Below, piece after piece: positions 1-64,000 of a stretch of 64,000 nucleotides of DNA. The first letter of the stretch is position 1. Each line of letters starts with the position of its first letter. Origin of the DNA: Candidatus Thorarchaeota archaeon (GTDB taxonomy: Archaea; Asgardarchaeota; Thorarchaeia; Thorarchaeales; Thorarchaeaceae); contig JAOUFI010000005.1 in NCBI GenBank assembly GCA_029858305.1, positions 18,508 through 82,507 on the forward strand, written 5' to 3'. The translations under genes and the position numbers were made by a program. The notes below the pieces were generated by a model, which made no database searches, was not told the origin of the DNA, and saw only the letters and a program-made list of their open reading frames with translations.

Positions 1-31
1 CTATTATGGTGTTGTTGAAATCCCGCTTCAT
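1..31 (-). CDS. 5' end of a truncated CDS running off the left edge (MKRDFNNTII...)
   Basis: Reverse strand reads AAGGAGTGAG-ATG-AAG-CGG-GAT-TTC; GGAG 4 nt upstream of ATG, open to the window edge. Only 10 codons visible. Confidence 0.4.
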   Translation of the reverse strand, partial: MKRDFNNTII

Positions 32-94
32 CTCACTCCTTCTCTATCGAGTTAGTTTATAACCCCAGTTGGTGACAGTATTTTAGGTGGGTTC

Positions 95-589
95 ATGTCA
101 GAGGCTGAAGAAGGTTGGCAGAGAGTTCTGAAAGCATTTGATGAGTGGATATACTACGAGTCATCAGAATTTGGACCCTATACTGGTTACTTCTCACTTG
201 AGAATCTTCGAGACCTGACTCATGGTGAGCGGATAGGCTGGATGCATTCCATGTACGATGAGCTCATCCCTGGTCGTGTAGAGAAATGTAGAGATGCTGC
301 AATTGCATTTGAAGACTTTATGCCTTTCATGCCGGATCCTGACACCCGTGATGTTGTACAATCAATGATAGACCTGACTCAGGTCATCGAAGAAGCAATG
401 CTGTCCATGAGTGATACAATTCAAACCTTAAGAGAGGAGTATGAATCAGGAGGCTTTGATGAGTTAGTCCCGTACTTGTCAGATTTAGCGGATATTGAAG
501 AAAACATCCGCCACCACATGAGTCTGTTCAGTCAAGGTTTTACAAAGCTTCGAGGTATGGGCTTAGAAATGCCTGATATGGAATCTTGA
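95..589 (+). CDS. hypothetical acidic helical protein
   Basis: 164 aa ORF, good codon structure, ATG start; no family recognised. Confidence 0.7.
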   Translation: MSEAEEGWQRVLKAFDEWIYYESSEFGPYTGYFSLENLRDLTHGERIGWMHSMYDELIPGRVEKCRDAAIAFEDFMPFMPDPDTRDVVQSMIDLTQVIEEAMLSMSDTIQTLREEYESGGFDELVPYLSDLADIEENIRHHMSLFSQGFTKLRGMGLEMPDMES

Positions 590-731
590 ATTTATATCAA
601 AGAGGGTGTAGCAAAACTTAAGACGATACACTAGTCATGCTTTTTGACCCAAAAATAAACTGAGGTGAAAATCGCAATGGGTACTGAAACATCACACTCT
701 GCCCATCAATATCGGGTCTCAAACACGAAAG

Positions 732-1091
732 GTGACTGCCAAATTAAGGCAGGTGAACGTGTTCTCGAGTGACCGTAAGGTCTCCTCAACTAATTATAGC
801 AGTCTTGTAGCAACTCTCTTGCAATTAGCAAATGCCAGACTGAGTGATACTCAGAAGGCTGTTCTGATGATGGCTCACAGACTTCTAAAACACGAAAACC
901 TGACTGTCACAGCACTAGCAGATCAAGTTTCTCGAAGGTCTGCTGTCCCTTATAGTACCGTGAAGTGGAATCTAAGGTCTCTAAAAGAGATGGGTTTACT
1001 GAAGGGTGGCGACATGTGCTGCAAAGGAGAAAAAGCTCGCTTGACGTATGAGGCTCAGATGATAGCAGACTATTTTGAGAGAAATCACTAG
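732..1091 (+). CDS. winged-helix transcriptional regulator-like protein
   Basis: HTH pattern LTVTALADQVSRRSAVPYSTVKWNLRSLKEMGLLKGG; GTG start; followed by a terminator hairpin. Confidence 0.7.
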   Translation: MTAKLRQVNVFSSDRKVSSTNYSSLVATLLQLANARLSDTQKAVLMMAHRLLKHENLTVTALADQVSRRSAVPYSTVKWNLRSLKEMGLLKGGDMCCKGEKARLTYEAQMIADYFERNH

Positions 1092-1097
1092 ACCTGA

Positions 1098-1130
1098 GGG
1101 GGCTTTGTTTGCCCCCTATTCTTTATTTTT
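1098..1130 (+). terminator. intrinsic-type terminator
   Basis: GGGGGC-TTTGTTT-GCCCCC followed by TATTCTTTATTTTT, just after the stop of 732..1091. Confidence 0.75.
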
Positions 1131-1199
1131 GGGGTTCGCAAGAAGAAACAAGGTGCATCCCTGCTCTCAATCGATACTGCTAGGCTTTACATACCGACA

Positions 1200-2003
1200 T
1201 CATCGAATCTTCTTCTTGAACAGTTCCCAAGCGGATGGCAAGAGTAGCTTTGCGCCATTGAGGCTGTTGCTGGCACTAAGGACAACATCCACTACACGCC
1301 CTTGACCTGAATCAAGGGTTCCCAGATTCCATTGCAGCGCAGTGGCGATGTCTTTAGGTCCATATCTGAGGTTCTTGCTGAGGTCGGTTGATTCTTCATC
1401 AATCCTGATTTGGGTTGGAGAACTGATCTCCCAAGCATCAGGTTCTGGTCTGGATGTCATAGCCACACACAGCGGGTTATTATCACATGCATACATGATG
1501 CCGGATTCTGGATCATAGGTTCCAACATCATCCTTGTAGCTCGCAGGACCACCAACATCGAGATCCATGATATAATAGAGTTTCAGGTTCTCAATGGGCA
1601 TCTTGCCAAGGTTTGTTGCAGAGTAACGAACCAGCAGGATCGGAGTGTTATGGCTCCACGCCTTAATATCTGATTGGACCTTGGGAGAATCACTCTCAGA
1701 TGGAGAATGACTAAGAACTAGATGCAATCCTCCTTTCCCCGACTCAACTCTAACGAGAGAGATAGTTGAACTCTCGGTAGAGCTCGCCTTGTAGACAATA
1801 TTGTCTGCAACATAGGTGAGCCAAAACCCACCTTTATAGTCCGCAGGATTTCGGAGTAGTAACTGTTCTTTACCCGAGGTATCGATCAGACTGAGGCGTT
1901 TGATGTAGAAACCAAGGCGACCTTTTCCTCAGGATGAACACTCTACAGCGTATGAGATATCCAGCCTTGGGCTACGATTGCCGGTTTCAAGGATTTCAGA
2001 CAT
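1200..2003 (-). pseudogene. hypothetical beta-rich protein, reading frame interrupted by one in-frame TGA (codon 25, 1931..1929)
   Basis: ATG at 2003; frame is open for 24 codons, TGA, then continuously open for 242 codons to the stop at 1200; the ORF track shows only the 1200..1727 part (TTG start). Confidence 0.6.
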
Positions 2004-2162
2004 GACCGATCACTGTACCAATGCAGAGTGAACAGTAACCTCCTGCGATATAAATCTCAGTATACGTTTAAGACATAGAGAATTCTTGGACATCTTCTCT
2101 CCTTTCATAAAGTTGATAAACTCGTTGCAGGAATCAGCCAGTTATCTGGGTAGGTCATACCA

Positions 2163-3395
2163 ATGACAAATCTTACAGTAGACCAGCTCCAAAAATGGTA
2201 CAGAAAACAGCTCACGAAAAAATCGGGTGAGTTTGTCAAACAAGCCGAGAGAAGCTATAAAGTTGTTGAACGTGCTCTGAAAGATGTACAAGAAATGGTG
2301 AAGGCTTTCGAAAGTGACGGGGAGGATGATCCAGAATCTTCTGGGATTGCTGCTAGGTTTGGTTTAAAGCTCAAAGAGATCGTGTCTGATTTCTATGTAG
2401 AGAAAGAAATCACGTACGAGAGTACAGAAGCTATGCAGGGTGAAATCCAGAGATTCATCCAGGAACTTTGGGGAGCCGGCGCCAGATGGATCAAAAGAAT
2501 GGACAAGCGTCATAAAACAACCATAAAGGCTCTTGATGAAGCCATGAAGGAACTGGCAAAAGAGATGAAGCGTATTGGCAAGCTTCTCTATGATTATGCT
2601 TGGGTTAAAGATTTAGAACGTATAGGTGGTCGCATTACTACACTCCATGACCTCACCTTTAGCAAGGATGTTTTTGAAGAACAAATCAAAACCGTGCTTT
2701 TGAAGATACAGACTGCTGAGAATGACTATCAGAATGCAAAACGTGCCAATGATGAGTTTGTTGAAATGTCTAATGTTGCAGATTTGCTTAATTTGGATGA
2801 GCAAGCTGAACGTATATCGAGTCTACTTAGAATGAAATTGAATCCACTAAAGAAACAAGTGAAGAAATTCCTGCAAGTTGATACTGGAGTTCGTATTGGA
2901 CCTGCTGGTCAAATTGCCCTAAACGAATATTTCGATGATCCATATGCTGCAATAGCCAAGGAGGCTGATGGATATCCAGGACTGCTTGAAGGTCTCAGAG
3001 GCGTTCAAGAAGCAATTGAAAGAAACAAATTGGATCTGAAAGACAGACTCGGGAGACGTGCAATTGAAGAAATCGAGGCAATTAGCAAGGGTGGGCTACA
3101 AGATTTTCAAACCCAAGCAAAGAGCATTGAAGAGAAACGTCGCACATATGCTGGTTCTGATGTATACAAGAAGAGTGAGGAGCTGCAGACCGCACTCAAT
3201 GAAGCTTACAAAAATTTGGAGTATCATAGGAATGATTTACTTCGAATCCGAGATGATTTAGAACGCCAGATTACAAAAGTAAACGAGTTCAAAACGCGAA
3301 TTGAAACAGAGATACTAGCGGCTTTTAGTGAAAAAGTCACGATAGACCTTGAGGTTTCCCTTGAACCGCTTCTCAAAATGTGTACTTTAGAGTAA
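2163..3395 (+). CDS. long coiled-coil protein, function unknown
   Basis: 410 aa, heptad-rich, charged, no obvious TM segments. Confidence 0.75.
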   Translation: MTNLTVDQLQKWYRKQLTKKSGEFVKQAERSYKVVERALKDVQEMVKAFESDGEDDPESSGIAARFGLKLKEIVSDFYVEKEITYESTEAMQGEIQRFIQELWGAGARWIKRMDKRHKTTIKALDEAMKELAKEMKRIGKLLYDYAWVKDLERIGGRITTLHDLTFSKDVFEEQIKTVLLKIQTAENDYQNAKRANDEFVEMSNVADLLNLDEQAERISSLLRMKLNPLKKQVKKFLQVDTGVRIGPAGQIALNEYFDDPYAAIAKEADGYPGLLEGLRGVQEAIERNKLDLKDRLGRRAIEEIEAISKGGLQDFQTQAKSIEEKRRTYAGSDVYKKSEELQTALNEAYKNLEYHRNDLLRIRDDLERQITKVNEFKTRIETEILAAFSEKVTIDLEVSLEPLLKMCTLE

Positions 3396-3411
3396 GTGAA
3401 GGTCGAACACT

Positions 3412-4236
3412 TTGCGCGTATTAGTTACATCCGAGAAAGATATTGCCAGTCAAACAATCAAGAGCGTTCTAGAAAAGGAATATGGCTTTTCTTTAACCGG
3501 TGAAACCTTTGAAAACAATCCAATCCTTTCATTTGATGATGCTACAATTCTCATCACAACCAATCGCGATATGATATTCTGCGACCATCTTGAGGAGCAT
3601 TTCGATGCTGAGGCATTCATTTTCTGTTCGCGCCATCGGGCTGAGTCTGCAAGACCATCACTGCTTGTCCATAGTACAGGAAATCTTGGGTCTGAAGCAC
3701 TCTTTGGTGGCAATCCCTATGAGGTTTCGATTTCAGCTCCTTCATTAGTAGCTGCAGCTTTGAAACGGCTTACAATTGAACGGAGTGAAAGGAATCTAAA
3801 TGACTTCGATGTTTCGCTTGAAGTCACTCATCACGGACCCACTTCGATGACAGTTCCTCTAGTGTTTGTTGAGCTAGGCAGTACTGAGGAATACTGGATT
3901 CATAAGGAAGGTGCACAAGCTGTAGCTGCTGCTATTATGGATTGTACCAGGGAACCACTCCCTGCAGAATCAGCTATAGGTTTTGGCGGCATGCATTATG
4001 CTAGTAAGTTCAACAAACTAGTGCTCGAAAAGGAGTATAAGATAGGTCATATTGCTCCAAAATATTCCATTAACGAATTGACATTGGAAATCGTAGAGCA
4101 GATGATGACCCGAACAACAGGAAAAGTGACAAAGGCAATTGTTGATTGGAAAGGAATGAATGCTGAAAACAAAGAGCATGTATTTCCACTTCTTGATGAG
4201 TTAAATCTTGAAATTGTACGTGATAAGGATACATAA
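3412..4236 (+). CDS. dtdA: D-aminoacyl-tRNA deacylase, archaeal/plant DtdA (GEK1) type
   Basis: LEVTHHGPTSMTVPLVFVELGSTEEYW and AIGFGGMHYASKFNKLVLEKEYKIGHIAPKY are typical of the DtdA family. Confidence 0.9.
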   Translation: MRVLVTSEKDIASQTIKSVLEKEYGFSLTGETFENNPILSFDDATILITTNRDMIFCDHLEEHFDAEAFIFCSRHRAESARPSLLVHSTGNLGSEALFGGNPYEVSISAPSLVAAALKRLTIERSERNLNDFDVSLEVTHHGPTSMTVPLVFVELGSTEEYWIHKEGAQAVAAAIMDCTREPLPAESAIGFGGMHYASKFNKLVLEKEYKIGHIAPKYSINELTLEIVEQMMTRTTGKVTKAIVDWKGMNAENKEHVFPLLDELNLEIVRDKDT

Positions 4237-4358
4237 TTCATGTTGGTATTCGCCTGAAATGCTATTATAGTGTTTTTTACAGGTTTCATTACATTCCCGA
4301 AAGGCTAATTACGCTCCTTTGATAAATCGCAAATCAACTTCATCTAGTTGGGGATATT

Positions 4359-5357
4359 ATGGGCTCTGAAGACAACGCAGACATCGGAGAAATCCTAGAG
4401 AAAGTTGGCGAGCTAACTGAAGAACTCGCTAGCCTACGTAAGGACTTAGATGCATTAAACTCGGTGCCAGATATCGCTGAGAAGATTGAAACAATTAGCT
4501 CAGAGATTGAGGGATTAAAATCATCTATAGAACCTTTGGAGAAAATTGACAATCTTGAATCATCTCTGGATGAAATCAAGACGGTTATTGAAGAAGTGAA
4601 GGAATCCAAGAGTTCTGAAGAGCTGACTGAGAAGATTGACGGGCTCACAAGTTCATTGAATGAGGTAAGTGAATCAGTTCGTGAAATCAATGAGTCAAAA
4701 GAAACAGAAGTCATAATCAAGAAAATTGATGATATTCTACTTGGAATGTCTGAAGTTGAGGTCATCTCCAAGAAATTAGACGATCTCCAAGGATACATCG
4801 CTGGTCTGTCAGGTATTGAAGAGAAATTCGAAGAACTGTCAACCGCTTTTCAAGAGACCCAAGAGATTGTAGGAATTATTGTTCGACAGCTTGATGATAT
4901 TGAGCGTAAGTACAACCTCTCCGTTGAAAGAATAAATGAAACAGCTGATTTAGTATCTAAAATCGCTGAAGGTGCCATATCAACTCAAATAAAATCTACT
5001 GAAAAGAAAACATCAAAGAACACAGAGGATGAATTAATCCCAGAGCCTCAGAAGAAGTCTCCGATATCCAAAGCTAGTCTTCCATCAACAATTGACTCAT
5101 TAATGGATCGTTTACTTGGTCTCGTTAATCCGCAAACCGAGGCTAGCGACATGGCTGAGGCGTTAGAAGAGGTTCGGGATCAATTGACATCAATGATTCA
5201 AGGCCACACGCCTGTTCTGTTTCAATTTGGTAAAAAAGCAAGAGAGCTCAAATCATACCCCCCCACAGCTACTCTCAATGAGAATGATATTGCGGGTTTG
5301 AACAAAGACATCAAATCTTGGACAAGCAAGCTAAAGGAGATTGCAAAGAACTCCTAG
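4359..5357 (+). CDS. coiled-coil protein, function unknown
   Basis: 332 aa, repeated heptads (EKIDGLTSSLNEV..., IKKIDDILLGMSEV...). Confidence 0.75.
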   Translation: MGSEDNADIGEILEKVGELTEELASLRKDLDALNSVPDIAEKIETISSEIEGLKSSIEPLEKIDNLESSLDEIKTVIEEVKESKSSEELTEKIDGLTSSLNEVSESVREINESKETEVIIKKIDDILLGMSEVEVISKKLDDLQGYIAGLSGIEEKFEELSTAFQETQEIVGIIVRQLDDIERKYNLSVERINETADLVSKIAEGAISTQIKSTEKKTSKNTEDELIPEPQKKSPISKASLPSTIDSLMDRLLGLVNPQTEASDMAEALEEVRDQLTSMIQGHTPVLFQFGKKARELKSYPPTATLNENDIAGLNKDIKSWTSKLKEIAKNS

Positions 5358-5550
5358 GAACATCTTCTATTTCATGCGTACTTGTCCAAACATGCCAACA
5401 CGACTCAACTCTGCCTATTTCTGAGCCATAGGTTTATCTCTAAAATTCACAATTGCGCAATTAGACATGCCTACGGTGAAAATCAATCACCTATGCAGTC
5501 GTAGCTCCTAGGTTCAGAATCTTTCACCATCTAGATGGACGGTAGCAGTA

Positions 5551-6351
5551 ATGGAATTAACAAAGCATAATGATGAACTTCAACAGAGAATGCAGCTTCT
5601 TGATAAGCCAGCTGACCAACAACTGGCAAAAGAGCTTATGGATCTACATCAAAAGAAATGTACCGAATGTCAAGAGGACAGGCTTAGATGCGCGACTCGT
5701 CCTGCATGTATGAACCGCAACTTTCTCAATGCTCTTATTGAAATTGGCGTTGAAGTTAATGATTTGCCCAACTTTTGTTACAGCCAAAATCTTGAGCAGA
5801 TACGGAGATATGTATTAGAGAAGAAAGGGCGAAAGATGGTGGATAGGCGGCTTCCAATAAAGGACCTTCTACAGACACTTGGTATTAGCTCTATCAGACA
5901 TTTTACTACCAAGTATAAGAAAGAATGGACTAATTTCTCTTCAGTTCATGAAGGCAACATAATGCTCGTAGCAGGAGATAGCCTACTATTTCGCTTCGAT
6001 TTTGCTCGTGGTATAGCAACAGTAAATCCTACAAAGGATAGAATCAAGACATTCAATGTCTTTAAGCTGTATTGCGAACTGTTCTCAGAGAGATACCAAG
6101 TCAAGTCAACAGTAAAAGATTTGACTCCAAATTGGTGGATTCTCTCAGTTATTGCAGATGAACCCGACTCTACAGCCTTTAGGGCTCTTCAGAAGAGTGA
6201 GATTGCAAGTGCCTTCGAAGCGATATATATCAAAGAAACTGAAGGGACAGTTCAGCTGCAGATTGAAGTCATTCTTGATTCTGATGATAAGTATCTAGAG
6301 GCTGAATTCCTAAATGAGTTGTTTGTGAAAGTATCTAAGATCTGCAATTGA
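5551..6351 (+). CDS. hypothetical protein with N-terminal Cys cluster (CTECQEDRLRCATRPAC)
   Basis: 266 aa ORF immediately upstream of the TrmB-like giant. Confidence 0.65.
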   Translation: MELTKHNDELQQRMQLLDKPADQQLAKELMDLHQKKCTECQEDRLRCATRPACMNRNFLNALIEIGVEVNDLPNFCYSQNLEQIRRYVLEKKGRKMVDRRLPIKDLLQTLGISSIRHFTTKYKKEWTNFSSVHEGNIMLVAGDSLLFRFDFARGIATVNPTKDRIKTFNVFKLYCELFSERYQVKSTVKDLTPNWWILSVIADEPDSTAFRALQKSEIASAFEAIYIKETEGTVQLQIEVILDSDDKYLEAEFLNELFVKVSKICN

Positions 6352-6407
6352 AAGTGCGATTTCACCAAAACAGCTCGAATATACATATACTGCGGCGGGA
6401 TGCGCAA

Positions 6408-9400
6408 ATGAGTGATGATACAGTAAGTAAATCGGTGCCTATCCTCAGGGATAACCTTGGATTAACCGAGGCTGAGGTCAAGGCAATCGTGCCAATCTAT
6501 CTGGGTGGCAACATGACCGCTGGAGGAGTGGCTCTTCTTTCAGGAGAAAAACTCGCAACGGTTCAGAGAACTCTTGGTCGTCTTGTTAGCAAAGGACTGA
6601 TCAAGCAAATTGATGGAATTGTACCAGTGTACAGAGCTCTTTCACCAAGTATGGCTCTATCTGGTACTCTCGCAGATTCTCTTAGTGGTGTGACAGGACT
6701 TACAGATGAATCTGAGAAGTTATTCTCCTCCAGAATAACTGAAATCGAATCTGTGGTCGATGGCATTATCACTTCACAAACCAAGTCTCTTGAGGAACTA
6801 AAATCAGCTCTCACATCATATGAGAATCAAGTTCTTGATTTAGTAACAAAGCAGATTGAGAATGTTGCGACAACTGCGACACAAACCATGACTGGATTTT
6901 CAGATGAGATTGAGCTCGCGATGAATGGTATGGATACATTTCTTGATGAGAGCCTAGGCTCAAAATTACTTGAGCTACAAGCGGAAATAGATAAGGCTCA
7001 GATTGCAATGGCGAAGGATCTGAAAGCGCAGGTTCGTGAATTTGATAAATGGATAAAGAACGAGCGCAAAGGAACATTAGGTTCTGTTGGAGAGTTTGAA
7101 GCGAAATCTTCAGCACTTGTCGAATCTGCAAAAAATGCTGTCTCGTCCGCGCTCACAAAGTCATCAGAGCTAATCCAGAGTCTTGTACGCGAGATTTCAG
7201 GAATTTTAACATCTCTGGCATCTGCCGCTTCCGATAATGGACTTGCTGTAATTAATGAGGTATCCACTGAGATATCACAAATGCTCAACCATCTCGATAG
7301 CGAGTTGGGGCAAGCATATCTCACAGGTCAAGAATCACTCAAGGAGGTCATTGCTCAGGCACGTATCATCTCAAAAGAATATAGCGAGTTTGCGAAAAGC
7401 AGGATTGATGCAGCAATAGAGATTGCAGACTCTGCTAGTGACGTTGTTGATGACTGGAAGAACGAGGTTTCTGGATTCATGGACGTTGCATCCCAATCTG
7501 TGACATCCCAGCTAGACCAAGTTGCTTCCACTGATGCATCATACCTCGAACAAATGAAAAACTCATTAACATCACACATCGAGAGAGTCAATACGTCATT
7601 GATGGATGAATACAAGGCAATCTCTTCACTAGCTACAGTCCTTGGTGGTGATTCTGAAACAATATTGACTGAGACTCGTTCGATGATGCTTGATCTTCTT
7701 CAGTCACAGAATGTTGTTGAACAGAATGATTGCGATGCTGTTGTAGAGAAACTCCATGCGGAACTCGAAAAATGGGTCGGTGATACAGTCACATCTATAG
7801 AGAAGAAATTGAAAGACACGGCTAAAGATGTAACAACAATTCTAGACACAGAAACGACAGAGCTGAACTCTATCTCTGAAGCGATGAATAGTCGGTTGAA
7901 ATCAGCTTTCAATTCAGTCATTAAGAGTACAAATACAAAGAATGAAACTTTGTTAACATCTGTAAAGAAGACGACACATGACTTTGAAAATGGCATTGGT
8001 CAAAGTCTTGATGAGTTAATTACTAGTTTCACATCAGCAACAGAAAAGCAAGTACGTGAGTCAAAAGAGTTGTATGAGGGATTGCGAGAACGCCTGGATA
8101 ATCGGATGTCCCAATCTATAGCAACCATTAGCTCACAGGCTGATAGAGTTCAGAAGGATATCACTAATACAATACTCGAGCAAACAACTAGGATTGACCA
8201 ACACACTCTCGGAATAAAGGAAGAATTTCATAATAGGTTAGAAGATATTACAACTCAGTTCATCTCCCTCACGCAGGGTTTAGAGGCTACATTCAATGGG
8301 CTTCTCTCTTCTCAGACCATGGAAGCACGAGATATTATTGCATCTACGCATTCAGAGTTCCGAACTACATTAAAGAATGAGGTAACAACTCTCAAGGATG
8401 ATTCACTGAAGATTCAGAAAGAGTACTCGACTGAGATTGCGCTTAAAATTGATGACGTTGCCTCCACAGTCGCTGCTGTTAAGAAGGCTCTAAATGAACT
8501 TTCGGTGCAGAAACGCTTTGAGATTTCTGAAAATATGGCAAAAACACTCACAAATCTTGAGTCTTCTATCAGAAGTACAGAAGAGAGTCTAAGAGATATA
8601 GAATCGGGCACTGTTGATCAGTTTATTGAAAATATGGAACAAGTATCTCAAGAATTCAAGGTCAGTGTTAATGGAGCGCGTGACAATATCTCAGGGCGGC
8701 TAGATAATGTGAAAGATATTGTCGCAGCATCTCTTGAGAAGAGCTCAGCTGGGGGAAAGATTGTTGTTGATGGATTTGTAGCCCAACAAAAGGACCGCAA
8801 ACAACGGTTCCTTGCTGATACGAGCAAGAAAATGAACCGACTTGCTACGAAAAGGGCAAAGGACTCAGCAGCCTCCATTGAAGCATTTCAGACACAGCTC
8901 TCCGAGAATCAAACAGGTGGAGTCAAAGATCGAAATATTGCGAAGGAAGAAGTACTGGCAACAGTGGAAACAAGGCGATCAGAAGTGGCTAATGCCTTTG
9001 ATGCAGCAGCTGTATGGGTTGATTCTTCTGTATCCAATGTGGCAACATCTCTAGAAGCATTCGGCAGTAAATTGAAGAACGAGCTCATCATTATGCAGAA
9101 AGGTCTACAGAAGGCAGCTAATGAAGTTGCGTTGGCGATTCAGGAACGTGGCGAAACTGATATGGATAGTTTCCAGGAAATTGCTACATCTTTGATACAA
9201 AATGCTGAATCGATTGTAACTGCGCGCCTAAATGAATTTGGCGACAGCTGTTCAGATGCTCTAACGAAGAGCAATGACTCCTTCACCACTATGCCGACAA
9301 GAATGAGTGAAGAACTTGAGAACATGGAAACAGAGATAGCTCAGAGAAACTTACAGGATTATGGAACAATCACTACAGATCTATCTACATCTTTTACAGA

Positions 9401-10301
9401 ATGCATACGAACTGCAGAATCAATATCTGAAGGATTCAAGAACCTTATTGAGAATGCTTCAATAGCTCTAACAAATCATCGTGATGAGGTATTTGACCAA
9501 GTTCAGAAAAGTGCAGAGTTGTCAAACCAGTATGCCTCCCGCAAGTTCGAAACGACTGGTCTGGATCTCAAGACTCATTTAAGCAGTGATACATCGAATT
9601 TTCTAGAGAAAACGAGGCTAGCGCTTGCAGCAAAGAACAAGGAAATCACGGATTCTGTAACTGAAACAATCAATACAATCAATAAAGAGACCTCCGGTTT
9701 GAAACAGAACCGAAATCGGGCGCTCTCTTCGCATGGAGAATTTGGCGAGAAGACACTCAGAAGATGGTCGGTGGAACAGAAAGACAATATGTCTTCATTG
9801 AACGATAGGATACATAGTGCAATTGTGGGAATAACCGACAATACCAAGGCAACTATAGAGGTACTCAATGCTATCCATAGTATTGGAGATGAGATGATTA
9901 AAGACCCATCAAAAAGAACTTGGTACATATCTGGGAAAGAGGAAGCATGCGCTCATATTATAGATATGGCAGATAGAGCTACAGACTCTATTGTAATCTC
10001 CATCATCGATCCCAATTGCCTAGACTATAAGAAGTTGGCTAAGGTCAAACAACCAAAACGTAAGGTGCTCATTGTTCCTGAAACCGAAGAACTTGATCCG
10101 AATCTATCATCCCTAGAAGGCTGGCGGGTATGGGAAACTAGGACCCCAATGTTCCTATCAATAATAGACGATAGTGAGCTATTGGTCGGTGGTGCAACAG
10201 CAACAGATGACCTTATCGCTTTGATATCGAAAGATGAAACATATCTTAGACTGTATCACGATATTCTTGGCCCGCGGTTAGTGAGAGGAAGAGTGACCTA
10301 G
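6408..10301 (+). CDS. giant TrmB-family regulator: N-terminal winged helix, ~1000 aa coiled coil, C-terminal TrmB/PLD-like sensor domain
   Basis: N-term LRDNLGLTEAEVKAIVPIYLGGNMTAGGVALLSGEKLATVQRTLGRLVSKGLIKQIDGIVPVYRALSP (TrmB wHTH); C-term WYISGKEEACAHIIDMADRATDSIVISI...DDSELLVGGATATDDLIALISKDETYLRLYHDILG (TrmB C-terminal/PLD-like). Start set at internal ATG 6408. Confidence 0.85.
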   Translation: MSDDTVSKSVPILRDNLGLTEAEVKAIVPIYLGGNMTAGGVALLSGEKLATVQRTLGRLVSKGLIKQIDGIVPVYRALSPSMALSGTLADSLSGVTGLTDESEKLFSSRITEIESVVDGIITSQTKSLEELKSALTSYENQVLDLVTKQIENVATTATQTMTGFSDEIELAMNGMDTFLDESLGSKLLELQAEIDKAQIAMAKDLKAQVREFDKWIKNERKGTLGSVGEFEAKSSALVESAKNAVSSALTKSSELIQSLVREISGILTSLASAASDNGLAVINEVSTEISQMLNHLDSELGQAYLTGQESLKEVIAQARIISKEYSEFAKSRIDAAIEIADSASDVVDDWKNEVSGFMDVASQSVTSQLDQVASTDASYLEQMKNSLTSHIERVNTSLMDEYKAISSLATVLGGDSETILTETRSMMLDLLQSQNVVEQNDCDAVVEKLHAELEKWVGDTVTSIEKKLKDTAKDVTTILDTETTELNSISEAMNSRLKSAFNSVIKSTNTKNETLLTSVKKTTHDFENGIGQSLDELITSFTSATEKQVRESKELYEGLRERLDNRMSQSIATISSQADRVQKDITNTILEQTTRIDQHTLGIKEEFHNRLEDITTQFISLTQGLEATFNGLLSSQTMEARDIIASTHSEFRTTLKNEVTTLKDDSLKIQKEYSTEIALKIDDVASTVAAVKKALNELSVQKRFEISENMAKTLTNLESSIRSTEESLRDIESGTVDQFIENMEQVSQEFKVSVNGARDNISGRLDNVKDIVAASLEKSSAGGKIVVDGFVAQQKDRKQRFLADTSKKMNRLATKRAKDSAASIEAFQTQLSENQTGGVKDRNIAKEEVLATVETRRSEVANAFDAAAVWVDSSVSNVATSLEAFGSKLKNELIIMQKGLQKAANEVALAIQERGETDMDSFQEIATSLIQNAESIVTARLNEFGDSCSDALTKSNDSFTTMPTRMSEELENMETEIAQRNLQDYGTITTDLSTSFTECIRTAESISEGFKNLIENASIALTNHRDEVFDQVQKSAELSNQYASRKFETTGLDLKTHLSSDTSNFLEKTRLALAAKNKEITDSVTETINTINKETSGLKQNRNRALSSHGEFGEKTLRRWSVEQKDNMSSLNDRIHSAIVGITDNTKATIEVLNAIHSIGDEMIKDPSKRTWYISGKEEACAHIIDMADRATDSIVISIIDPNCLDYKKLAKVKQPKRKVLIVPETEELDPNLSSLEGWRVWETRTPMFLSIIDDSELLVGGATATDDLIALISKDETYLRLYHDILGPRLVRGRVT

Positions 10302-10768
10302 AATTCAATGGCATAGATGATGGCGTCTTCAACATCATAGTATCCCTTCACTCTATCGACAGCCACCATCCCTGCCCTACTATAGAGACTTCTAGCTTCT
10401 TGATTACTCTCACGAACCTCTAGCTCACATGTCCTCATCCCTGCGTCCCGCATTCTGTTGAGCGCATGGTTAAGTATCAAACTTCCATTTCCTCTACAGC
10501 GTTCATCCTCACGGATTGCTAAGTTGAGTATATGCCCATGCTCTTCATATACCGATTCTTCCCAAATGACATACCCAATAACATAGCTCTGACGCGCTAA
10601 TACCTTCATTATAATAAAGACGTCGTCATCTACTTGAAATCTCCCCTTGGTAATTGTAATCCGAAGGAATATCTCTTGACTCCACGGAATTGGAAAGCAA
10701 TTCTTTTCTATTTCAATAATCTGAACCAGGTCATCAATAACGGGTTGCCGTATGTCAAGATCTGTCAT
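10298..10768 (-). CDS. GNAT N-acetyltransferase (RimI-like)
   Basis: CRGNGSLILNHALNRMRDAGMRTCELEVRESNQEARSLYSRAGMVAVDRVKGYY; start at internal ATG. Confidence 0.85.
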   Translation of the reverse strand: MTDLDIRQPVIDDLVQIIEIEKNCFPIPWSQEIFLRITITKGRFQVDDDVFIIMKVLARQSYVIGYVIWEESVYEEHGHILNLAIREDERCRGNGSLILNHALNRMRDAGMRTCELEVRESNQEARSLYSRAGMVAVDRVKGYYDVEDAIIYAIEF

Positions 10769-10805
10769 GAATATGTTCCTTCGTGATATATCAAATTCTC
10801 TCAGT

Positions 10806-11165
10806 TTATCCATCATTCTGTTCAACCGGATTACCACAGAATGGACAGAATGTTGAATTGATTGGTATTGGTTTTGAGCAATATGCACAACATGAGCCTA
10901 CTAGAATAAAGGAGTTCTGTTCATTCAAATCAGACTGAGAATCTGTCTGTAGAACAGCTATTGATAGGAACCGTAGAATTATGATAGTAAAGACTAGGAC
11001 AAATGTAATTGTGATTGCAAAACCGAGAACACCTGAACCTCCAAAGAAGAAAGGAAAAACGAAGAACACTCCACTCTCAACTGATTTACTAGTAGACCAA
11101 AGCAGAAAGATTCCAAGTATAATAAATAGGAATCCCAATGGAAGTAGATTTTGTCGCCATTGCAA
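10806..11165 (-). CDS. membrane protein with C-terminal zinc ribbon
   Basis: two hydrophobic segments then CCAYCSKPIPINSTFCPFCGNPVE. Confidence 0.75.
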   Translation of the reverse strand: MQWRQNLLPLGFLFIILGIFLLWSTSKSVESGVFFVFPFFFGGSGVLGFAITITFVLVFTIIILRFLSIAVLQTDSQSDLNEQNSFILVGSCCAYCSKPIPINSTFCPFCGNPVEQNDG

Positions 11166-11190
11166 AGGCGTTCGAATCCTCCAATAGCTG

Positions 11191-11538
11191 TTAGATCATT
11201 CCGCGGTCCTTCATCTGCTCAATAATCTGGTTGTACTTTTGATCATTACTGATCATTTCATTAACCTGTGCTTCTAGCGAATGTGAACCTGGTAAGACTA
11301 ACACGTTGATTTTGCTACTAGGATATACGGACTCCAATCGATGTCTTATCAAGATACCAATTAATCCTCCCATAGGACAATATGGAACTGTAGGTTTAAA
11401 CCTGACACTGATTGAGTCTTCATCAACCTCAATATACTCTTGTTTTACAATTGACATTTGTGGGTCTGTAATTGATATAGGATGTTCTGGATCCATGACA
11501 GGTTCTAATGATTTGAAGACTTCATCGACTGTTGCCAA
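11191..11538 (-). CDS. MIP18/DUF59 family protein, CIA2-like
   Basis: PVMDPEHPISITDPQMSIV... and VRFKPTVPYCPMGGLIGILIRHRLES resemble eukaryotic CIA2/FAM96 (DPEHP, PTxPHCSMATLIGL). Confidence 0.85.
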   Translation of the reverse strand: MATVDEVFKSLEPVMDPEHPISITDPQMSIVKQEYIEVDEDSISVRFKPTVPYCPMGGLIGILIRHRLESVYPSSKINVLVLPGSHSLEAQVNEMISNDQKYNQIIEQMKDRGMI

Positions 11539-11707
11539 TTTATTTTCCCATTTTATGGCCCTCTAGCAACCGCTTAATAATCTATGGCTTCAACTATCCA
11601 TTTTCATCCATTAGACTCATTAATATTTGTGGGCACAAGGTATATCTGAATAATGCAGTTTCTTTATCTATTATCATACTAATTTCATATCGAGAAACTG
11701 ATTTGCC

Positions 11708-12185
11708 AATGGGAGTACCGGGAGCAATGACGCCTGCAAAAAAGAAAGATGGTAAAAAAATAAGGAAGTATCTATTCAAGATAACAGTAATCGGTCCTGA
11801 TGACAAGCTTCTCATGGATGTACTCTCAATATTTGACGATCCTGTTGTTGCAGTAGATGGGATTCGAATAGGATCCACCGAAGTTGATTTTGACACCTCT
11901 GAAGTGCATGCAGTTTTTATGTCTCCCCGGCACTCTGCTCTTGACATACTTCTCACCTTGACGTACAAAGGAGCAAGTGGTGCCATTATTGTACTTAGAG
12001 AACCTGATCCGGAATTAGAAACTCTCTATCGTAATGAAATTCGGGAGAATCTCGGTGCTGAAATACCAACCCGTATCGTGACTGTGAGCTCTACGATGGA
12101 TAAATTCAAGCAGACTGAAATTGAACATATCTTTGATGAAGTCGTAGCTGAGATCTTGGAACGAAAGACCAAGAAAGAGAAGTAG
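11708..12185 (+). CDS. small-GTPase-like protein with degenerate P-loop
   Basis: KYLFKITVIGPDDKLLMDVLSIF at the P-loop position lacks GxxxxGK[ST]; followed by ...LTYKGASGAIIVLREPDPELETLYRNEIREN resembling the yyrgAsgailVfd segment of Ras-like GTPases. Start at internal ATG. Confidence 0.6.
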
Positions 12186-12221
12186 TACAAACCTTTTTTT
12201 CAATTCTATCATCCTCTCAGC

Positions 12222-13289
12222 TTGGTGTCTTTAGTGAGCTCAGATAATAAACGAACAGACGAATATTGGATGGGCGTGCGTGATGCACTGAGAATGGTAG
12301 ATAGCTTCAACAAATGGGCTGCAAGAAATCCCGGACGTGCGAAGAGTCTTGAAGACTTCATTCATGATGGACTTATTGCTGCCGCAAAACGGTGTGAGTC
12401 CTGTTTACGTGAAAAACTAGGTCTCTCTTTCGTCAGAGATGATGAAGAAGATGAGATTCCAGATTCTCTTGAGTCCACGGAACCTGAAGTCGAACCACCC
12501 TCTGGTTATGAGTCTACAATGACGGATGACAATGAAGAGCCAATTGACTCTGTCCCTGATAAAACATATGAGATTGCTATAGAGTCTAAAGACTATGATT
12601 CATCTCAAGAAATAACCATTGAAACAGATGAATCCCCTATTTCAATTGATGCAGTTGAAAGACTAGGAGACGAGCCCATAGAGGATTTTGTCATGGATGG
12701 ACCACAACGTGATTTCACAACTGATTTTGTTCTTGTAGAGCCACCACCTCTCGTGATTGACACCGATGAACAACAATCAGTAGATGAAGAACAATTTGAA
12801 GGATCAGACCTTGAAGAACTCGAAGATCTAGAAGAAATAACTTCAGAACCAGAAGTTGCTGAGAAGCGCTCCGGATTTACTTGGTCTGAATACGAGGCTG
12901 CGGTAACTCCTACCTCTGAGCCCGAACCTCCAGATACAGAACTTGATGAATATATGACAGCTGATGATGATAACTTTAAAGAACCGTTAGATGAGGATAA
13001 TGATTCATTTACCGAGGAATCACTTGATGCGCCCCCGGAGCCGTCTGAATCACCTGAAGTTTGGAGCACCTCTAAAGAGTCATCTATGGGTGGGGAAGAG
13101 AATCTAGAAGAATTCACTGAGGACGAGGATGAAGGCTTGTTCCCTGAGATGGATGACACTATAGCTGAAGAATCAGAAGAGGTACAACACTCAATCACTA
13201 AGCCTCCAGCTCCACCACCGCCTCCTGAGAGCGAGGAAGATGAAGAAGAGCGAAAACGCAGAGCCCGAAGGTTGTTCTTTGGAGCTTAA
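12222..13289 (+). CDS. highly acidic, probably disordered protein with polyproline tract and basic RRLFFGA tail
   Basis: Glu/Asp-rich throughout; C-term PPAPPPPPESEEDEEERKRRARRLFFGA. Confidence 0.75.
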   Translation: MVSLVSSDNKRTDEYWMGVRDALRMVDSFNKWAARNPGRAKSLEDFIHDGLIAAAKRCESCLREKLGLSFVRDDEEDEIPDSLESTEPEVEPPSGYESTMTDDNEEPIDSVPDKTYEIAIESKDYDSSQEITIETDESPISIDAVERLGDEPIEDFVMDGPQRDFTTDFVLVEPPPLVIDTDEQQSVDEEQFEGSDLEELEDLEEITSEPEVAEKRSGFTWSEYEAAVTPTSEPEPPDTELDEYMTADDDNFKEPLDEDNDSFTEESLDAPPEPSESPEVWSTSKESSMGGEENLEEFTEDEDEGLFPEMDDTIAEESEEVQHSITKPPAPPPPPESEEDEEERKRRARRLFFGA

Positions 13290-14314
13290 TGTATGCCTTT
13301 GAGAACTCCTTCGTAAAGGTGTACTGCATCATCTGCAGTATTGACTCCTTTAATAATGGCTGAACCTGAAGTCATAAGTGTGATTCTGGATCCCGATGGT
13401 TTCTGTATAACAAGAAATTTCTTGCCAATTGTCAATTTGTCCTGAGAATCCTGATTTCTTGCAATATTCTCCAGATTCAAATTCATAATGGTAGGTGGAG
13501 AGATATTGAAGCTCTGAGAACATAGGGTGTGTACTGTGATGCCATCTCCTTCTTTCTTCATAACAATTCTTGATTGTGAACACTGTGGACAATTAGCAAC
13601 ACGACCTATGTCAAAGAAATCAAAACTGAGTGAGGCGGAATCAATTGTCATGAGACGATTGGCAAGAATAGGTGGAATTCCTGTTGCCAGGCGGATAGCT
13701 TCATTTACCTCCACAGATGCAGCAAGAGAAAGGAGGGTCGGCGAAACTCCAACTTGCGCACATGTGTTATCCGGATTATCTTCTGCATCTCCCATGAGGC
13801 AATGCAAGCAACCTGTTTTACTCGGAATAAAGGTTGAGAGGTTTGCATAGTATTCTACTGCTCCTGCAAAGATATATGGTATTTTCAGTTCTAGACTTGC
13901 TTTATTGACAGATCGACGAGTCTTGAATGAATCAAGCCCATCTATAATAATGTCAGTTCCTTTCAATAGCTCGATTGCATTTTCCTCTTTGATTGAAACC
14001 GCTAAAGGCTCAAATTCCACTTCCGGGTTCATCAACGCTAGATTGGCAGCCGCAACAAGAGCTTTAGGTTCTCCTATATCTTCCGTGTTGTAGATAGTCT
14101 GTCTCTGAATATTAGAAAGCTCAACAATATCCCTGTCGATTATCCTAATAGTTCCAAAACCAATTGCTGTTAGTAGCCGAAGTGCCGGACTTCCTAGTCC
14201 CCCTGCTCCTACAACTGTGACATTAGTTTTCATGATTTTTTGCATGTCCTTCTCAGTGAAGTCCCTCAGAGCGAGCATACGAGAATATCTCTCTCTTTGA
14301 TTATCTGATAGTTT
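13286..14314 (-). CDS. E1-like/HesA-MoeB-ThiF family adenylyltransferase
   Basis: VTVVGAGGLGSPALRLLTAIGFGTIRIIDRDIVELSNIQRQTIYNTEDIGEPKA; GCLHCL...CPQC zinc site; NTCAQVGVSPT. Confidence 0.92.
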   Translation of the reverse strand, partial: KLSDNQRERYSRMLALRDFTEKDMQKIMKTNVTVVGAGGLGSPALRLLTAIGFGTIRIIDRDIVELSNIQRQTIYNTEDIGEPKALVAAANLALMNPEVEFEPLAVSIKEENAIELLKGTDIIIDGLDSFKTRRSVNKASLELKIPYIFAGAVEYYANLSTFIPSKTGCLHCLMGDAEDNPDNTCAQVGVSPTLLSLAASVEVNEAIRLATGIPPILANRLMTIDSASLSFDFFDIGRVANCPQCSQSRIVMKKEGDGITVHTLCSQSFNISPPTIMNLNLENIARNQDSQDKLTIGKKFLVIQKPSGSRITLMTSGSAIIKGVNTADDAVHLYEGVLKGIH

Positions 14315-14376
14315 CATTTCACTGGCTTTAGATACAAAGCACTCACTTAAAGCCTTGGACAACTACATCAATCAAC

Positions 14377-15201
14377 ATGAAGTACACATCTGAGGTTTCA
14401 ATTGGTTTACGCAGAAATCCTATGGAGGCGTTAGAAGTCGCCCTCTCAAAACTTACATCTCCTTTGGATATCCCCAAGAGATTAGCACGTGTGCTGATTA
14501 AACCATCGATATACGATCCCAAGCTAGTTGGAAACACAAGTGTTAGTGTTGTGAGAGCTGTTCTCGGAGCATTCAAGAATCTCGGTTCTGCTTCAATAGT
14601 TGAGAGTGATAATCCTCTAAGAAGAACTACTGATGCTTTTCATCATATGGGATATACTGCACTTTCAAATTCAGATGTTACGCTAGTCAATCTCTCTGAA
14701 CTTCCCACATCCATTGTAAAGATGCCAGGATACTTTTTTCAAAGGCACAGCATGCCATCCATTCTTACAGAACCTAACTTCTTCATCAATATACCAACAG
14801 TAAAAATTGACCCTGAAATCCGTGCAATTGGGGCTGGCATAAAGAATCTTCTTGGTTTGATTCCAGAGATTGATAAAAGTATATACCACGAAAGAATGGA
14901 TGATGTTCTATTGGACCTCCTATCAGTCTATCCACCACAACTTACTGTTGTCGACCTTACATCATTGGTAATAGGTAAACGGGAAGATAAAATCACAAAA
15001 AAGATTGGTGCAATTATTGTTGGCCTGAATCCAGTTGCAGTAGATTCATTCTGTGCTGGTTTGTTTGGTATTGATCCTATACAAATAGGGTATTTGAGAA
15101 GAGCATATGATTTAGGTCTTGGTGAGATACTTCTAGATCGTATTCGCGTAGGCGGTACTAATGACCAAAAACAGAGGCTGTTCGAGCTTTGTAGATTTTG
15201 A
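14377..15201 (+). CDS. DUF362 domain protein
   Basis: IKPSIYDPKLVGNTSVSVVRAVLGAF..., IPTVKIDPEIRAIGAGIKNLLGLIP..., GLNPVAVDSFCAGLFGI. Confidence 0.8.
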   Translation: MKYTSEVSIGLRRNPMEALEVALSKLTSPLDIPKRLARVLIKPSIYDPKLVGNTSVSVVRAVLGAFKNLGSASIVESDNPLRRTTDAFHHMGYTALSNSDVTLVNLSELPTSIVKMPGYFFQRHSMPSILTEPNFFINIPTVKIDPEIRAIGAGIKNLLGLIPEIDKSIYHERMDDVLLDLLSVYPPQLTVVDLTSLVIGKREDKITKKIGAIIVGLNPVAVDSFCAGLFGIDPIQIGYLRRAYDLGLGEILLDRIRVGGTNDQKQRLFELCRF

Positions 15202-15299
15202 CAAAACGGAATGCATTTATTTAGTGTTGGGTTGCCGACCGAATCATTGTATATTTCTGTGATTTTCTGACAGATATGCATGATATGGTGGTACCATAA

Positions 15300-16466
15300 A
15301 TGGATTGGACTTCTCATACGATGGAACGAATCCCTGAGTCAGGTACATTGAAGATGTTTGACTTGGCCAAGAGTCTTGAAAGTCAGGGTAAAAAAGTATA
15401 TCATTTCGAGGTTGGACAACCAGATTTTCCCACACCTGACAATATTGTCAAAGCTGGCATTGAGGCATTGAAAAAAGGTCTGACAAGATATACACCTGCT
15501 CGTGGTATACCTCAAATTCTAGATGCTATTCAGGGATACTATATGTCCCGTGGTATAAAGATTAATGGCAGAAATAATGTCATTGTCACGCCCGGCGCCA
15601 AGATGGCATTATTCCAAGGGTTTCTAAGTACAATCGATGCTGGAGATGATGTTTTACTTTTGGCACCTGCGTGGCCTACTTACCGAGTCATGATAAGAAC
15701 TGTCAATGCAAAACCTGTTGACGTATGTACCTCTCCCAACTATGGTCTCGATGAGGAAGCACTGAAACATGCCGTTTCTAGAACTGTGTCTGCGCTCGTC
15801 ATAAACAGTCCGAATAATCCAACTGGGGGCGTTCTAAGCAAGGAAGATATGAAGCTCATCTATGATCTTGCGATGGACCATGATTTCGTTGTGTTCTCTG
15901 ATGAAATCTACGAAACGCTCGTCTATGATGGTTTCAAACAGACATCAATGCTCGAAGTAGATCCGACCCTGGAGCGTACCCTTGTGATCAATGGAATGAG
16001 TAAATCCTACAGTATGACTGGTTGGCGATTAGGCTATGCCATTGGTAATGAAGAAACCATTTCAAACATGGCTAGAATCCAGCAAAACACAACTTCTTGC
16101 GCCACATCATTTGTTCAATATGCTGGTGTAGAAGCATTAACAGGTAATCAGAATTCCATCAATGTGATGGTCAAGGAATATCAGGCTCGCCGAGATGAGA
16201 TTACTCGTCTCTTCAACGAAATCGAAGGAGTACCATGTCTGAATCCTATGGGTGCTTTCTACGTCTTTCCTGACTTCACAAGATTCGGTTTAAGCAGTAA
16301 CACTCTAGCTGAACTTCTCCTTAAGAAGACCGGAGTATGTTGTACACCTGGTATTGCATTCGGAGCAAAATATGACAATTACCTCAGGTTCTCTTACCCC
16401 ATCTCTGTTTCTGAGATACAAGAGGGAATGGCTAGACTTGCAGAGTTCTTGCCAACCCTTATGTGA
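15300..16466 (+). CDS. class I/II pyridoxal-phosphate aminotransferase (aspartate aminotransferase-like)
   Basis: INSPNNPTGGVLSKEDMK, FSDEIYETLVYDG, INGMSKSYSMTGWRLGYAIG. Confidence 0.95.
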   Translation: MDWTSHTMERIPESGTLKMFDLAKSLESQGKKVYHFEVGQPDFPTPDNIVKAGIEALKKGLTRYTPARGIPQILDAIQGYYMSRGIKINGRNNVIVTPGAKMALFQGFLSTIDAGDDVLLLAPAWPTYRVMIRTVNAKPVDVCTSPNYGLDEEALKHAVSRTVSALVINSPNNPTGGVLSKEDMKLIYDLAMDHDFVVFSDEIYETLVYDGFKQTSMLEVDPTLERTLVINGMSKSYSMTGWRLGYAIGNEETISNMARIQQNTTSCATSFVQYAGVEALTGNQNSINVMVKEYQARRDEITRLFNEIEGVPCLNPMGAFYVFPDFTRFGLSSNTLAELLLKKTGVCCTPGIAFGAKYDNYLRFSYPISVSEIQEGMARLAEFLPTLM

Positions 16467-16515
16467 CAATAGGGATAGTAAATGTTCAGCCAATCGTTAA
16501 ACAGGATGAGTCTGA

Positions 16516-17103
16516 ATGTCACCTAGAGAAGTTGAGGATAGGCTGCCGCAATTTGAGTGTACTAAATGTGGAGCATGTTGTCGTGAAGACTCAATGCTAA
16601 TTACTGTAACAGGTCGCGATATTGCCAGAATCTCAACAGCTTTAGGCTTGAGTCCAGAGGAAACAATGAGAGCTCTTGATTTCTACATTGTTGATGATCC
16701 CAATACAATTCCAATTGGGCTTCAAGGGATCCCATCCCCAAGTACTGAGAGAGGTTCGGCTTTCATCGCTCTGAGGAAAATGGAAAATGGGGAGTGCATT
16801 TTTCTAAAAGATAACCTTTGCATGATTCACACATTACGACCCATTGTGTGTAGATCATTTCCTTTTGTATTCCAGGAGAAAGGAAGTCAACGCAAGTGGG
16901 GGCTTAGTGCTGTGAAGCAAATCTGTCCTGGACTTGGTACTGGTTCAAAAGTATCAGAGAAGGATATTGAAGATCTTTCTGCGCTTGTTCTAGAGAGCAT
17001 AAAGACATATCATGAGTTTGTTGATGAGTGGAATAGTCTACCGACCACGACTGCGCGAGAATTAATCAGAACCATCCTATCTGACCCTAGATTCTTTGCC
17101 TAG
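16516..17103 (+). CDS. YkgJ-family cysteine cluster protein
   Basis: FECTKCGACCREDS...GECIFLKDNLCMIHTLRPIVCRSFPF. Confidence 0.85.
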   Translation: MSPREVEDRLPQFECTKCGACCREDSMLITVTGRDIARISTALGLSPEETMRALDFYIVDDPNTIPIGLQGIPSPSTERGSAFIALRKMENGECIFLKDNLCMIHTLRPIVCRSFPFVFQEKGSQRKWGLSAVKQICPGLGTGSKVSEKDIEDLSALVLESIKTYHEFVDEWNSLPTTTARELIRTILSDPRFFA

Positions 17104-17217
17104 CATGCTTTAAAGAAATAGCCCATGTGATAGTTTATGGGTAATTTTCTTCCTGGAGCAATGTATTGTGTATGGTTTGGCTTGCTGGATAATGTTGCCT
17201 GATAAAACGAATCCAAA

Positions 17218-18192
17218 TTATAATTTCGTGAGTATCTGAAGAATATTTCCAAAGTTGTGCTCTACGGTTCTACTCTTTTCAGCATATCCCGAAAGGATAC
17301 CAAGTCTTTCATCCTTCCCCGCGAATTCTCTGAATCTATCTGAACGAATCTCTCTATGGATGATTTCGTTAACTACCAAAATCTCATCTGAAGTCCTCAA
17401 TATGTATTGAAGCATTTTAATGAGGAGAATGAAATCATTGATGTCTCTGAGCTGCAAAGTCTGACTATAAAACTGAAACTCAAGCCTTGCGAGTCGTTCT
17501 CGCATTCCTATGAGGCTAATAACCCATTTTGGAGCCCTCTCTTCCAAGTACTTGTTGCCTAGTTCAGACCAGTAATGTTGTTGATCGAGTAATTGTACAA
17601 GGTAGCCACGAAGGAATCCGAAATGATCAACTCCGGCCTCAATCTCTTCTTCAGTCCCAATGGGTTGCATCATGCTATCCATTTGGCTATGTTTTACCGC
17701 GATTTTTAATGAGAATTTATCCACGTAAAGCTTGATTTCATCAGTCTTCTCTTTCTTTGACATGAGATCAGCGAATGTATCACCAAGAGTCAGGATGAAT
17801 TTGTACAAACACTCAGAGCAAATCTCGGCATTAGCTGTAGCTTCTTTTGTAGACAGGAACTGCAATGCATCTTCAAGATCATTGCCTGGAACATCTTTAC
17901 CATGAATTCTAAGAGCCCAGCCTTGTGAGATACAATATACCTTGTTGTCAGGATAGTTGACGAAGATTGATGCATAGCATATATTGTTCTCAGTTGCTTG
18001 TTCCTCCTTCATACTCTCTTTGTCCAAGCGGAATCCAAAGATAGATGGGTCAATCTCGATGGCCTCAATCTCCAAGACACTATCATCATTGACGCAGAGT
18101 TTCTCGTCTCCGAATACTTTGTAGCATGGACACCCGCGGACCATCTTTATCGAAGACATTTCTTGCTCTTCAAACACTTTGCTCTGCACCAA
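17218..18192 (-). CDS. uncharacterised Cys-motif protein, paralogue A
   Basis: GCPCYKVFGDEKLCVNDDSVLEIEAIEIDPSIF...EICSECLYKFILTLGD; ~30% similar layout to 18261..19262. Confidence 0.7.
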   Translation of the reverse strand: MVQSKVFEEQEMSSIKMVRGCPCYKVFGDEKLCVNDDSVLEIEAIEIDPSIFGFRLDKESMKEEQATENNICYASIFVNYPDNKVYCISQGWALRIHGKDVPGNDLEDALQFLSTKEATANAEICSECLYKFILTLGDTFADLMSKKEKTDEIKLYVDKFSLKIAVKHSQMDSMMQPIGTEEEIEAGVDHFGFLRGYLVQLLDQQHYWSELGNKYLEERAPKWVISLIGMRERLARLEFQFYSQTLQLRDINDFILLIKMLQYILRTSDEILVVNEIIHREIRSDRFREFAGKDERLGILSGYAEKSRTVEHNFGNILQILTKL

Positions 18193-18260
18193 CTCAATCT
18201 GAAATCAAAGAAAATCTCATTCTTTGCAGCATTTTACTTTGTCTTGTAGACATATAGTAA

Positions 18261-19262
18261 TTATTGTGTGGTGTGTGCATTAATCTCACTTAGGACCTTC
18301 ACAAGATTACTGAATCTATACTCGGTATTCTTCCGCTTCTCTGAATGTTTCTTGAGCCTCTCTTGAAGTTCGTTACTCATGATATTTCGCTCTATGAGAT
18401 CATTTGTTTTCTCACGGATCATATCACTAAGTTGTATTACTTTCTCAGATATATTGACCATAAACTTCAATGCGCCTAATGCATCCATCTCACTTGACGT
18501 GGTTTTCAAATCGAGGACCTGAGAAAGGAATATGGACTCCAACCGATAGATTGAGCTGTAATGCTCAACAAGCTCAAGTAATGTCTTGTCTGCATTTGTT
18601 TGTTTCAACTTGGATGTCAAAGCAGCCCACTGTGATCGAGAGCCATTGATTCTTTTAACGTATTTCTTCACATGCTCCTCGATTGCTTCATCGGACGTGC
18701 TTTCCACTACATAATTACTCAATTCCGCAGCCATTCTCATAGAAACTTCTCTAACGTATGATATTATGATTTTCTCTCTCTCTGAATCTGTGAGAAAACC
18801 GGATGAAGCTTCTCCGAGAGTCTTCAGGTACTTGTAGAGACAGTCTGAACAGACAACTCCATCTCTACTCTTCTCTGTGGATGTAATGAACTGAAGCGCA
18901 GCATCAATTTCTGATGTTCTAACATCTTTCTCATTGATGTTGATTCTTTGTCCTCGACTAACACAATAACAGAATCCCTCTTTTCTATCGAGGTATATCA
19001 AAAGATAGCACATGCTCTCATTGTCGCTCTTGTATTCGTTAAGGTCGCTTACAGATTTAATTTGCTCAAAGAAAGAAGGATCAACGGAAATTGCATTGAT
19101 AGGTAAAACATCATCGTTGTTTAAACAAATTTTTTCCTTTTCCAATCCAGTAAACTCTTTGTAACAGGGACACCCTTTCACTAATCTTCTTTCGCCCTTT
19201 TTGCCTCTCACTTGGGCTGTATCCAAATTTAATTCTGAGGCTTCTGGTCCTATCAATTGCAC
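18261..19262 (-). CDS. uncharacterised Cys-motif protein, paralogue B
   Basis: GCPCYKEFTGLEKEKICLNNDDVLPINAISVDPSFF...VVCSDCLYKYLKTLGE. Confidence 0.7.
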   Translation of the reverse strand: MQLIGPEASELNLDTAQVRGKKGERRLVKGCPCYKEFTGLEKEKICLNNDDVLPINAISVDPSFFEQIKSVSDLNEYKSDNESMCYLLIYLDRKEGFCYCVSRGQRININEKDVRTSEIDAALQFITSTEKSRDGVVCSDCLYKYLKTLGEASSGFLTDSEREKIIISYVREVSMRMAAELSNYVVESTSDEAIEEHVKKYVKRINGSRSQWAALTSKLKQTNADKTLLELVEHYSSIYRLESIFLSQVLDLKTTSSEMDALGALKFMVNISEKVIQLSDMIREKTNDLIERNIMSNELQERLKKHSEKRKNTEYRFSNLVKVLSEINAHTTQ

Positions 19263-19443
19263 GCTCCTAGGGAAGGGCGGAGTTCTCGCACGCTTAATAT
19301 GTCATATTAGGTTTGGATATCAAGGTTTCTTTGATACCTACTATCCATTCTCATAGGCCACTGCTTGACCAGATTCTCCTCATGCTTTTCAATCAATCTC
19401 GCATGTCGAACGACTTGCTCAGAATGAGAAAATTGGATTCTTT

Positions 19444-19584
19444 TTAGCCCCAGAGTTCTCTCTTCAATAGATCGCGAATTGCTATTCTAATTGCCTCTGA
19501 CCTATTAGGATAGAGATTATTCTCAACTAGACGTTCTAGTCCTTCAACATATTGCTCCGGGATATGCAATGTTACCAGCTTCAT
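19444..19584 (-). CDS. 46-aa ribbon-helix-helix (CopG/MetJ-Arc fold) DNA-binding protein
   Basis: MKLVTLHIPEQYVEGLERLVENNLYPNRSEAIRIAIRDLLKRELWG; read from the sequence, below ORF-track size cutoff. Confidence 0.85.
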   Translation of the reverse strand: MKLVTLHIPEQYVEGLERLVENNLYPNRSEAIRIAIRDLLKRELWG

Positions 19585-19799
19585 ATTGGGTAATCACCTA
19601 GAACATCTCTGTGTCATACTTGAATATGGTTGTGAGTAATACTCAGTCGGTATTGAAAAGTAAAATCCTGAGTTCTATTTTCTCTCGAACTAACAACTTG
19701 CTCTAATACCTGTCCCTTTTCGAATTGGCCACCAAGATAGGAGTTATATTCCTGAGCCATTGTCTACCGATTCGCACTCGCATAAAGGTCGTGTACAAA

Positions 19800-21917
19800 G
19801 TGGATAAGCAAAAAGGCATTGATAGTCTGTTTAATCCCCGTTCAATAGCAGTAATTGGTGCTTCAGAAACTCGTGGTAAACTTGGTAACGATGTCATGCG
19901 AAACCTTATCGAGAGCGGTTACGAAGGACGAATTTATCCAATCAATCCTAAGGCTGGGGAGATTCTTAGCCACAAAGTATTCAGATCAGTGAGAGATATT
20001 CCAGGTGATGTCGATGTTGCTGTGATTGTCATTCCTGCAAAATTCGTTCTCAAAGCTGTCGAAGAATGCGGAGTCAAAGGTGTGAAAGCTCTAGTCATTA
20101 TAACAGCCGGCTTCAAGGAAATCGGACATGAAGGTCAAGAAGCAGAAAAAATGCTCGCTTCTCTTGCAGAGGATTATGAGATGGTTATTCAAGGTCCAAA
20201 TTGCCTTGGAATTATCAACACCTCAGCTCCCTATAATGCATCATTTTCCTCTGGAACACCAAAAAAAGGTAGCATCGCATTTGCCTCGCAATCAGGCGCA
20301 TTAATGACAGGGATTTTAGATTGGAGTCTTATGGAGAAAATTGGCTTCTCAAAATTTGTTAGTCTTGGGAATAAAGCGCACCTGAATGAATCTGATTTCA
20401 TTGAAGCTTTCGGAAGAGACTCCGATTCAACCTTCATTCTTCTTTATATCGAATCAGTAGTTGATGGTCGAAAGTTCATGGATGCATGCCGAAAGGTCAT
20501 ACCCCACAAACCGATTTTCGTTGTCAAATCCGGTGTGAGCGCTGCAGGTGCAAGAGCTGCATCATCTCATACTGGTTCTTTGGCTGGAAGTGACACTGCC
20601 TATGATGTCGCCTTCAAACAATGTGGAGTTCGTCGCGCAAGTGATATGGCTGCTCTGTTTGATGTAGCTTCTGTCTTTGATGATATGCACCTGCCGTCAG
20701 GTAACCGAGTTGCAATAATCACAAATGCTGGTGGACCTGGTATACTTACAACAGACGCATGCGAAGCCAGCGGATTGCAAATTGCGCAATTGACATCACA
20801 GACCGTGGAATTCCTGAAGGAAAACCTACCTCCAGCAGCAGCAGTGTACAACCCCATCGATGCTCTTGGAACTGCTCAGCCTGAGGACTATGCTCTCTGT
20901 ATCGAAGCGGCTCTAAGTGATGAGAATGTTGATTCAGTGCTCGTTTTACTGACTCCGCAGGCTATGACCAAACAAGCCGAAACTGCTCAGGTAGTCGTTG
21001 ATGCTCACACAAAGTATCCCGGAAAGCCCCTAATTGCTGTCTTCATGGGAGGCAATTCAATGGTCTATCCACGTATAATATTGACAGAGGGCCACATACC
21101 AGTATTTGACTTCCCAGAGAGAGCTGTGCATGCACTTGCAGAACTATACAAGTATACTGTAAGTCGAGATAGTCTGAAGGACGAATCAATTCCAAAATTT
21201 AAGGCTGACACAAAGAAGGTAGAGAAAATAATTAGTGATGTTCGAGCAGACAAGCGAAGAGTTCTCCTTGGTAGCGAAGCACATGCAATTGCGGAAGCAT
21301 ACGGTATTCCCGTCGCAAGAATTCGTTTGGCGACAAGCTCAGAAGAAGCAAAGTCTCTTGCTGAAGAATTAGGTTATCCTGTGGTTCTCAAGATTGCTAG
21401 TCCAGATATTGTACACAAGAGCGATATTGGCGGGATAAAGGTAGGTCTAAAGACTCCTGAAGAGGTTGAAGTAGCATTTCTACAAATATTGGATAATGCG
21501 AGATCACAGCTGCCAAAAGCTATCATTTACGGTGTTGATGTTCAAGAGATGGCTGAAAAGGGGAAGGAGTTGATAATTGGTTGTTCACGAGATGTTCAAT
21601 TCGGACCTCTAATAATGTTTGGTGCTGGAGGTATTTTTGTTAACTACCTAAAGGATATAGCATTTCGACTTGCACCCATGAATAGGTCTGATGCGAACGA
21701 GTTGATTATGGATACTAAGATAGGAACGCTTCTAAGAGGTGTTCGAGGAGAATCTCCGAGTGATGTTGTAGCCATTGAAGATGCAGTTCTTAGAATCAGT
21801 CAACTCGTGACAGATTTTCCAGATATAGTTGAACTAGATATTAATCCTGCATTTGCTTACGAGAAAGGAAAAGGTGTATCAGCAGTAGATGTAAAGATTA
21901 CAATAGGAGGTCCATAA
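19800..21917 (+). CDS. acyl/acetate-CoA ligase (ADP-forming), fused alpha-beta
   Basis: LFNPRSIAVIGASETRGKLGNDVMRNLIESGYEGRIYPINPKAGEI...; ATP-grasp IASPDIVHKSDIGGIKVGL; GTG start inferred. Confidence 0.95.
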   Translation: MDKQKGIDSLFNPRSIAVIGASETRGKLGNDVMRNLIESGYEGRIYPINPKAGEILSHKVFRSVRDIPGDVDVAVIVIPAKFVLKAVEECGVKGVKALVIITAGFKEIGHEGQEAEKMLASLAEDYEMVIQGPNCLGIINTSAPYNASFSSGTPKKGSIAFASQSGALMTGILDWSLMEKIGFSKFVSLGNKAHLNESDFIEAFGRDSDSTFILLYIESVVDGRKFMDACRKVIPHKPIFVVKSGVSAAGARAASSHTGSLAGSDTAYDVAFKQCGVRRASDMAALFDVASVFDDMHLPSGNRVAIITNAGGPGILTTDACEASGLQIAQLTSQTVEFLKENLPPAAAVYNPIDALGTAQPEDYALCIEAALSDENVDSVLVLLTPQAMTKQAETAQVVVDAHTKYPGKPLIAVFMGGNSMVYPRIILTEGHIPVFDFPERAVHALAELYKYTVSRDSLKDESIPKFKADTKKVEKIISDVRADKRRVLLGSEAHAIAEAYGIPVARIRLATSSEEAKSLAEELGYPVVLKIASPDIVHKSDIGGIKVGLKTPEEVEVAFLQILDNARSQLPKAIIYGVDVQEMAEKGKELIIGCSRDVQFGPLIMFGAGGIFVNYLKDIAFRLAPMNRSDANELIMDTKIGTLLRGVRGESPSDVVAIEDAVLRISQLVTDFPDIVELDINPAFAYEKGKGVSAVDVKITIGGP

Positions 21918-21919
21918 GC

Positions 21920-22984
21920 TTGGCAAAGAATATCGTTATCACAGGAGATACTGTGACAGGAAAGACAATGGTAGCAATCGCTCTGGCAAATAAGCTTCGA
22001 GCGAGAGGATCAACTGTAGGTTACTTCAAACCTTCGGGAATTAAGAGTTTCGCCCATAGCACACAAGAGATGGATGTGGATGAAGATGCTGCAGTCATGA
22101 AAGACATTCTTGGAATGGAGGAACAATTGAACTGTATCTGTCCGATAGTTCGTCACATGTCAAGCTACGATGAACTCCTTAGAATTAGTAAAGATGAGTT
22201 AAAGGAAAGAATCCAATCCTGTCATGCAAATATATCAAAGAATCGAGATTATGTTATAATAGAGGGCGAGCAGTCTCCATGGAGGCTCATGCATGTTGGT
22301 TTATCAACACTTGATATTACGAAGGAGCTAGGAGCAACGGTCATTTGTCTTGTTAATTTCCCAGATTTTTCTGCTATTGACGACATTCTCCTTCAAAAAG
22401 AACTATTCAAAAATTACGGCACCGAAAGAATTGGTGTCATCTTGAATTTAGTTCCGCCAATGTTGAAGAAAGTTGTGAATGAGAGCATTCGCCCTTTCCT
22501 GGAAGAGCGCGGCATAATATTTTGCGGGGTTCTTTATAATAATCGTGAGTTATTCAGCCCTACTATAGGTGATATTATGAGAGCACTAGATGGAGAAATG
22601 GTCATTGGCTCTGAGAAATTGGATCTCCTGATTGACCAATTCATTGTTGGTAGTATGGCTCCCGAGAACGCTTTGAAGTGGTTCCGTCGCTCAAAAGACA
22701 AAGCAGTCATTACGAGCGGTGATAGAACAGATATTTGTCTTGCCGCATTAGAAACCGATACCAACTTAATTATTTTAACTGGTGGAGTAGGACCAGAAAT
22801 TGGAACATTAACTAGGGCGCGTGAGCTTGGAGTGCCCATTATGATGACAGCTCTGGATACCTATGGTACAAGTCAAGTCGTTGATGATTTGATTGGTACT
22901 ATCACAGTCGATAATAAGGAAAAAATCGCAGCTGTTGAGAGAATAGTTGGCGAAGCCTTGCAACTCGATGAACTTGGTCTCTGA
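21920..22984 (+). CDS. BioD-like P-loop NTPase + DRTGG domain (phosphotransacetylase N-terminal-like)
   Basis: ITGDTVTGKTMVAIALANKLRARGSTVGYFKPSG; C-term SGDRTDICLAALETDTNLIILTGGVGPE. Confidence 0.88.
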   Translation: MAKNIVITGDTVTGKTMVAIALANKLRARGSTVGYFKPSGIKSFAHSTQEMDVDEDAAVMKDILGMEEQLNCICPIVRHMSSYDELLRISKDELKERIQSCHANISKNRDYVIIEGEQSPWRLMHVGLSTLDITKELGATVICLVNFPDFSAIDDILLQKELFKNYGTERIGVILNLVPPMLKKVVNESIRPFLEERGIIFCGVLYNNRELFSPTIGDIMRALDGEMVIGSEKLDLLIDQFIVGSMAPENALKWFRRSKDKAVITSGDRTDICLAALETDTNLIILTGGVGPEIGTLTRARELGVPIMMTALDTYGTSQVVDDLIGTITVDNKEKIAAVERIVGEALQLDELGL

Positions 22985-23010
22985 ATTATGCTCATCGGAG
23001 ATGTGGGGAA

Positions 23011-23029
23011 GGGAGCAATAGGTGCTCCC
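23011..23029. terminator. hairpin, possible terminator
   Basis: GGGAGCA-ATAGG-TGCTCCC shortly after the stop at 22984; no clear T-tract. Confidence 0.4.
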
Positions 23030-23043
23030 GACTTAGAACAAAG

Positions 23044-23081
23044 TGAACGTACAATCGCCGGGAGGAGCCTTTGTACGTTCA
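23044..23081. repeat. 11-bp perfect inverted repeat
   Basis: TGAACGTACAA-(16 nt)-TTGTACGTTCA. Confidence 0.85.
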
Positions 23082-23315
23082 AGAATATAGCTTCTCTGTG
23101 CTCCATAAGTTCTCTTGTATAGTTGAGCTAATACAGGGTTATTATATAGGCTGTGTCCTACACATCATACAGACCTTCTCCGTGTATCGCACCCATACTC
23201 AAGGAAAAAAAAGTTACAGTTTCAAACCCCTTTGCCCTTTTCTTAGTTTCTCGCAATACATTTATGCAGGCAAAAGGTTACCGAGGGTTCGTATTACAAG
23301 ATTTGAGGTGAACAA

Positions 23316-24080
23316 ATGGCTTCAGATGCTGAAAAATCGGAGGCTGCCGGTGAAGCTTTAGACACAGTAAAGAGTGAAAGAGAACTCGAGTCTCTAAAGT
23401 GGATTCGTGAGCGGCGCTCCATCAGAGAGTTCACTGGTGAACGAATACCAGATGAACATATCGAGTTAATCCTCGAAGCGGCACGGCACGCACCAAGTCC
23501 TGAGAACATGCTTATGATTCGTTTCATTGTAATTCGAGATGATCATGACATGAAGGTATTTCTAGCGGATATTGCGCAGGAGATGGCTCAGACGGCTTTT
23601 GGTGGAGCCCCCTTTGAGCTAACAAGTGGTCGGAACTGGTTCATTAACGATCCGTACAGAGCTGCAGTTTATGCACGACTTAGGGATGGTGAATTATTCA
23701 GGTATCCTGAGAAGAGTGATGCAGTGATTATTGTCTGTGCAAGTGAATCATGGCATGATGCAGGGTATCTTTATCCAAATGAGCTCTTTGGATCTGTTGT
23801 ATCAGGTATGGCTATTCAGAACATGTGGCTAACAGCAACAGAACTTGGGTATGGTTGCGGATATGAGGCACTAGTCTGCTCAGATCCTCGCCATGCTGAA
23901 CTGATTCGTGATAAACTTGGAATTCCACCAATCTGGACGCCTCTCACTGCCTTTTGTATTGGAAAACGAATTTCACCAAGAGCCCTTGGTCCGAGTAGAC
24001 CTCCTCTTGAGGGTCTAATGTACCAAGAGCGTTGGGGATTCCCATACAAACGTCTAGCATTCAGGAAGGAGGATGAATAA
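23316..24080 (+). CDS. nitroreductase family protein
   Basis: IRERRSIREFTGERIPDEHIELILEAARHAPSPENMLMIRFIVIRD; AIQNMWLTATELGYGCGYEAL. Confidence 0.9.
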   Translation: MASDAEKSEAAGEALDTVKSERELESLKWIRERRSIREFTGERIPDEHIELILEAARHAPSPENMLMIRFIVIRDDHDMKVFLADIAQEMAQTAFGGAPFELTSGRNWFINDPYRAAVYARLRDGELFRYPEKSDAVIIVCASESWHDAGYLYPNELFGSVVSGMAIQNMWLTATELGYGCGYEALVCSDPRHAELIRDKLGIPPIWTPLTAFCIGKRISPRALGPSRPPLEGLMYQERWGFPYKRLAFRKEDE

Positions 24081-24609
24081 AGTGGACGTTGAATTCAAAG
24101 GAAAAACCCTCGAAAACATGAAGAAGCTTGCTGATGAAGCTGGCCTTACTCCTGAGGGTCTCATCGAGGTTGTTATGCAGCAATTCGTAGACAATAAAGG
24201 TGCTAGGGTTTATACAGGCCGATGGTCACAGGGCGAGGTCGATGGAGTCAAAGGCTTCAGATACGTTCCTCAATGGCCATTCAGACCTGGCTTCAAAGAG
24301 GCTGACGGGACTGAAGTTAAGAGATGGAAATCTGACTCGAAAGCTTTCCGTAAACATCCAACAGGAGCATGGCCTTTCTATCCCCATCTGAAAGAAGGTG
24401 ACATCGAACATGAGTATTGGAACTCGAAGAAGATGTACCATCGAGCACTTATGAATGATAGAAAAGGTCGCATTGTAACCCTCATAGATGGCGACAAATA
24501 TGAGTTATTTCTTGATACCATCAAGAAGCGAAAGGGTAACTTCTGGAACACTACCATCGAAAACGTCATCATGGAAGCCATCGATGACTGGATGGCTAAG
24601 GAGGAATGA
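24073..24609 (+). CDS. hypothetical protein
   Basis: 178 aa, in tight operon (overlaps neighbours). Confidence 0.7.
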   Translation: MNKVDVEFKGKTLENMKKLADEAGLTPEGLIEVVMQQFVDNKGARVYTGRWSQGEVDGVKGFRYVPQWPFRPGFKEADGTEVKRWKSDSKAFRKHPTGAWPFYPHLKEGDIEHEYWNSKKMYHRALMNDRKGRIVTLIDGDKYELFLDTIKKRKGNFWNTTIENVIMEAIDDWMAKEE

Positions 24610-24983
24610 AGATGACATCACAACTACAACAATTCTTTGAGTTCCTCATCAGCAAGGTAAAAGAGAAGGAGGAACTTCAGAATAATGTTCTCAAGTGGAT
24701 AGGTCCTTATCATGGAAAGGTGCTTCAAGTTGTCACACCTGACCATGGCGCTCAATACATCGTTGTCTATAAACACGCTCCTTGGATGAAACTCTTCGAT
24801 GGGGTATACCCAAGCCCGGATGTAATCTACAAGGCAAATTCAGAAACCCTACTTGGAATATTTACAGGTGAGGTGAATTTCAAAGACACGATGAAGGACG
24901 GCCGTCTAATTGTAATTGGGAATGCAAATGAGAGCGATCCTCTAGCAAACCTGATTCTACTTGCAATGACTGGTGCTATCTAG
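24606..24983 (+). CDS. SCP-2 sterol-carrier-like domain protein
   Basis: VYPSPDVIYKANSETLLGIFTGEVNFKDTMKDGRLIVIGNANESDPLANLILL resembles SCP-2. Confidence 0.55.
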   Translation: MKMTSQLQQFFEFLISKVKEKEELQNNVLKWIGPYHGKVLQVVTPDHGAQYIVVYKHAPWMKLFDGVYPSPDVIYKANSETLLGIFTGEVNFKDTMKDGRLIVIGNANESDPLANLILLAMTGAI

Positions 24984-24994
24984 GAGGAATCGCA

Positions 24995-26119
24995 ATGGAA
25001 GTCAGAAAGATAGCAGTGATTGGTGCAGGACTCATGGGTTCAGGTATTGCTTACATTTCTGCATGGAATGGATTCGATGTCTTCATGATTGACGTCAATG
25101 ACGCGGCAGTCGAGGCAGGGATGGATAGAATTCGAAACGATGTAATGACTGGAATCAATAAAAACAAGATATCAATGTCTGACGCAGAGGCACTGATGGG
25201 GCGACTCAAATACGGTACCAATGTGGAAGGGGGTGTAAAAGATGCGGACCTCATTGTTGAGGCAATCTTTGAGAATATGGAAGTAAAGAAGAAAGTCTTT
25301 GCAACGGTCGATGCAGCTGCTCCCAAACACGCTATTCTTGCAACGAATACATCGTCACTTAGTATTGATGAACTCGCTAGTTCGATCAAGCGACCGTCTC
25401 AATTTATTGGCATGCACTATTTCTCACCCGTTGCTGCAATGAAACTTCTTGAGCTAGTCATAGGTGAAAAGACTAGCAAAGAAACGATAGACACAGCGAT
25501 GGCAGTCGGAAAGAAGCAAGGAAAAACCTGTGTACAGGCAAAGAACAGTCCGGGTTTCATTGTAAATCGAATCCTTATGCCTGTTCTCAGAGAGGCAATT
25601 GTACTCTACGAAAAAGGTGTGGCTACGAAAGAAGAAATTGACACAGCAATGACTATTCATGGTGGTATGCCTGCGGGACCTTTCGCTCTGGGGGACTTTG
25701 TAGGTCTTGACATAGCATATAATGCTATGAGCACCCTCTATCGAGAAATTGGCGATTGTTTTAAGCCTCCTGAAACTCTCAAGAATCTAGTCGATTCTGG
25801 AGCAATTGGTACAAAGGCGAAGAAAGGATTCTATGATTATACGGGAGCTAGCGGAGTTGCTGAAACAGCAAAAGGAGCTGATCTTCAATGGCTCTCTGTG
25901 CGAATTGCTGTTATGGCTATCCGCGAAGCAATGATACTAGTCGATGATGGGATTGCAACCAAAGAGGATATAGATCCTGCAATGGTTCTTGGTGCCAGTT
26001 TTCCAAAAGGTCCATTTGCTATGGCTAATCAGATTGGCATGAACAAGGTCCATGAAGAGTTGAAAAAACTCAATGATGAATTCGGTGATTGCTATAGCAT
26101 TCCCAAAATGCTGCAGTAG
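24995..26119 (+). CDS. 3-hydroxyacyl-CoA dehydrogenase with duplicated C-terminal domain
   Basis: IAVIGAGLMGSGIAYISAWNGFDVFMIDV; ATNTSSLSIDELA; FIGMHYFSPVAAMKLLELV; two HCDH C-terminal repeats. Confidence 0.95.
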   Translation: MEVRKIAVIGAGLMGSGIAYISAWNGFDVFMIDVNDAAVEAGMDRIRNDVMTGINKNKISMSDAEALMGRLKYGTNVEGGVKDADLIVEAIFENMEVKKKVFATVDAAAPKHAILATNTSSLSIDELASSIKRPSQFIGMHYFSPVAAMKLLELVIGEKTSKETIDTAMAVGKKQGKTCVQAKNSPGFIVNRILMPVLREAIVLYEKGVATKEEIDTAMTIHGGMPAGPFALGDFVGLDIAYNAMSTLYREIGDCFKPPETLKNLVDSGAIGTKAKKGFYDYTGASGVAETAKGADLQWLSVRIAVMAIREAMILVDDGIATKEDIDPAMVLGASFPKGPFAMANQIGMNKVHEELKKLNDEFGDCYSIPKMLQ

Positions 26120-26130
26120 TTAGAATGATT

Positions 26131-26167
26131 TGGCAGCACAATCGCTGCCATTTCTATCTTTTTCTTA
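26131..26167 (+). terminator. intrinsic-type terminator
   Basis: TGGCAGC-ACAATC-GCTGCCA then TTTCTATCTTTTTCTT. Confidence 0.75.
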
Positions 26168-26246
26168 ATACTATATTCACTCTAAGTTGAGAAAGCGCAG
26201 TTTTTAAGAGGGGCGAAGTCTTTCAAACTCTTGGTATTATCCAAAG

Positions 26247-27068
26247 GTGTACAAAATGGGCGAATATGCAACTATGCTGTATAGCAAAGAGGGTACGTTT
26301 CTCACTCCTGTTAAGAATATTGCAGTTATCAAGTTCAATAGGCCAGATGCATTAAACGCAATCAACGATCAATTCATTCTTGATCTGAATAATGCTCTTG
26401 ACGAGGCTGAGAATGATCCAGACATTCGATCTGTGATAATTGGTACAGCTCATCCCAAAGTCTACTGTACTGGTGCGGATCTGAAAATGGCTCAAGGCTT
26501 CCTTAAGGATGTTGATTCAGTGGCTGATGTCATTAAACAGGGACAAGATGTCATTGATAAGATTGCTAAGATGAGCAAGCCAGTCATTGCGGCAATTCAC
26601 GGATTATGTCTGGGTGGCGGAACTGAGATTGCACTTGCTTGTGACATTCGAATTTGTGATACTGATAGCAAGATAGGAACTCCCGAAGTTGGCCTAGGTC
26701 TTATTCCAGCTTGGGGTGGTTGTGTACGAATCGCTAGAGTAGTCGGACTTGGAAAAGCACTAGAGCTGGTTTTGACTGGAGCTCAATTGACAGCAAACGA
26801 AGCACTAGCAGCTGGACTAGTTAGCAAGGTTGTCAGTCCTGATGACTTACAAAGTGAAGCGGTTAAATTTGCAATGAAGTTCGGACAAAATGCACCAATT
26901 GCGCTAAAGCTAGCTAAGAAGGCGACTCATATGGCCTTCGAGTCTAACTACGAAGACAATCTTGCGTATCAGGTTGATGCTGCAGTTGAATGCTTCAAGA
27001 CAGCTGATCTTGGAGAAGGAATTGCGGCAATTCTTGAGAAGCGTCAACCCAAATTCAAAGGTAAATAG
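26247..27068 (+). CDS. enoyl-CoA hydratase/isomerase
   Basis: VYCTGADLKMAQG; KPVIAAIHGLCLGGGTEIALACDIRICDTDSKIGTPEVGLGLIPAWGG. Confidence 0.95.
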   Translation: MYKMGEYATMLYSKEGTFLTPVKNIAVIKFNRPDALNAINDQFILDLNNALDEAENDPDIRSVIIGTAHPKVYCTGADLKMAQGFLKDVDSVADVIKQGQDVIDKIAKMSKPVIAAIHGLCLGGGTEIALACDIRICDTDSKIGTPEVGLGLIPAWGGCVRIARVVGLGKALELVLTGAQLTANEALAAGLVSKVVSPDDLQSEAVKFAMKFGQNAPIALKLAKKATHMAFESNYEDNLAYQVDAAVECFKTADLGEGIAAILEKRQPKFKGK

Positions 27069-27084
27069 ATCTAATCTATGTAAT

Positions 27085-27123
27085 GACCCACAGCCACAAG
27101 GGTTGTGGGTTATTTCTTTATTT
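27085..27123 (+). terminator. intrinsic-type terminator
   Basis: GACCCACAGCC-ACAAG-GGTTGTGGGTT then ATTTCTTTATTTTT. Confidence 0.75.
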
Positions 27124-27299
27124 TTCCAGAAGGAATGTGACAGATTACCATTTTTTGAGAGTTTTCAATAATGAATCCATGTAACAATTGAAAGCGTCAA
27201 CCTTAAGACCCCGTGAGAAAAGGTTCCATGACCGATTCTAGAGCATGATTGAGTATCGCGCTAAAATCAAACTCATGCTCTAACAACGGAGGATATGAA

Positions 27300-28466
27300 A
27301 TGGTAAGAAGAGTTGCTGTCGTCGCCGGTGGCCACAGCAAATTTGGTAAAAGGTACGATGCAACCATGCGGGAGCTATGCGCTGAGGCCTACAAACCAAT
27401 CTATGATGAAGGCATTACACAAGATAGGATCGACGCTAGTGTCCTTTCGTATGCTGCATCGCAGTTTACAGGCCAAGGTGCTGGTTCAGCTTTGATGGCG
27501 GACTACATAGGCCTGCAAGAAAAACCCCATTTGAGAGTCGAATCTGCATGTACTACAGGTACAGCTAGTCTGAGAGCAGCTTGGGGGATGGTCGCTGCTG
27601 GTCTGTATGATGTCATGCTTGTAATGGGTGTTGAACAGATGAATCGCGTGTCATCAGCTACTGCGACTGAGTATATGAGTCGAGCTGGAGACATGCGTTG
27701 GGAATATCCATATGGTATCAGTTTTCCAGCATTCTACGCCTTGATGGCATCACGATACATGAGTGAATATAATATGCCTCATGATATTCTGGCAAAAATT
27801 GCGGTGAAATCTCACTTCTATGGTGCTCAGAATCCAAAGGCACATCTCCCAAAGGAAATCCCCTTTGAAGAGGCGAATAATGCGATACCTATCTGTAGAC
27901 CTCTGAATCTATATGACTGTAGTCTAATCACTGACGGTGCTGCGGCTGTTGTCATCGCTGCAGAAGATCGAGTAAAGGAATTCACAGACCGCCCAATGTG
28001 GATCAAGGGAATTGGAGCTGGAGCATCAGAGAATATGATTCAAGATCGTCCTAGTCTTACAACAATACCAGGTGCAAAACGCGCTGCAAAAGCCGCTTAC
28101 AAGATGGCAGGTATTGAGCCAAAGGATATCAATATGGCTCAGGTGCACGATTGCTTCACAATTGCAGAATTGATTGCCTATGAGGACTGTGGTTTTGCAG
28201 AACCCGGAAAGGGTCCTGAAATCGTTGAGAATAAGGAAAACTACATTGATGGCAGAATACCGGTGAACTGTGATGGTGGTCTCAAGAGTAAAGGACACCC
28301 ACTAGGTGCCACAGGCGTTTCCATGACCTATGAGATTATGAAACAGATGCGAGGCGAGGCTGAGAAATCATCACGGCAGATTAAAGATGTAAAATACGGG
28401 CTTGCTCATAATGTAGGACAATCTGGGCAGTTTGTCAACGTGTTCATCTTTGAGAGAGGTTGGTAA
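27300..28466 (+). CDS. thiolase family (SCPx-type acetyl-CoA acetyltransferase)
   Basis: RVESACTTGTASLRAAW; DGGLKSKGHPLGATGVS; GLAHNVGQSGQFV. Confidence 0.92.
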   Translation: MVRRVAVVAGGHSKFGKRYDATMRELCAEAYKPIYDEGITQDRIDASVLSYAASQFTGQGAGSALMADYIGLQEKPHLRVESACTTGTASLRAAWGMVAAGLYDVMLVMGVEQMNRVSSATATEYMSRAGDMRWEYPYGISFPAFYALMASRYMSEYNMPHDILAKIAVKSHFYGAQNPKAHLPKEIPFEEANNAIPICRPLNLYDCSLITDGAAAVVIAAEDRVKEFTDRPMWIKGIGAGASENMIQDRPSLTTIPGAKRAAKAAYKMAGIEPKDINMAQVHDCFTIAELIAYEDCGFAEPGKGPEIVENKENYIDGRIPVNCDGGLKSKGHPLGATGVSMTYEIMKQMRGEAEKSSRQIKDVKYGLAHNVGQSGQFVNVFIFERGW

Positions 28467-28467
28467 A

Positions 28468-28887
28468 ATGGCAGAGAAAAAAGAACTATATCTCGGGTAT
28501 TCAACAGATAAGGCAATCACTCCGTTCTTCCAGAACTGGTTAGAGTTTCTAGATCAAGAGAAGTTGATGAAGAGCAAGTGCGGCAAATGTGGAGCTGAAT
28601 ACCTCCCTCCAAGACAGCATTGTCAGAAAGATATGAGCGAATGCACATTGGCCGAGGTATCAGAAAGGGAAGCCAAGCTTTATTCCTATGTGATTGTTGA
28701 CTTTGCTCCAGAAAGCCTCTCTTCAAAACAACCGTATGTTGTTGCGATTGGGGAATTTCCCTCGGGGCTTCGGTTAACGGCTCATATTACAAATCTAACT
28801 AGTATGCCTGAGGTAGGCATGAAGTTAAAACTGGGCTTTGATAAGTCTCCAGATGGCAAGATGGTTACATACAGGTGGTTGGTATAA
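28468..28887 (+). CDS. DUF35 / OB-fold acyl-CoA-associated zinc ribbon protein
   Basis: SKCGKCGAEYLPPRQHCQKDMSECTL...; directly downstream of thiolase. Confidence 0.9.
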   Translation: MAEKKELYLGYSTDKAITPFFQNWLEFLDQEKLMKSKCGKCGAEYLPPRQHCQKDMSECTLAEVSEREAKLYSYVIVDFAPESLSSKQPYVVAIGEFPSGLRLTAHITNLTSMPEVGMKLKLGFDKSPDGKMVTYRWLV

Positions 28888-28895
28888 CTGAATTT

Positions 28896-28926
28896 GGGGG
28901 TATCTACCCCCATTCACTTCTTTTTT
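28896..28926 (+). terminator. intrinsic-type terminator
   Basis: GGGGGT-ATCT-ACCCCC then T-rich CACTTCTTTTTTG. Confidence 0.75.
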
Positions 28927-28958
28927 GATTGAACTTCAAGAACTCTAGTCAACCGTTT

Positions 28959-29297
28959 TTAATAATCAGAATATGTTTCAAGAATCCTTGCCCATCGTGT
29001 TTGGAGTAATACTGCTTTCAATGTTTCCAAATAAATGCTCGAAGCTTTTGCCGAATCACAACATTGCATATCTCTTACTGCTTGGTTAATCAAATCGGTA
29101 ATATCTCTAAATCGTCTTCTCCCCTCATTTCGCAGATAACCTGTAAACTTGACATAGTCCCTTTTCCTTTCACCAATTCCCTCGAGAAGCAGTGTTTCGT
29201 CTTGAACGGCTGCTTTTAATTCATATGAGCTCTCTAGGGACTTTCTCATAGCACTTAAACTCTCAATGTAAACATGGTTCGGATCTGTAGTCACCAC
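28959..29297 (-). CDS. hypothetical protein
   Basis: 112 aa ORF, no family recognised. Confidence 0.55.
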   Translation of the reverse strand: MVTTDPNHVYIESLSAMRKSLESSYELKAAVQDETLLLEGIGERKRDYVKFTGYLRNEGRRRFRDITDLINQAVRDMQCCDSAKASSIYLETLKAVLLQTRWARILETYSDY

Positions 29298-29499
29298 GCA
29301 TTCAGTCCCCTGATTTTATGCGTGCGTATATGTTCATAACAAGTAATTAAACATTAAGCCTCTCTTGAATTATTAGCGCCATATTCCTGGCCTTTCTTCT
29401 TTCCATACGCATGGCTCCTAAATTGTTCTTCTTGCTCTTCCGAAGGATATTATAACAAGAGAACAAGCCAACAAATTCATTATTCAGGAGGAAATAGTA

Positions 29500-30285
29500 G
29501 TGTCTGAGCAAGAAGTACTCTATGAGGTAGTCGATGGTGTAGCAACCATCACCATAAACAGACCTGCGAAATATAACGCATTGAACTCCTCGGTAGTAAC
29601 CACTCTAAGGGAGTTCTTCAAGAAGGCTGAGGAAAACCAGACTGTGAGGGTGATTATCTTGACAGGAGCTGGTGAGAAAGCCTTCGCGGCTGGAGCTGAT
29701 ATTACAGAGTTTCAGAGCAAAAACTCAAAGACTGTCCGTCCACTTGCAGAGAATGGTCAGATGCTATGTAAATATATAGAATCAATGACTAAACCTGTCA
29801 TTGCTGCTGTGAATGGCATAGCTCTTGGCGGTGGCTGTGAGATTGCAATGGCCTGTGATATTCGCTATGCATCATCTAATGCGATACTTGGTCAACCAGA
29901 AATTAACCTTGGAATCATTCCCGGTTTCGGAGGTACCGTGAGACTTCCTCGACTCGTTAGACTTGGTATGGCTAAGGAGTTAGTATACAGCGGTGATCAT
30001 ATCAAAGCTGATGAAGCTTTTAGAATTGGTCTTGTTAACAGAGTGTTTCAGTCTGTAGAAGAATTAAAACATGGTGCATTGGATCTCGCCATGAAATTAG
30101 CTACTAAACCTGGGATAGCGTTAGGGCTCGCAAAACAATCCCTCAACAATGCTTGGGAGATGCCCCTTAAGACGAACTTGGAGTTTGAGGTGGATGTCTT
30201 CTGCAAGACTTTTGACACAGAGGATAAAGATGAAGGCGTTGATGCATTCTTAAACAAACGAAAAGCCAATTTTAAGCATAAATAG
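29500..30285 (+). CDS. enoyl-CoA hydratase (crotonase-type)
   Basis: AFAAGADITEFQSKN; KPVIAAVNGIALGGGCEIAMACDIRYASSNAILGQPEINLGIIPGFGGTVRLPR. Confidence 0.95.
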   Translation: MSEQEVLYEVVDGVATITINRPAKYNALNSSVVTTLREFFKKAEENQTVRVIILTGAGEKAFAAGADITEFQSKNSKTVRPLAENGQMLCKYIESMTKPVIAAVNGIALGGGCEIAMACDIRYASSNAILGQPEINLGIIPGFGGTVRLPRLVRLGMAKELVYSGDHIKADEAFRIGLVNRVFQSVEELKHGALDLAMKLATKPGIALGLAKQSLNNAWEMPLKTNLEFEVDVFCKTFDTEDKDEGVDAFLNKRKANFKHK

Positions 30286-30289
30286 GTTT

Positions 30290-30307
30290 ACGGGATTCTT
30301 ATCCCGT
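30290..30307. terminator. bidirectional terminator hairpin between convergent genes
   Basis: ACGGGAT-TCTT-ATCCCGT between ECH stop (30285) and MBL stop (30307), flanked by TACCTCTTTTCT. Confidence 0.65.
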
Positions 30308-31287
30308 TACCTCTTTTCTATCATCAAGTGCCCACTCTCTTCAACTACCTTACCGTTACTCTCTAGAATGTGAATATGTTTCTCAAGCATGAACATCTCA
30401 AAGACAAAATAGACGTCCTTCGGAATTCGTGGATATATGGTCGGCTTCTGGGATAGCTTTTCAATCGTATCATACCCCTTTGAGATATTATCCAGAATTC
30501 GTTTTTCCCTCTCATCAAAGACTCTTCTGAATTTTCTTAATCTCTCATCAATGTCATCAAGAACTGGATCTATCAGATGACTGCTTATTCCCATGCTGGG
30601 TCGCAGGTCAATGACTCGCTCCACGGATTTTTTAAAATCTTCAATGTCGCTCACCTTATTTCCATACCATGGCCCGAAATTCGTTAAATCGATGTCAGTT
30701 AGAAAAATTGTATCATACCCGTTGATGCCAAAGCAAGTATGGTCAATCGTATGCCCTGGCAGATGAATAGGAATTAGATCATTTTCACCACAACTAATTG
30801 GTTTTCCATCGGTGAAAGTGCTCGTGACATTGTAGTTTCCCATTACATGTCCAAATCTCTGAGATATATAGGATTGCCAAGTAGTATAATACTTGTGTCC
30901 CTCGATGCCATATAGCTCAATGAGACCTTGGAATGTTCGAACACCGATTTCAGCTAGAGAGTGGCAGATTAGTTCACAATTTGCAATCTTTTGAATGTCT
31001 GCAGCATATCCTTTATGATCAATATGGAAATGCGTTAATACAATCCTCTGGATATCCGAGATTTCATGATTGAGGTCTTTCAATGTACTTGAAATATTTT
31101 GCAAACTAGAACCAGCATCGACAAGTGTCAATATCTCATCATCTATGAGCAACGTGTTTGCTTCTGGAAACCTAGCTGCATTTTCTCCTCGAACGAGATG
31201 TACATTTGGGAGGATCTCGATGTGCTTTGAATAATCAGACATTGCAATCTGGATTGGTGTTATACCAAATAACTCTCTCTGTCGCAC
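30307..31287 (-). CDS. MBL-fold metallohydrolase
   Basis: LTHFHIDHKGYAADIQ; HLPGHTIDHTCFGI. Confidence 0.92.
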   Translation of the reverse strand: MRQRELFGITPIQIAMSDYSKHIEILPNVHLVRGENAARFPEANTLLIDDEILTLVDAGSSLQNISSTLKDLNHEISDIQRIVLTHFHIDHKGYAADIQKIANCELICHSLAEIGVRTFQGLIELYGIEGHKYYTTWQSYISQRFGHVMGNYNVTSTFTDGKPISCGENDLIPIHLPGHTIDHTCFGINGYDTIFLTDIDLTNFGPWYGNKVSDIEDFKKSVERVIDLRPSMGISSHLIDPVLDDIDERLRKFRRVFDEREKRILDNISKGYDTIEKLSQKPTIYPRIPKDVYFVFEMFMLEKHIHILESNGKVVEESGHLMIEKR

Positions 31288-31334
31288 AATCTATATTGCC
31301 CAGTTTTTCTCATTATTCCTTGTGAAAATAAAAG

Positions 31335-32801
31335 GTGAGATTGATGAGTCAGCGTTTGTTTGCAGTGTTTGATATTGGTACAACGGGAACACGTTCAGTT
31401 ATAATCGATGAGGAGGGTCGGGAAATCAGCAAAGCATACGAGGAATATCCTAGTAAGCCAACTGATTTGAAGACACACGAGCAACTTGCTGATACTTTCT
31501 GGCGCACTTCTGCTAATACTATGCAACGAACCTTAGCGAGTTGTAAGCACGGAGCTGAGGCGATAGTAGGAGTTATTGTCACTACAACAAGGGGGAGCCT
31601 TACTCCACTTGATTCTGTTGGAAATGCACTTGCGCCTACCATGACTTGGGTCGATAATCGCTCAAGTGCAAAAAGCAAGGAAATGGCTGACATTATCGGA
31701 CCTCGTTTGAGTGTCAATAAAATGATGTGGTTCATTGAGAATAGACCAGACTTTTTCAAGAAGGTGCATAAATGGGCGTTATTGGATGCTTTCATCAATA
31801 ACAGGTTGTGTGGCGTACTGGCAAGTTCTCCTGCTGATGCAAGATATGGACCAATTGATCATGAAACACTCCAATGGTCTGAGGAACTTTGCGAAACAAC
31901 TGGAATTCCCATTGATACAATGGTACCTATAGTAAACGCAGGCACGATGCTAGGTGAGATAACCTCTGATGCTTCAAAGGCTACAGGTCTCAGAAAAGGT
32001 ACTCCAGTCATCATGGGCAGTGGGGATCAGCAATGTTCTGCTTTAGGTATGGGTGTTATTGAATCCGGTCTGGTGAAAGCCACTACTGGTACAGGAACAT
32101 TCGTAATCACACATCTCGAAGAGTTCATGGAGGAAGCATTTGGCATGTACTGTAATCCCTCTGCAATACCGGACAAATGGATTTTAGAAGGTGTTATTCC
32201 TGGAACTGGACTCACATACAAGTGGTACCGAGATCAGTATTGTGAACCAGAAATGGCACTGGCTGCTAGAACCGAAAAAGATGCATACCAAATCATTGAA
32301 GCTTCAGCTGCATCAATCCCTGCAGGAAGTGATGGTCTTGTAGTGTTTCCATTTATGGCTTACAATCTTGGTATGTTTTATCATCTTGGTTTTCAACATA
32401 CTAAAGCTCATGTTGCGAGAGCAATTCTAGAAGCAAATGGTTATGGTATTAATTTTTACATCGAGATGATGGAGGGAATACTTGACGTAAAGTTTAGTGA
32501 GCTGCGAATAGATGGCGGCGGAGCCAACTCACCATTGTGGCGGCAAATTCAAGCAGATTGTACAGAAAAACCCGTTTTACTTCCACGGATTAGAGACTCC
32601 ACAGTGATTGGTGCTGCGATGCTTGGAACTGTCGGGACTGGTATCTATGATAGTTACAAAGAAGCAGTTGACAATATGTACCATGCTGAAGAAAGAAGAG
32701 AACCGATTCCTGAAAATGTAGCTATATACCGGAAACAATACAAAATCTTCAATCGACTATTGAATTCTGAATTGGGTAATATTTTGGAAGCAATCACCTA
32801 G
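31335..32801 (+). CDS. FGGY-family carbohydrate/glycerol kinase
   Basis: AVFDIGTTGTRSVIIDEEG; GSGDQQCSALGMGVIESGLVKATTGTG; RIDGGGANSPLWRQIQAD. Confidence 0.92.
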   Translation: MRLMSQRLFAVFDIGTTGTRSVIIDEEGREISKAYEEYPSKPTDLKTHEQLADTFWRTSANTMQRTLASCKHGAEAIVGVIVTTTRGSLTPLDSVGNALAPTMTWVDNRSSAKSKEMADIIGPRLSVNKMMWFIENRPDFFKKVHKWALLDAFINNRLCGVLASSPADARYGPIDHETLQWSEELCETTGIPIDTMVPIVNAGTMLGEITSDASKATGLRKGTPVIMGSGDQQCSALGMGVIESGLVKATTGTGTFVITHLEEFMEEAFGMYCNPSAIPDKWILEGVIPGTGLTYKWYRDQYCEPEMALAARTEKDAYQIIEASAASIPAGSDGLVVFPFMAYNLGMFYHLGFQHTKAHVARAILEANGYGINFYIEMMEGILDVKFSELRIDGGGANSPLWRQIQADCTEKPVLLPRIRDSTVIGAAMLGTVGTGIYDSYKEAVDNMYHAEERREPIPENVAIYRKQYKIFNRLLNSELGNILEAIT

Positions 32802-32863
32802 AGTCGCAAGTATTCAAATGTAACATATAATCAAGTTTCAAAAAATGAAGACGACTTAGACGA

Positions 32864-33115
32864 TTATTCGTCCTCTTCATCTTGGTTGTCTTCCCAAATT
32901 CTCCCAAAGAATACCAGTGTTAGAACAAGTTCAGAGCCCTCTGCGTTTTGAGCCAGAAACTCAATAGACTCGCTTATGGTATCCTCATATTCCCATGCTC
33001 GGCGAGCTAGGTTAACGAGGTCATCGAACCGTTCATCAGAAATATCAAGTGCTTGAGTTAATTTTTCAACGTCATGACCTACCACTTTGAGAGTTCCAAG
33101 ATTATAGTCTGGCAT
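32864..33115 (-). CDS. hypothetical small acidic protein
   Basis: 83 aa ORF ending EDNQDEEDE. Confidence 0.55.
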   Translation of the reverse strand: MPDYNLGTLKVVGHDVEKLTQALDISDERFDDLVNLARRAWEYEDTISESIEFLAQNAEGSELVLTLVFFGRIWEDNQDEEDE

Positions 33116-33299
33116 CTATTTGCACCGTGACAAAGGCATCATGTGATTCCTTTTAATCTATCTACGCTTGCGTCGTCTCAAATTTTGCATTAAGACTACA
33201 ATCGAAACCCTTCTATTGCACGTAGAATTCACATCCATAGCGACAAGAATTCTGTCTGCATTAAATCCACTCCCTAAAATGTGTGGGGGGCTCTGAGCT

Positions 33300-34964
33300 A
33301 TGACTGATTCCGAATTTGATGTTGTTGTGATTGGCGGCGGAAGTACGGGAACGGCTGTTGCCCGTGATTGTGCGATACGAGGCCTAAAGACTCTGCTACT
33401 TGAACGAGATGACATTGCCTCAGCCACTGTTGGTACCTGTGCTGGAATGATTTCTTCAGGTCTAAAGTATAGTGACGAGCCTGATATCATGGCTATGTGT
33501 TCTAAAGAAGTAATGCACTTCAATCATATTGCACGTCATATCATCATGAAGAATCCTATTCTAGCACCACTCTTGGATTTGAGTGATGCTGCAAGCGACA
33601 GCTCCTATGTGGACTCTTATTCGGCCCATGCTGAGGAGCGAGAAGTTCCCTCAATGTTGTTTTTAACACCTGAAGCTTCGCGCGAGATTGAACCAATGCT
33701 CAATCCCGATATCATCGCCAGTGTTTACTATGAGGAGTTCTTCATTGATCCGTTCCGATTATGTATGCTTCAGACTCTTGATGCAATCAAACACGGAGCA
33801 ACGGTCAGGACCTATTGTGAGGTGATTGGTTTTGATATCAGTAATAATAACGATATACAGGGAGTTGTGTTCTACAATAGAGTTACTGGCACTACTGAGA
33901 AGATCAATACAAAATTAGTCATCAATGCCACCGGACCATGGGCACATAAAGTGGCAAAACTCTCTGGTGAAAATCTTGACATCCGCTTGAATAAAGGAGC
34001 CCATGTTATCCTTGATAGAAGAGTAGTTAATGTTGGAATAACAGTGAAAGCCATTGATGGACGATGGATCTACCTCTTTCCCCATGAGAATACTACGCTA
34101 CTCGGGACAACTGCATTGGACACATGGGAGGATCCAGACTCTCTTGTTGCATCTTTTGATGAAATTGAGTATCTTCTTCAAAGCATACAAACCGTTCTTC
34201 CTTCTATTCGGGAGGCCCGAATTATTAGAACAATGGCTGGCATAAGACCTCTTGTACCCGAGTGGAAAAGACCTGAAGGAAAGGTCACTCGTGGCTATAG
34301 AATCATTGACCACAGTGAGAATGGAGGTGTGAAAGGATTGATCAGCTTTACCGGTGGTAAGTTGGTAATGTGCAGACACATGGCTGAGGCTGCTACAGAT
34401 CTTGTCTGTAAAAAGCTTGGAAACACTGCAGCATGCATGACCCACAAGCAAGCTTTACCTGGGAACGATGCAGATGTTGACGTATCTGCCCTTTCAAAGG
34501 AATATGGCATTGCACTTCATGCTTTAGAACGAATGCGTGCACGACGGGGAACTGAAATGCTGAAAGTCTTGGAGCTGACAAAAGAGTATCCTGAGTGGAA
34601 GACTACTATATGTACATGCGAACCTGTCATCGAAGCAGAAATTCGTTATGCAATCCGTGAAGAGTTTCCACAGACCTTGAACGATTTAAGACGTAGGCTT
34701 CGTCTAGGAACGGGACCATGTCAGGGAACTTTTTGTACATTTAAAGCAGCAGCAATTCTCTCCGATGAGCTCGATCTTGGTGGTGATGACTTTCTTGTTG
34801 ATATTCTAGATTTTCGTGCTGAGCGATGGAAAGGAATCCGACAGTCTATGCGAGGTGAACAACTCGCTCAGGAGGAACTGACACTGGGAATGTATACGTG
34901 TGTGGCGAATCTTGACCAGTCTGATGTTGATTATGACATAAAACCATGGGAGGAGGGTTCCTAA
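33300..34964 (+). CDS. glpA: anaerobic-type glycerol-3-phosphate dehydrogenase subunit A (FAD, C-terminal BFD-like Cys domain)
   Basis: VVVIGGGSTGTAVARDCAIRGLKTLLLERDDIASATVG; C-term ICTCEP...GTGPCQGTFC. Confidence 0.93.
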   Translation: MTDSEFDVVVIGGGSTGTAVARDCAIRGLKTLLLERDDIASATVGTCAGMISSGLKYSDEPDIMAMCSKEVMHFNHIARHIIMKNPILAPLLDLSDAASDSSYVDSYSAHAEEREVPSMLFLTPEASREIEPMLNPDIIASVYYEEFFIDPFRLCMLQTLDAIKHGATVRTYCEVIGFDISNNNDIQGVVFYNRVTGTTEKINTKLVINATGPWAHKVAKLSGENLDIRLNKGAHVILDRRVVNVGITVKAIDGRWIYLFPHENTTLLGTTALDTWEDPDSLVASFDEIEYLLQSIQTVLPSIREARIIRTMAGIRPLVPEWKRPEGKVTRGYRIIDHSENGGVKGLISFTGGKLVMCRHMAEAATDLVCKKLGNTAACMTHKQALPGNDADVDVSALSKEYGIALHALERMRARRGTEMLKVLELTKEYPEWKTTICTCEPVIEAEIRYAIREEFPQTLNDLRRRLRLGTGPCQGTFCTFKAAAILSDELDLGGDDFLVDILDFRAERWKGIRQSMRGEQLAQEELTLGMYTCVANLDQSDVDYDIKPWEEGS

Positions 34965-36344
34965 ATGATTCTGGAATCTGACCTTCTTGTGATTGGGGGA
35001 GGACTGGCAGGGCTCGTAGCTGGCACTATTGCCACCGAATCTGGAGCATCTACAATTCTTCTTAGAAAAGGACAGAGCGCAACGGCATTCTCTTCGGGAG
35101 CCATAGATATCATTGGATACCTTCCTGATGCGGCTGAATCTATCTCAGACCCCTTAGAGGGCTTGACTGCGATAGCAGGACTATACCCGCTTCATCCCTA
35201 TGGTGTTGTGGGTTATGGAGATGATGTAGCCCCTGAAGAGGTTGTAGATGCGATTATCGGAAGAGTACGTGATACTGTTGTTTGGCTCAAGAACCACCTT
35301 CAAGGAACTATCGCTTCTGTTATGGGTGATTTCAATACGAATATCTATCCAATAACTATTCTTGGAACGACAAAACCGACTTGCCTGGTACAGGAAACAA
35401 TGAATCCCGGTGATGTTAATAAGCATGAAGAGAGTGTTCTTCTTTTTGCAGGTATTACTGGCTATCCGGATTTTAATCCCTCTGCTGCTGCAAAGACATA
35501 TCTTGAGGATAGAATGGCCTTGGGTCAACCACCCCATAAAATCGGTCATTGTATGACTCAGCTTATGCCATTTAGAAAATGCTTCAACATATCATCAATC
35601 GAGATTGCTCGACATTTAGACCACGCAGGTTCAATAGAAACGCTTGCTAAACAACTAGAACCGCATGTGAAACAAATCGGGGCAACTCATGTTGCCATTC
35701 CACCGGTTCTAGGTTTCCGTCATGCTCTGAAGAACAAACGTGAGTTAGAGAAATCAATCGGTGCTGAGGTTTTTGAACTACTAGGATTCCCGCCCTCAAT
35801 ACCTGGCCTTCGACTTCAACGAGCACTTGAGGAAGTCTATACAAAAGCTGGTGGAAAAATGTTGGTTGGGCATGAAGCAACATCATATACCAAAACAGGG
35901 CAAAAAATCAAGACGGTGGTAGCAAGAAGTCCACGGCGTGAAATTTCCATAGACACTAAAGCAGTCGTCCTAGCAACTGGCAAGTATATTGGCGGTGGGA
36001 TTGCTGGGGATGAGAAGGGACTCCGCGAAACAGTTTTTGACATTATGACCGTAACAGCAGACTATCACTCTGCAAAAGATATTCTTCCCTCAAAAGCGAC
36101 CAATCGATTAGAAATCAGTCCTATGGGGCAGCAACTCCAATGGTGTGGATTGAGTATTGACCCTCAATTCAGACCAATTCGTGAAGACGGTCTTGAATGG
36201 GCTGATAATGTCTTTGCAGCTGGAGCGGTATTGGCTGGATACAATTATTCGGTTGAAAAGAGTGGCTTGGGTGTAGCTTTGACAAGCGGATATAGCGCAG
36301 CAAAAAGTGCGATTAAGTGCATTAAGGGAGGTGGCGAGAATTGA
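34965..36344 (+). CDS. glpB: glycerol-3-phosphate dehydrogenase subunit GlpB
   Basis: LLVIGGGLAGLVAGTIATESGASTILLRKGQSATAFSSGAIDI; FPPSIPGLRLQRAL; adjacent to glpA and glpC. Confidence 0.9.
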   Translation: MILESDLLVIGGGLAGLVAGTIATESGASTILLRKGQSATAFSSGAIDIIGYLPDAAESISDPLEGLTAIAGLYPLHPYGVVGYGDDVAPEEVVDAIIGRVRDTVVWLKNHLQGTIASVMGDFNTNIYPITILGTTKPTCLVQETMNPGDVNKHEESVLLFAGITGYPDFNPSAAAKTYLEDRMALGQPPHKIGHCMTQLMPFRKCFNISSIEIARHLDHAGSIETLAKQLEPHVKQIGATHVAIPPVLGFRHALKNKRELEKSIGAEVFELLGFPPSIPGLRLQRALEEVYTKAGGKMLVGHEATSYTKTGQKIKTVVARSPRREISIDTKAVVLATGKYIGGGIAGDEKGLRETVFDIMTVTADYHSAKDILPSKATNRLEISPMGQQLQWCGLSIDPQFRPIREDGLEWADNVFAAGAVLAGYNYSVEKSGLGVALTSGYSAAKSAIKCIKGGGEN

Positions 36345-37576
36345 ACGAGGATGAAGCCTATGAATACGTAAAAAACACATTGAAGAAAGAGTTGATCACA
36401 CCCTATCACGCTGATGAACTAGAGATTGTGAAATCAGTAAGTTGTTGCATTAATTGTGGACTATGCATTAACCACTGCCCAGTTGTTGCAGCAATTGGAC
36501 TCGATCGTTTCAACGGTCCTAGAAGTATTGCAGTGGAACTATCGCGTTCACCTCCCGAATATTGGTCCACTGCAGATAAGATCTACTTATGCACAGGATG
36601 TGGTACATGCAGGGAGGTATGTCCAAAGAATGTAGACATTCCTGAAATCGTGAATCTAATCCGCGCGAGAATTTTCGAGCACCGACCCGACCTCGTTCCC
36701 AAGGGATTCATGCTGGTTAAGGAAATAATCGCAGAACATAATCTCGCCTTCGAACCCTGGGTTGACAGGGAAGAGAAAGCGGAGAGTCGTGATATGCGGC
36801 TTGAACGTTTGGGTCTCCCTCATATTCCTGATGTTGTAAAGAAAAATGCAGAGGTGCTTTTCTATCCTGGCTGCCAAGCTGAAGAACGCACTCAAGAGGT
36901 GCGTGAGGCCGCAAAGGTGATTCTTGACTTGTTTGCTGTAGATTTTACAGTCTTGGATGAATTTTCTTGTTGCAGTCTTCCATCACATCTAATGGGTGAT
37001 GAAGATTCTGCAAGGAATCTTGCAAAGCAACTGAAGAAGAAGGTCAAGAAGCTTGGAGTGAAGAAAGTCGTAACAACATGTGCAGGGTGCACCTCCAATC
37101 TTGCTGATCTTGCTGAACGTGATAATTGGGGTACTCCTACTTATCATCTGCTTGAGTTTCTCGCCGAGGAAATTGGTTTTGATAGGATAAAACAAGCATT
37201 GAAAGAGCAAACTCCCTCGCAGTCTGTTCATGTTTCAGTACATGATCCTTGCCACCTTATTCGTCACACCTCACGACGGATAATGGATTATGCGATGGAT
37301 ATTCTTTCCCTCATGCCTGGAGTGAAGGTCACTGAATCTATAACTCATGATTCATGTTGTGGCGGAGGCGGGATGGTTTCCTATCATTCCAGAGATGTTG
37401 CTGATGCAGTCGTAAAGGAGAACCTCATTTCCTTGGAAGAAACTGGGGCAGAACGACTTGTTACGCCCTGTCCTCTCTGTACAGCACAGATAGAAAGCAA
37501 TCTTTTCAAGAGTGGTAGCTCAATAGAGGTTGACGATCTTACTGTGTTCCTTGCACAGAGATTCTCCAAGGAGTGA
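36341..37576 (+). CDS. glpC: 4Fe-4S/CCG-domain protein (GlpC/HdrD-like)
   Basis: CCINCGLCINHCP, CTGCGTCREVCP, two CCG regions; overlaps glpB by ATGA-type junction. Confidence 0.88.
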   Translation: MNEDEAYEYVKNTLKKELITPYHADELEIVKSVSCCINCGLCINHCPVVAAIGLDRFNGPRSIAVELSRSPPEYWSTADKIYLCTGCGTCREVCPKNVDIPEIVNLIRARIFEHRPDLVPKGFMLVKEIIAEHNLAFEPWVDREEKAESRDMRLERLGLPHIPDVVKKNAEVLFYPGCQAEERTQEVREAAKVILDLFAVDFTVLDEFSCCSLPSHLMGDEDSARNLAKQLKKKVKKLGVKKVVTTCAGCTSNLADLAERDNWGTPTYHLLEFLAEEIGFDRIKQALKEQTPSQSVHVSVHDPCHLIRHTSRRIMDYAMDILSLMPGVKVTESITHDSCCGGGGMVSYHSRDVADAVVKENLISLEETGAERLVTPCPLCTAQIESNLFKSGSSIEVDDLTVFLAQRFSKE

Positions 37577-39012
37577 GCGTAGCTATGCTCGACTCGAAGA
37601 TAATGAAGAAGCTCTACAAGCGTATGGTTTCAATAGTTGGAACGGACTATGTTCACCAGCAAGAAACTGATAGAGTCCTCAATGCTCATGATGCCTGGCC
37701 TCTCAGCGAAGCCAAGTTGCGTTCAGGAGAAATGCTTCCTCTTGCTGATATGGTGGTTTTTCCATCATCAAGAGAGGAAGTATCTGCAATTCTGATAGCT
37801 GCCAATGAGATGGAGATTCCCATTACTCCAGTTGGTGGGGGAGCTGGAACTTGTGGAGGTACATTGCCCATTTACGGTGGTATTCAGCTTGATCTAAAGC
37901 GTATGTCCAAGATTTATGACATTGATGATCAGTCTATGACCATTAGAGCTCAAGCTGGAGTAGTAGGGATTGACCTTGAAGAAACTGCGAACAGACATGG
38001 CTATACATTGGGTCACACACCAACTTCGCTAAGAGCATCTAATCTCGGTGGATTCATCGCTACCCGTTCCGGAGGTTCCATGTCGTCGTTGTACGGAAAA
38101 ATAGAGGACCTAACACTAGGGCTTGAAGTTGTTTTGCCCAATGGTTCAATCATAGAATGTAAGTCGGTCCCAAGACATTCTGTCGGACCAGATCTTCGCC
38201 AGCTATTCATAGGATCCGAAGGTACACTAGGTGTCATCACTGAGGCAACGCTGCGGCTTTTCCTACTTCCTGAGGAGCGTCGTTTCAGAAGCTTTAGTTT
38301 TCCTGATGTGCACAGCGGTCTTGAAGCAATCCGAAATATCTTCAGGGTTGGTATCCATCCATCTATCGCAAGACTCTATGACCCTGAAGATGCCGCTATG
38401 AGCTTTTCAATGCATTTTGAGTTTGAAGAAGGCTACTGTATCCTACTCCTGGGATTCGATGGCGATTTAACTCATGTCGACCTTGATGACGGCAAATCTG
38501 CTGAGATCTGCATGACTCTTGGTGGTGTAGATTTAGGTGAAGGTCCATCCAAGAGATGGTGGGAGCACAGGTATGATATGTACTATCCCACTCGCCTAAC
38601 AACATCCGGTTATGCTATCGGTGACACTATTGATATTGTTGCAACATATGACAAGCTTGAGAATGTCTATCACTCCATGAAGAAGGCTATGGAAGCAACA
38701 GGTGCCATCGTCATGTCTCACTTCTCGCATATGTATCAAAACGGGGGTAGTATCTATATGATCTTCTTCACATCCCAACCTGATGCTGAAACTGCTTGGG
38801 CGATGTACAAGAAGATTTGGGATGAAGGTGTGGCAGCCTGTCTTAAAGAGGGTGGAACAATGAGCCATCAACATGGAGTGGGTCTGTCGAGAAGCACTTA
38901 TACCGAAGATGAGTTGGGTTCAGCTTTTCAAGTACTCAAGAAGGTAAAAGAAATCCTTGATCCAAAGGGAATAATGAATCCCGGAAAGCTTGGTTTGGGG
39001 GTACGTGAATGA
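37573..39012 (+). CDS. FAD-binding oxidase, GlcD/D-lactate dehydrogenase-like
   Basis: PVGGGAGTCGGTLPIYGGIQLDLKRM; LGHTPTSLRASNLGGFIATRSGG; ILDPKGIMNPGKLGLG. Confidence 0.93.
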   Translation: MSVAMLDSKIMKKLYKRMVSIVGTDYVHQQETDRVLNAHDAWPLSEAKLRSGEMLPLADMVVFPSSREEVSAILIAANEMEIPITPVGGGAGTCGGTLPIYGGIQLDLKRMSKIYDIDDQSMTIRAQAGVVGIDLEETANRHGYTLGHTPTSLRASNLGGFIATRSGGSMSSLYGKIEDLTLGLEVVLPNGSIIECKSVPRHSVGPDLRQLFIGSEGTLGVITEATLRLFLLPEERRFRSFSFPDVHSGLEAIRNIFRVGIHPSIARLYDPEDAAMSFSMHFEFEEGYCILLLGFDGDLTHVDLDDGKSAEICMTLGGVDLGEGPSKRWWEHRYDMYYPTRLTTSGYAIGDTIDIVATYDKLENVYHSMKKAMEATGAIVMSHFSHMYQNGGSIYMIFFTSQPDAETAWAMYKKIWDEGVAACLKEGGTMSHQHGVGLSRSTYTEDELGSAFQVLKKVKEILDPKGIMNPGKLGLGVRE

Positions 39013-40145
39013 TATTTGATGAAACTCATACTGAGCAAATCCGGATGTGCGCAGCTTGTCCCAAGATGTGCCGTCATGTATGCCCAACTTTCTTTGCTTG
39101 GCGATCAGACTCTCCTACACCACACGGTCGAGCACTCCTTATTCACCAGGCAATCATTGGCACACGTGAGATAGATGAACGTGGTGTTGAAGTCCTTTTT
39201 CAGTGTTTAGAATGCAGTCACTGTCTTACATGGTGCAAACCTGAGATTGATATTGCTACCATTGTTGAAGAACAACGGAAAGCGCTAGTGGCTGAAGAAC
39301 GACGCCCAAAGGGCTTAGTTGAGATGGCTCAAGCCATTAGACAATTTCATAATCCCTATTCGGAACCTCATATGTCACGAAATAATTGGTTGCCTATCAA
39401 GAAGAAGAAAGGAGGGAAATCATTGTTCTACTTCATCGGATGCACTGCGGCATACAGAGAGCAGGAGATTGCCTCCAGCACAGTAGACCTTCTTGAATCT
39501 TTAGGCTATCGGATTTCTATAGGAAATGGGTCATCGGATGAATGGTGCTGTGGGTCTCCCCTCTTTCGAACTGGAGATGTGGAACTTGGTCTTGAACAGG
39601 CGCGTCACAACGCTCAGATGCTCAATGAGATGAATGTTGATGAGATAATCGTGACTTGTCCTGGATGTTTCCGAGCTTTGTCGAAAGACTATCCAGAACA
39701 TGGCTTAATTCTGAATAAACCAGTTCGTCATATCAGCCAACTGCTTAATGATATTAAAGACAATCTACCAGCCATCGATTTTATGGGAAAAATAACATAT
39801 CATGATCCCTGTCATCTTGGCCGACACTCCAAGATCTATGATGAACCTAGAAATGTAATCAAGCAAGTCTCGAATTCCAATCTGAACGAGATGGAACGAA
39901 CAAGGGACAATGCAATGTGCTGTGGTAATGGTGCAGGATTAAGAACTCTCTTTCCTGAGCATGCCAAGAAGATTGGAATGGAACGAGTTCAACAAGCCAA
40001 ACAATCCGGTGCAAGTATTCTTGTCACAGCATGTCCCTTTTGCAAGAATATGCTCCAATCGCAGTCAGGAAACGATTTGATTGTCCTAGATTTGCCTGAG
40101 TTAGTCCTCCAAGCAAAAAGAGGCCGCAAGGTTAAGACACATTAA
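39009..40145 (+). CDS. Fe-S/CCG-domain oxidoreductase subunit (GlcF/HdrD-like)
   Basis: CAACPKMCRHVCP; CLECSHCLTWC; YHDPCHLGRHSKIYDEPR; CCGNGAG. Confidence 0.9.
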   Translation: MIFDETHTEQIRMCAACPKMCRHVCPTFFAWRSDSPTPHGRALLIHQAIIGTREIDERGVEVLFQCLECSHCLTWCKPEIDIATIVEEQRKALVAEERRPKGLVEMAQAIRQFHNPYSEPHMSRNNWLPIKKKKGGKSLFYFIGCTAAYREQEIASSTVDLLESLGYRISIGNGSSDEWCCGSPLFRTGDVELGLEQARHNAQMLNEMNVDEIIVTCPGCFRALSKDYPEHGLILNKPVRHISQLLNDIKDNLPAIDFMGKITYHDPCHLGRHSKIYDEPRNVIKQVSNSNLNEMERTRDNAMCCGNGAGLRTLFPEHAKKIGMERVQQAKQSGASILVTACPFCKNMLQSQSGNDLIVLDLPELVLQAKRGRKVKTH

Positions 40146-40174
40146 GCTTAATCTTCCAAAGAATTTGGACGACA

Positions 40175-41293
40175 ATGAACACCGAAGAAATACTCCAACT
40201 CAAGGTTCGACTACTTACAGAGGGTGCTCGAATACCAGAAGGAGAGTGGAAGGGACGACGGGGTGGTGCTGGACCAGTAGGAGGACGCTATTTCTTCCTC
40301 CCGAATGGTCGCATTTGTGGTGTCCCTATTCGAACCGGGAAACAAGCTGATCTTTTTCGTTCAGCCAGTCTTGAGCCTACGAATAATCCAAAGGTATGGC
40401 TTTATGATGGATCAACTGAATTATCTGAGGTTCCACGACCAAAATTCTATGATATGAAGACTGCAAATGGAATACCATACAGTAGTATTGCTCTTCTCCA
40501 CGGAGAAAGAACTCTTGCTACAACAGTCTACCAAGCTTGTCGATACTGGACTCAAGGAAGTCAATGCAAATTCTGTACAATTCCTCTATCACATCGAGTA
40601 GGAGACACAGTATTAGAAAAGACTCCTGAAGATGTTGCAGAAGTTGTCCTTGCAGCACTAAATGATGACTACATCGATGATGTTCTTCTCACAACCGGGA
40701 CTCCGGATTCTCCGGACATGGGTATTGAGAAACTTATCAATACAATTACTGCTATACGGAAAGTGAGCAATATCCCTATTGCGGTGCAGTTTGAGCCTCC
40801 TGTTGCTACAAGTGTAATTAAACAAGTAGCAGAAGCTGGAGCTAATGCGGTGGGGATACATATCGAAAGCGCTGATGAACCAATTCGTGAGGAAATGTGC
40901 CCCGGAAAATATGAATATGGCTCTCTTGATTTGTATAAGCAAAGCTGGAAATTTGCTCTGAAGTATTTTGAAAAAGGCCACGTTAGCACTTTTATTCTGC
41001 ATGGTCTTGGTGAAGATGTGCAGAAGACTCTGAATCTAGCTGAAGAGTTATCGCGCATCGGTGTTATGCCTATTGTGGCTCCAGTTCGCCCTTCACAAGG
41101 GAGCCAATTAGCAGATTACATTCCTACATATGTCGGAAACTTGTCTTCCTCAGTTGCTTTCTACAAGAGTCTAGGGACTATACTCTTCAAGCACGGATTG
41201 AATCCGAAGGAAACTAAGGGTGGCTGTCACAAATGTGGCGGCTGCACACCCATTCAAGAAGCATATGACTGGGCTGCAGCACAGAAGTTATAG
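40175..41293 (+). CDS. radical SAM protein, Nit1-cluster MSMEG_0568-like, atypical CX8CX2C
   Basis: TTVYQACRYWTQGSQCKFCTIPLSHRVGDTVLEKTPEDVAEVVLAAL; C-term CHKCGGC. Confidence 0.82.
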   Translation: MNTEEILQLKVRLLTEGARIPEGEWKGRRGGAGPVGGRYFFLPNGRICGVPIRTGKQADLFRSASLEPTNNPKVWLYDGSTELSEVPRPKFYDMKTANGIPYSSIALLHGERTLATTVYQACRYWTQGSQCKFCTIPLSHRVGDTVLEKTPEDVAEVVLAALNDDYIDDVLLTTGTPDSPDMGIEKLINTITAIRKVSNIPIAVQFEPPVATSVIKQVAEAGANAVGIHIESADEPIREEMCPGKYEYGSLDLYKQSWKFALKYFEKGHVSTFILHGLGEDVQKTLNLAEELSRIGVMPIVAPVRPSQGSQLADYIPTYVGNLSSSVAFYKSLGTILFKHGLNPKETKGGCHKCGGCTPIQEAYDWAAAQKL

Positions 41294-41322
41294 CAGTGCT
41301 AAACCTCCTCTGGTTGATTAAC

Positions 41323-41814
41323 ATGTCTGATATACCTGCTGAAGAAATTCGTATCGTTGAATTCACCGAAGAAGACGCAGAAGAGATCTCAGAGTTGCTT
41401 CGTCAGGTTTGGCCTCTTGCAACTGATTATCCTGAGCATTGGAGAAAGAAACGCATGTACACTCCTGAGCAGATTATACAGGACATGAGATCTGGTTATC
41501 ATTACTTTGGGAGTCGATTGCAGGGAAAAATTGTGGGATTGTACAAGGCTATTATTACTGAAAAGGGACTCTATGGCGAACATCAAACTGTGCGTCCTGA
41601 ATGTAGAAGTTCGGGCTTGGCATCTGCGATGTATATCCAATTTGCTGAGTATGGCAGAGAGCACAAGTGCACACGAAACTACTGCAATGTACTTGTTGGT
41701 CAAGAGATTGGGGAGCGGCTAATGAAAAAATTTGGATTTACTGCATGGGGAGATCCATATGAACAAGCTGAAGGGATGTTGGTACAAATGTATGAACGTT
41801 CGCTGATAGATTGA
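41323..41814 (+). CDS. GNAT acetyltransferase
   Basis: TVRPECRSSGLASAMYIQFAEYGREHKCTRNYCNVLVGQEIGERLMKKFGF; start at internal ATG. Confidence 0.8.
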   Translation: MSDIPAEEIRIVEFTEEDAEEISELLRQVWPLATDYPEHWRKKRMYTPEQIIQDMRSGYHYFGSRLQGKIVGLYKAIITEKGLYGEHQTVRPECRSSGLASAMYIQFAEYGREHKCTRNYCNVLVGQEIGERLMKKFGFTAWGDPYEQAEGMLVQMYERSLID

Positions 41815-41887
41815 ATTTTGCGATTCCGAAAGACCTTTAGACTCCTCATTAAGTCCACTCGTCGCTCAATCAACATGAGGTGTCATT

Positions 41888-43555
41888 ATGGAAGTTTTCC
41901 CAATTCTCGTTGATGGCGAAGAAGTTGACACTGGAAAGTACAGCATCTTTCCTGATATGGAGAAGGTGACTCAAGATCCAGGCCTTGCTATAGCACTTCA
42001 GATGCAGAGTGCATCCTCATTCTCGCGTTTTGTTTTTTCAAAGATACCAAGCATGATACCAACAAGCACTCCAGAGTTGAGATTTCTGAGAGAATACCGA
42101 AAATATCATGGAGTGCCAAAGTACTCGAAGGATGAACTTGATGAAGTTGCATTTGCGAAAGTTTCTATCGCGCGCGAAGAAGACATTGAACGAGCTATAA
42201 GCGCAGGCACTAGAGACCACCAGAAATTGTTCAACCCATTCAAGATAAAGGACATGGGTGCAACCTTGGATGAACGAGCAGATGCAACATATGAAGCTGG
42301 TTTGGCACTGAAGAAAAGCTGGGAGGCTGTTCGGGACATCTCAATCAAAGAAGGAGTTCCACTTGGAACATTGAAGTGGACTTGGGAACTCTTCGAACCT
42401 TCTGCATACCGAAAGTCTGTTGATGAATGGGGACATCTACTTGATGTAATTGAGGATCCTGGTCTTGACGGGGGCAAGAATTATCGATTTAGAGAGCCTT
42501 TTGGAATTTCTTGCCTGTTTACACCCTACAATTCTCCAATTGCTTTGGGAATTCTATCTATTACATCATCGATTTTAGCTGGAAATTCGACCATACTAAA
42601 ACCTCCAAATAAAGTACCCTTGAGTACTATCCTTTTGGGCCGCATATATCTGAAAACGTTTCTTGAACGAGGATTGCCAACATCTATACTGCAACTACTA
42701 ACAGGAGCTGGAACGCACATGATGAAGCGTTTCATGGCTGATTCACGTGTTGGAGCTATTGTTTGGTATGGCGATAGTGATACTGGAATTAACCTGTGGT
42801 CCGAAGCAGTTTCCAAAAGAATCCAGATGGCTCCTGAATTAGCAGGCAGTGATGCCTGTCTTGTTTGGGGGAGTGATGTTGATTTAGAAAGAGCAGCAGA
42901 TATCATTGTTAGAGGTCGATACCTAGGTAGTGGTCAAGCTTGCATGGCAGTGAAGCGGTTACTCGTTGCAGAATCCCTTCATGACGAATTGGTTCGATTG
43001 ATTGTTGAGGAATCTGAAAAACTCAAAGTTGGTCTACCCTCAAATCCAAATGTAACCCTTCCCCCACTCGGTTTCAATTCGCTCTACCTTCTTATCGATC
43101 AAATTGAAGAAGCTCGAGCAAAAGGTGCGAAGATTGAAACTGGCGGATATCGGGTTAATTACCTTGATGAACCTGATCCTGTCGGGATCTTCTACAAACC
43201 CACTGTCTTGACAAACATAAAATTGGATATGCGACTTATGCAAGAAGAAGTGTTTGCACCAGCATTGCCTGTATATCCTGTCAAAAGTATTGACCAAGCT
43301 TTAGAGATTGCCAACAGTTCGCGGTACGGTCTCAGATCTTCAGTGATTACTGATGACATTAAGATACGTCAAAAATGGATTAAGGAAATTCAATCTGCTG
43401 GAGTAGGCATGGGTGATGATCATGTATATTTTGATCCTTACATGCCACATCTGGGGGGATACAAGGATTCTGGAATTATTGGTGGAAAATACTTTACAGA
43501 AATGCTTACTCGAATGAAGTATGTTCATGCTGGACCTGGCTCAGACTTCTTATAA
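41888..43555 (+). CDS. aldehyde dehydrogenase family protein
   Basis: LFTPYNSPIALGILSITSSILAGNSTILKPPNKVP; catalytic-like PELAGSDACLVWG and SGQACMAVKRLLV. Confidence 0.92.
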   Translation: MEVFPILVDGEEVDTGKYSIFPDMEKVTQDPGLAIALQMQSASSFSRFVFSKIPSMIPTSTPELRFLREYRKYHGVPKYSKDELDEVAFAKVSIAREEDIERAISAGTRDHQKLFNPFKIKDMGATLDERADATYEAGLALKKSWEAVRDISIKEGVPLGTLKWTWELFEPSAYRKSVDEWGHLLDVIEDPGLDGGKNYRFREPFGISCLFTPYNSPIALGILSITSSILAGNSTILKPPNKVPLSTILLGRIYLKTFLERGLPTSILQLLTGAGTHMMKRFMADSRVGAIVWYGDSDTGINLWSEAVSKRIQMAPELAGSDACLVWGSDVDLERAADIIVRGRYLGSGQACMAVKRLLVAESLHDELVRLIVEESEKLKVGLPSNPNVTLPPLGFNSLYLLIDQIEEARAKGAKIETGGYRVNYLDEPDPVGIFYKPTVLTNIKLDMRLMQEEVFAPALPVYPVKSIDQALEIANSSRYGLRSSVITDDIKIRQKWIKEIQSAGVGMGDDHVYFDPYMPHLGGYKDSGIIGGKYFTEMLTRMKYVHAGPGSDFL

Positions 43556-43556
43556 C

Positions 43557-44924
43557 ATGTATAACACCAATAAGAAGATTGAACAGCAATGGGTTTCTCA
43601 AAAGCATGGAATGAATCGAAGTATATCAGCTATAGATGATGCCGTTAATGCGCTCATTCAATTTGAAAAATCTACTACATCAATGAAGACACTACTAAGA
43701 GAATTACAGGCAACTTCCGTTGATACTTTCGTTTCTAAGATTCCCGCGCAATCTCTATCGCTAGGAGTCATTAGATTCAGGAATACAATCGATTATCTCC
43801 TCCAAAAGTCACTTGGAAAAAAGAAACTAATGGATTTGAATGTACGTGATAGAAACATCCTCCGTCTCATCCTATACGAAGCAAAATGGCTTGACGCAGG
43901 TATCGATGAAATTCTTTCTCGCCTTCCCGAAATCGAAGAAACATATGGCAATATAATAATGAGAGCTGTTGAAACAGATTTAGACGCAATTGTGAAAAAG
44001 CTAGCCACTGCCAATAGATTGAGCTTAAGATACTCTCATCCTACATTTCTGGTAAGAACTCTGTTAGATAATCTTTCATTCGAAGAAACAATTAAGCTAT
44101 TGAACGCAAATAACAAGAAACGAACATATTACCTCCGACTTAACAGACTTCTCGGAGGTGACGATTCAATCCTCAACTCTCTTGCCGGAGTAAAATTGGT
44201 TATAGATCCTGATATTCCTGGACTCTATAGAGTTTTAGATGGTATTGAAAGAGTTATCGCATCTCCATTTTTCCAAGATGGCTACATTCTAATTCAGGAT
44301 AAAGCTAGTGTTTTATCAGTCGAGGCTTTGGATACACATCCTGGTCAAACTGTATGGGATTCTTGTGCTGCTCCAGGTATGAAGACGCAATTGATTGCTG
44401 AGAAGCTTATGGGCAAAGGAAAGCTGATTGCGAGTGATGTGTATAAAGAGCGAGTAAAGGGAGCGCACAACCGATCTGCATATCTAAATGCACATCACAT
44501 TGAATGGTTGCATGCCGATTCCACAAGCCCTGTTGTCACTTCCGCGGACAAAATCCTAATCGATGCTCCATGCACCTCTACAGGAATCCTTCAAGCTTAT
44601 CCATCATTCAAGTGGCGTCTAAATAAGCAAGTCCTATTTTCATTAATGACGATTCAGAATAAACTTCTAGACGGAATTTTATCCTTATATCAAAATAAAC
44701 CTGGGACTGAAATTGTCTTCTCCACCTGCTCAATTCTCCCACATGAGGGCGAATCACAGATTGATTCAGCGCTCTCTCGGCATAACATCGAACTTCTCGA
44801 ACCAATGAATATAGGCGCACGTGGTTATCCTGGTTTCAACTGCTCCCAAAAGGTAACCAGAATGTTCCCACATATACATAATACAAGTGGTTTCTTCATT
44901 GCTAGGATGCGAATTAAGTCATGA
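43557..44924 (+). CDS. RsmB/NSUN-type RNA (cytosine-C5) methyltransferase with NusB-like N-terminus
   Basis: WDSCAAPGMKTQLIAEKLMGKGKLIASD; ILIDAPCTSTGI; VFSTCSILPHEGE; start inferred at 43557, just after ALDH stop. Confidence 0.92.
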   Translation: MYNTNKKIEQQWVSQKHGMNRSISAIDDAVNALIQFEKSTTSMKTLLRELQATSVDTFVSKIPAQSLSLGVIRFRNTIDYLLQKSLGKKKLMDLNVRDRNILRLILYEAKWLDAGIDEILSRLPEIEETYGNIIMRAVETDLDAIVKKLATANRLSLRYSHPTFLVRTLLDNLSFEETIKLLNANNKKRTYYLRLNRLLGGDDSILNSLAGVKLVIDPDIPGLYRVLDGIERVIASPFFQDGYILIQDKASVLSVEALDTHPGQTVWDSCAAPGMKTQLIAEKLMGKGKLIASDVYKERVKGAHNRSAYLNAHHIEWLHADSTSPVVTSADKILIDAPCTSTGILQAYPSFKWRLNKQVLFSLMTIQNKLLDGILSLYQNKPGTEIVFSTCSILPHEGESQIDSALSRHNIELLEPMNIGARGYPGFNCSQKVTRMFPHIHNTSGFFIARMRIKS

Positions 44925-45852
44925 TTCGCCTCTCAATAGATTCCATGACTCTTCTGGCGAACTCTCTATCATCTTTGAATGACCATGGAATCTCGAGGAA
45001 CATTTTGTTAGCACTAATCATGAGATTCTCATCACGGCTGACAAGGATCCTGAAGAGCATCTTTGTCCATATGAAACATGGATGTTCATTGAAAACTTGA
45101 CTTTTCTTTGACGTGGCTGCGATTTCAGTGAGGTACGCTATTCCCTCTTTTGGTTTTCCCAACATCAAATCTGCAAGAGCTCCCATACAGGCTAAGATTA
45201 CAGCATTCTTAACCATGCCTGATTCGATGTATGATTTTGCTCCTGTCTTGTATTCCTCAGCTTTCTTTTCATATAGTGCCCGTCCATGACTAATGATGAG
45301 GTCTCTGGTTTCATCTTTATCCGCTTTCTTGAGTGAAACCCCTCCAAGAACCGCGGCTTTAAGCTCGACCTGCACATCTGTCATTGGAGCAGAGTTGTTT
45401 AATTTTCGCATCTTCTCAACAATGTCGTTGCCAGCTACTACTAATGCTTGTTTAATGACTGGATTATTTAATGAGATGTCTTTCTTCAATATACCATTTT
45501 CATAGGCTACTCTTGCTGCTCTGAAAAAGTCATACGCCCTTTCTGTTAGATCGTTCTTGATAGCAAAATCAATGGCTTTCACATACGCCATAATTGCATT
45601 ATCTGTTTCATTGAGATTCTCAAATTGAATGGCTGCTTCGCTTATCCAAGGAAATGCATCCGTGCTATTGGTATCAATTGCATCCTGTCCGCGTGATAGA
45701 GAACTATAAGCATCAACACAAATCGTAGCAATATCTGGTACTGCGCATTTTGCAGATATTTCCATCTTTGACAGGCTAATCCCTCTCAATTTGCACATAC
45801 TTGCGCCGGTATCTTTGATACCAAACCATGTGCATTTTTCATCACCTGACAA
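44914..45852 (-). CDS. TPR-like helical protein, function unknown
   Basis: ISEAAIQFENLNETDNAIMAYVKAIDFAIKNDLTERAYDFFRAARVAYENG. Confidence 0.65.
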   Translation of the reverse strand: MSGDEKCTWFGIKDTGASMCKLRGISLSKMEISAKCAVPDIATICVDAYSSLSRGQDAIDTNSTDAFPWISEAAIQFENLNETDNAIMAYVKAIDFAIKNDLTERAYDFFRAARVAYENGILKKDISLNNPVIKQALVVAGNDIVEKMRKLNNSAPMTDVQVELKAAVLGGVSLKKADKDETRDLIISHGRALYEKKAEEYKTGAKSYIESGMVKNAVILACMGALADLMLGKPKEGIAYLTEIAATSKKSQVFNEHPCFIWTKMLFRILVSRDENLMISANKMFLEIPWSFKDDREFARRVMESIERRIMT

Positions 45853-45965
45853 CAGATACCACTCCGAGTTTCACTATCTCTTCTACCCATGAGTTAAAAA
45901 ACCAACCCTCGCTGTATCGTTACCTTTAAACCCCTAAAATTGAGGGAATTTCTGAGGTTCTCAGG

Positions 45966-46373
45966 CTGTCAGATGATGATAACGAGCTTGCAATCATTCG
46001 CCGAAAGAAGATGGCTGAAATAGTAGCTCGTGAGAAGAAGTTGCAAGAAACAAGAGAACAGAAGGAGAAGGTTAGTGAGGAGCGTGAGAAGCTTCTCAAA
46101 CGTTTTCTTGAACCTGAAGCTCTGACATATCTTGATGGCCTTAAAACACATGAACCCGCTGTTGGAAATAGAGTACAAGAAATCATCCTCTATTTGATAG
46201 TATATCGAGGATTACGTCAGATAGTAAACCAGATTGACGTCCGTTATATTGAACGCCAAATCAAAGGTGAAGGTCCCACAATAAGAGTACATCGTGATGG
46301 TGAAACTTCTGACTTTGGCGCTTATGTTCGTGAAGCAATCAAAGATAGCACAAACAATTCAAAATCTGATTAG
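45966..46373 (+). CDS. PDCD5-family DNA-binding protein, proposed CTG start
   Basis: Frame upstream of the ATG at 46011 reads (CTG)SDDDNELAIIRRKKMAEIV..., matching the family N-terminus; GAGGT 7 nt upstream of CTG. ORF track starts at 46011. Confidence 0.8.
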   Translation: MSDDDNELAIIRRKKMAEIVAREKKLQETREQKEKVSEEREKLLKRFLEPEALTYLDGLKTHEPAVGNRVQEIILYLIVYRGLRQIVNQIDVRYIERQIKGEGPTIRVHRDGETSDFGAYVREAIKDSTNNSKSD

Positions 46374-46411
46374 ACACGAGTTTGAGCACGGATTTTCCAA
46401 TCTCTAATAGA

Positions 46412-46537
46412 TTATTGGAATTCTTCGATACTACTAGTCTGTTTCCTCATGTGAAAAATGAGAGCTCCGCCTGATACAACTTGTACTATTTTTTCACGCA
46501 ATCGTTCATTAATGTCATCTGGCACAATTAGTCCCAC
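46412..46537 (-). CDS. candidate 41-aa small protein
   Basis: GTG start: VGLIVPDDINERLREKIVQVVSGGALIFHMRKQTSSIEEFQ; protein-like composition in an otherwise empty 230-bp gap. Confidence 0.35.
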   Translation of the reverse strand: MGLIVPDDINERLREKIVQVVSGGALIFHMRKQTSSIEEFQ

Positions 46538-46604
46538 GTTGGTCCGCTTCCATCGATAATTAAAGGAGTTTCGTCAAAGTGTTTCACCTCTGGAGAGTGC
46601 GCAA

Positions 46605-47357
46605 TTGAGATTATTTGATTCCCACACTCATATTGACATGAAACATTTTCAGAATGATATTGATAGAGTAATCCAGAGAGCTCGTGAAGCAGACCTTATT
46701 GGAATGGTCACTTCTTCTATTGGTTCTGGATCGTTCCGAAGAACGATTGGAATTATTAAGAAATACCCTAATTTCATCTATCACTCAGCTGGATGTTCTG
46801 TTTCACAGCTCACTGAGGATGAAACAACGAAGATTATCGAGCTAATCCAAAAATACTCAAAGGATATTGTTGCAGTTGGGGAGGTCGGTTTAGATTATCA
46901 CTGGATTAAGGACTCTCGAGGCCGAAAAGCGCAAGAACCCCTCTTTTCGAAGTTCATTGAACTTGCAATCGAGTTGAACTTGCCAATTGTCATTCATTCG
47001 AGGAAAGCTGAGGAAAGGGCCACTGAGATGCTTGAGAAACAATTCTCAGGAGATGTCTTGATGCATTGTTTCGACGGGGCACCTGAAATCGCTCGGCGTG
47101 TGGCTGATAATGGATGGTATATTACTCTCCCTTCAAACTTTGACAAGTACCGAAATAGGATTGCTTCTGCAAAAATCCTCCCCCTCGATCATATTTTGTT
47201 AGAAACAGATGGCCCTTATCTCTCACCTACTCCATTACGAAACGAACCTGCGAATATTCGGCATGGTTGTGAGGCATTAAGCAAAGTTCTCAAGCTCTCG
47301 ATGGAAGATGTTGCAAAAGCGACGACGAACAATGCAGAGCAATTCTATCGACTGTAA
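46605..47357 (+). CDS. TatD-family metal-dependent hydrolase
   Basis: LFDSHTHIDMKHFQNDI; AVGEVGLDYHW; PIVIHSRKA; LLETDGPYLSPTPLRNEPANI. Confidence 0.93.
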   Translation: MRLFDSHTHIDMKHFQNDIDRVIQRAREADLIGMVTSSIGSGSFRRTIGIIKKYPNFIYHSAGCSVSQLTEDETTKIIELIQKYSKDIVAVGEVGLDYHWIKDSRGRKAQEPLFSKFIELAIELNLPIVIHSRKAEERATEMLEKQFSGDVLMHCFDGAPEIARRVADNGWYITLPSNFDKYRNRIASAKILPLDHILLETDGPYLSPTPLRNEPANIRHGCEALSKVLKLSMEDVAKATTNNAEQFYRL

Positions 47358-47397
47358 CCGATAGTACCAAATGTATCCGTGTGAATTGTCCTTTATG

Positions 47398-48186
47398 TAC
47401 CAACGTAGATATTTGGAACTGCACAGTGACATGCTCAAGTCTCCGGTAGCTCTTGTGGGTCTGCCTGGGATAGCTAATGTTGGGAGAATTGCTATAGAAA
47501 CACTAACACAAGTTCTCGATGCAGAGCACATGATGGATTTTTTCAGTCAAGATTTTCCCCCTCGTGTTTTTGTGCAGAAAGGAATAAGCACGGTTCCGAA
47601 ATCCACTATCCATTTCTATAGGTCTGCGCCTGATGAGCTTCATGACTTACTTCTTCTAAGTGCAGACTATCAACCATCAACAAGTAGTGGAGTATATGAA
47701 TATGCAGATTTTGTTGCTGGTGAATTCAGCGCCTTAGGTGTGAGAGAGATGTATGCTCTCGCAGCTTACGAGCAAAGCTACGAAGAGTATTTTAGTTCAT
47801 ATCCAGAACCCTCCCGAATCTATGTGTCCGCAAGTTCTGAAGAACTACTAGCGAAATTATCAGCGTTGAGTAATATCACTGTCACACAGGAAGGATCAAT
47901 TGTTGGTGCAAATGGTGTAATCCCATTTTGGGCTGCCACTTTGTACAATATGGATGGGGCTTGTCTTCTTGGAGAAACACTTGGTGTAATTAAAACGGAT
48001 TACCGAGCCGCAAAAGCTGTTCTTGAGAAAATAGTTGATATTCTTGGGATAAAAGCTAGTTTTGATGATATGGATATAGAGATTTCAAAGGTAATCCAAC
48101 TCATAGAGTGGGCAAAGCAGGAAATAATGCAGAAAAAAGAGCCCTCTGAAGACGATAGTAGTCCTTCTGATTTATACATTGGATAA
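47398..48186 (+). CDS. PAC2-family (proteasome assembly chaperone-like) protein
   Basis: SPVALVGLPGIANVGRIAIETLTQVLDAEHMMDFFSQDFPPRVFVQKG; GANGVIPFWAATLYNMDGACLLGET. Confidence 0.88.
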   Translation, partial: YQRRYLELHSDMLKSPVALVGLPGIANVGRIAIETLTQVLDAEHMMDFFSQDFPPRVFVQKGISTVPKSTIHFYRSAPDELHDLLLLSADYQPSTSSGVYEYADFVAGEFSALGVREMYALAAYEQSYEEYFSSYPEPSRIYVSASSEELLAKLSALSNITVTQEGSIVGANGVIPFWAATLYNMDGACLLGETLGVIKTDYRAAKAVLEKIVDILGIKASFDDMDIEISKVIQLIEWAKQEIMQKKEPSEDDSSPSDLYIG

Positions 48187-48187
48187 A

Positions 48188-48403
48188 TTATTCAACAAGC
48201 TCAGGATGAAGAATATCTGTTATCCATGCTTGGCTATCAAGATTAATGTAAAAATAATGGTCTTCATGTTTCACCTTCACTGTGTATGGAAACCTGCTCG
48301 CTTTTTTTAGTACACCCGGGGGCACCCTAAGTACAGTTCTTTTTTGACAGACAGGACATTTCGCATACCTCTCAAACATAATAATCCCTCTGGATGTTCT
48401 CAT
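48188..48403 (-). CDS. small CPxC zinc-binding-like protein
   Basis: MFERYAKCPVCQKRTVLRVPPGVLKKASRFPYTVKVKHEDHYFYINLD; ATGA overlap with upstream gene. Confidence 0.65.
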   Translation of the reverse strand: MRTSRGIIMFERYAKCPVCQKRTVLRVPPGVLKKASRFPYTVKVKHEDHYFYINLDSQAWITDILHPELVE

Positions 48404-48804
48404 TGAATCTTTGAATCTTTACTTAAAATCAGTATTGTGTTATTCGGTTCAGGCTCTTCAAGTGCATTAGTAAACGCTTTAATTATTTCATCTGATGTTC
48501 TCTGAGCAAGTTCCCTGGAATCCGTGGCAACTATTCTCAGATTCTCATAAACGCCTGACTCAGCCAACACTCTGAATTCGGACTTGCCATTTTTGACATT
48601 TAGGATTAAGAAGTTGCTAAAATCCTTGAACTCGCCCTTTGGTCCTCGGAGCTTTCCTGATATCTTCTCGACTCTATTACTTTCAATAACACTCTTCAAT
48701 AAGTATGCTCGAATAACTTGATTTCCCACTTTTCGGCGGATATCAATGAATTCGTCAACAGTCGAGTCTTCTTTGACTAGTTTCCACCTATCTCCTGATA
48801 TCAT
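48400..48804 (-). CDS. hypothetical protein
   Basis: 134 aa, coupled to 48188..48403. Confidence 0.65.
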   Translation of the reverse strand: MISGDRWKLVKEDSTVDEFIDIRRKVGNQVIRAYLLKSVIESNRVEKISGKLRGPKGEFKDFSNFLILNVKNGKSEFRVLAESGVYENLRIVATDSRELAQRTSDEIIKAFTNALEEPEPNNTILILSKDSKIQ

Positions 48805-48945
48805 CTAACACCACTATTTCACAATCAAGAGCAAATATAGGGATTGTCTGGGCGTATTGGATTGCATCATAAAGCTGCGGAATAACCTTATTTATTAGCG
48901 CGCAATCCATTTTCATTCAGAAGGATTAAGGATGCACTGGTTGCC

Positions 48946-49653
48946 ATGATTCAAACAATAGATATGATCATTCGAGAGGTTCATGCTGGTCTATGGTTTC
49001 TCGTAGTCGGCTATTACTTCTTCATCTTCATCTTCCTACTTTTCTTCAGATGGAGAAACACAAGGAATCCATTCCAGTTTGCCATGGCTCTATTCTTCCT
49101 TCTATTGGCCATAGGCCGGTGTTTCTACTTCGTTGGCGATTTTTATGCCGATCCCCGCAGCCTATCAGGAACTCTTACGCCCTTTCTAGGTGTTTCTGAT
49201 TTCTGGTTAATGGCAGGTTCCTTTATCCAATGGATGGCATTGGCAACACTATCCGCTACAGCTGGTTTCATGATAATTGGCAAGAGATGGGCTGAGATAG
49301 CATTTGCAGTGCCTGCAGTTCTAATTGGTATCATACTCGGCTTTGTGCCTCTTGATGCGACAACTAGGGGATTACTCTCTGGCGGTGCGGGAGCAATCTA
49401 TGCACTATTCATTCCGCTGCTATTCTGGTATTTGGCATGGCAATCTGGTGGAAAACTACGTCGGTCCAATATTCTATTGGGTTTAGGCTTCTTTATACTC
49501 TTCGCAGGCAGAGTGATTCATGCAATAAGGTACCCGATGGCTGACACTATGTTTAGTGGTTCTGTTGCGATTCCAGGCGTAATTGCTCCTGGTCTAATTG
49601 TTATCGGATTGATATTGATAGCTACAGGAAATGAATGGGGCCAAACAGGGTAA
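48946..49653 (+). CDS. multi-pass (about 7 TM) membrane protein
   Basis: repeated hydrophobic segments across 235 aa. Confidence 0.75.
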   Translation: MIQTIDMIIREVHAGLWFLVVGYYFFIFIFLLFFRWRNTRNPFQFAMALFFLLLAIGRCFYFVGDFYADPRSLSGTLTPFLGVSDFWLMAGSFIQWMALATLSATAGFMIIGKRWAEIAFAVPAVLIGIILGFVPLDATTRGLLSGGAGAIYALFIPLLFWYLAWQSGGKLRRSNILLGLGFFILFAGRVIHAIRYPMADTMFSGSVAIPGVIAPGLIVIGLILIATGNEWGQTG

Positions 49654-49715
49654 TCACAAGATGGAACAAGCAGGTGGAATTTTTCATCTGGAATATATGT
49701 GATTATAGAATTAGC

Positions 49716-50327
49716 TTATCCGATTTCCTTCCATTCTAGTATTTTCATGTCTTCTAGCGTGTGAAGCGATTTTTGGACTTCTTTCATGTGTTTGCCTAAT
49801 TGATCTGCAATATCAAGTGCAGTCAACTTACCTTTACACATCTTCGCAACATCATAGGTGTCCTGACTCATTTGTCCAAGTCTGACAAGCATCGGTGAAA
49901 CATTTCCTTTGAGTATTGGCACAAGAATCTTAGTTTCAGAGGCATGGCCTTCTTTTGTGATCTCGTCAAGTTTCATGTAGAATGTTTCGAAAGGCTCTAA
50001 GTTTCCATCCCAATCTGCAAGCATTGATCCATACATCTTGACAAATTCATTATTTACCTCGGCAAGTACTGCCATTGCGGCATTTCCATCGTCGACTTTG
50101 TCAACAGTAGCTGCTACAATGACATTATCTTTTAGGGAGAGACAAATGTCGAACGCACCGAAGTCAATAACATGTACTCGATTTCCATCACTCAACTCTC
50201 GACCGAATTGAATTAGGGCAGTTAGGAATCCACTGATTAAATTAGGGTCCATATCTGCTGATCCATATTTCCTATCTAGAACACACAGACCACTGTCAGC
50301 TACTAATATGTAGACAGCTTGAATCAA
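49716..50327 (-). CDS. longin-like domain + C-terminal winged helix protein
   Basis: IQAVYILVADSGLCVLDRKYGSADMDPNLISGFLTALIQFGRELSDGNRVHVIDFGAFDICLSL...VDKVDDG...LAEVNNEFVKMYG; C-term ALDIADQLGKHMKEVQKSLHTLEDMKILEWKEIG; TTG start with GGAG 6-7 nt upstream. Confidence 0.65.
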   Translation of the reverse strand: MIQAVYILVADSGLCVLDRKYGSADMDPNLISGFLTALIQFGRELSDGNRVHVIDFGAFDICLSLKDNVIVAATVDKVDDGNAAMAVLAEVNNEFVKMYGSMLADWDGNLEPFETFYMKLDEITKEGHASETKILVPILKGNVSPMLVRLGQMSQDTYDVAKMCKGKLTALDIADQLGKHMKEVQKSLHTLEDMKILEWKEIG

Positions 50328-50456
50328 TGCACATCTCCAACTGCTATAGTTTGAAACCAATTAGCTCGCATGGCTTTATAGAACTTTATGTGGCCTCCTC
50401 TTTTGAGAGGAGAGGTTTATCTATCCTCCATGTTTTCTAAAAATTCGGTGAGTTGA

Positions 50457-51155
50457 TTGGACACCGCAAAGGATGCAAGAATTCTTGTCATGGAAGATGC
50501 ATTGCGTCGACTAAATGACATCATTGGAAACAGAAAACTGAAGTTTCATGTTGAATATTCCAAACTAGTAGAGCTTCTTCAACAGGTTGGCAGCTTAGTC
50601 TACGAAGTGAAGTATTCTTATATTTCTGCAGAAAAAGTAGCAGAGCTTGAGCCAACCAATAAAATTGTTGAGAGCATCAGCACATTCAGGAAATTGTTAG
50701 AACATTCTATCAAATCTACAGGATATAAGCCCACAACACCAAAAGAGGTTCTTACTCACGCTGAACTTTTCTACTGCTTTAGAATTATTGAGAGGTTCCA
50801 ATACAAACTACGGCATTATGATGATGACCCCGCGCACGCAGTAGATATTATTGCAATTGAGATTAGTCAGGCTCAACCAGTCGCAGACTCAAAAAACCTC
50901 ACAGAATGTCGTTGTACTGATGGTTCTAGGATTTGGAAGATACTTACAAATATTCATGGCATCAAGATTGGCACAAAACTCGCCTGTGCAGTCCTTCCTC
51001 CTGTCGAAATGATGAATATCATAAGTGAAGCCATGTTCCTCGGAGGGACTCCTTTGCCAGAATCTACAAAACTAGGCCTACTTGAAAATCCCAGCTCATC
51101 GATACTTGATCAGGCGCGAGCTCAAGTGCTATTAATAACCAAGAGGATGACTTAG
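50457..51155 (+). CDS. helical N-terminal domain + EMAP/CsaA-like tRNA-binding OB domain (tentative)
   Basis: DIIAIEISQAQPVADSKNLTECRCTDGSRIWKILTNIHGIKIGTKLACAVLPPVEMMNIISEAMFLGG resembles the NLxPxxxxGxxSExMlL motif region. Confidence 0.55.
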   Translation: MDTAKDARILVMEDALRRLNDIIGNRKLKFHVEYSKLVELLQQVGSLVYEVKYSYISAEKVAELEPTNKIVESISTFRKLLEHSIKSTGYKPTTPKEVLTHAELFYCFRIIERFQYKLRHYDDDPAHAVDIIAIEISQAQPVADSKNLTECRCTDGSRIWKILTNIHGIKIGTKLACAVLPPVEMMNIISEAMFLGGTPLPESTKLGLLENPSSSILDQARAQVLLITKRMT

Positions 51156-51494
51156 ATGCACCTGAAAGAAATACAAGAAAAACTTCATAATTTTGAAAAG
51201 GCACGTGGTTGGAATAAATTTCCTGCATCGCTAGTGTTTACACATCTAATTGAAGAACTGGGAGAAATCTCAAGGCACATCACAGTGGAGGAAGGGTACA
51301 AAGCAATTGGCCTGGGCCATAAGGCTCCAGATAAATCAGAGCTTCATAGAGAATTTGCACAGGTCTTCAACCTCTTCGCACAACTTGCCAACCATTACAA
51401 GATTGACCTAGAAGCTAGCATTCTCTCAGAACTAGATATTATGGAGAAGCGATTTTCAACAGAGGAATGGTCTGAATACATGAAGGACCGGTGA
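51156..51494 (+). CDS. MazG-like nucleotide pyrophosphohydrolase family protein
   Basis: LVFTHLIEELGEISRHI...KSELHREFAQVFNLFAQLANHYKIDLEASI. Confidence 0.75.
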   Translation: MHLKEIQEKLHNFEKARGWNKFPASLVFTHLIEELGEISRHITVEEGYKAIGLGHKAPDKSELHREFAQVFNLFAQLANHYKIDLEASILSELDIMEKRFSTEEWSEYMKDR

Positions 51495-51499
51495 GGGTT

Positions 51500-51931
51500 T
51501 CAACTCAGTTTTCTACTAGCTTCAAGTGCTTTCTTTGCCATATCTTCGAGATCTTTTGTAGCAGCGAGGAGCCCTAGTGCTTTATTGCGAACCTGAGTAA
51601 TATTCTTCTCCTTAGCCCATTGAGCTAAACCGGTTACAAGTGGACCAAGTGCTGTTCTTGCGGCTTCAACTGTACCTACTGCTTTTCCAAGAAGTTCGAC
51701 ACCATGCTTCTTATCTTTCCCAGCTTCCGCCACTCGTAACCATACGAGTGCATGAATCATGTATAATGCATCTAGCATTAGAGTAGGCGATTTAGGATTA
51801 TCTTGTACTTTTTTTAGAAGTCTTTCCTGCCTATCCTCAAAAACATCCTTGAAATAGCCAAAAGCCTTGCCATCATTTCCTTTATCAAGTTCAATGATAC
51901 CTTTCTGAAGTTTTTCGTCGCTCTCAGACAT
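51500..51931 (-). CDS. hypothetical helical protein
   Basis: 143 aa ORF. Confidence 0.65.
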   Translation of the reverse strand: MSESDEKLQKGIIELDKGNDGKAFGYFKDVFEDRQERLLKKVQDNPKSPTLMLDALYMIHALVWLRVAEAGKDKKHGVELLGKAVGTVEAARTALGPLVTGLAQWAKEKNITQVRNKALGLLAATKDLEDMAKKALEASRKLS

Positions 51932-51978
51932 TGTTGAAACACTCCTTGGTCAAACTATCTGTATGAATTGATGACTAT

Positions 51979-52070
51979 GAACTCATCTATTATGAGTTTC
52001 GACTCTCTGTTTAAGGGTGTGTAACACCATAAAGGCTTCTCACAAAGCTCTTATGGCGGATTTTTTTTTT
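51979..52070 (+). promoter_or_regulatory. structured leader: serial hairpins ending in hairpin + T10
   Basis: AACTCAT-CTATT-ATGAGTT; GGTGT-GTA-ACACC; CCATAAAGGCT-TCTCACAA-AGCTCTTATGG-CGGA-TTTTTTTTTT, 38 bp before the ATG at 52109. Confidence 0.55.
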
Positions 52071-52108
52071 GGTAGACACATGCTGAGTGTGATTCTGGAG
52101 GTCATCGA

Positions 52109-53701
52109 ATGGTTAAAACCACTTTCACTTTTGAGGAATTGAAAAGGACAAATCACAAAGAAATCAAAGAGATGCAGGAGAAGAAATTCCGTGCATTTAT
52201 CAGATATCAGGTTTGGCCAAATCATGCCTATTATAGACGTCTTTTCAAGGAAAACAATGTTGATCCCTTCAACATAACCTGTTTTGAAGATTGGGCAAAG
52301 TACAATATTCCCTTAGTCAGAAAAACTGACTATAAGGATAATCTAACACAATTTGTGCTAAACCCCTCCCAAGTCGATGGCTCCGCTCGCGATCCTGCTG
52401 AGATTATTAGAAATATGATGAGCTACTCAAAGGAATCAGGAAATGCAGAGCAGTATAAGTTCCTCCGCAATAATGGAGCACGGGTGAAGCTTCATCTTGG
52501 CGGGGGAGCTGCAATGGAGCGACTCAAGCAACGCCTGACCTACAATTATGCACCCCTACAGTTCTGGCTCAGTTCTGGAAGAGCTTCTGGACTACCATCT
52601 CCAGTCTTCTTGACACGTTATGACAATCAATTGCTCGAAACAAATAGTGCAAAATGTGGTCAGCTGGCTATTGATAAATTTGCTAAAGACGGATGGGAAG
52701 CCTCTGCAATGAATCTATTCCCATATGCTCCTCATCTGGGTTGGCATGCAGTTAACGCTGGTCTGAAACAGATTAGCAAATTCTATATCGCAACAAGCGC
52801 AGGTGGCGCAATCCCAAGTGAAAAGCTTGTAGAACTCGCTTCAGTGTTCAAAGCTAACGCAATAACAGGAATGCCAAGTTATCTCAGAAATCGTTTCTTC
52901 AAAGCAATGGCTGAAGCCAAGTATGAAGCTCCCGAGAAGGTGGTCGTTCTTCTAGCAGGTGAGAAGATTTACCCTAGAGTTGCTGAGGACATAATCCAAA
53001 TACTCACAGAGAAGGGTGCAAAACAAATTCACCTCGTTGGAGGATATGCATCATCAGAAAGCAAGGTTTCATTCGCAGTGCAATGTGACTATCATGGTCC
53101 ATACCATAACTTGTCTCCGCTCATCATGTCTTGGGAGTTCGTTAGGCTTAATGCTGATGGAACCTATGAATTTGTAGACGAGGATGAATCTGGGCATACA
53201 CTTCTATTCCATCTGGATAGCACAGGAACGGTCTTTGAAGGTTTCTTGTTGGGGGATGTAGCATCAAAACACGAGGCTGGTAAGTGTCCAATCTGTGGTC
53301 TAGATGGTCAATTCTTCTGGGATATTGGACGTACGAACGATGCTCAGACACAACTAGATATCATGGGTTTGGCTGAGAAGAAGATCAAGGGTGCTACAGT
53401 AAATCTAACGGCGCTTCGAACTGATATCTTAAACTTGGGTGAGATTGAAGAAGTACAGATTGAAGTGGCAAAGGAGGATATGTCAGATCCCTATAGTATG
53501 GATGTGCTCAACCTCTATGTCGCTCCAAGAGGCCCCAAGACTTCTGATTACTCCTCATTGATTGCACAGGTTCAGAAGATCACAAAGACTAGTACTGAGG
53601 TAACACCTAAAGTTGTGATTATTGGATTCGAGGAGCTTGTGGAGAAAGCAGGTGGCATGAAATTCATGGAAATTATTGATAGTAGACCTAAACCTGCATA
53701 A
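52109..53701 (+). CDS. PaaK-like (phenylacetate-CoA ligase-related) adenylate-forming protein
   Basis: FYIATSAGGAIPSEKLVELASVFKANAITGMPSYLRNRF...VVVLLAGEKIYPRVAEDI...LVGGYASSES; GGAGGT before ATG. Confidence 0.75.
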   Translation: MVKTTFTFEELKRTNHKEIKEMQEKKFRAFIRYQVWPNHAYYRRLFKENNVDPFNITCFEDWAKYNIPLVRKTDYKDNLTQFVLNPSQVDGSARDPAEIIRNMMSYSKESGNAEQYKFLRNNGARVKLHLGGGAAMERLKQRLTYNYAPLQFWLSSGRASGLPSPVFLTRYDNQLLETNSAKCGQLAIDKFAKDGWEASAMNLFPYAPHLGWHAVNAGLKQISKFYIATSAGGAIPSEKLVELASVFKANAITGMPSYLRNRFFKAMAEAKYEAPEKVVVLLAGEKIYPRVAEDIIQILTEKGAKQIHLVGGYASSESKVSFAVQCDYHGPYHNLSPLIMSWEFVRLNADGTYEFVDEDESGHTLLFHLDSTGTVFEGFLLGDVASKHEAGKCPICGLDGQFFWDIGRTNDAQTQLDIMGLAEKKIKGATVNLTALRTDILNLGEIEEVQIEVAKEDMSDPYSMDVLNLYVAPRGPKTSDYSSLIAQVQKITKTSTEVTPKVVIIGFEELVEKAGGMKFMEIIDSRPKPA

Positions 53702-53769
53702 GCGTTAGATTACTCTAGCATGATTCGATATAATGCGGAGCAATTATATCGACATACTGCATAATCAAT

Positions 53770-54726
53770 ATGCAGGGAGGATTTCAATTGGCGTTTGATG
53801 ATTTGGGAATGGACCCTTCAAAGCAATCTGCTCAGGACTACACTGTCAGCGCAACAGGTGTTGTATCAAGAACTTTTAGCGTCTGGATTCGCCAGATATC
53901 TCAGTACATCATCATTTTCGGTATTATAAGCGCAGTATTAACAGTGATTTCTTTCTTGATTCTCTTTACAGTATTCGAAAGAATAGGTGTCCTCGGAACT
54001 GATCCTTTGTCTTATTTTGTCAATATTTTTATTATGACTTCTCTTCCAGACCTAACTTTGATTGCAGTATCTTTACTCTTTGCAATTGTTGCTTTTATCA
54101 TCAATGCAATCCTTGGCGGGGCTGCTATCAAATTCGCTCTGGATGATTATAACGCACGTAGAGGAGACATCCGAACAAGCTTCTCTCACTCCTTTAGGAA
54201 GACCTTCAATATTATTGCAGTCCAATTAGTGATCTCGTTTTTCAGCTCAGTTCTTTTCTTACCAGGTTTCTATCTCCTTACTAATGCGATGATGAGCATT
54301 GACATCTCCGATCCTTTCAATCCAATCTTCCCTCCTGGTTCTATCGAGAACATGATGGCTGGTGCAAGTCTGACGTTAATTGGCGGAATCATTTTACTTT
54401 ATGTTTCAGCTAGGTTTGCTCCGACTCTGGCGGTTGTGATTGACACTGATCTGTCCGCAATTGGTTCGTTGAAGAAATCATGGAATCTTACAAGCGGGAA
54501 GGTATGGCATGTCCTAGGAAGTTGGATTCTCTTCGGTCTCGTTGTCGTTGTCTTGGGAGCGATAGTCGGTGCTGTTGGGTATTTTCTTCAACCCTATAAT
54601 CTCGTAATTGGTAGTATTGTATCTACGCTCCTATTTGGCGCATTGACCTTCATATTTCCAGTTGTCCTCTATCGCGATTTGAGTTCACGTGTAAAGGAAT
54701 CTTCCTTAGATGAACTCATGATATGA
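53770..54726 (+). CDS. multi-pass membrane protein (DUF-type, glycerophosphodiesterase-membrane-domain-like)
   Basis: several TM helices; AIGSLKKSWNLTSGKVWHVLGSWILFGLVVVVLG pattern. Confidence 0.75.
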   Translation: MQGGFQLAFDDLGMDPSKQSAQDYTVSATGVVSRTFSVWIRQISQYIIIFGIISAVLTVISFLILFTVFERIGVLGTDPLSYFVNIFIMTSLPDLTLIAVSLLFAIVAFIINAILGGAAIKFALDDYNARRGDIRTSFSHSFRKTFNIIAVQLVISFFSSVLFLPGFYLLTNAMMSIDISDPFNPIFPPGSIENMMAGASLTLIGGIILLYVSARFAPTLAVVIDTDLSAIGSLKKSWNLTSGKVWHVLGSWILFGLVVVVLGAIVGAVGYFLQPYNLVIGSIVSTLLFGALTFIFPVVLYRDLSSRVKESSLDELMI

Positions 54727-54808
54727 ACGCATTCATGCACACGTATACAGACTCTTTGGGTATTAGGAAGAGAGAATGATGCTGAGGGAATAAATCCTTC
54801 AGGTCACC

Positions 54809-56137
54809 TCATTTTAGATTATGCTTCTTCACAAATTCCGCAAGAACATCAACAAGATCTGGTTTGCCAATCTCTTGCAGGTTATATCTAACCCTTACAC
54901 TTGGCTTTGAGATCTTGATGACATGGCTCAAGTCTATTGGCGTTCCAATGACTATGGCGTCCACGTCAGACTTATTGATTGTCTGCTCAAGTTCAGTCAT
55001 TTGTTTTCTGCCATAGCCCATGGCTGGAAGGACTTTCTCAAGGTGATTATATTTCTCGAAAGTACCTTTGATACTTCCAACAGCGAATGGACGTGGATCA
55101 ACTATGATAGCTCCTGCTTTTCGTGCTGCTATGAAGCCTGCTCCATATGGCATGTCTCCATGTGTAACAGTTGGTCCGTCTTCCACTACGATGACACGTT
55201 TTCCACGGATGGATTCCATATTATCGATGATGAGTGGCGATGCAGCATCGATGATGATTGCATGTGGATTGACTGCCATGATGTTATCTCGGACCTTCTC
55301 AATATTTTCATAATCTGCTGTGTCAATTTTGTTTATGACAACAACATCTGCCATTCTCAGATTTGTTTCACCAGGATAGTATGATATCTCGTGGCCCGGT
55401 CGGTGTGGGTCAGTTATTACGATAAGCAAATCAGGCTTGTAGAAAGAGAAGTCATTGTTGCCGCCATCCCAAGTAATGATATCGGCTTCCTTCTCAGCTT
55501 GCTCGAGTATTTTTCCGTAATCCACTCCAGCATAGAGAACTACTCCCATGGTAATCATGGGCTCATATTCCTCGCGTTCCTCAATTGTACATCTATACTT
55601 GTCCATATCTTCAAGTTTTGCATATCTCTGTGCAATTTGGGTTGTGAGGTCTGGATCGTAGGGCATAGGGTGTCTGATATTGACTGGTTTGAGACCCAAG
55701 TCCAATAGAATCTGGTTGACGCGTCTCGATGTCTGGCTCTTTCCGCAACCGGTCCTCACAGCACAGACTGCTATGACAGGTTTCTTACTTTTTATTGAGG
55801 TGGTTTTTGGACCCATAAAACGAATGTCAGGACCTAGTTTGTTTACCCAAGCTATCTTGTGACCAACCACTTGATGTGGTAAATCGGAATATGCTAGGAT
55901 GCATTGTTCAACATCGAACTGTTTGATCAGTTCAGGTAGTTTTCCTTCAGGATATATTTTAATGCCTTTTGGATAGAGTGGTCCCGCAAGCTCTGGAGGG
56001 TACATTCGGTCTCCAATTCCGGGAATCTGCTCAGCAGTGAAGGCAACGACTTCATAATCTTCATTGTTTCGGAAGTAAACGTTGAAGTTATGGAAGTCAC
56101 GGCCAGCGGCACCCATGATAATAATTTTCTTTCTACT
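54809..56137 (-). CDS. cyclic 2,3-diphosphoglycerate synthase-like P-loop GTPase
   Basis: KKIIIMGAAGRDFHNFNVYFRNNEDYEVVAFTAEQIPGIGDRMYPPELAGPLYPKGI; CAVRTGCGKSQTSRRV; start at ATG 56137. Confidence 0.88.
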   Translation of the reverse strand, partial: SRKKIIIMGAAGRDFHNFNVYFRNNEDYEVVAFTAEQIPGIGDRMYPPELAGPLYPKGIKIYPEGKLPELIKQFDVEQCILAYSDLPHQVVGHKIAWVNKLGPDIRFMGPKTTSIKSKKPVIAVCAVRTGCGKSQTSRRVNQILLDLGLKPVNIRHPMPYDPDLTTQIAQRYAKLEDMDKYRCTIEEREEYEPMITMGVVLYAGVDYGKILEQAEKEADIITWDGGNNDFSFYKPDLLIVITDPHRPGHEISYYPGETNLRMADVVVINKIDTADYENIEKVRDNIMAVNPHAIIIDAASPLIIDNMESIRGKRVIVVEDGPTVTHGDMPYGAGFIAARKAGAIIVDPRPFAVGSIKGTFEKYNHLEKVLPAMGYGRKQMTELEQTINKSDVDAIVIGTPIDLSHVIKISKPSVRVRYNLQEIGKPDLVDVLAEFVKKHNLK

Positions 56138-56301
56138 CATTTTTGAGCCCAATCCCTATTTAGGTGGATTCCTACGAATCGGGCTCTAGGGGTAGGTTAA
56201 GAAATTGTTGGTCTAGTCAAGAAAACAGAAAATTGATGATTCAGACAACCTAAAATGAATTTTCGAATAGTTTTACTAGAATGGATTAATAGTAGGTATG
56301 C

Positions 56302-56350
56302 TTTCGGAAAATCGTAGTGAAAATCTTCCGAATCAACATTCGGAAAATCG
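56302..56350. promoter_or_regulatory. three copies of WTTCGGAARAT upstream of the E2F/DP-like gene
   Basis: TTTCGGAAAATCG at 56302-56314 (+), ATCTTCCGAAT at 56323-56333 (-), ATTCGGAAAATCG at 56338-56350 (+). Confidence 0.65.
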
Positions 56351-56450
56351 AGCTACAAATGGAAGCAATACAAAGCATTAAATATGCCGTGCTTCAATAT
56401 GAAGAAATGTGCTCTTTTGAGCCTATTGCCGGATTGATAAGTGGGGTGCG

Positions 56451-57005
56451 TTGGTGAAGCTAGTTGAATTGGCTCTGGAGTCAGTGAGGATTCTGAAAGA
56501 GGCGGGAGAGGAAGGAATCAAGAGTGATGTTTTAGCTCAATGTCTTGAAACCCCTAAGCGAAGAGTGTATGATATTATTGCAGTATTGAAGGCACTAGGG
56601 CAAGTGGACACAAGTAGAAAATTCGATGGCACCACAATTGTGTGGATTGATCATTCCAAGGATTTTGTTGCTAAACAATCCTATGAAGAGCTAAGATTAC
56701 AACTTGCCCAAGAGAGCGAGGAGCGCAAGCAATTGCAAGTGCAGGTAGCTGAACTAAAGGAGCAACTCAGAATAACGAGATCCAAGCTTCGTAGGGATGT
56801 TCAAGCTGTGGAGATGGCTAACAAAACTGAGTTTTTGACAACGCAGCTACGTGTTCGTGCTCTCTCAAGTAATGGTATCAAACGCGTTAACCAATGTGGT
56901 ATAGAAGTTCTAATTGAGACCCATGAGTCTGGCATGGTTGTCGATCCATCTGAAATTGAAGCAGATGAAAATGAGGAACTTCTGAAGAGTTTGCAAAGGA
57001 CATAG
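56451..57005 (+). CDS. E2F/DP-like winged-helix protein with coiled coil
   Basis: ESVRILKEAGEEGIKSDVLAQCLETPKRRVYDIIAVLKALGQVDTSRKFDGTTIVWIDH then heptad segment EELRLQLAQESEERKQLQVQVAELKEQLR. Confidence 0.8.
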   Translation: MVKLVELALESVRILKEAGEEGIKSDVLAQCLETPKRRVYDIIAVLKALGQVDTSRKFDGTTIVWIDHSKDFVAKQSYEELRLQLAQESEERKQLQVQVAELKEQLRITRSKLRRDVQAVEMANKTEFLTTQLRVRALSSNGIKRVNQCGIEVLIETHESGMVVDPSEIEADENEELLKSLQRT

Positions 57006-57010
57006 GTTCA

Positions 57011-57397
57011 TCAAATTGTCTTAATTTCTACCAGACTCCCTCTTCGTACTTTCCTAAGTTGACTGATTTCATCATCGTCAGTAGTGATTTTTCCTAAGAT
57101 ATTGACCTGACTATAAGTGTGCATATTATCTAAATAGATGCAGAGTGAATCTCCGAGAGGTACATATGCAATATCACCTTTCTTTACATCATTTGTAGGT
57201 TTTGCATTTCCTTTCGAGATGCCGAGCGTAATCTGCATCTCATTGCGAACTACAGCAGCTCTACCTTCTATTGGAAGCCTTGACTTAATCTCTTCAACAA
57301 CAAGCGGGGCGAAGATTCGATTGATAGTTCCCTTAACTATGATGTCATCTTCAAAAATAAATTCAAGACGAATATCTGTATCACTCAAATCTGGCAT
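57011..57397 (-). CDS. cyclophilin-like fold protein (DUF369/TM1367-like)
   Basis: INRIFAPLVVEEIKSRLPIEGRAAVVRNEMQITLGI...KKGDIAYVPLGDSLCIYLD. Confidence 0.75.
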   Translation of the reverse strand: MPDLSDTDIRLEFIFEDDIIVKGTINRIFAPLVVEEIKSRLPIEGRAAVVRNEMQITLGISKGNAKPTNDVKKGDIAYVPLGDSLCIYLDNMHTYSQVNILGKITTDDDEISQLRKVRRGSLVEIKTI

Positions 57398-57471
57398 ATG
57401 ATTACCTCTGAATAAGGTCTTAAAATGTCCTGTGCTTAATTCTTCAGCAAAGGCTTAATTGGTCACATATC

Positions 57472-58623
57472 TTGCTAAATTTGGAGAGAATAAGACTGCC
57501 GTCTACAAAACTCGATGTTGCGTTTGTTGTCGACACAACTGGATCGATGAAAGATGATATTAGAGCAGTTAAGGATAGTCTATCCGAAATTGTAAACCAT
57601 ATAACGTCGAGAACGAAGGATCTTGAAATTAGATTTGGTGTTGTTTCATATCGTGATCATCCTCCACAGGATCGATCCTACGTGACTAAGGTATTTGATT
57701 TTACAGACCGTGTGAAGCGAGTCCAGAAACTTATTGCTGATCTTCAACCATCTGAGGGCGGCGACACTCCCGAAGCAGTTGCTGATGGTCTTTTCGATGC
57801 TCGTACCAAACTCTCTTGGGCGAAGGAAGCTTACAAAGTTCTACTTCTTGTGGGAGACGCTCCCCCACATGGAAAGAAATACAATGCAATTGGCGATGAC
57901 TATTTTGCTGATGGATGCCCACATGGATATGATCCAATTGAAGAAGTGCAGCAGTTAAGAAAAGATTTCGGAACGACGATGTTCATTTTCATCTGTGGTT
58001 GTAATCCTCTTGTTGAAACCTCATTCAGGCAGATAGCAGATTCTGTTGATGGTGGCAAATACTATTCCTTGTTAGAAGCTCATGAGCTTCCGGAAGCGAT
58101 ACTCCAGATATTAGAAGGAGTAAGTGATCTCATCGAGGCTGATAGAAAGGTATTGTCATACTATGAATCCAATGACGGTGTGTTCGATATGGGCGAGGCA
58201 GCTTCAACTCTGAATCTTGAAGTTCGAGAGCTGAAAACATCACTCTCTCGGCTTCTCGAATTAGGTAGGATTGTTCGATGGCCAAAGGGGAGACCCCTCT
58301 CGTCTGAGCAAATTGCGATTTCTGTTAAGCTTGGAGATATACCAAATAATATTGTAGCTGGAAAGGCATTCAACTACTCGATGAGAATAAAGAATCCAAG
58401 TGCAGCTGTCGCAGGTATTAGAGTAATTGCGTCTCTTGTTACATCAGACGGCGTATCTGAGGTCACGAATGAACGACATGACATTGCCGCAAAATCTGAT
58501 AAAATGCTCGAGCTAAAGCTTGTTGCAATGACCGATGTCAAAGGTAAGGCATCCTTGCGAATAGAGGTTTTCTACGGTTCAAAGTCTATCGCAACTGAAA
58601 TCTATCCGACCCGGATTTATTAA
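57472..58623 (+). CDS. vWA domain protein with intact MIDAS, plus wHTH-like and beta-rich C-terminal region
   Basis: LDVAFVVDTTGSMKDDIRAVKDSLSEIV; SEGGDTPEAVADGLFDA; VLLLVGDAPPHGKKY. Confidence 0.9.
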   Translation: MLNLERIRLPSTKLDVAFVVDTTGSMKDDIRAVKDSLSEIVNHITSRTKDLEIRFGVVSYRDHPPQDRSYVTKVFDFTDRVKRVQKLIADLQPSEGGDTPEAVADGLFDARTKLSWAKEAYKVLLLVGDAPPHGKKYNAIGDDYFADGCPHGYDPIEEVQQLRKDFGTTMFIFICGCNPLVETSFRQIADSVDGGKYYSLLEAHELPEAILQILEGVSDLIEADRKVLSYYESNDGVFDMGEAASTLNLEVRELKTSLSRLLELGRIVRWPKGRPLSSEQIAISVKLGDIPNNIVAGKAFNYSMRIKNPSAAVAGIRVIASLVTSDGVSEVTNERHDIAAKSDKMLELKLVAMTDVKGKASLRIEVFYGSKSIATEIYPTRIY

Positions 58624-58636
58624 AGGAGGCCTCTCA

Positions 58637-59791
58637 GTGAATCTCAAAGCCAAAGAGGGCAAAAATCAGAAGGGGCTCTGTTTCGTATCTGATGAAGAAT
58701 CTGATTTTGAAAGAGGAGTATACGAAATCCAATTCAGAGGAAAAACAATACTTGCAGATGTCCGGAAATCCCCACACATCCCAAAAGGAATAACAATTCT
58801 AGATAGCAGACTATTTTCCTATTTGGATTGCGATGATGCCTCTGAACTGACTTTCATCAAGAGTTCATCTGATATTCCTATATGTAAGGAACTTAGGTTA
58901 TCAGTTTCATCAATGAGGAAATTGGATAACAAGTCAATTGTAGTGGCAATTTCTAAGAGGATTAATGACCTTCAAGACGATTTTGAAGGATTAATACTTC
59001 AAGAGAATCAAAGAATTATAGTGGACCGTCTTGGGATACAATTCACAGTGCATTCGATTAGTCCAATAAATGGATCATGCGAATCGTGTCGTATCATATG
59101 GAATCAATTGGAAAAGGTACACCTTGCACCTATCGTTGGAATTCCAACCTACAACCTCATTTGTGTGATCGAGCTCGCTGCTGCTGCTCACATTAGCGAC
59201 ATCAATCAATCCTCCACCAATGAAAAATCAATGTCTGTTTCAAGATATCATGCAGCTCTCGAAGTACTTGATCAGATTATATCGAATTACTCTGGATATG
59301 GAACAGACTCACAATTCTCAGGATTCATCTATTCTGATGAGGTGGAAACATTTTCAGTTTTTAATCCTGAGACAGGTGCTCCGGTTGAAATATCTTCGTT
59401 ATATTCCAAATCCTTGTTGGAATCATTCCGTGATTGGATTTGCAGTAGAATCCCTGCTCACAAAAATAAACCATCAAATCCTGGGCAAGCATTGTCTATC
59501 GCTCTTAATCGTGGAAATGATTTCTCGGAAACTAATGAACATCCCACCGTGATTTTTCTATTTTCGTCTGGTGTACATTCTCATGGTCCTAATCCTGTCA
59601 AGGAAGTGAAGAAGAGTCTGGAAAATCGTGCGATTCCAGTTTTCTGTGTATCCCTCGGAGCTGGTTCAAACAAGGATATCTTGGGAGAAATTGCCACAAT
59701 CACAAAAGGAGCCTTGATTAGTATCAACTCAATGAGCGATATAGCCAAAATTAATGATATAATTGAACAGCATTTTGAAAATAGGAGCTGA
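58637..59791 (+). CDS. vWA-like protein with degenerate MIDAS and N-terminal beta-rich domain
   Basis: ICVIELAAAAHISD at the MIDAS position; PTVIFLFSSGVHSHGPNPVKEVKKSLENRAIPVFCVSLGAGSNKDILGEIATITKGALISI; GTG start with GGAGG 7 nt upstream. Confidence 0.75.
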   Translation: MNLKAKEGKNQKGLCFVSDEESDFERGVYEIQFRGKTILADVRKSPHIPKGITILDSRLFSYLDCDDASELTFIKSSSDIPICKELRLSVSSMRKLDNKSIVVAISKRINDLQDDFEGLILQENQRIIVDRLGIQFTVHSISPINGSCESCRIIWNQLEKVHLAPIVGIPTYNLICVIELAAAAHISDINQSSTNEKSMSVSRYHAALEVLDQIISNYSGYGTDSQFSGFIYSDEVETFSVFNPETGAPVEISSLYSKSLLESFRDWICSRIPAHKNKPSNPGQALSIALNRGNDFSETNEHPTVIFLFSSGVHSHGPNPVKEVKKSLENRAIPVFCVSLGAGSNKDILGEIATITKGALISINSMSDIAKINDIIEQHFENRS

Positions 59792-59796
59792 CTTAG

Positions 59797-60954
59797 ATGA
59801 CTGATGATTTACCAACGCACCTTCAAGCACTATATCATAGTGGAAGTGTATCAGGATTCATCTCCGCAAGAATGCCTTCAGAAAAGCTCACGACCGGTTG
59901 GATAGAACAAGGTCTTCTTCAGAAAGCTCTCACTGGAAAACTGCAGGATAAGAAGAACCAAGAACAACTAATCATTCCTGCAGATCGGTTTGCTCGCTTA
60001 ACTAGAGACCTCGAAGGTACAACCCATTCTTTTGTCGGCTTGTTAATCATAGGCCGCAGAGGTCTCACAGAGCCAAAGCTCAACGTTCTTGTTTACGCTG
60101 CTCCTGATAATAGTAATGAATCTATGACAACAGTTGCTTTCTGGACAAAAAACCTGAGTCCGACTGAAACTATTCGCACTATCGCGCGTCATGCTTTTGC
60201 CCGAGATAGTTTCATGGAAAGTTCTGAGCCTGATTTAGATTACATTGAGCAGCTTAAAGCTGATATTTCGACAGGCTTAGTTCAAAATCTATTATCTCTT
60301 CGAGTAAAAACAGGAAAACGGAATATTACTGAATGGCTTCGTGATTCCATTAGAAATGTAGACGACTCCAAGGATGTGATTGCCTATGCTGGCAAACTTG
60401 AGAGTCTCTCGAGAATTGCTCTTCTCCTCTCTCGGTGGATTACAAGCTTAGGTCTTTTCAAAGAGTATGAAGATAATATTGCAGCTATTCTCATGAAGTT
60501 TGAGAATAGGATGGAGTTATGTCTTTGGGACAATTCACAGAACTTCGCTACATTTGCGACTATCAAAGGGACTGATATTGAGCATACAGTAAAAGGTTAC
60601 ATTTCGGCAATGTGGGCTGATAAACAGGATTTGGCTGCTTCGAAATCACGGATGCCTGAAGTTGTGATTGCGACAGAAAAGCAAATCGAATCCACTTCAA
60701 AGAAATCAAGAACCGAGGTATTGCCTGAAAGAACAATTGTGTCGCTAAGTGAGATTGAACAAAGAATTGAAGCTCTGGAATCTACGATTCGCACTCTTGC
60801 TAGTTCAAACAAAGAACAGCCTACAAATATTGACCAATCAATTTCAATTGTACACACTCGTTTGGTCGAAATTATTGACCGGTTGGCAAATCTGACAACC
60901 AGATTTAATGAATTGGAAAAGAAACTGAACAGCGTAGGCAAAAGCGGACGGTGA
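59797..60954 (+). CDS. uncharacterised protein with C-terminal coiled coil
   Basis: 385 aa; C-term IEQRIEALESTIRTLASSNKEQ...RLVEIIDRLANLTTRFNELEKKLN. Confidence 0.7.
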   Translation: MTDDLPTHLQALYHSGSVSGFISARMPSEKLTTGWIEQGLLQKALTGKLQDKKNQEQLIIPADRFARLTRDLEGTTHSFVGLLIIGRRGLTEPKLNVLVYAAPDNSNESMTTVAFWTKNLSPTETIRTIARHAFARDSFMESSEPDLDYIEQLKADISTGLVQNLLSLRVKTGKRNITEWLRDSIRNVDDSKDVIAYAGKLESLSRIALLLSRWITSLGLFKEYEDNIAAILMKFENRMELCLWDNSQNFATFATIKGTDIEHTVKGYISAMWADKQDLAASKSRMPEVVIATEKQIESTSKKSRTEVLPERTIVSLSEIEQRIEALESTIRTLASSNKEQPTNIDQSISIVHTRLVEIIDRLANLTTRFNELEKKLNSVGKSGR

Positions 60955-60961
60955 TAGGCAA

Positions 60962-61249
60962 ATGACTCGACGTCCTGATGAAATAGTTGATGAACTCAAG
61001 CGCATTGAAAAGAATCCACAAATTCTTGAAACTTTATCGAATAGACTTGGAATGGTGGAGAGTAAAATAGAAGAAGTTACTCTATCAAAATCCATGAAAT
61101 CGTCTTTCAATGCTGAAAATATTCAGGAAATTGTATCAAAGATTTCTGCACTTCGTGATTTGATTGATAAGATAGAAGTCGAAATTGAACAATTGAATTC
61201 AAGGATTAATGAGATTGAAACCCTGAGGTTCAAACATCGCTCTCGTTAA
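60962..61249 (+). CDS. small coiled-coil protein
   Basis: 95 aa, IVSKISALRDLIDKIEVEIEQLNSRINEIETLR. Confidence 0.65.
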   Translation: MTRRPDEIVDELKRIEKNPQILETLSNRLGMVESKIEEVTLSKSMKSSFNAENIQEIVSKISALRDLIDKIEVEIEQLNSRINEIETLRFKHRSR

Positions 61250-63893
61250 TAGAGCCTACCGGCACTAAATCATCAATTATGTCGAGTATGTGACCTATAA
61301 ATATTTGAGAGGAAAAATTCTCTAGAGGCACGATCTTTGCGTTTATCCCTTTTAGAACTCGTAATGAGCTACGATGATTTATGTTCTTCTCCATAGCCAT
61401 AAACTCGATTTGATATCTCTCTCGTTGTTTGATTGCTTGGATGAAAGGAAGATGTTCCTCATCATATTTACCGACCCCTCCTGAGAAGATGAGCAAGAGT
61501 GTCGGTCGAGCGGCTCCAAAATCCTCTAGATATTCAGCAATCGATCGATATGCTCCTACCGTGTCTTCTTGACCTCCTGTATCATTCACAGTATCAAGAA
61601 TAGAGTAGACTAATGAAACTAAAACTTCCTCCGATTGCAGATCTCCTAGGAATTCCACATATGAGCGTATTTCATCACCATGCTGAACTGAGAATTTCTC
61701 TGGAACTTCAGCAAAAGTAACGAACCCAAGTCTACCTTCGGTCTGGTTATGCCGAAGAGTATTCACAACCAAAAGAGAAGCCAGTGCTGCAATCTCAGAT
61801 CTTGTCGCATTGGGTGTTAGACCGTTAAGGAAAGTCTTGAGCTCCTGGATGTTGTTGGATAAGGCTTCAAGTTCCTGAGCTGCGGAATGCAAAGTCTTCA
61901 AGGATATATCACGTTTGCTCATATCCTTCCCCTTTGAGATACATATTACAACATTCATTTCTCTAAATGCTTGACTTGGTCTGAGAAAAGCACTCTCAGC
62001 GGGAACTACTCCTATCTGTTCTGAACCTAGTTGAGGTTCAGTCTGAGTGATGGCGAGAGTTAAAGGAATCTTCTTGGATCCCACAAATAACTTTGAATTA
62101 ATGCCGATAAGCTTGTTTCTGATGCGGTTTAAGATTTTCTTCTCATTTAGATGGATGTAGGAGAATAGTTCCGAATTTGTCATGGGCTTCTCTGATAGAT
62201 AGGACATCACAATTTTACGAATTTTGGAAATCTGACCTTCAAATTTGACAATATTGACAACTGATGAATTACTAAAACCATAAATTTCAGCATCATTTTC
62301 AGAAATAACTATTGATTTTTCAGTGCATCTAACATGCTCTCTTACAGAACCTGCACACCACCTTCCTGTTCGCGTACCTAATGCAAGTACATAGTCATCC
62401 CCTGACACTCCAATTGTTTCCATATCTGAAGGACACATAAGGAATATTCCTGGTTCTGTCTTAGCAATCTCAACTCCAAAATGAAGGGCTGCCATGATTT
62501 CATTTGGATTCCTAACTTGAAGGCATGAAAGCAATGCGTTATCGAACCGAACAAGTTGGGCAGGTGAGCCAAAGATGGGACCATCAAGTTTTGCATTTGC
62601 ACGTACTAATGTGTGAAGTAGTAAACTATCTCTCTTTGATACGCTCTCAGTAAATGCTTTACTCCACCCTGAGATCATCACTACACCATTCTTCTCCAGA
62701 ATAAGTGAGATGCTTGTTGCTTTTTCACTGTTAGGCTCATTTACTGTAACAACAGCACTGTCAAGATGTACTACTCCTCCTTCATCATTGACCATATGAT
62801 CAACAGAGAGCACTCTCATTATCTTTTTTGCATCTAATAATTGCAATATTCTAACAAGCTCATTCATCGCTGCCTTTCCGAGAGATTCCTCTGCCAAGAC
62901 TGATGATTTATTCTCTGAATAGACAACAAATGGCGGTCTTGGAGGTAATAGTGCCAATAGATTTCCTCCAAGAATTCTCTGGATCTCTTCAGCTGTTGCT
63001 GATAGATTTCTGCTAAGAAGGTAACTGACAATTTCGGATAGACTGTCTCCCAATTGTGTTTCAGGATATGATGAGGCGAACATAAGACGCCTAGACCATA
63101 AAGCATCACTCTGTTCTTTTTTCAGATGCCTGATTATTGTCGAGAGTGAGGATATTGATGCGCCTGCAGTAAGAAGTCGACTCTCTGGAATATCAAGAAG
63201 TCGGGTGATATCTCTCCCCCAATCTTTCTGACTCCGCGCCTTTAGTATTAACTTCGGAGTTTTTAGACCTGCTTCTTTTAAGAGAACCAGCCACCCAATA
63301 AGTGAGTCTAGGCAATCAGGAGAGTTTAATTCAATGAATATTGGTCTCTCGGATTTAATATGCGATAGCAAGTCAGTACGATTGGGCCCCCTAAGCGATT
63401 GTGACAAGTCTGCTGCACGTAGAATGCATCCCCAGCCTGTGGGTGTTCTACGGTTAAGTCTCATGTCCTGTAAGTGATATAACCTTGGACTTGTCGGTGG
63501 AATTGTTGACCAGATATGAACTGATTCCGTATTCGCTCTCTGTTGCGCAATTGGGAGCTTTGTTTCCCCCAACTCGATTAAAGGCTTTACAACAAGAAAA
63601 TCTACGAGCCAGCTTGATTTGGATAGCTCAGATGCTCCCTGCATAAAATCGCTAAGAAGTCGAGGTACTTTTAGATAGTCATAGGCTCTTCTAGGAAGGT
63701 ACTTGAAGGCTCCAGGATATTGCGCAGCAAAATCATGAAGCTGATTCTCAACCATATTGAAATATGAAAAGGCTCTGTCTGGATCAAATTTTCTGATGTA
63801 AGTCCCTGCACGTACGATACCGAGTTGTATTGATGCGTCAACGACAACGAAGCGACGAATCTCGTTTACTTCAATGTCTTCAACAACGATCAT
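61230..63893 (-). CDS. multidomain protein: degenerate amidohydrolase-like barrel + middle beta domain + C-terminal degenerate vWA
   Basis: VVVDASIQLG; RLMFASSYPETQLGDSLSEIVSYLLSRNLSATAEEIQRILGGNLLALLPPRP; MNVVICISKGKDMSKRDISLKTLHSAAQELEAL...RPTLLLIFSGGV. Start at ATG 63893 preferred (GAGGT 7 nt upstream) over 63944. Confidence 0.75.
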   Translation of the reverse strand: MIVVEDIEVNEIRRFVVVDASIQLGIVRAGTYIRKFDPDRAFSYFNMVENQLHDFAAQYPGAFKYLPRRAYDYLKVPRLLSDFMQGASELSKSSWLVDFLVVKPLIELGETKLPIAQQRANTESVHIWSTIPPTSPRLYHLQDMRLNRRTPTGWGCILRAADLSQSLRGPNRTDLLSHIKSERPIFIELNSPDCLDSLIGWLVLLKEAGLKTPKLILKARSQKDWGRDITRLLDIPESRLLTAGASISSLSTIIRHLKKEQSDALWSRRLMFASSYPETQLGDSLSEIVSYLLSRNLSATAEEIQRILGGNLLALLPPRPPFVVYSENKSSVLAEESLGKAAMNELVRILQLLDAKKIMRVLSVDHMVNDEGGVVHLDSAVVTVNEPNSEKATSISLILEKNGVVMISGWSKAFTESVSKRDSLLLHTLVRANAKLDGPIFGSPAQLVRFDNALLSCLQVRNPNEIMAALHFGVEIAKTEPGIFLMCPSDMETIGVSGDDYVLALGTRTGRWCAGSVREHVRCTEKSIVISENDAEIYGFSNSSVVNIVKFEGQISKIRKIVMSYLSEKPMTNSELFSYIHLNEKKILNRIRNKLIGINSKLFVGSKKIPLTLAITQTEPQLGSEQIGVVPAESAFLRPSQAFREMNVVICISKGKDMSKRDISLKTLHSAAQELEALSNNIQELKTFLNGLTPNATRSEIAALASLLVVNTLRHNQTEGRLGFVTFAEVPEKFSVQHGDEIRSYVEFLGDLQSEEVLVSLVYSILDTVNDTGGQEDTVGAYRSIAEYLEDFGAARPTLLLIFSGGVGKYDEEHLPFIQAIKQRERYQIEFMAMEKNINHRSSLRVLKGINAKIVPLENFSSQIFIGHILDIIDDLVPVGSINESDV

Positions 63894-64000
63894 GATTACG
63901 ACCTCGGTAGCTATGGATTTCTCTGCAGGAGATGATATATGCATAGTGCCGATAGTAATCTAAATGATTTTTCAGTGAAAAACGCAATACTTTATCACGC

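Follow-up and report, generated by a model that had tools for sequence, protein, structure and literature searches.

Does replication control by E2F predate eukaryotes? Entry into S phase in plants and animals depends on E2F as its master switch, which turns on the genes of DNA replication. The locus described here raises the question from the archaeal side. It lies in a 64,000-nucleotide stretch (hereafter the window, i.e., the whole stretch that was analysed) of a 3.04 Mb Candidatus Thorarchaeota genome, and an initial annotation proposed that one of its genes encodes a homologue of the eukaryotic E2F/DP transcription factors. Asgard E2F as such is already known: the 2024 review 'The Archaeal Cell Cycle' (PMC7617429), with reference to Spang 2015 and Zaremba-Niedzwiedzka 2017, states that homologues of E2F occur in Asgard genomes, and these are very probably the same family as this gene. 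The statement in that review comes without sequences, promoter elements, C-terminal analysis or a partner search. In the literature we searched, we found no account of the synteny, the promoter elements, the absence of Rb and DP or the C-terminal resemblance reported below.

The open reading frame, with its neighbours and promoter, is laid out in Table 1. Its first codon is TTG (56451), but the N-terminus MKL is conserved in the alignment of 36 Asgard relatives, which favours GTG 56454 as the start codon. AlphaFold models the full protein with a mean pLDDT of 89.5 and predicts, in order, a winged helix, a 42-residue helix, four strands and a closing helix. Confidence is about 95 around the recognition helix, and RRVYD sits at the start of that helix.

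Table 1. Features of the e2f locus, in window coordinates.
Feature	Position	Strand	Basis
Gene of the E2F family (184 aa), probably starting at GTG 56454	56451..57005	+	ORF list; Pfam E2F_TDP; MKL start in relatives
Winged-helix DNA-binding domain, residues 4-65	56460..56645	+	AlphaFold pLDDT mostly >90; E2F_TDP match; PDB profile match to E2F8/E2F4/DP2
RRVYD motif, residues 37-41, within recognition helix (residues 36-48)	56559..56573	+	Conservation; model; alignment with E2F4 and DP2
Long amphipathic helix/predicted coiled coil, residues 75-116	56673..56798	+	AlphaFold models
Small C-terminal four-stranded domain, residues 132-167	56844..56951	+	Models; alignment; Foldseek to 2AZE
C-terminal helix, residues 173-183	56967..56999	+	Model
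Promoter element TTCGGAAAATCG, distal copy (-148)	56303..56314	+	Promoter comparison; genome-wide copy count
Proximal copy of TTCGGAAAATCG (-112), 36 bp downstream of the distal copy	56339..56350	+	Promoter comparison
Inverted half-element CTTCCGAA between the two TTCGGAAAATCG copies	56325..56332	-	Sequence
BRE/TATA-like box ACAAAGCATTAAATA at -73 (inferred assignment)	56370..56384	+	Sequence; -73 to -78 in relatives
Convergent neighbour, cyclophilin-like PF04126 (50.3 bits)	57011..57397	-	Pfam
Divergent neighbour, CobW/HypB/UreG-type nucleotide-binding domain PF02492	54809..56152	-	Pfam

The case for E2F/DP membership rests on the DNA-binding domain. Taken singly, the protein matches Pfam E2F_TDP at 32.8 bits (E=5.9e-8, residues 12-66), above the curated cut-off of 25.7 bits, and its first 70 residues alone reach 35.5 bits. 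E2F_TDP is matched by all 36 Asgard relatives at E<=1 (best 4.5e-11) and is the sole Pfam family common to every one of them, a level of matching far beyond chance. Among these relatives R37, R38 and D41 never vary, nor do G22 and W65, and Y40 is kept in at least 90%; in E2F/DP, RRXYD is described as invariant and as reading the GCGC core (PMC4862756). When a profile of the 36 relatives was searched against 177,635 distinct PDB sequences, the ranking was E2F8 (2.5e-11), E2F4 (4.5e-7) and DP2 (0.014), with the next chain at 0.21, the alignment pairing RRVYD with RRIYD in E2F4 and with RRVYD in DP2. The PDB is rich in winged helices, and for this reason we regard that order as the strongest evidence of membership. 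By its DNA-binding domain, then, the protein is a well-supported member of the E2F/DP superfamily, and the initial annotation is supported both in calling the protein an archaeal homologue of E2F and in reading RRVYD as the recognition signature. The outcome that the annotation named as its refutation, a generic archaeal winged helix as best profile match with no E2F_TDP hit and with RRVYD outside the recognition helix, is the opposite of what was observed.

The remainder of the protein is harder to place. Searched against Pfam and the PDB, an alignment of residues 70-184 from 27 relatives did not match the E2F coiled-coil/marked-box by sequence, and the long helix matches generic coiled-coil Pfam families only. 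We also compared structures: the C-terminal part modelled alone (pLDDT 82.7) returned 24 Foldseek matches with E<=10 from 350,542 PDB chains, and ranks 2 and 3 were chains B and A of 2AZE (E 0.72 and 1.1), the Rb C-terminal domain bound to the E2F1-DP1 heterodimer. We take chain B to be E2F1 and chain A to be DP1. The superposition is poor (TM-score 0.24-0.30, high rmsd), and the model shares with 2AZE a predicted helix-then-beta topology but has a smaller beta domain. Although each match is insignificant alone, the hypothesis predicted both chains and a double match is hard to call chance, so the modelled likeness is suggestive only. The earlier description of a heptad coiled coil and small C-terminal domain 'as in E2F/DP' thus holds for the predicted topology and fails for sequence. 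Some relatives (L016, L030, L071, L072) are without the coiled coil in the alignment and retain the beta domain.

Both partners of eukaryotic E2F, DP and Rb, were looked for. A single E2F_TDP match was found in 73 of the 79 positive genomes, i.e., a DP-like second subunit is not consistent across them, and a DP partner as a general feature was rejected since only 6 carry a second copy. Profile RB_B matched in 176 genomes, but three of the four best matches read as TFB (zinc ribbon plus cyclin repeats); these were rejected as Rb because those inspected read as TFB-type, and no Rb pocket protein was detected with this profile. Neither partner defines the whole family in eukaryotes: E2F7/8 act without DP, so the E2F+DP heterodimer is not defining for all members, and pocket-protein regulation is typical of E2F1-5, not of E2F6-8. 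Given the single E2F_TDP copies and the TFB-like nature of the RB_B matches inspected, we infer by default a homodimer that acts without a pocket protein.

Of the 228 genomes examined from the phylum, 76 have an E2F_TDP match that exceeds the cut-off; none of 14 control genomes does. Large families are mostly without it (f20, 1 of 65 over the cut-off; f6, 0 of 23), and the window's own family is positive in 41 of 47 genomes from many independent metagenomes. One peptide pattern found 50 confirmed relatives among 85,462 species, all of them Asgard-type or unlabelled archaeal records: the labels are Thor, Hel, Baldr, Odin, Sif, Sigyn, Heimdall, Jord and Frey, along with one Loki-labelled record that has a Thor-like copy and two labelled only 'archaeon'. 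In the searches made, the family is confined to Asgard archaea. One peptide pattern likewise found no relative in 2.9 million viral contigs, and a viral origin was rejected on this basis. A tree of 52 proteins groups by taxonomic family, needing 12 changes for 13 groups, which is the minimum. Synteny is conserved as well: the PF04126 gene is the most conserved neighbour of Asgard e2f, lying downstream in 30 of 41 loci and common to Thor, Hel, Baldr, Jord/Frey, Sigyn, Sif and f3 loci, while the divergent PF02492 gene (21 of 41 loci) is conserved within Thorarchaeota and has its intergenic region in common with e2f. With wide presence in families, a family-wise tree and conserved synteny, the e2f gene is old and vertically inherited, with losses, and is not contamination.

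The e2f promoter of Thorarchaeota carries a repeated element, TTCGRAAAATCG (hereafter the Thor element), which has only three exact copies in the window's genome, two of them upstream of the gene described here. It is not the canonical E2F box. A strict form occurs in 23 of 34 Thor e2f promoters, where the proximal copy mostly starts at -101 to -117; the TATA-like box follows some 25-30 bp further on, at about -75. The position and copy number of the element are the most conserved features of the promoter. An unbiased count gave CGAAAAATCG as the most widely shared 10-mer (9 of 18 protein clusters), and CGNAAAATCG is present in 17 of 27 promoters against 0.13 expected by simulation, a comparison in which the rows are related to one another. 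Across the 47 genomes of the family, the element's 12-mer occurs 111 times versus about 15 for reversed-pattern controls. The same comparison by family for TCGAAAAATCGA gave 76 versus 9 in f1, 27 versus 6 in f19 and 24 versus 2 in f21, and 87 versus 90 in f20, 21 versus 23 in f6 and 6 versus 4 in f8. The Thor element is therefore enriched in f19 and f21, which are mostly without E2F, whereas f8, a Heimdall family that has E2F, shows no enrichment. Because enrichment does not track E2F cleanly across families, the element may be bound by another factor; E2F is one candidate. A regulon read from the Thor element was rejected, one-mismatch sites being mostly inside genes, and an RFC-like gene was rejected as a target, its site not being conserved in 23 relatives.

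A different sequence marks the e2f promoters of a Baldr/Odin-labelled genus (f4). They contain TTGGCGCC, a canonical E2F box, in one case as the palindrome ATTTGGCGCCAAT. We spotted TTGGCGCC by eye, yet the consensus, GCGSSAAA (TTTSSCGC), is fixed independently by the literature (PMC4862756). In one Baldr genome (G003), nearly all the TTGGCGCC sites inspected fall inside genes. Only three are intergenic, of which two mark the promoters of the genome's two e2f paralogues. The box is enriched in Baldr genomes, yet almost all sites are coding, and a regulon read from it was rejected. Canonical TTGGCGCC was found in 0 of 27 Thor e2f promoters, and neither it nor the Thor element turned up upstream of e2f in the Jord, Hel, Heim and Sif lineages that were inspected.

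Few leads emerged on replication targets. In two Thor genera, including the window's genome, the MCM promoters contain TTTGGCGC, which is a canonical E2F box; it stands tens of bases ahead of a TATA-like box and overlaps the last codons of the upstream gene. Since the site lies inside that gene's end, coding constraint may explain it, despite the rarity of CGC (8.6% of Arg codons in the window). The genome of the window has 64 copies of TTTGGCGC versus 18 for controls, 9 of them intergenic, and no clear set of replication genes lies behind these sites beyond the MCM promoter. The MCM-promoter loci with TTTGGCGC are L320 and L379 (G000:C157), L307, L314-L316, L321 and L328.

Judged from its sequence, the protein is most likely a homodimeric, autoregulated transcription factor. 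The account we favour, and think probable, is that it is a vertically inherited Asgard member of the E2F/DP winged-helix family, acting as a homodimer and autoregulated from a site just upstream of the BRE/TATA, a position common for archaeal activators. The coiled coil would hold the homodimer together, each recognition helix would read a CG-containing half-site in the major groove, and the protein would control its own promoter through TTCGRAAAATCG in Thorarchaeota and TTGGCGCC in Baldrarchaeota. A role in the timing of S phase or of replication genes, like that of E2F, is conjectural.

Two alternatives concern what the protein is and where it came from. It could be a generic archaeal winged helix of the TrmB/MarR/ArsR type that acquired RRxYD by convergence, as weak matches to TrmB, second to E2F_TDP in the number of members matched (31 of 36), would allow, and Foldseek with the full model puts Zalpha, ArsR and MarR folds at the top of its list and E2F4 45th. 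Structure comparison of models alone cannot decide among winged helices, however, as expected for a small common fold. Sequence profiles do discriminate: no member fails to match E2F_TDP, which scores above TrmB (E=0.12 in this protein), and against E2F8 at the head of the PDB ranking, non-E2F winged helices do no better than about E 0.8. The generic reading is thus largely refuted, and we consider it very improbable. Contamination by, or recent transfer from, a eukaryote is suggested by E2F_TDP being otherwise a eukaryotic family and by these genomes being metagenome assemblies, but we find it scarcely credible, given the many independent metagenomes that carry the gene, the clade-wise tree, the PF04126 neighbour common to so many lineages, and a gene that is intron-free with an archaeal-type promoter.

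The alternative that weighs most concerns function: a true E2F-family protein that takes no part in replication or the cell cycle and serves instead in local regulation or in stress or signalling responses, the Thor element belonging to another factor, such as one that acts with the CheY-CheY-KaiC-like operon. The same element flanks a non-coding stretch of about 600 bp upstream of a CheY-CheY-KaiC-like operon, its enrichment fails to follow E2F across families, and promoters of the RFC-like gene do not conserve it. Set against this are the conserved position and copy number of the element at e2f itself, and the TTTGGCGC boxes at MCM in two Thor genera, though these fall in the upstream coding end. 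We hold this reading to be somewhat doubtful, if a serious contender. Beyond the homodimeric, autoregulated regulator that we favour, Asgard archaea might preserve the pre-eukaryotic state of E2F, i.e., one gene, a homodimer, a primitive coiled-coil/marked-box, autoregulation via TTGGCGCC (Baldr, where the box would already be the eukaryotic site) or TTCGRAAAATCG (Thor) and MCM as a target. This further step we regard as rather unlikely; were it true, DP, Rb and the E2F paralogues would be later additions.

Compared with eukaryotic E2F/DP (PF02319; E2F4-DP2, 1CF7; E2F8, 4YO2), the Asgard protein is alike in its winged helix, its RRxYD recognition helix, its profile-level homology and the helix/coiled coil and small beta domain that follow. 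It differs in being 184 aa long, in usually having one gene per genome and presumably forming a homodimer rather than E2F+DP, in having no Rb found alongside it and in showing no detectable marked-box sequence homology. The conserved promoter elements make the function of Asgard E2F testable, and a single-gene E2F with candidate binding sites amounts to a testable pre-Rb, pre-DP state.

Several observations stand apart from this argument. Next to e2f, at window positions 57472-63944, is a conserved cluster of von Willebrand A-domain proteins, coiled-coil proteins and a 904-aa protein without a Pfam match, kept across Thorarchaeota genera. Families f12 and f26 (L062, L063, L065, L066) have a divergent E2F_TDP subfamily whose C-terminal domain differs, and their e2f lies tail to tail with a PF01984 (PDCD5-type dsDNA-binding) gene in place of PF04126. 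Canonical E2F-like sites in intergenic DNA are few in the window's genome; one of them is TTTTGGCGCG, 91 bp upstream of a TFB (TFIIB-type) gene (L335, G000:C3:4882). In one Thor genome an actin-like gene has a site of the TTCGAAAAATCG type 95 bp upstream (L271, G195:C10, site at 3718).

The non-coding stretch mentioned above is AT-rich and is flanked in Thorarchaeota by two (G/T)TCGAAAAATCG copies, inverted or direct, about 600 bp apart. It is without clear ORFs (for example G000:C114:1352-1966, L257; also L258, L260, L261, L266, L259 and L231), and the sequence that the paired sites enclose ahead of the CheY operon gave no Rfam match. The stretch is a candidate replication origin or non-coding RNA. 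It often lies upstream of the CheY-CheY-KaiC-like response-regulator operon, in many Thor genomes, and the three loci read share a similar core, TAGCAGTACAC...GAGTATG, between the paired (G/T)TCGAAAAATCG sites.
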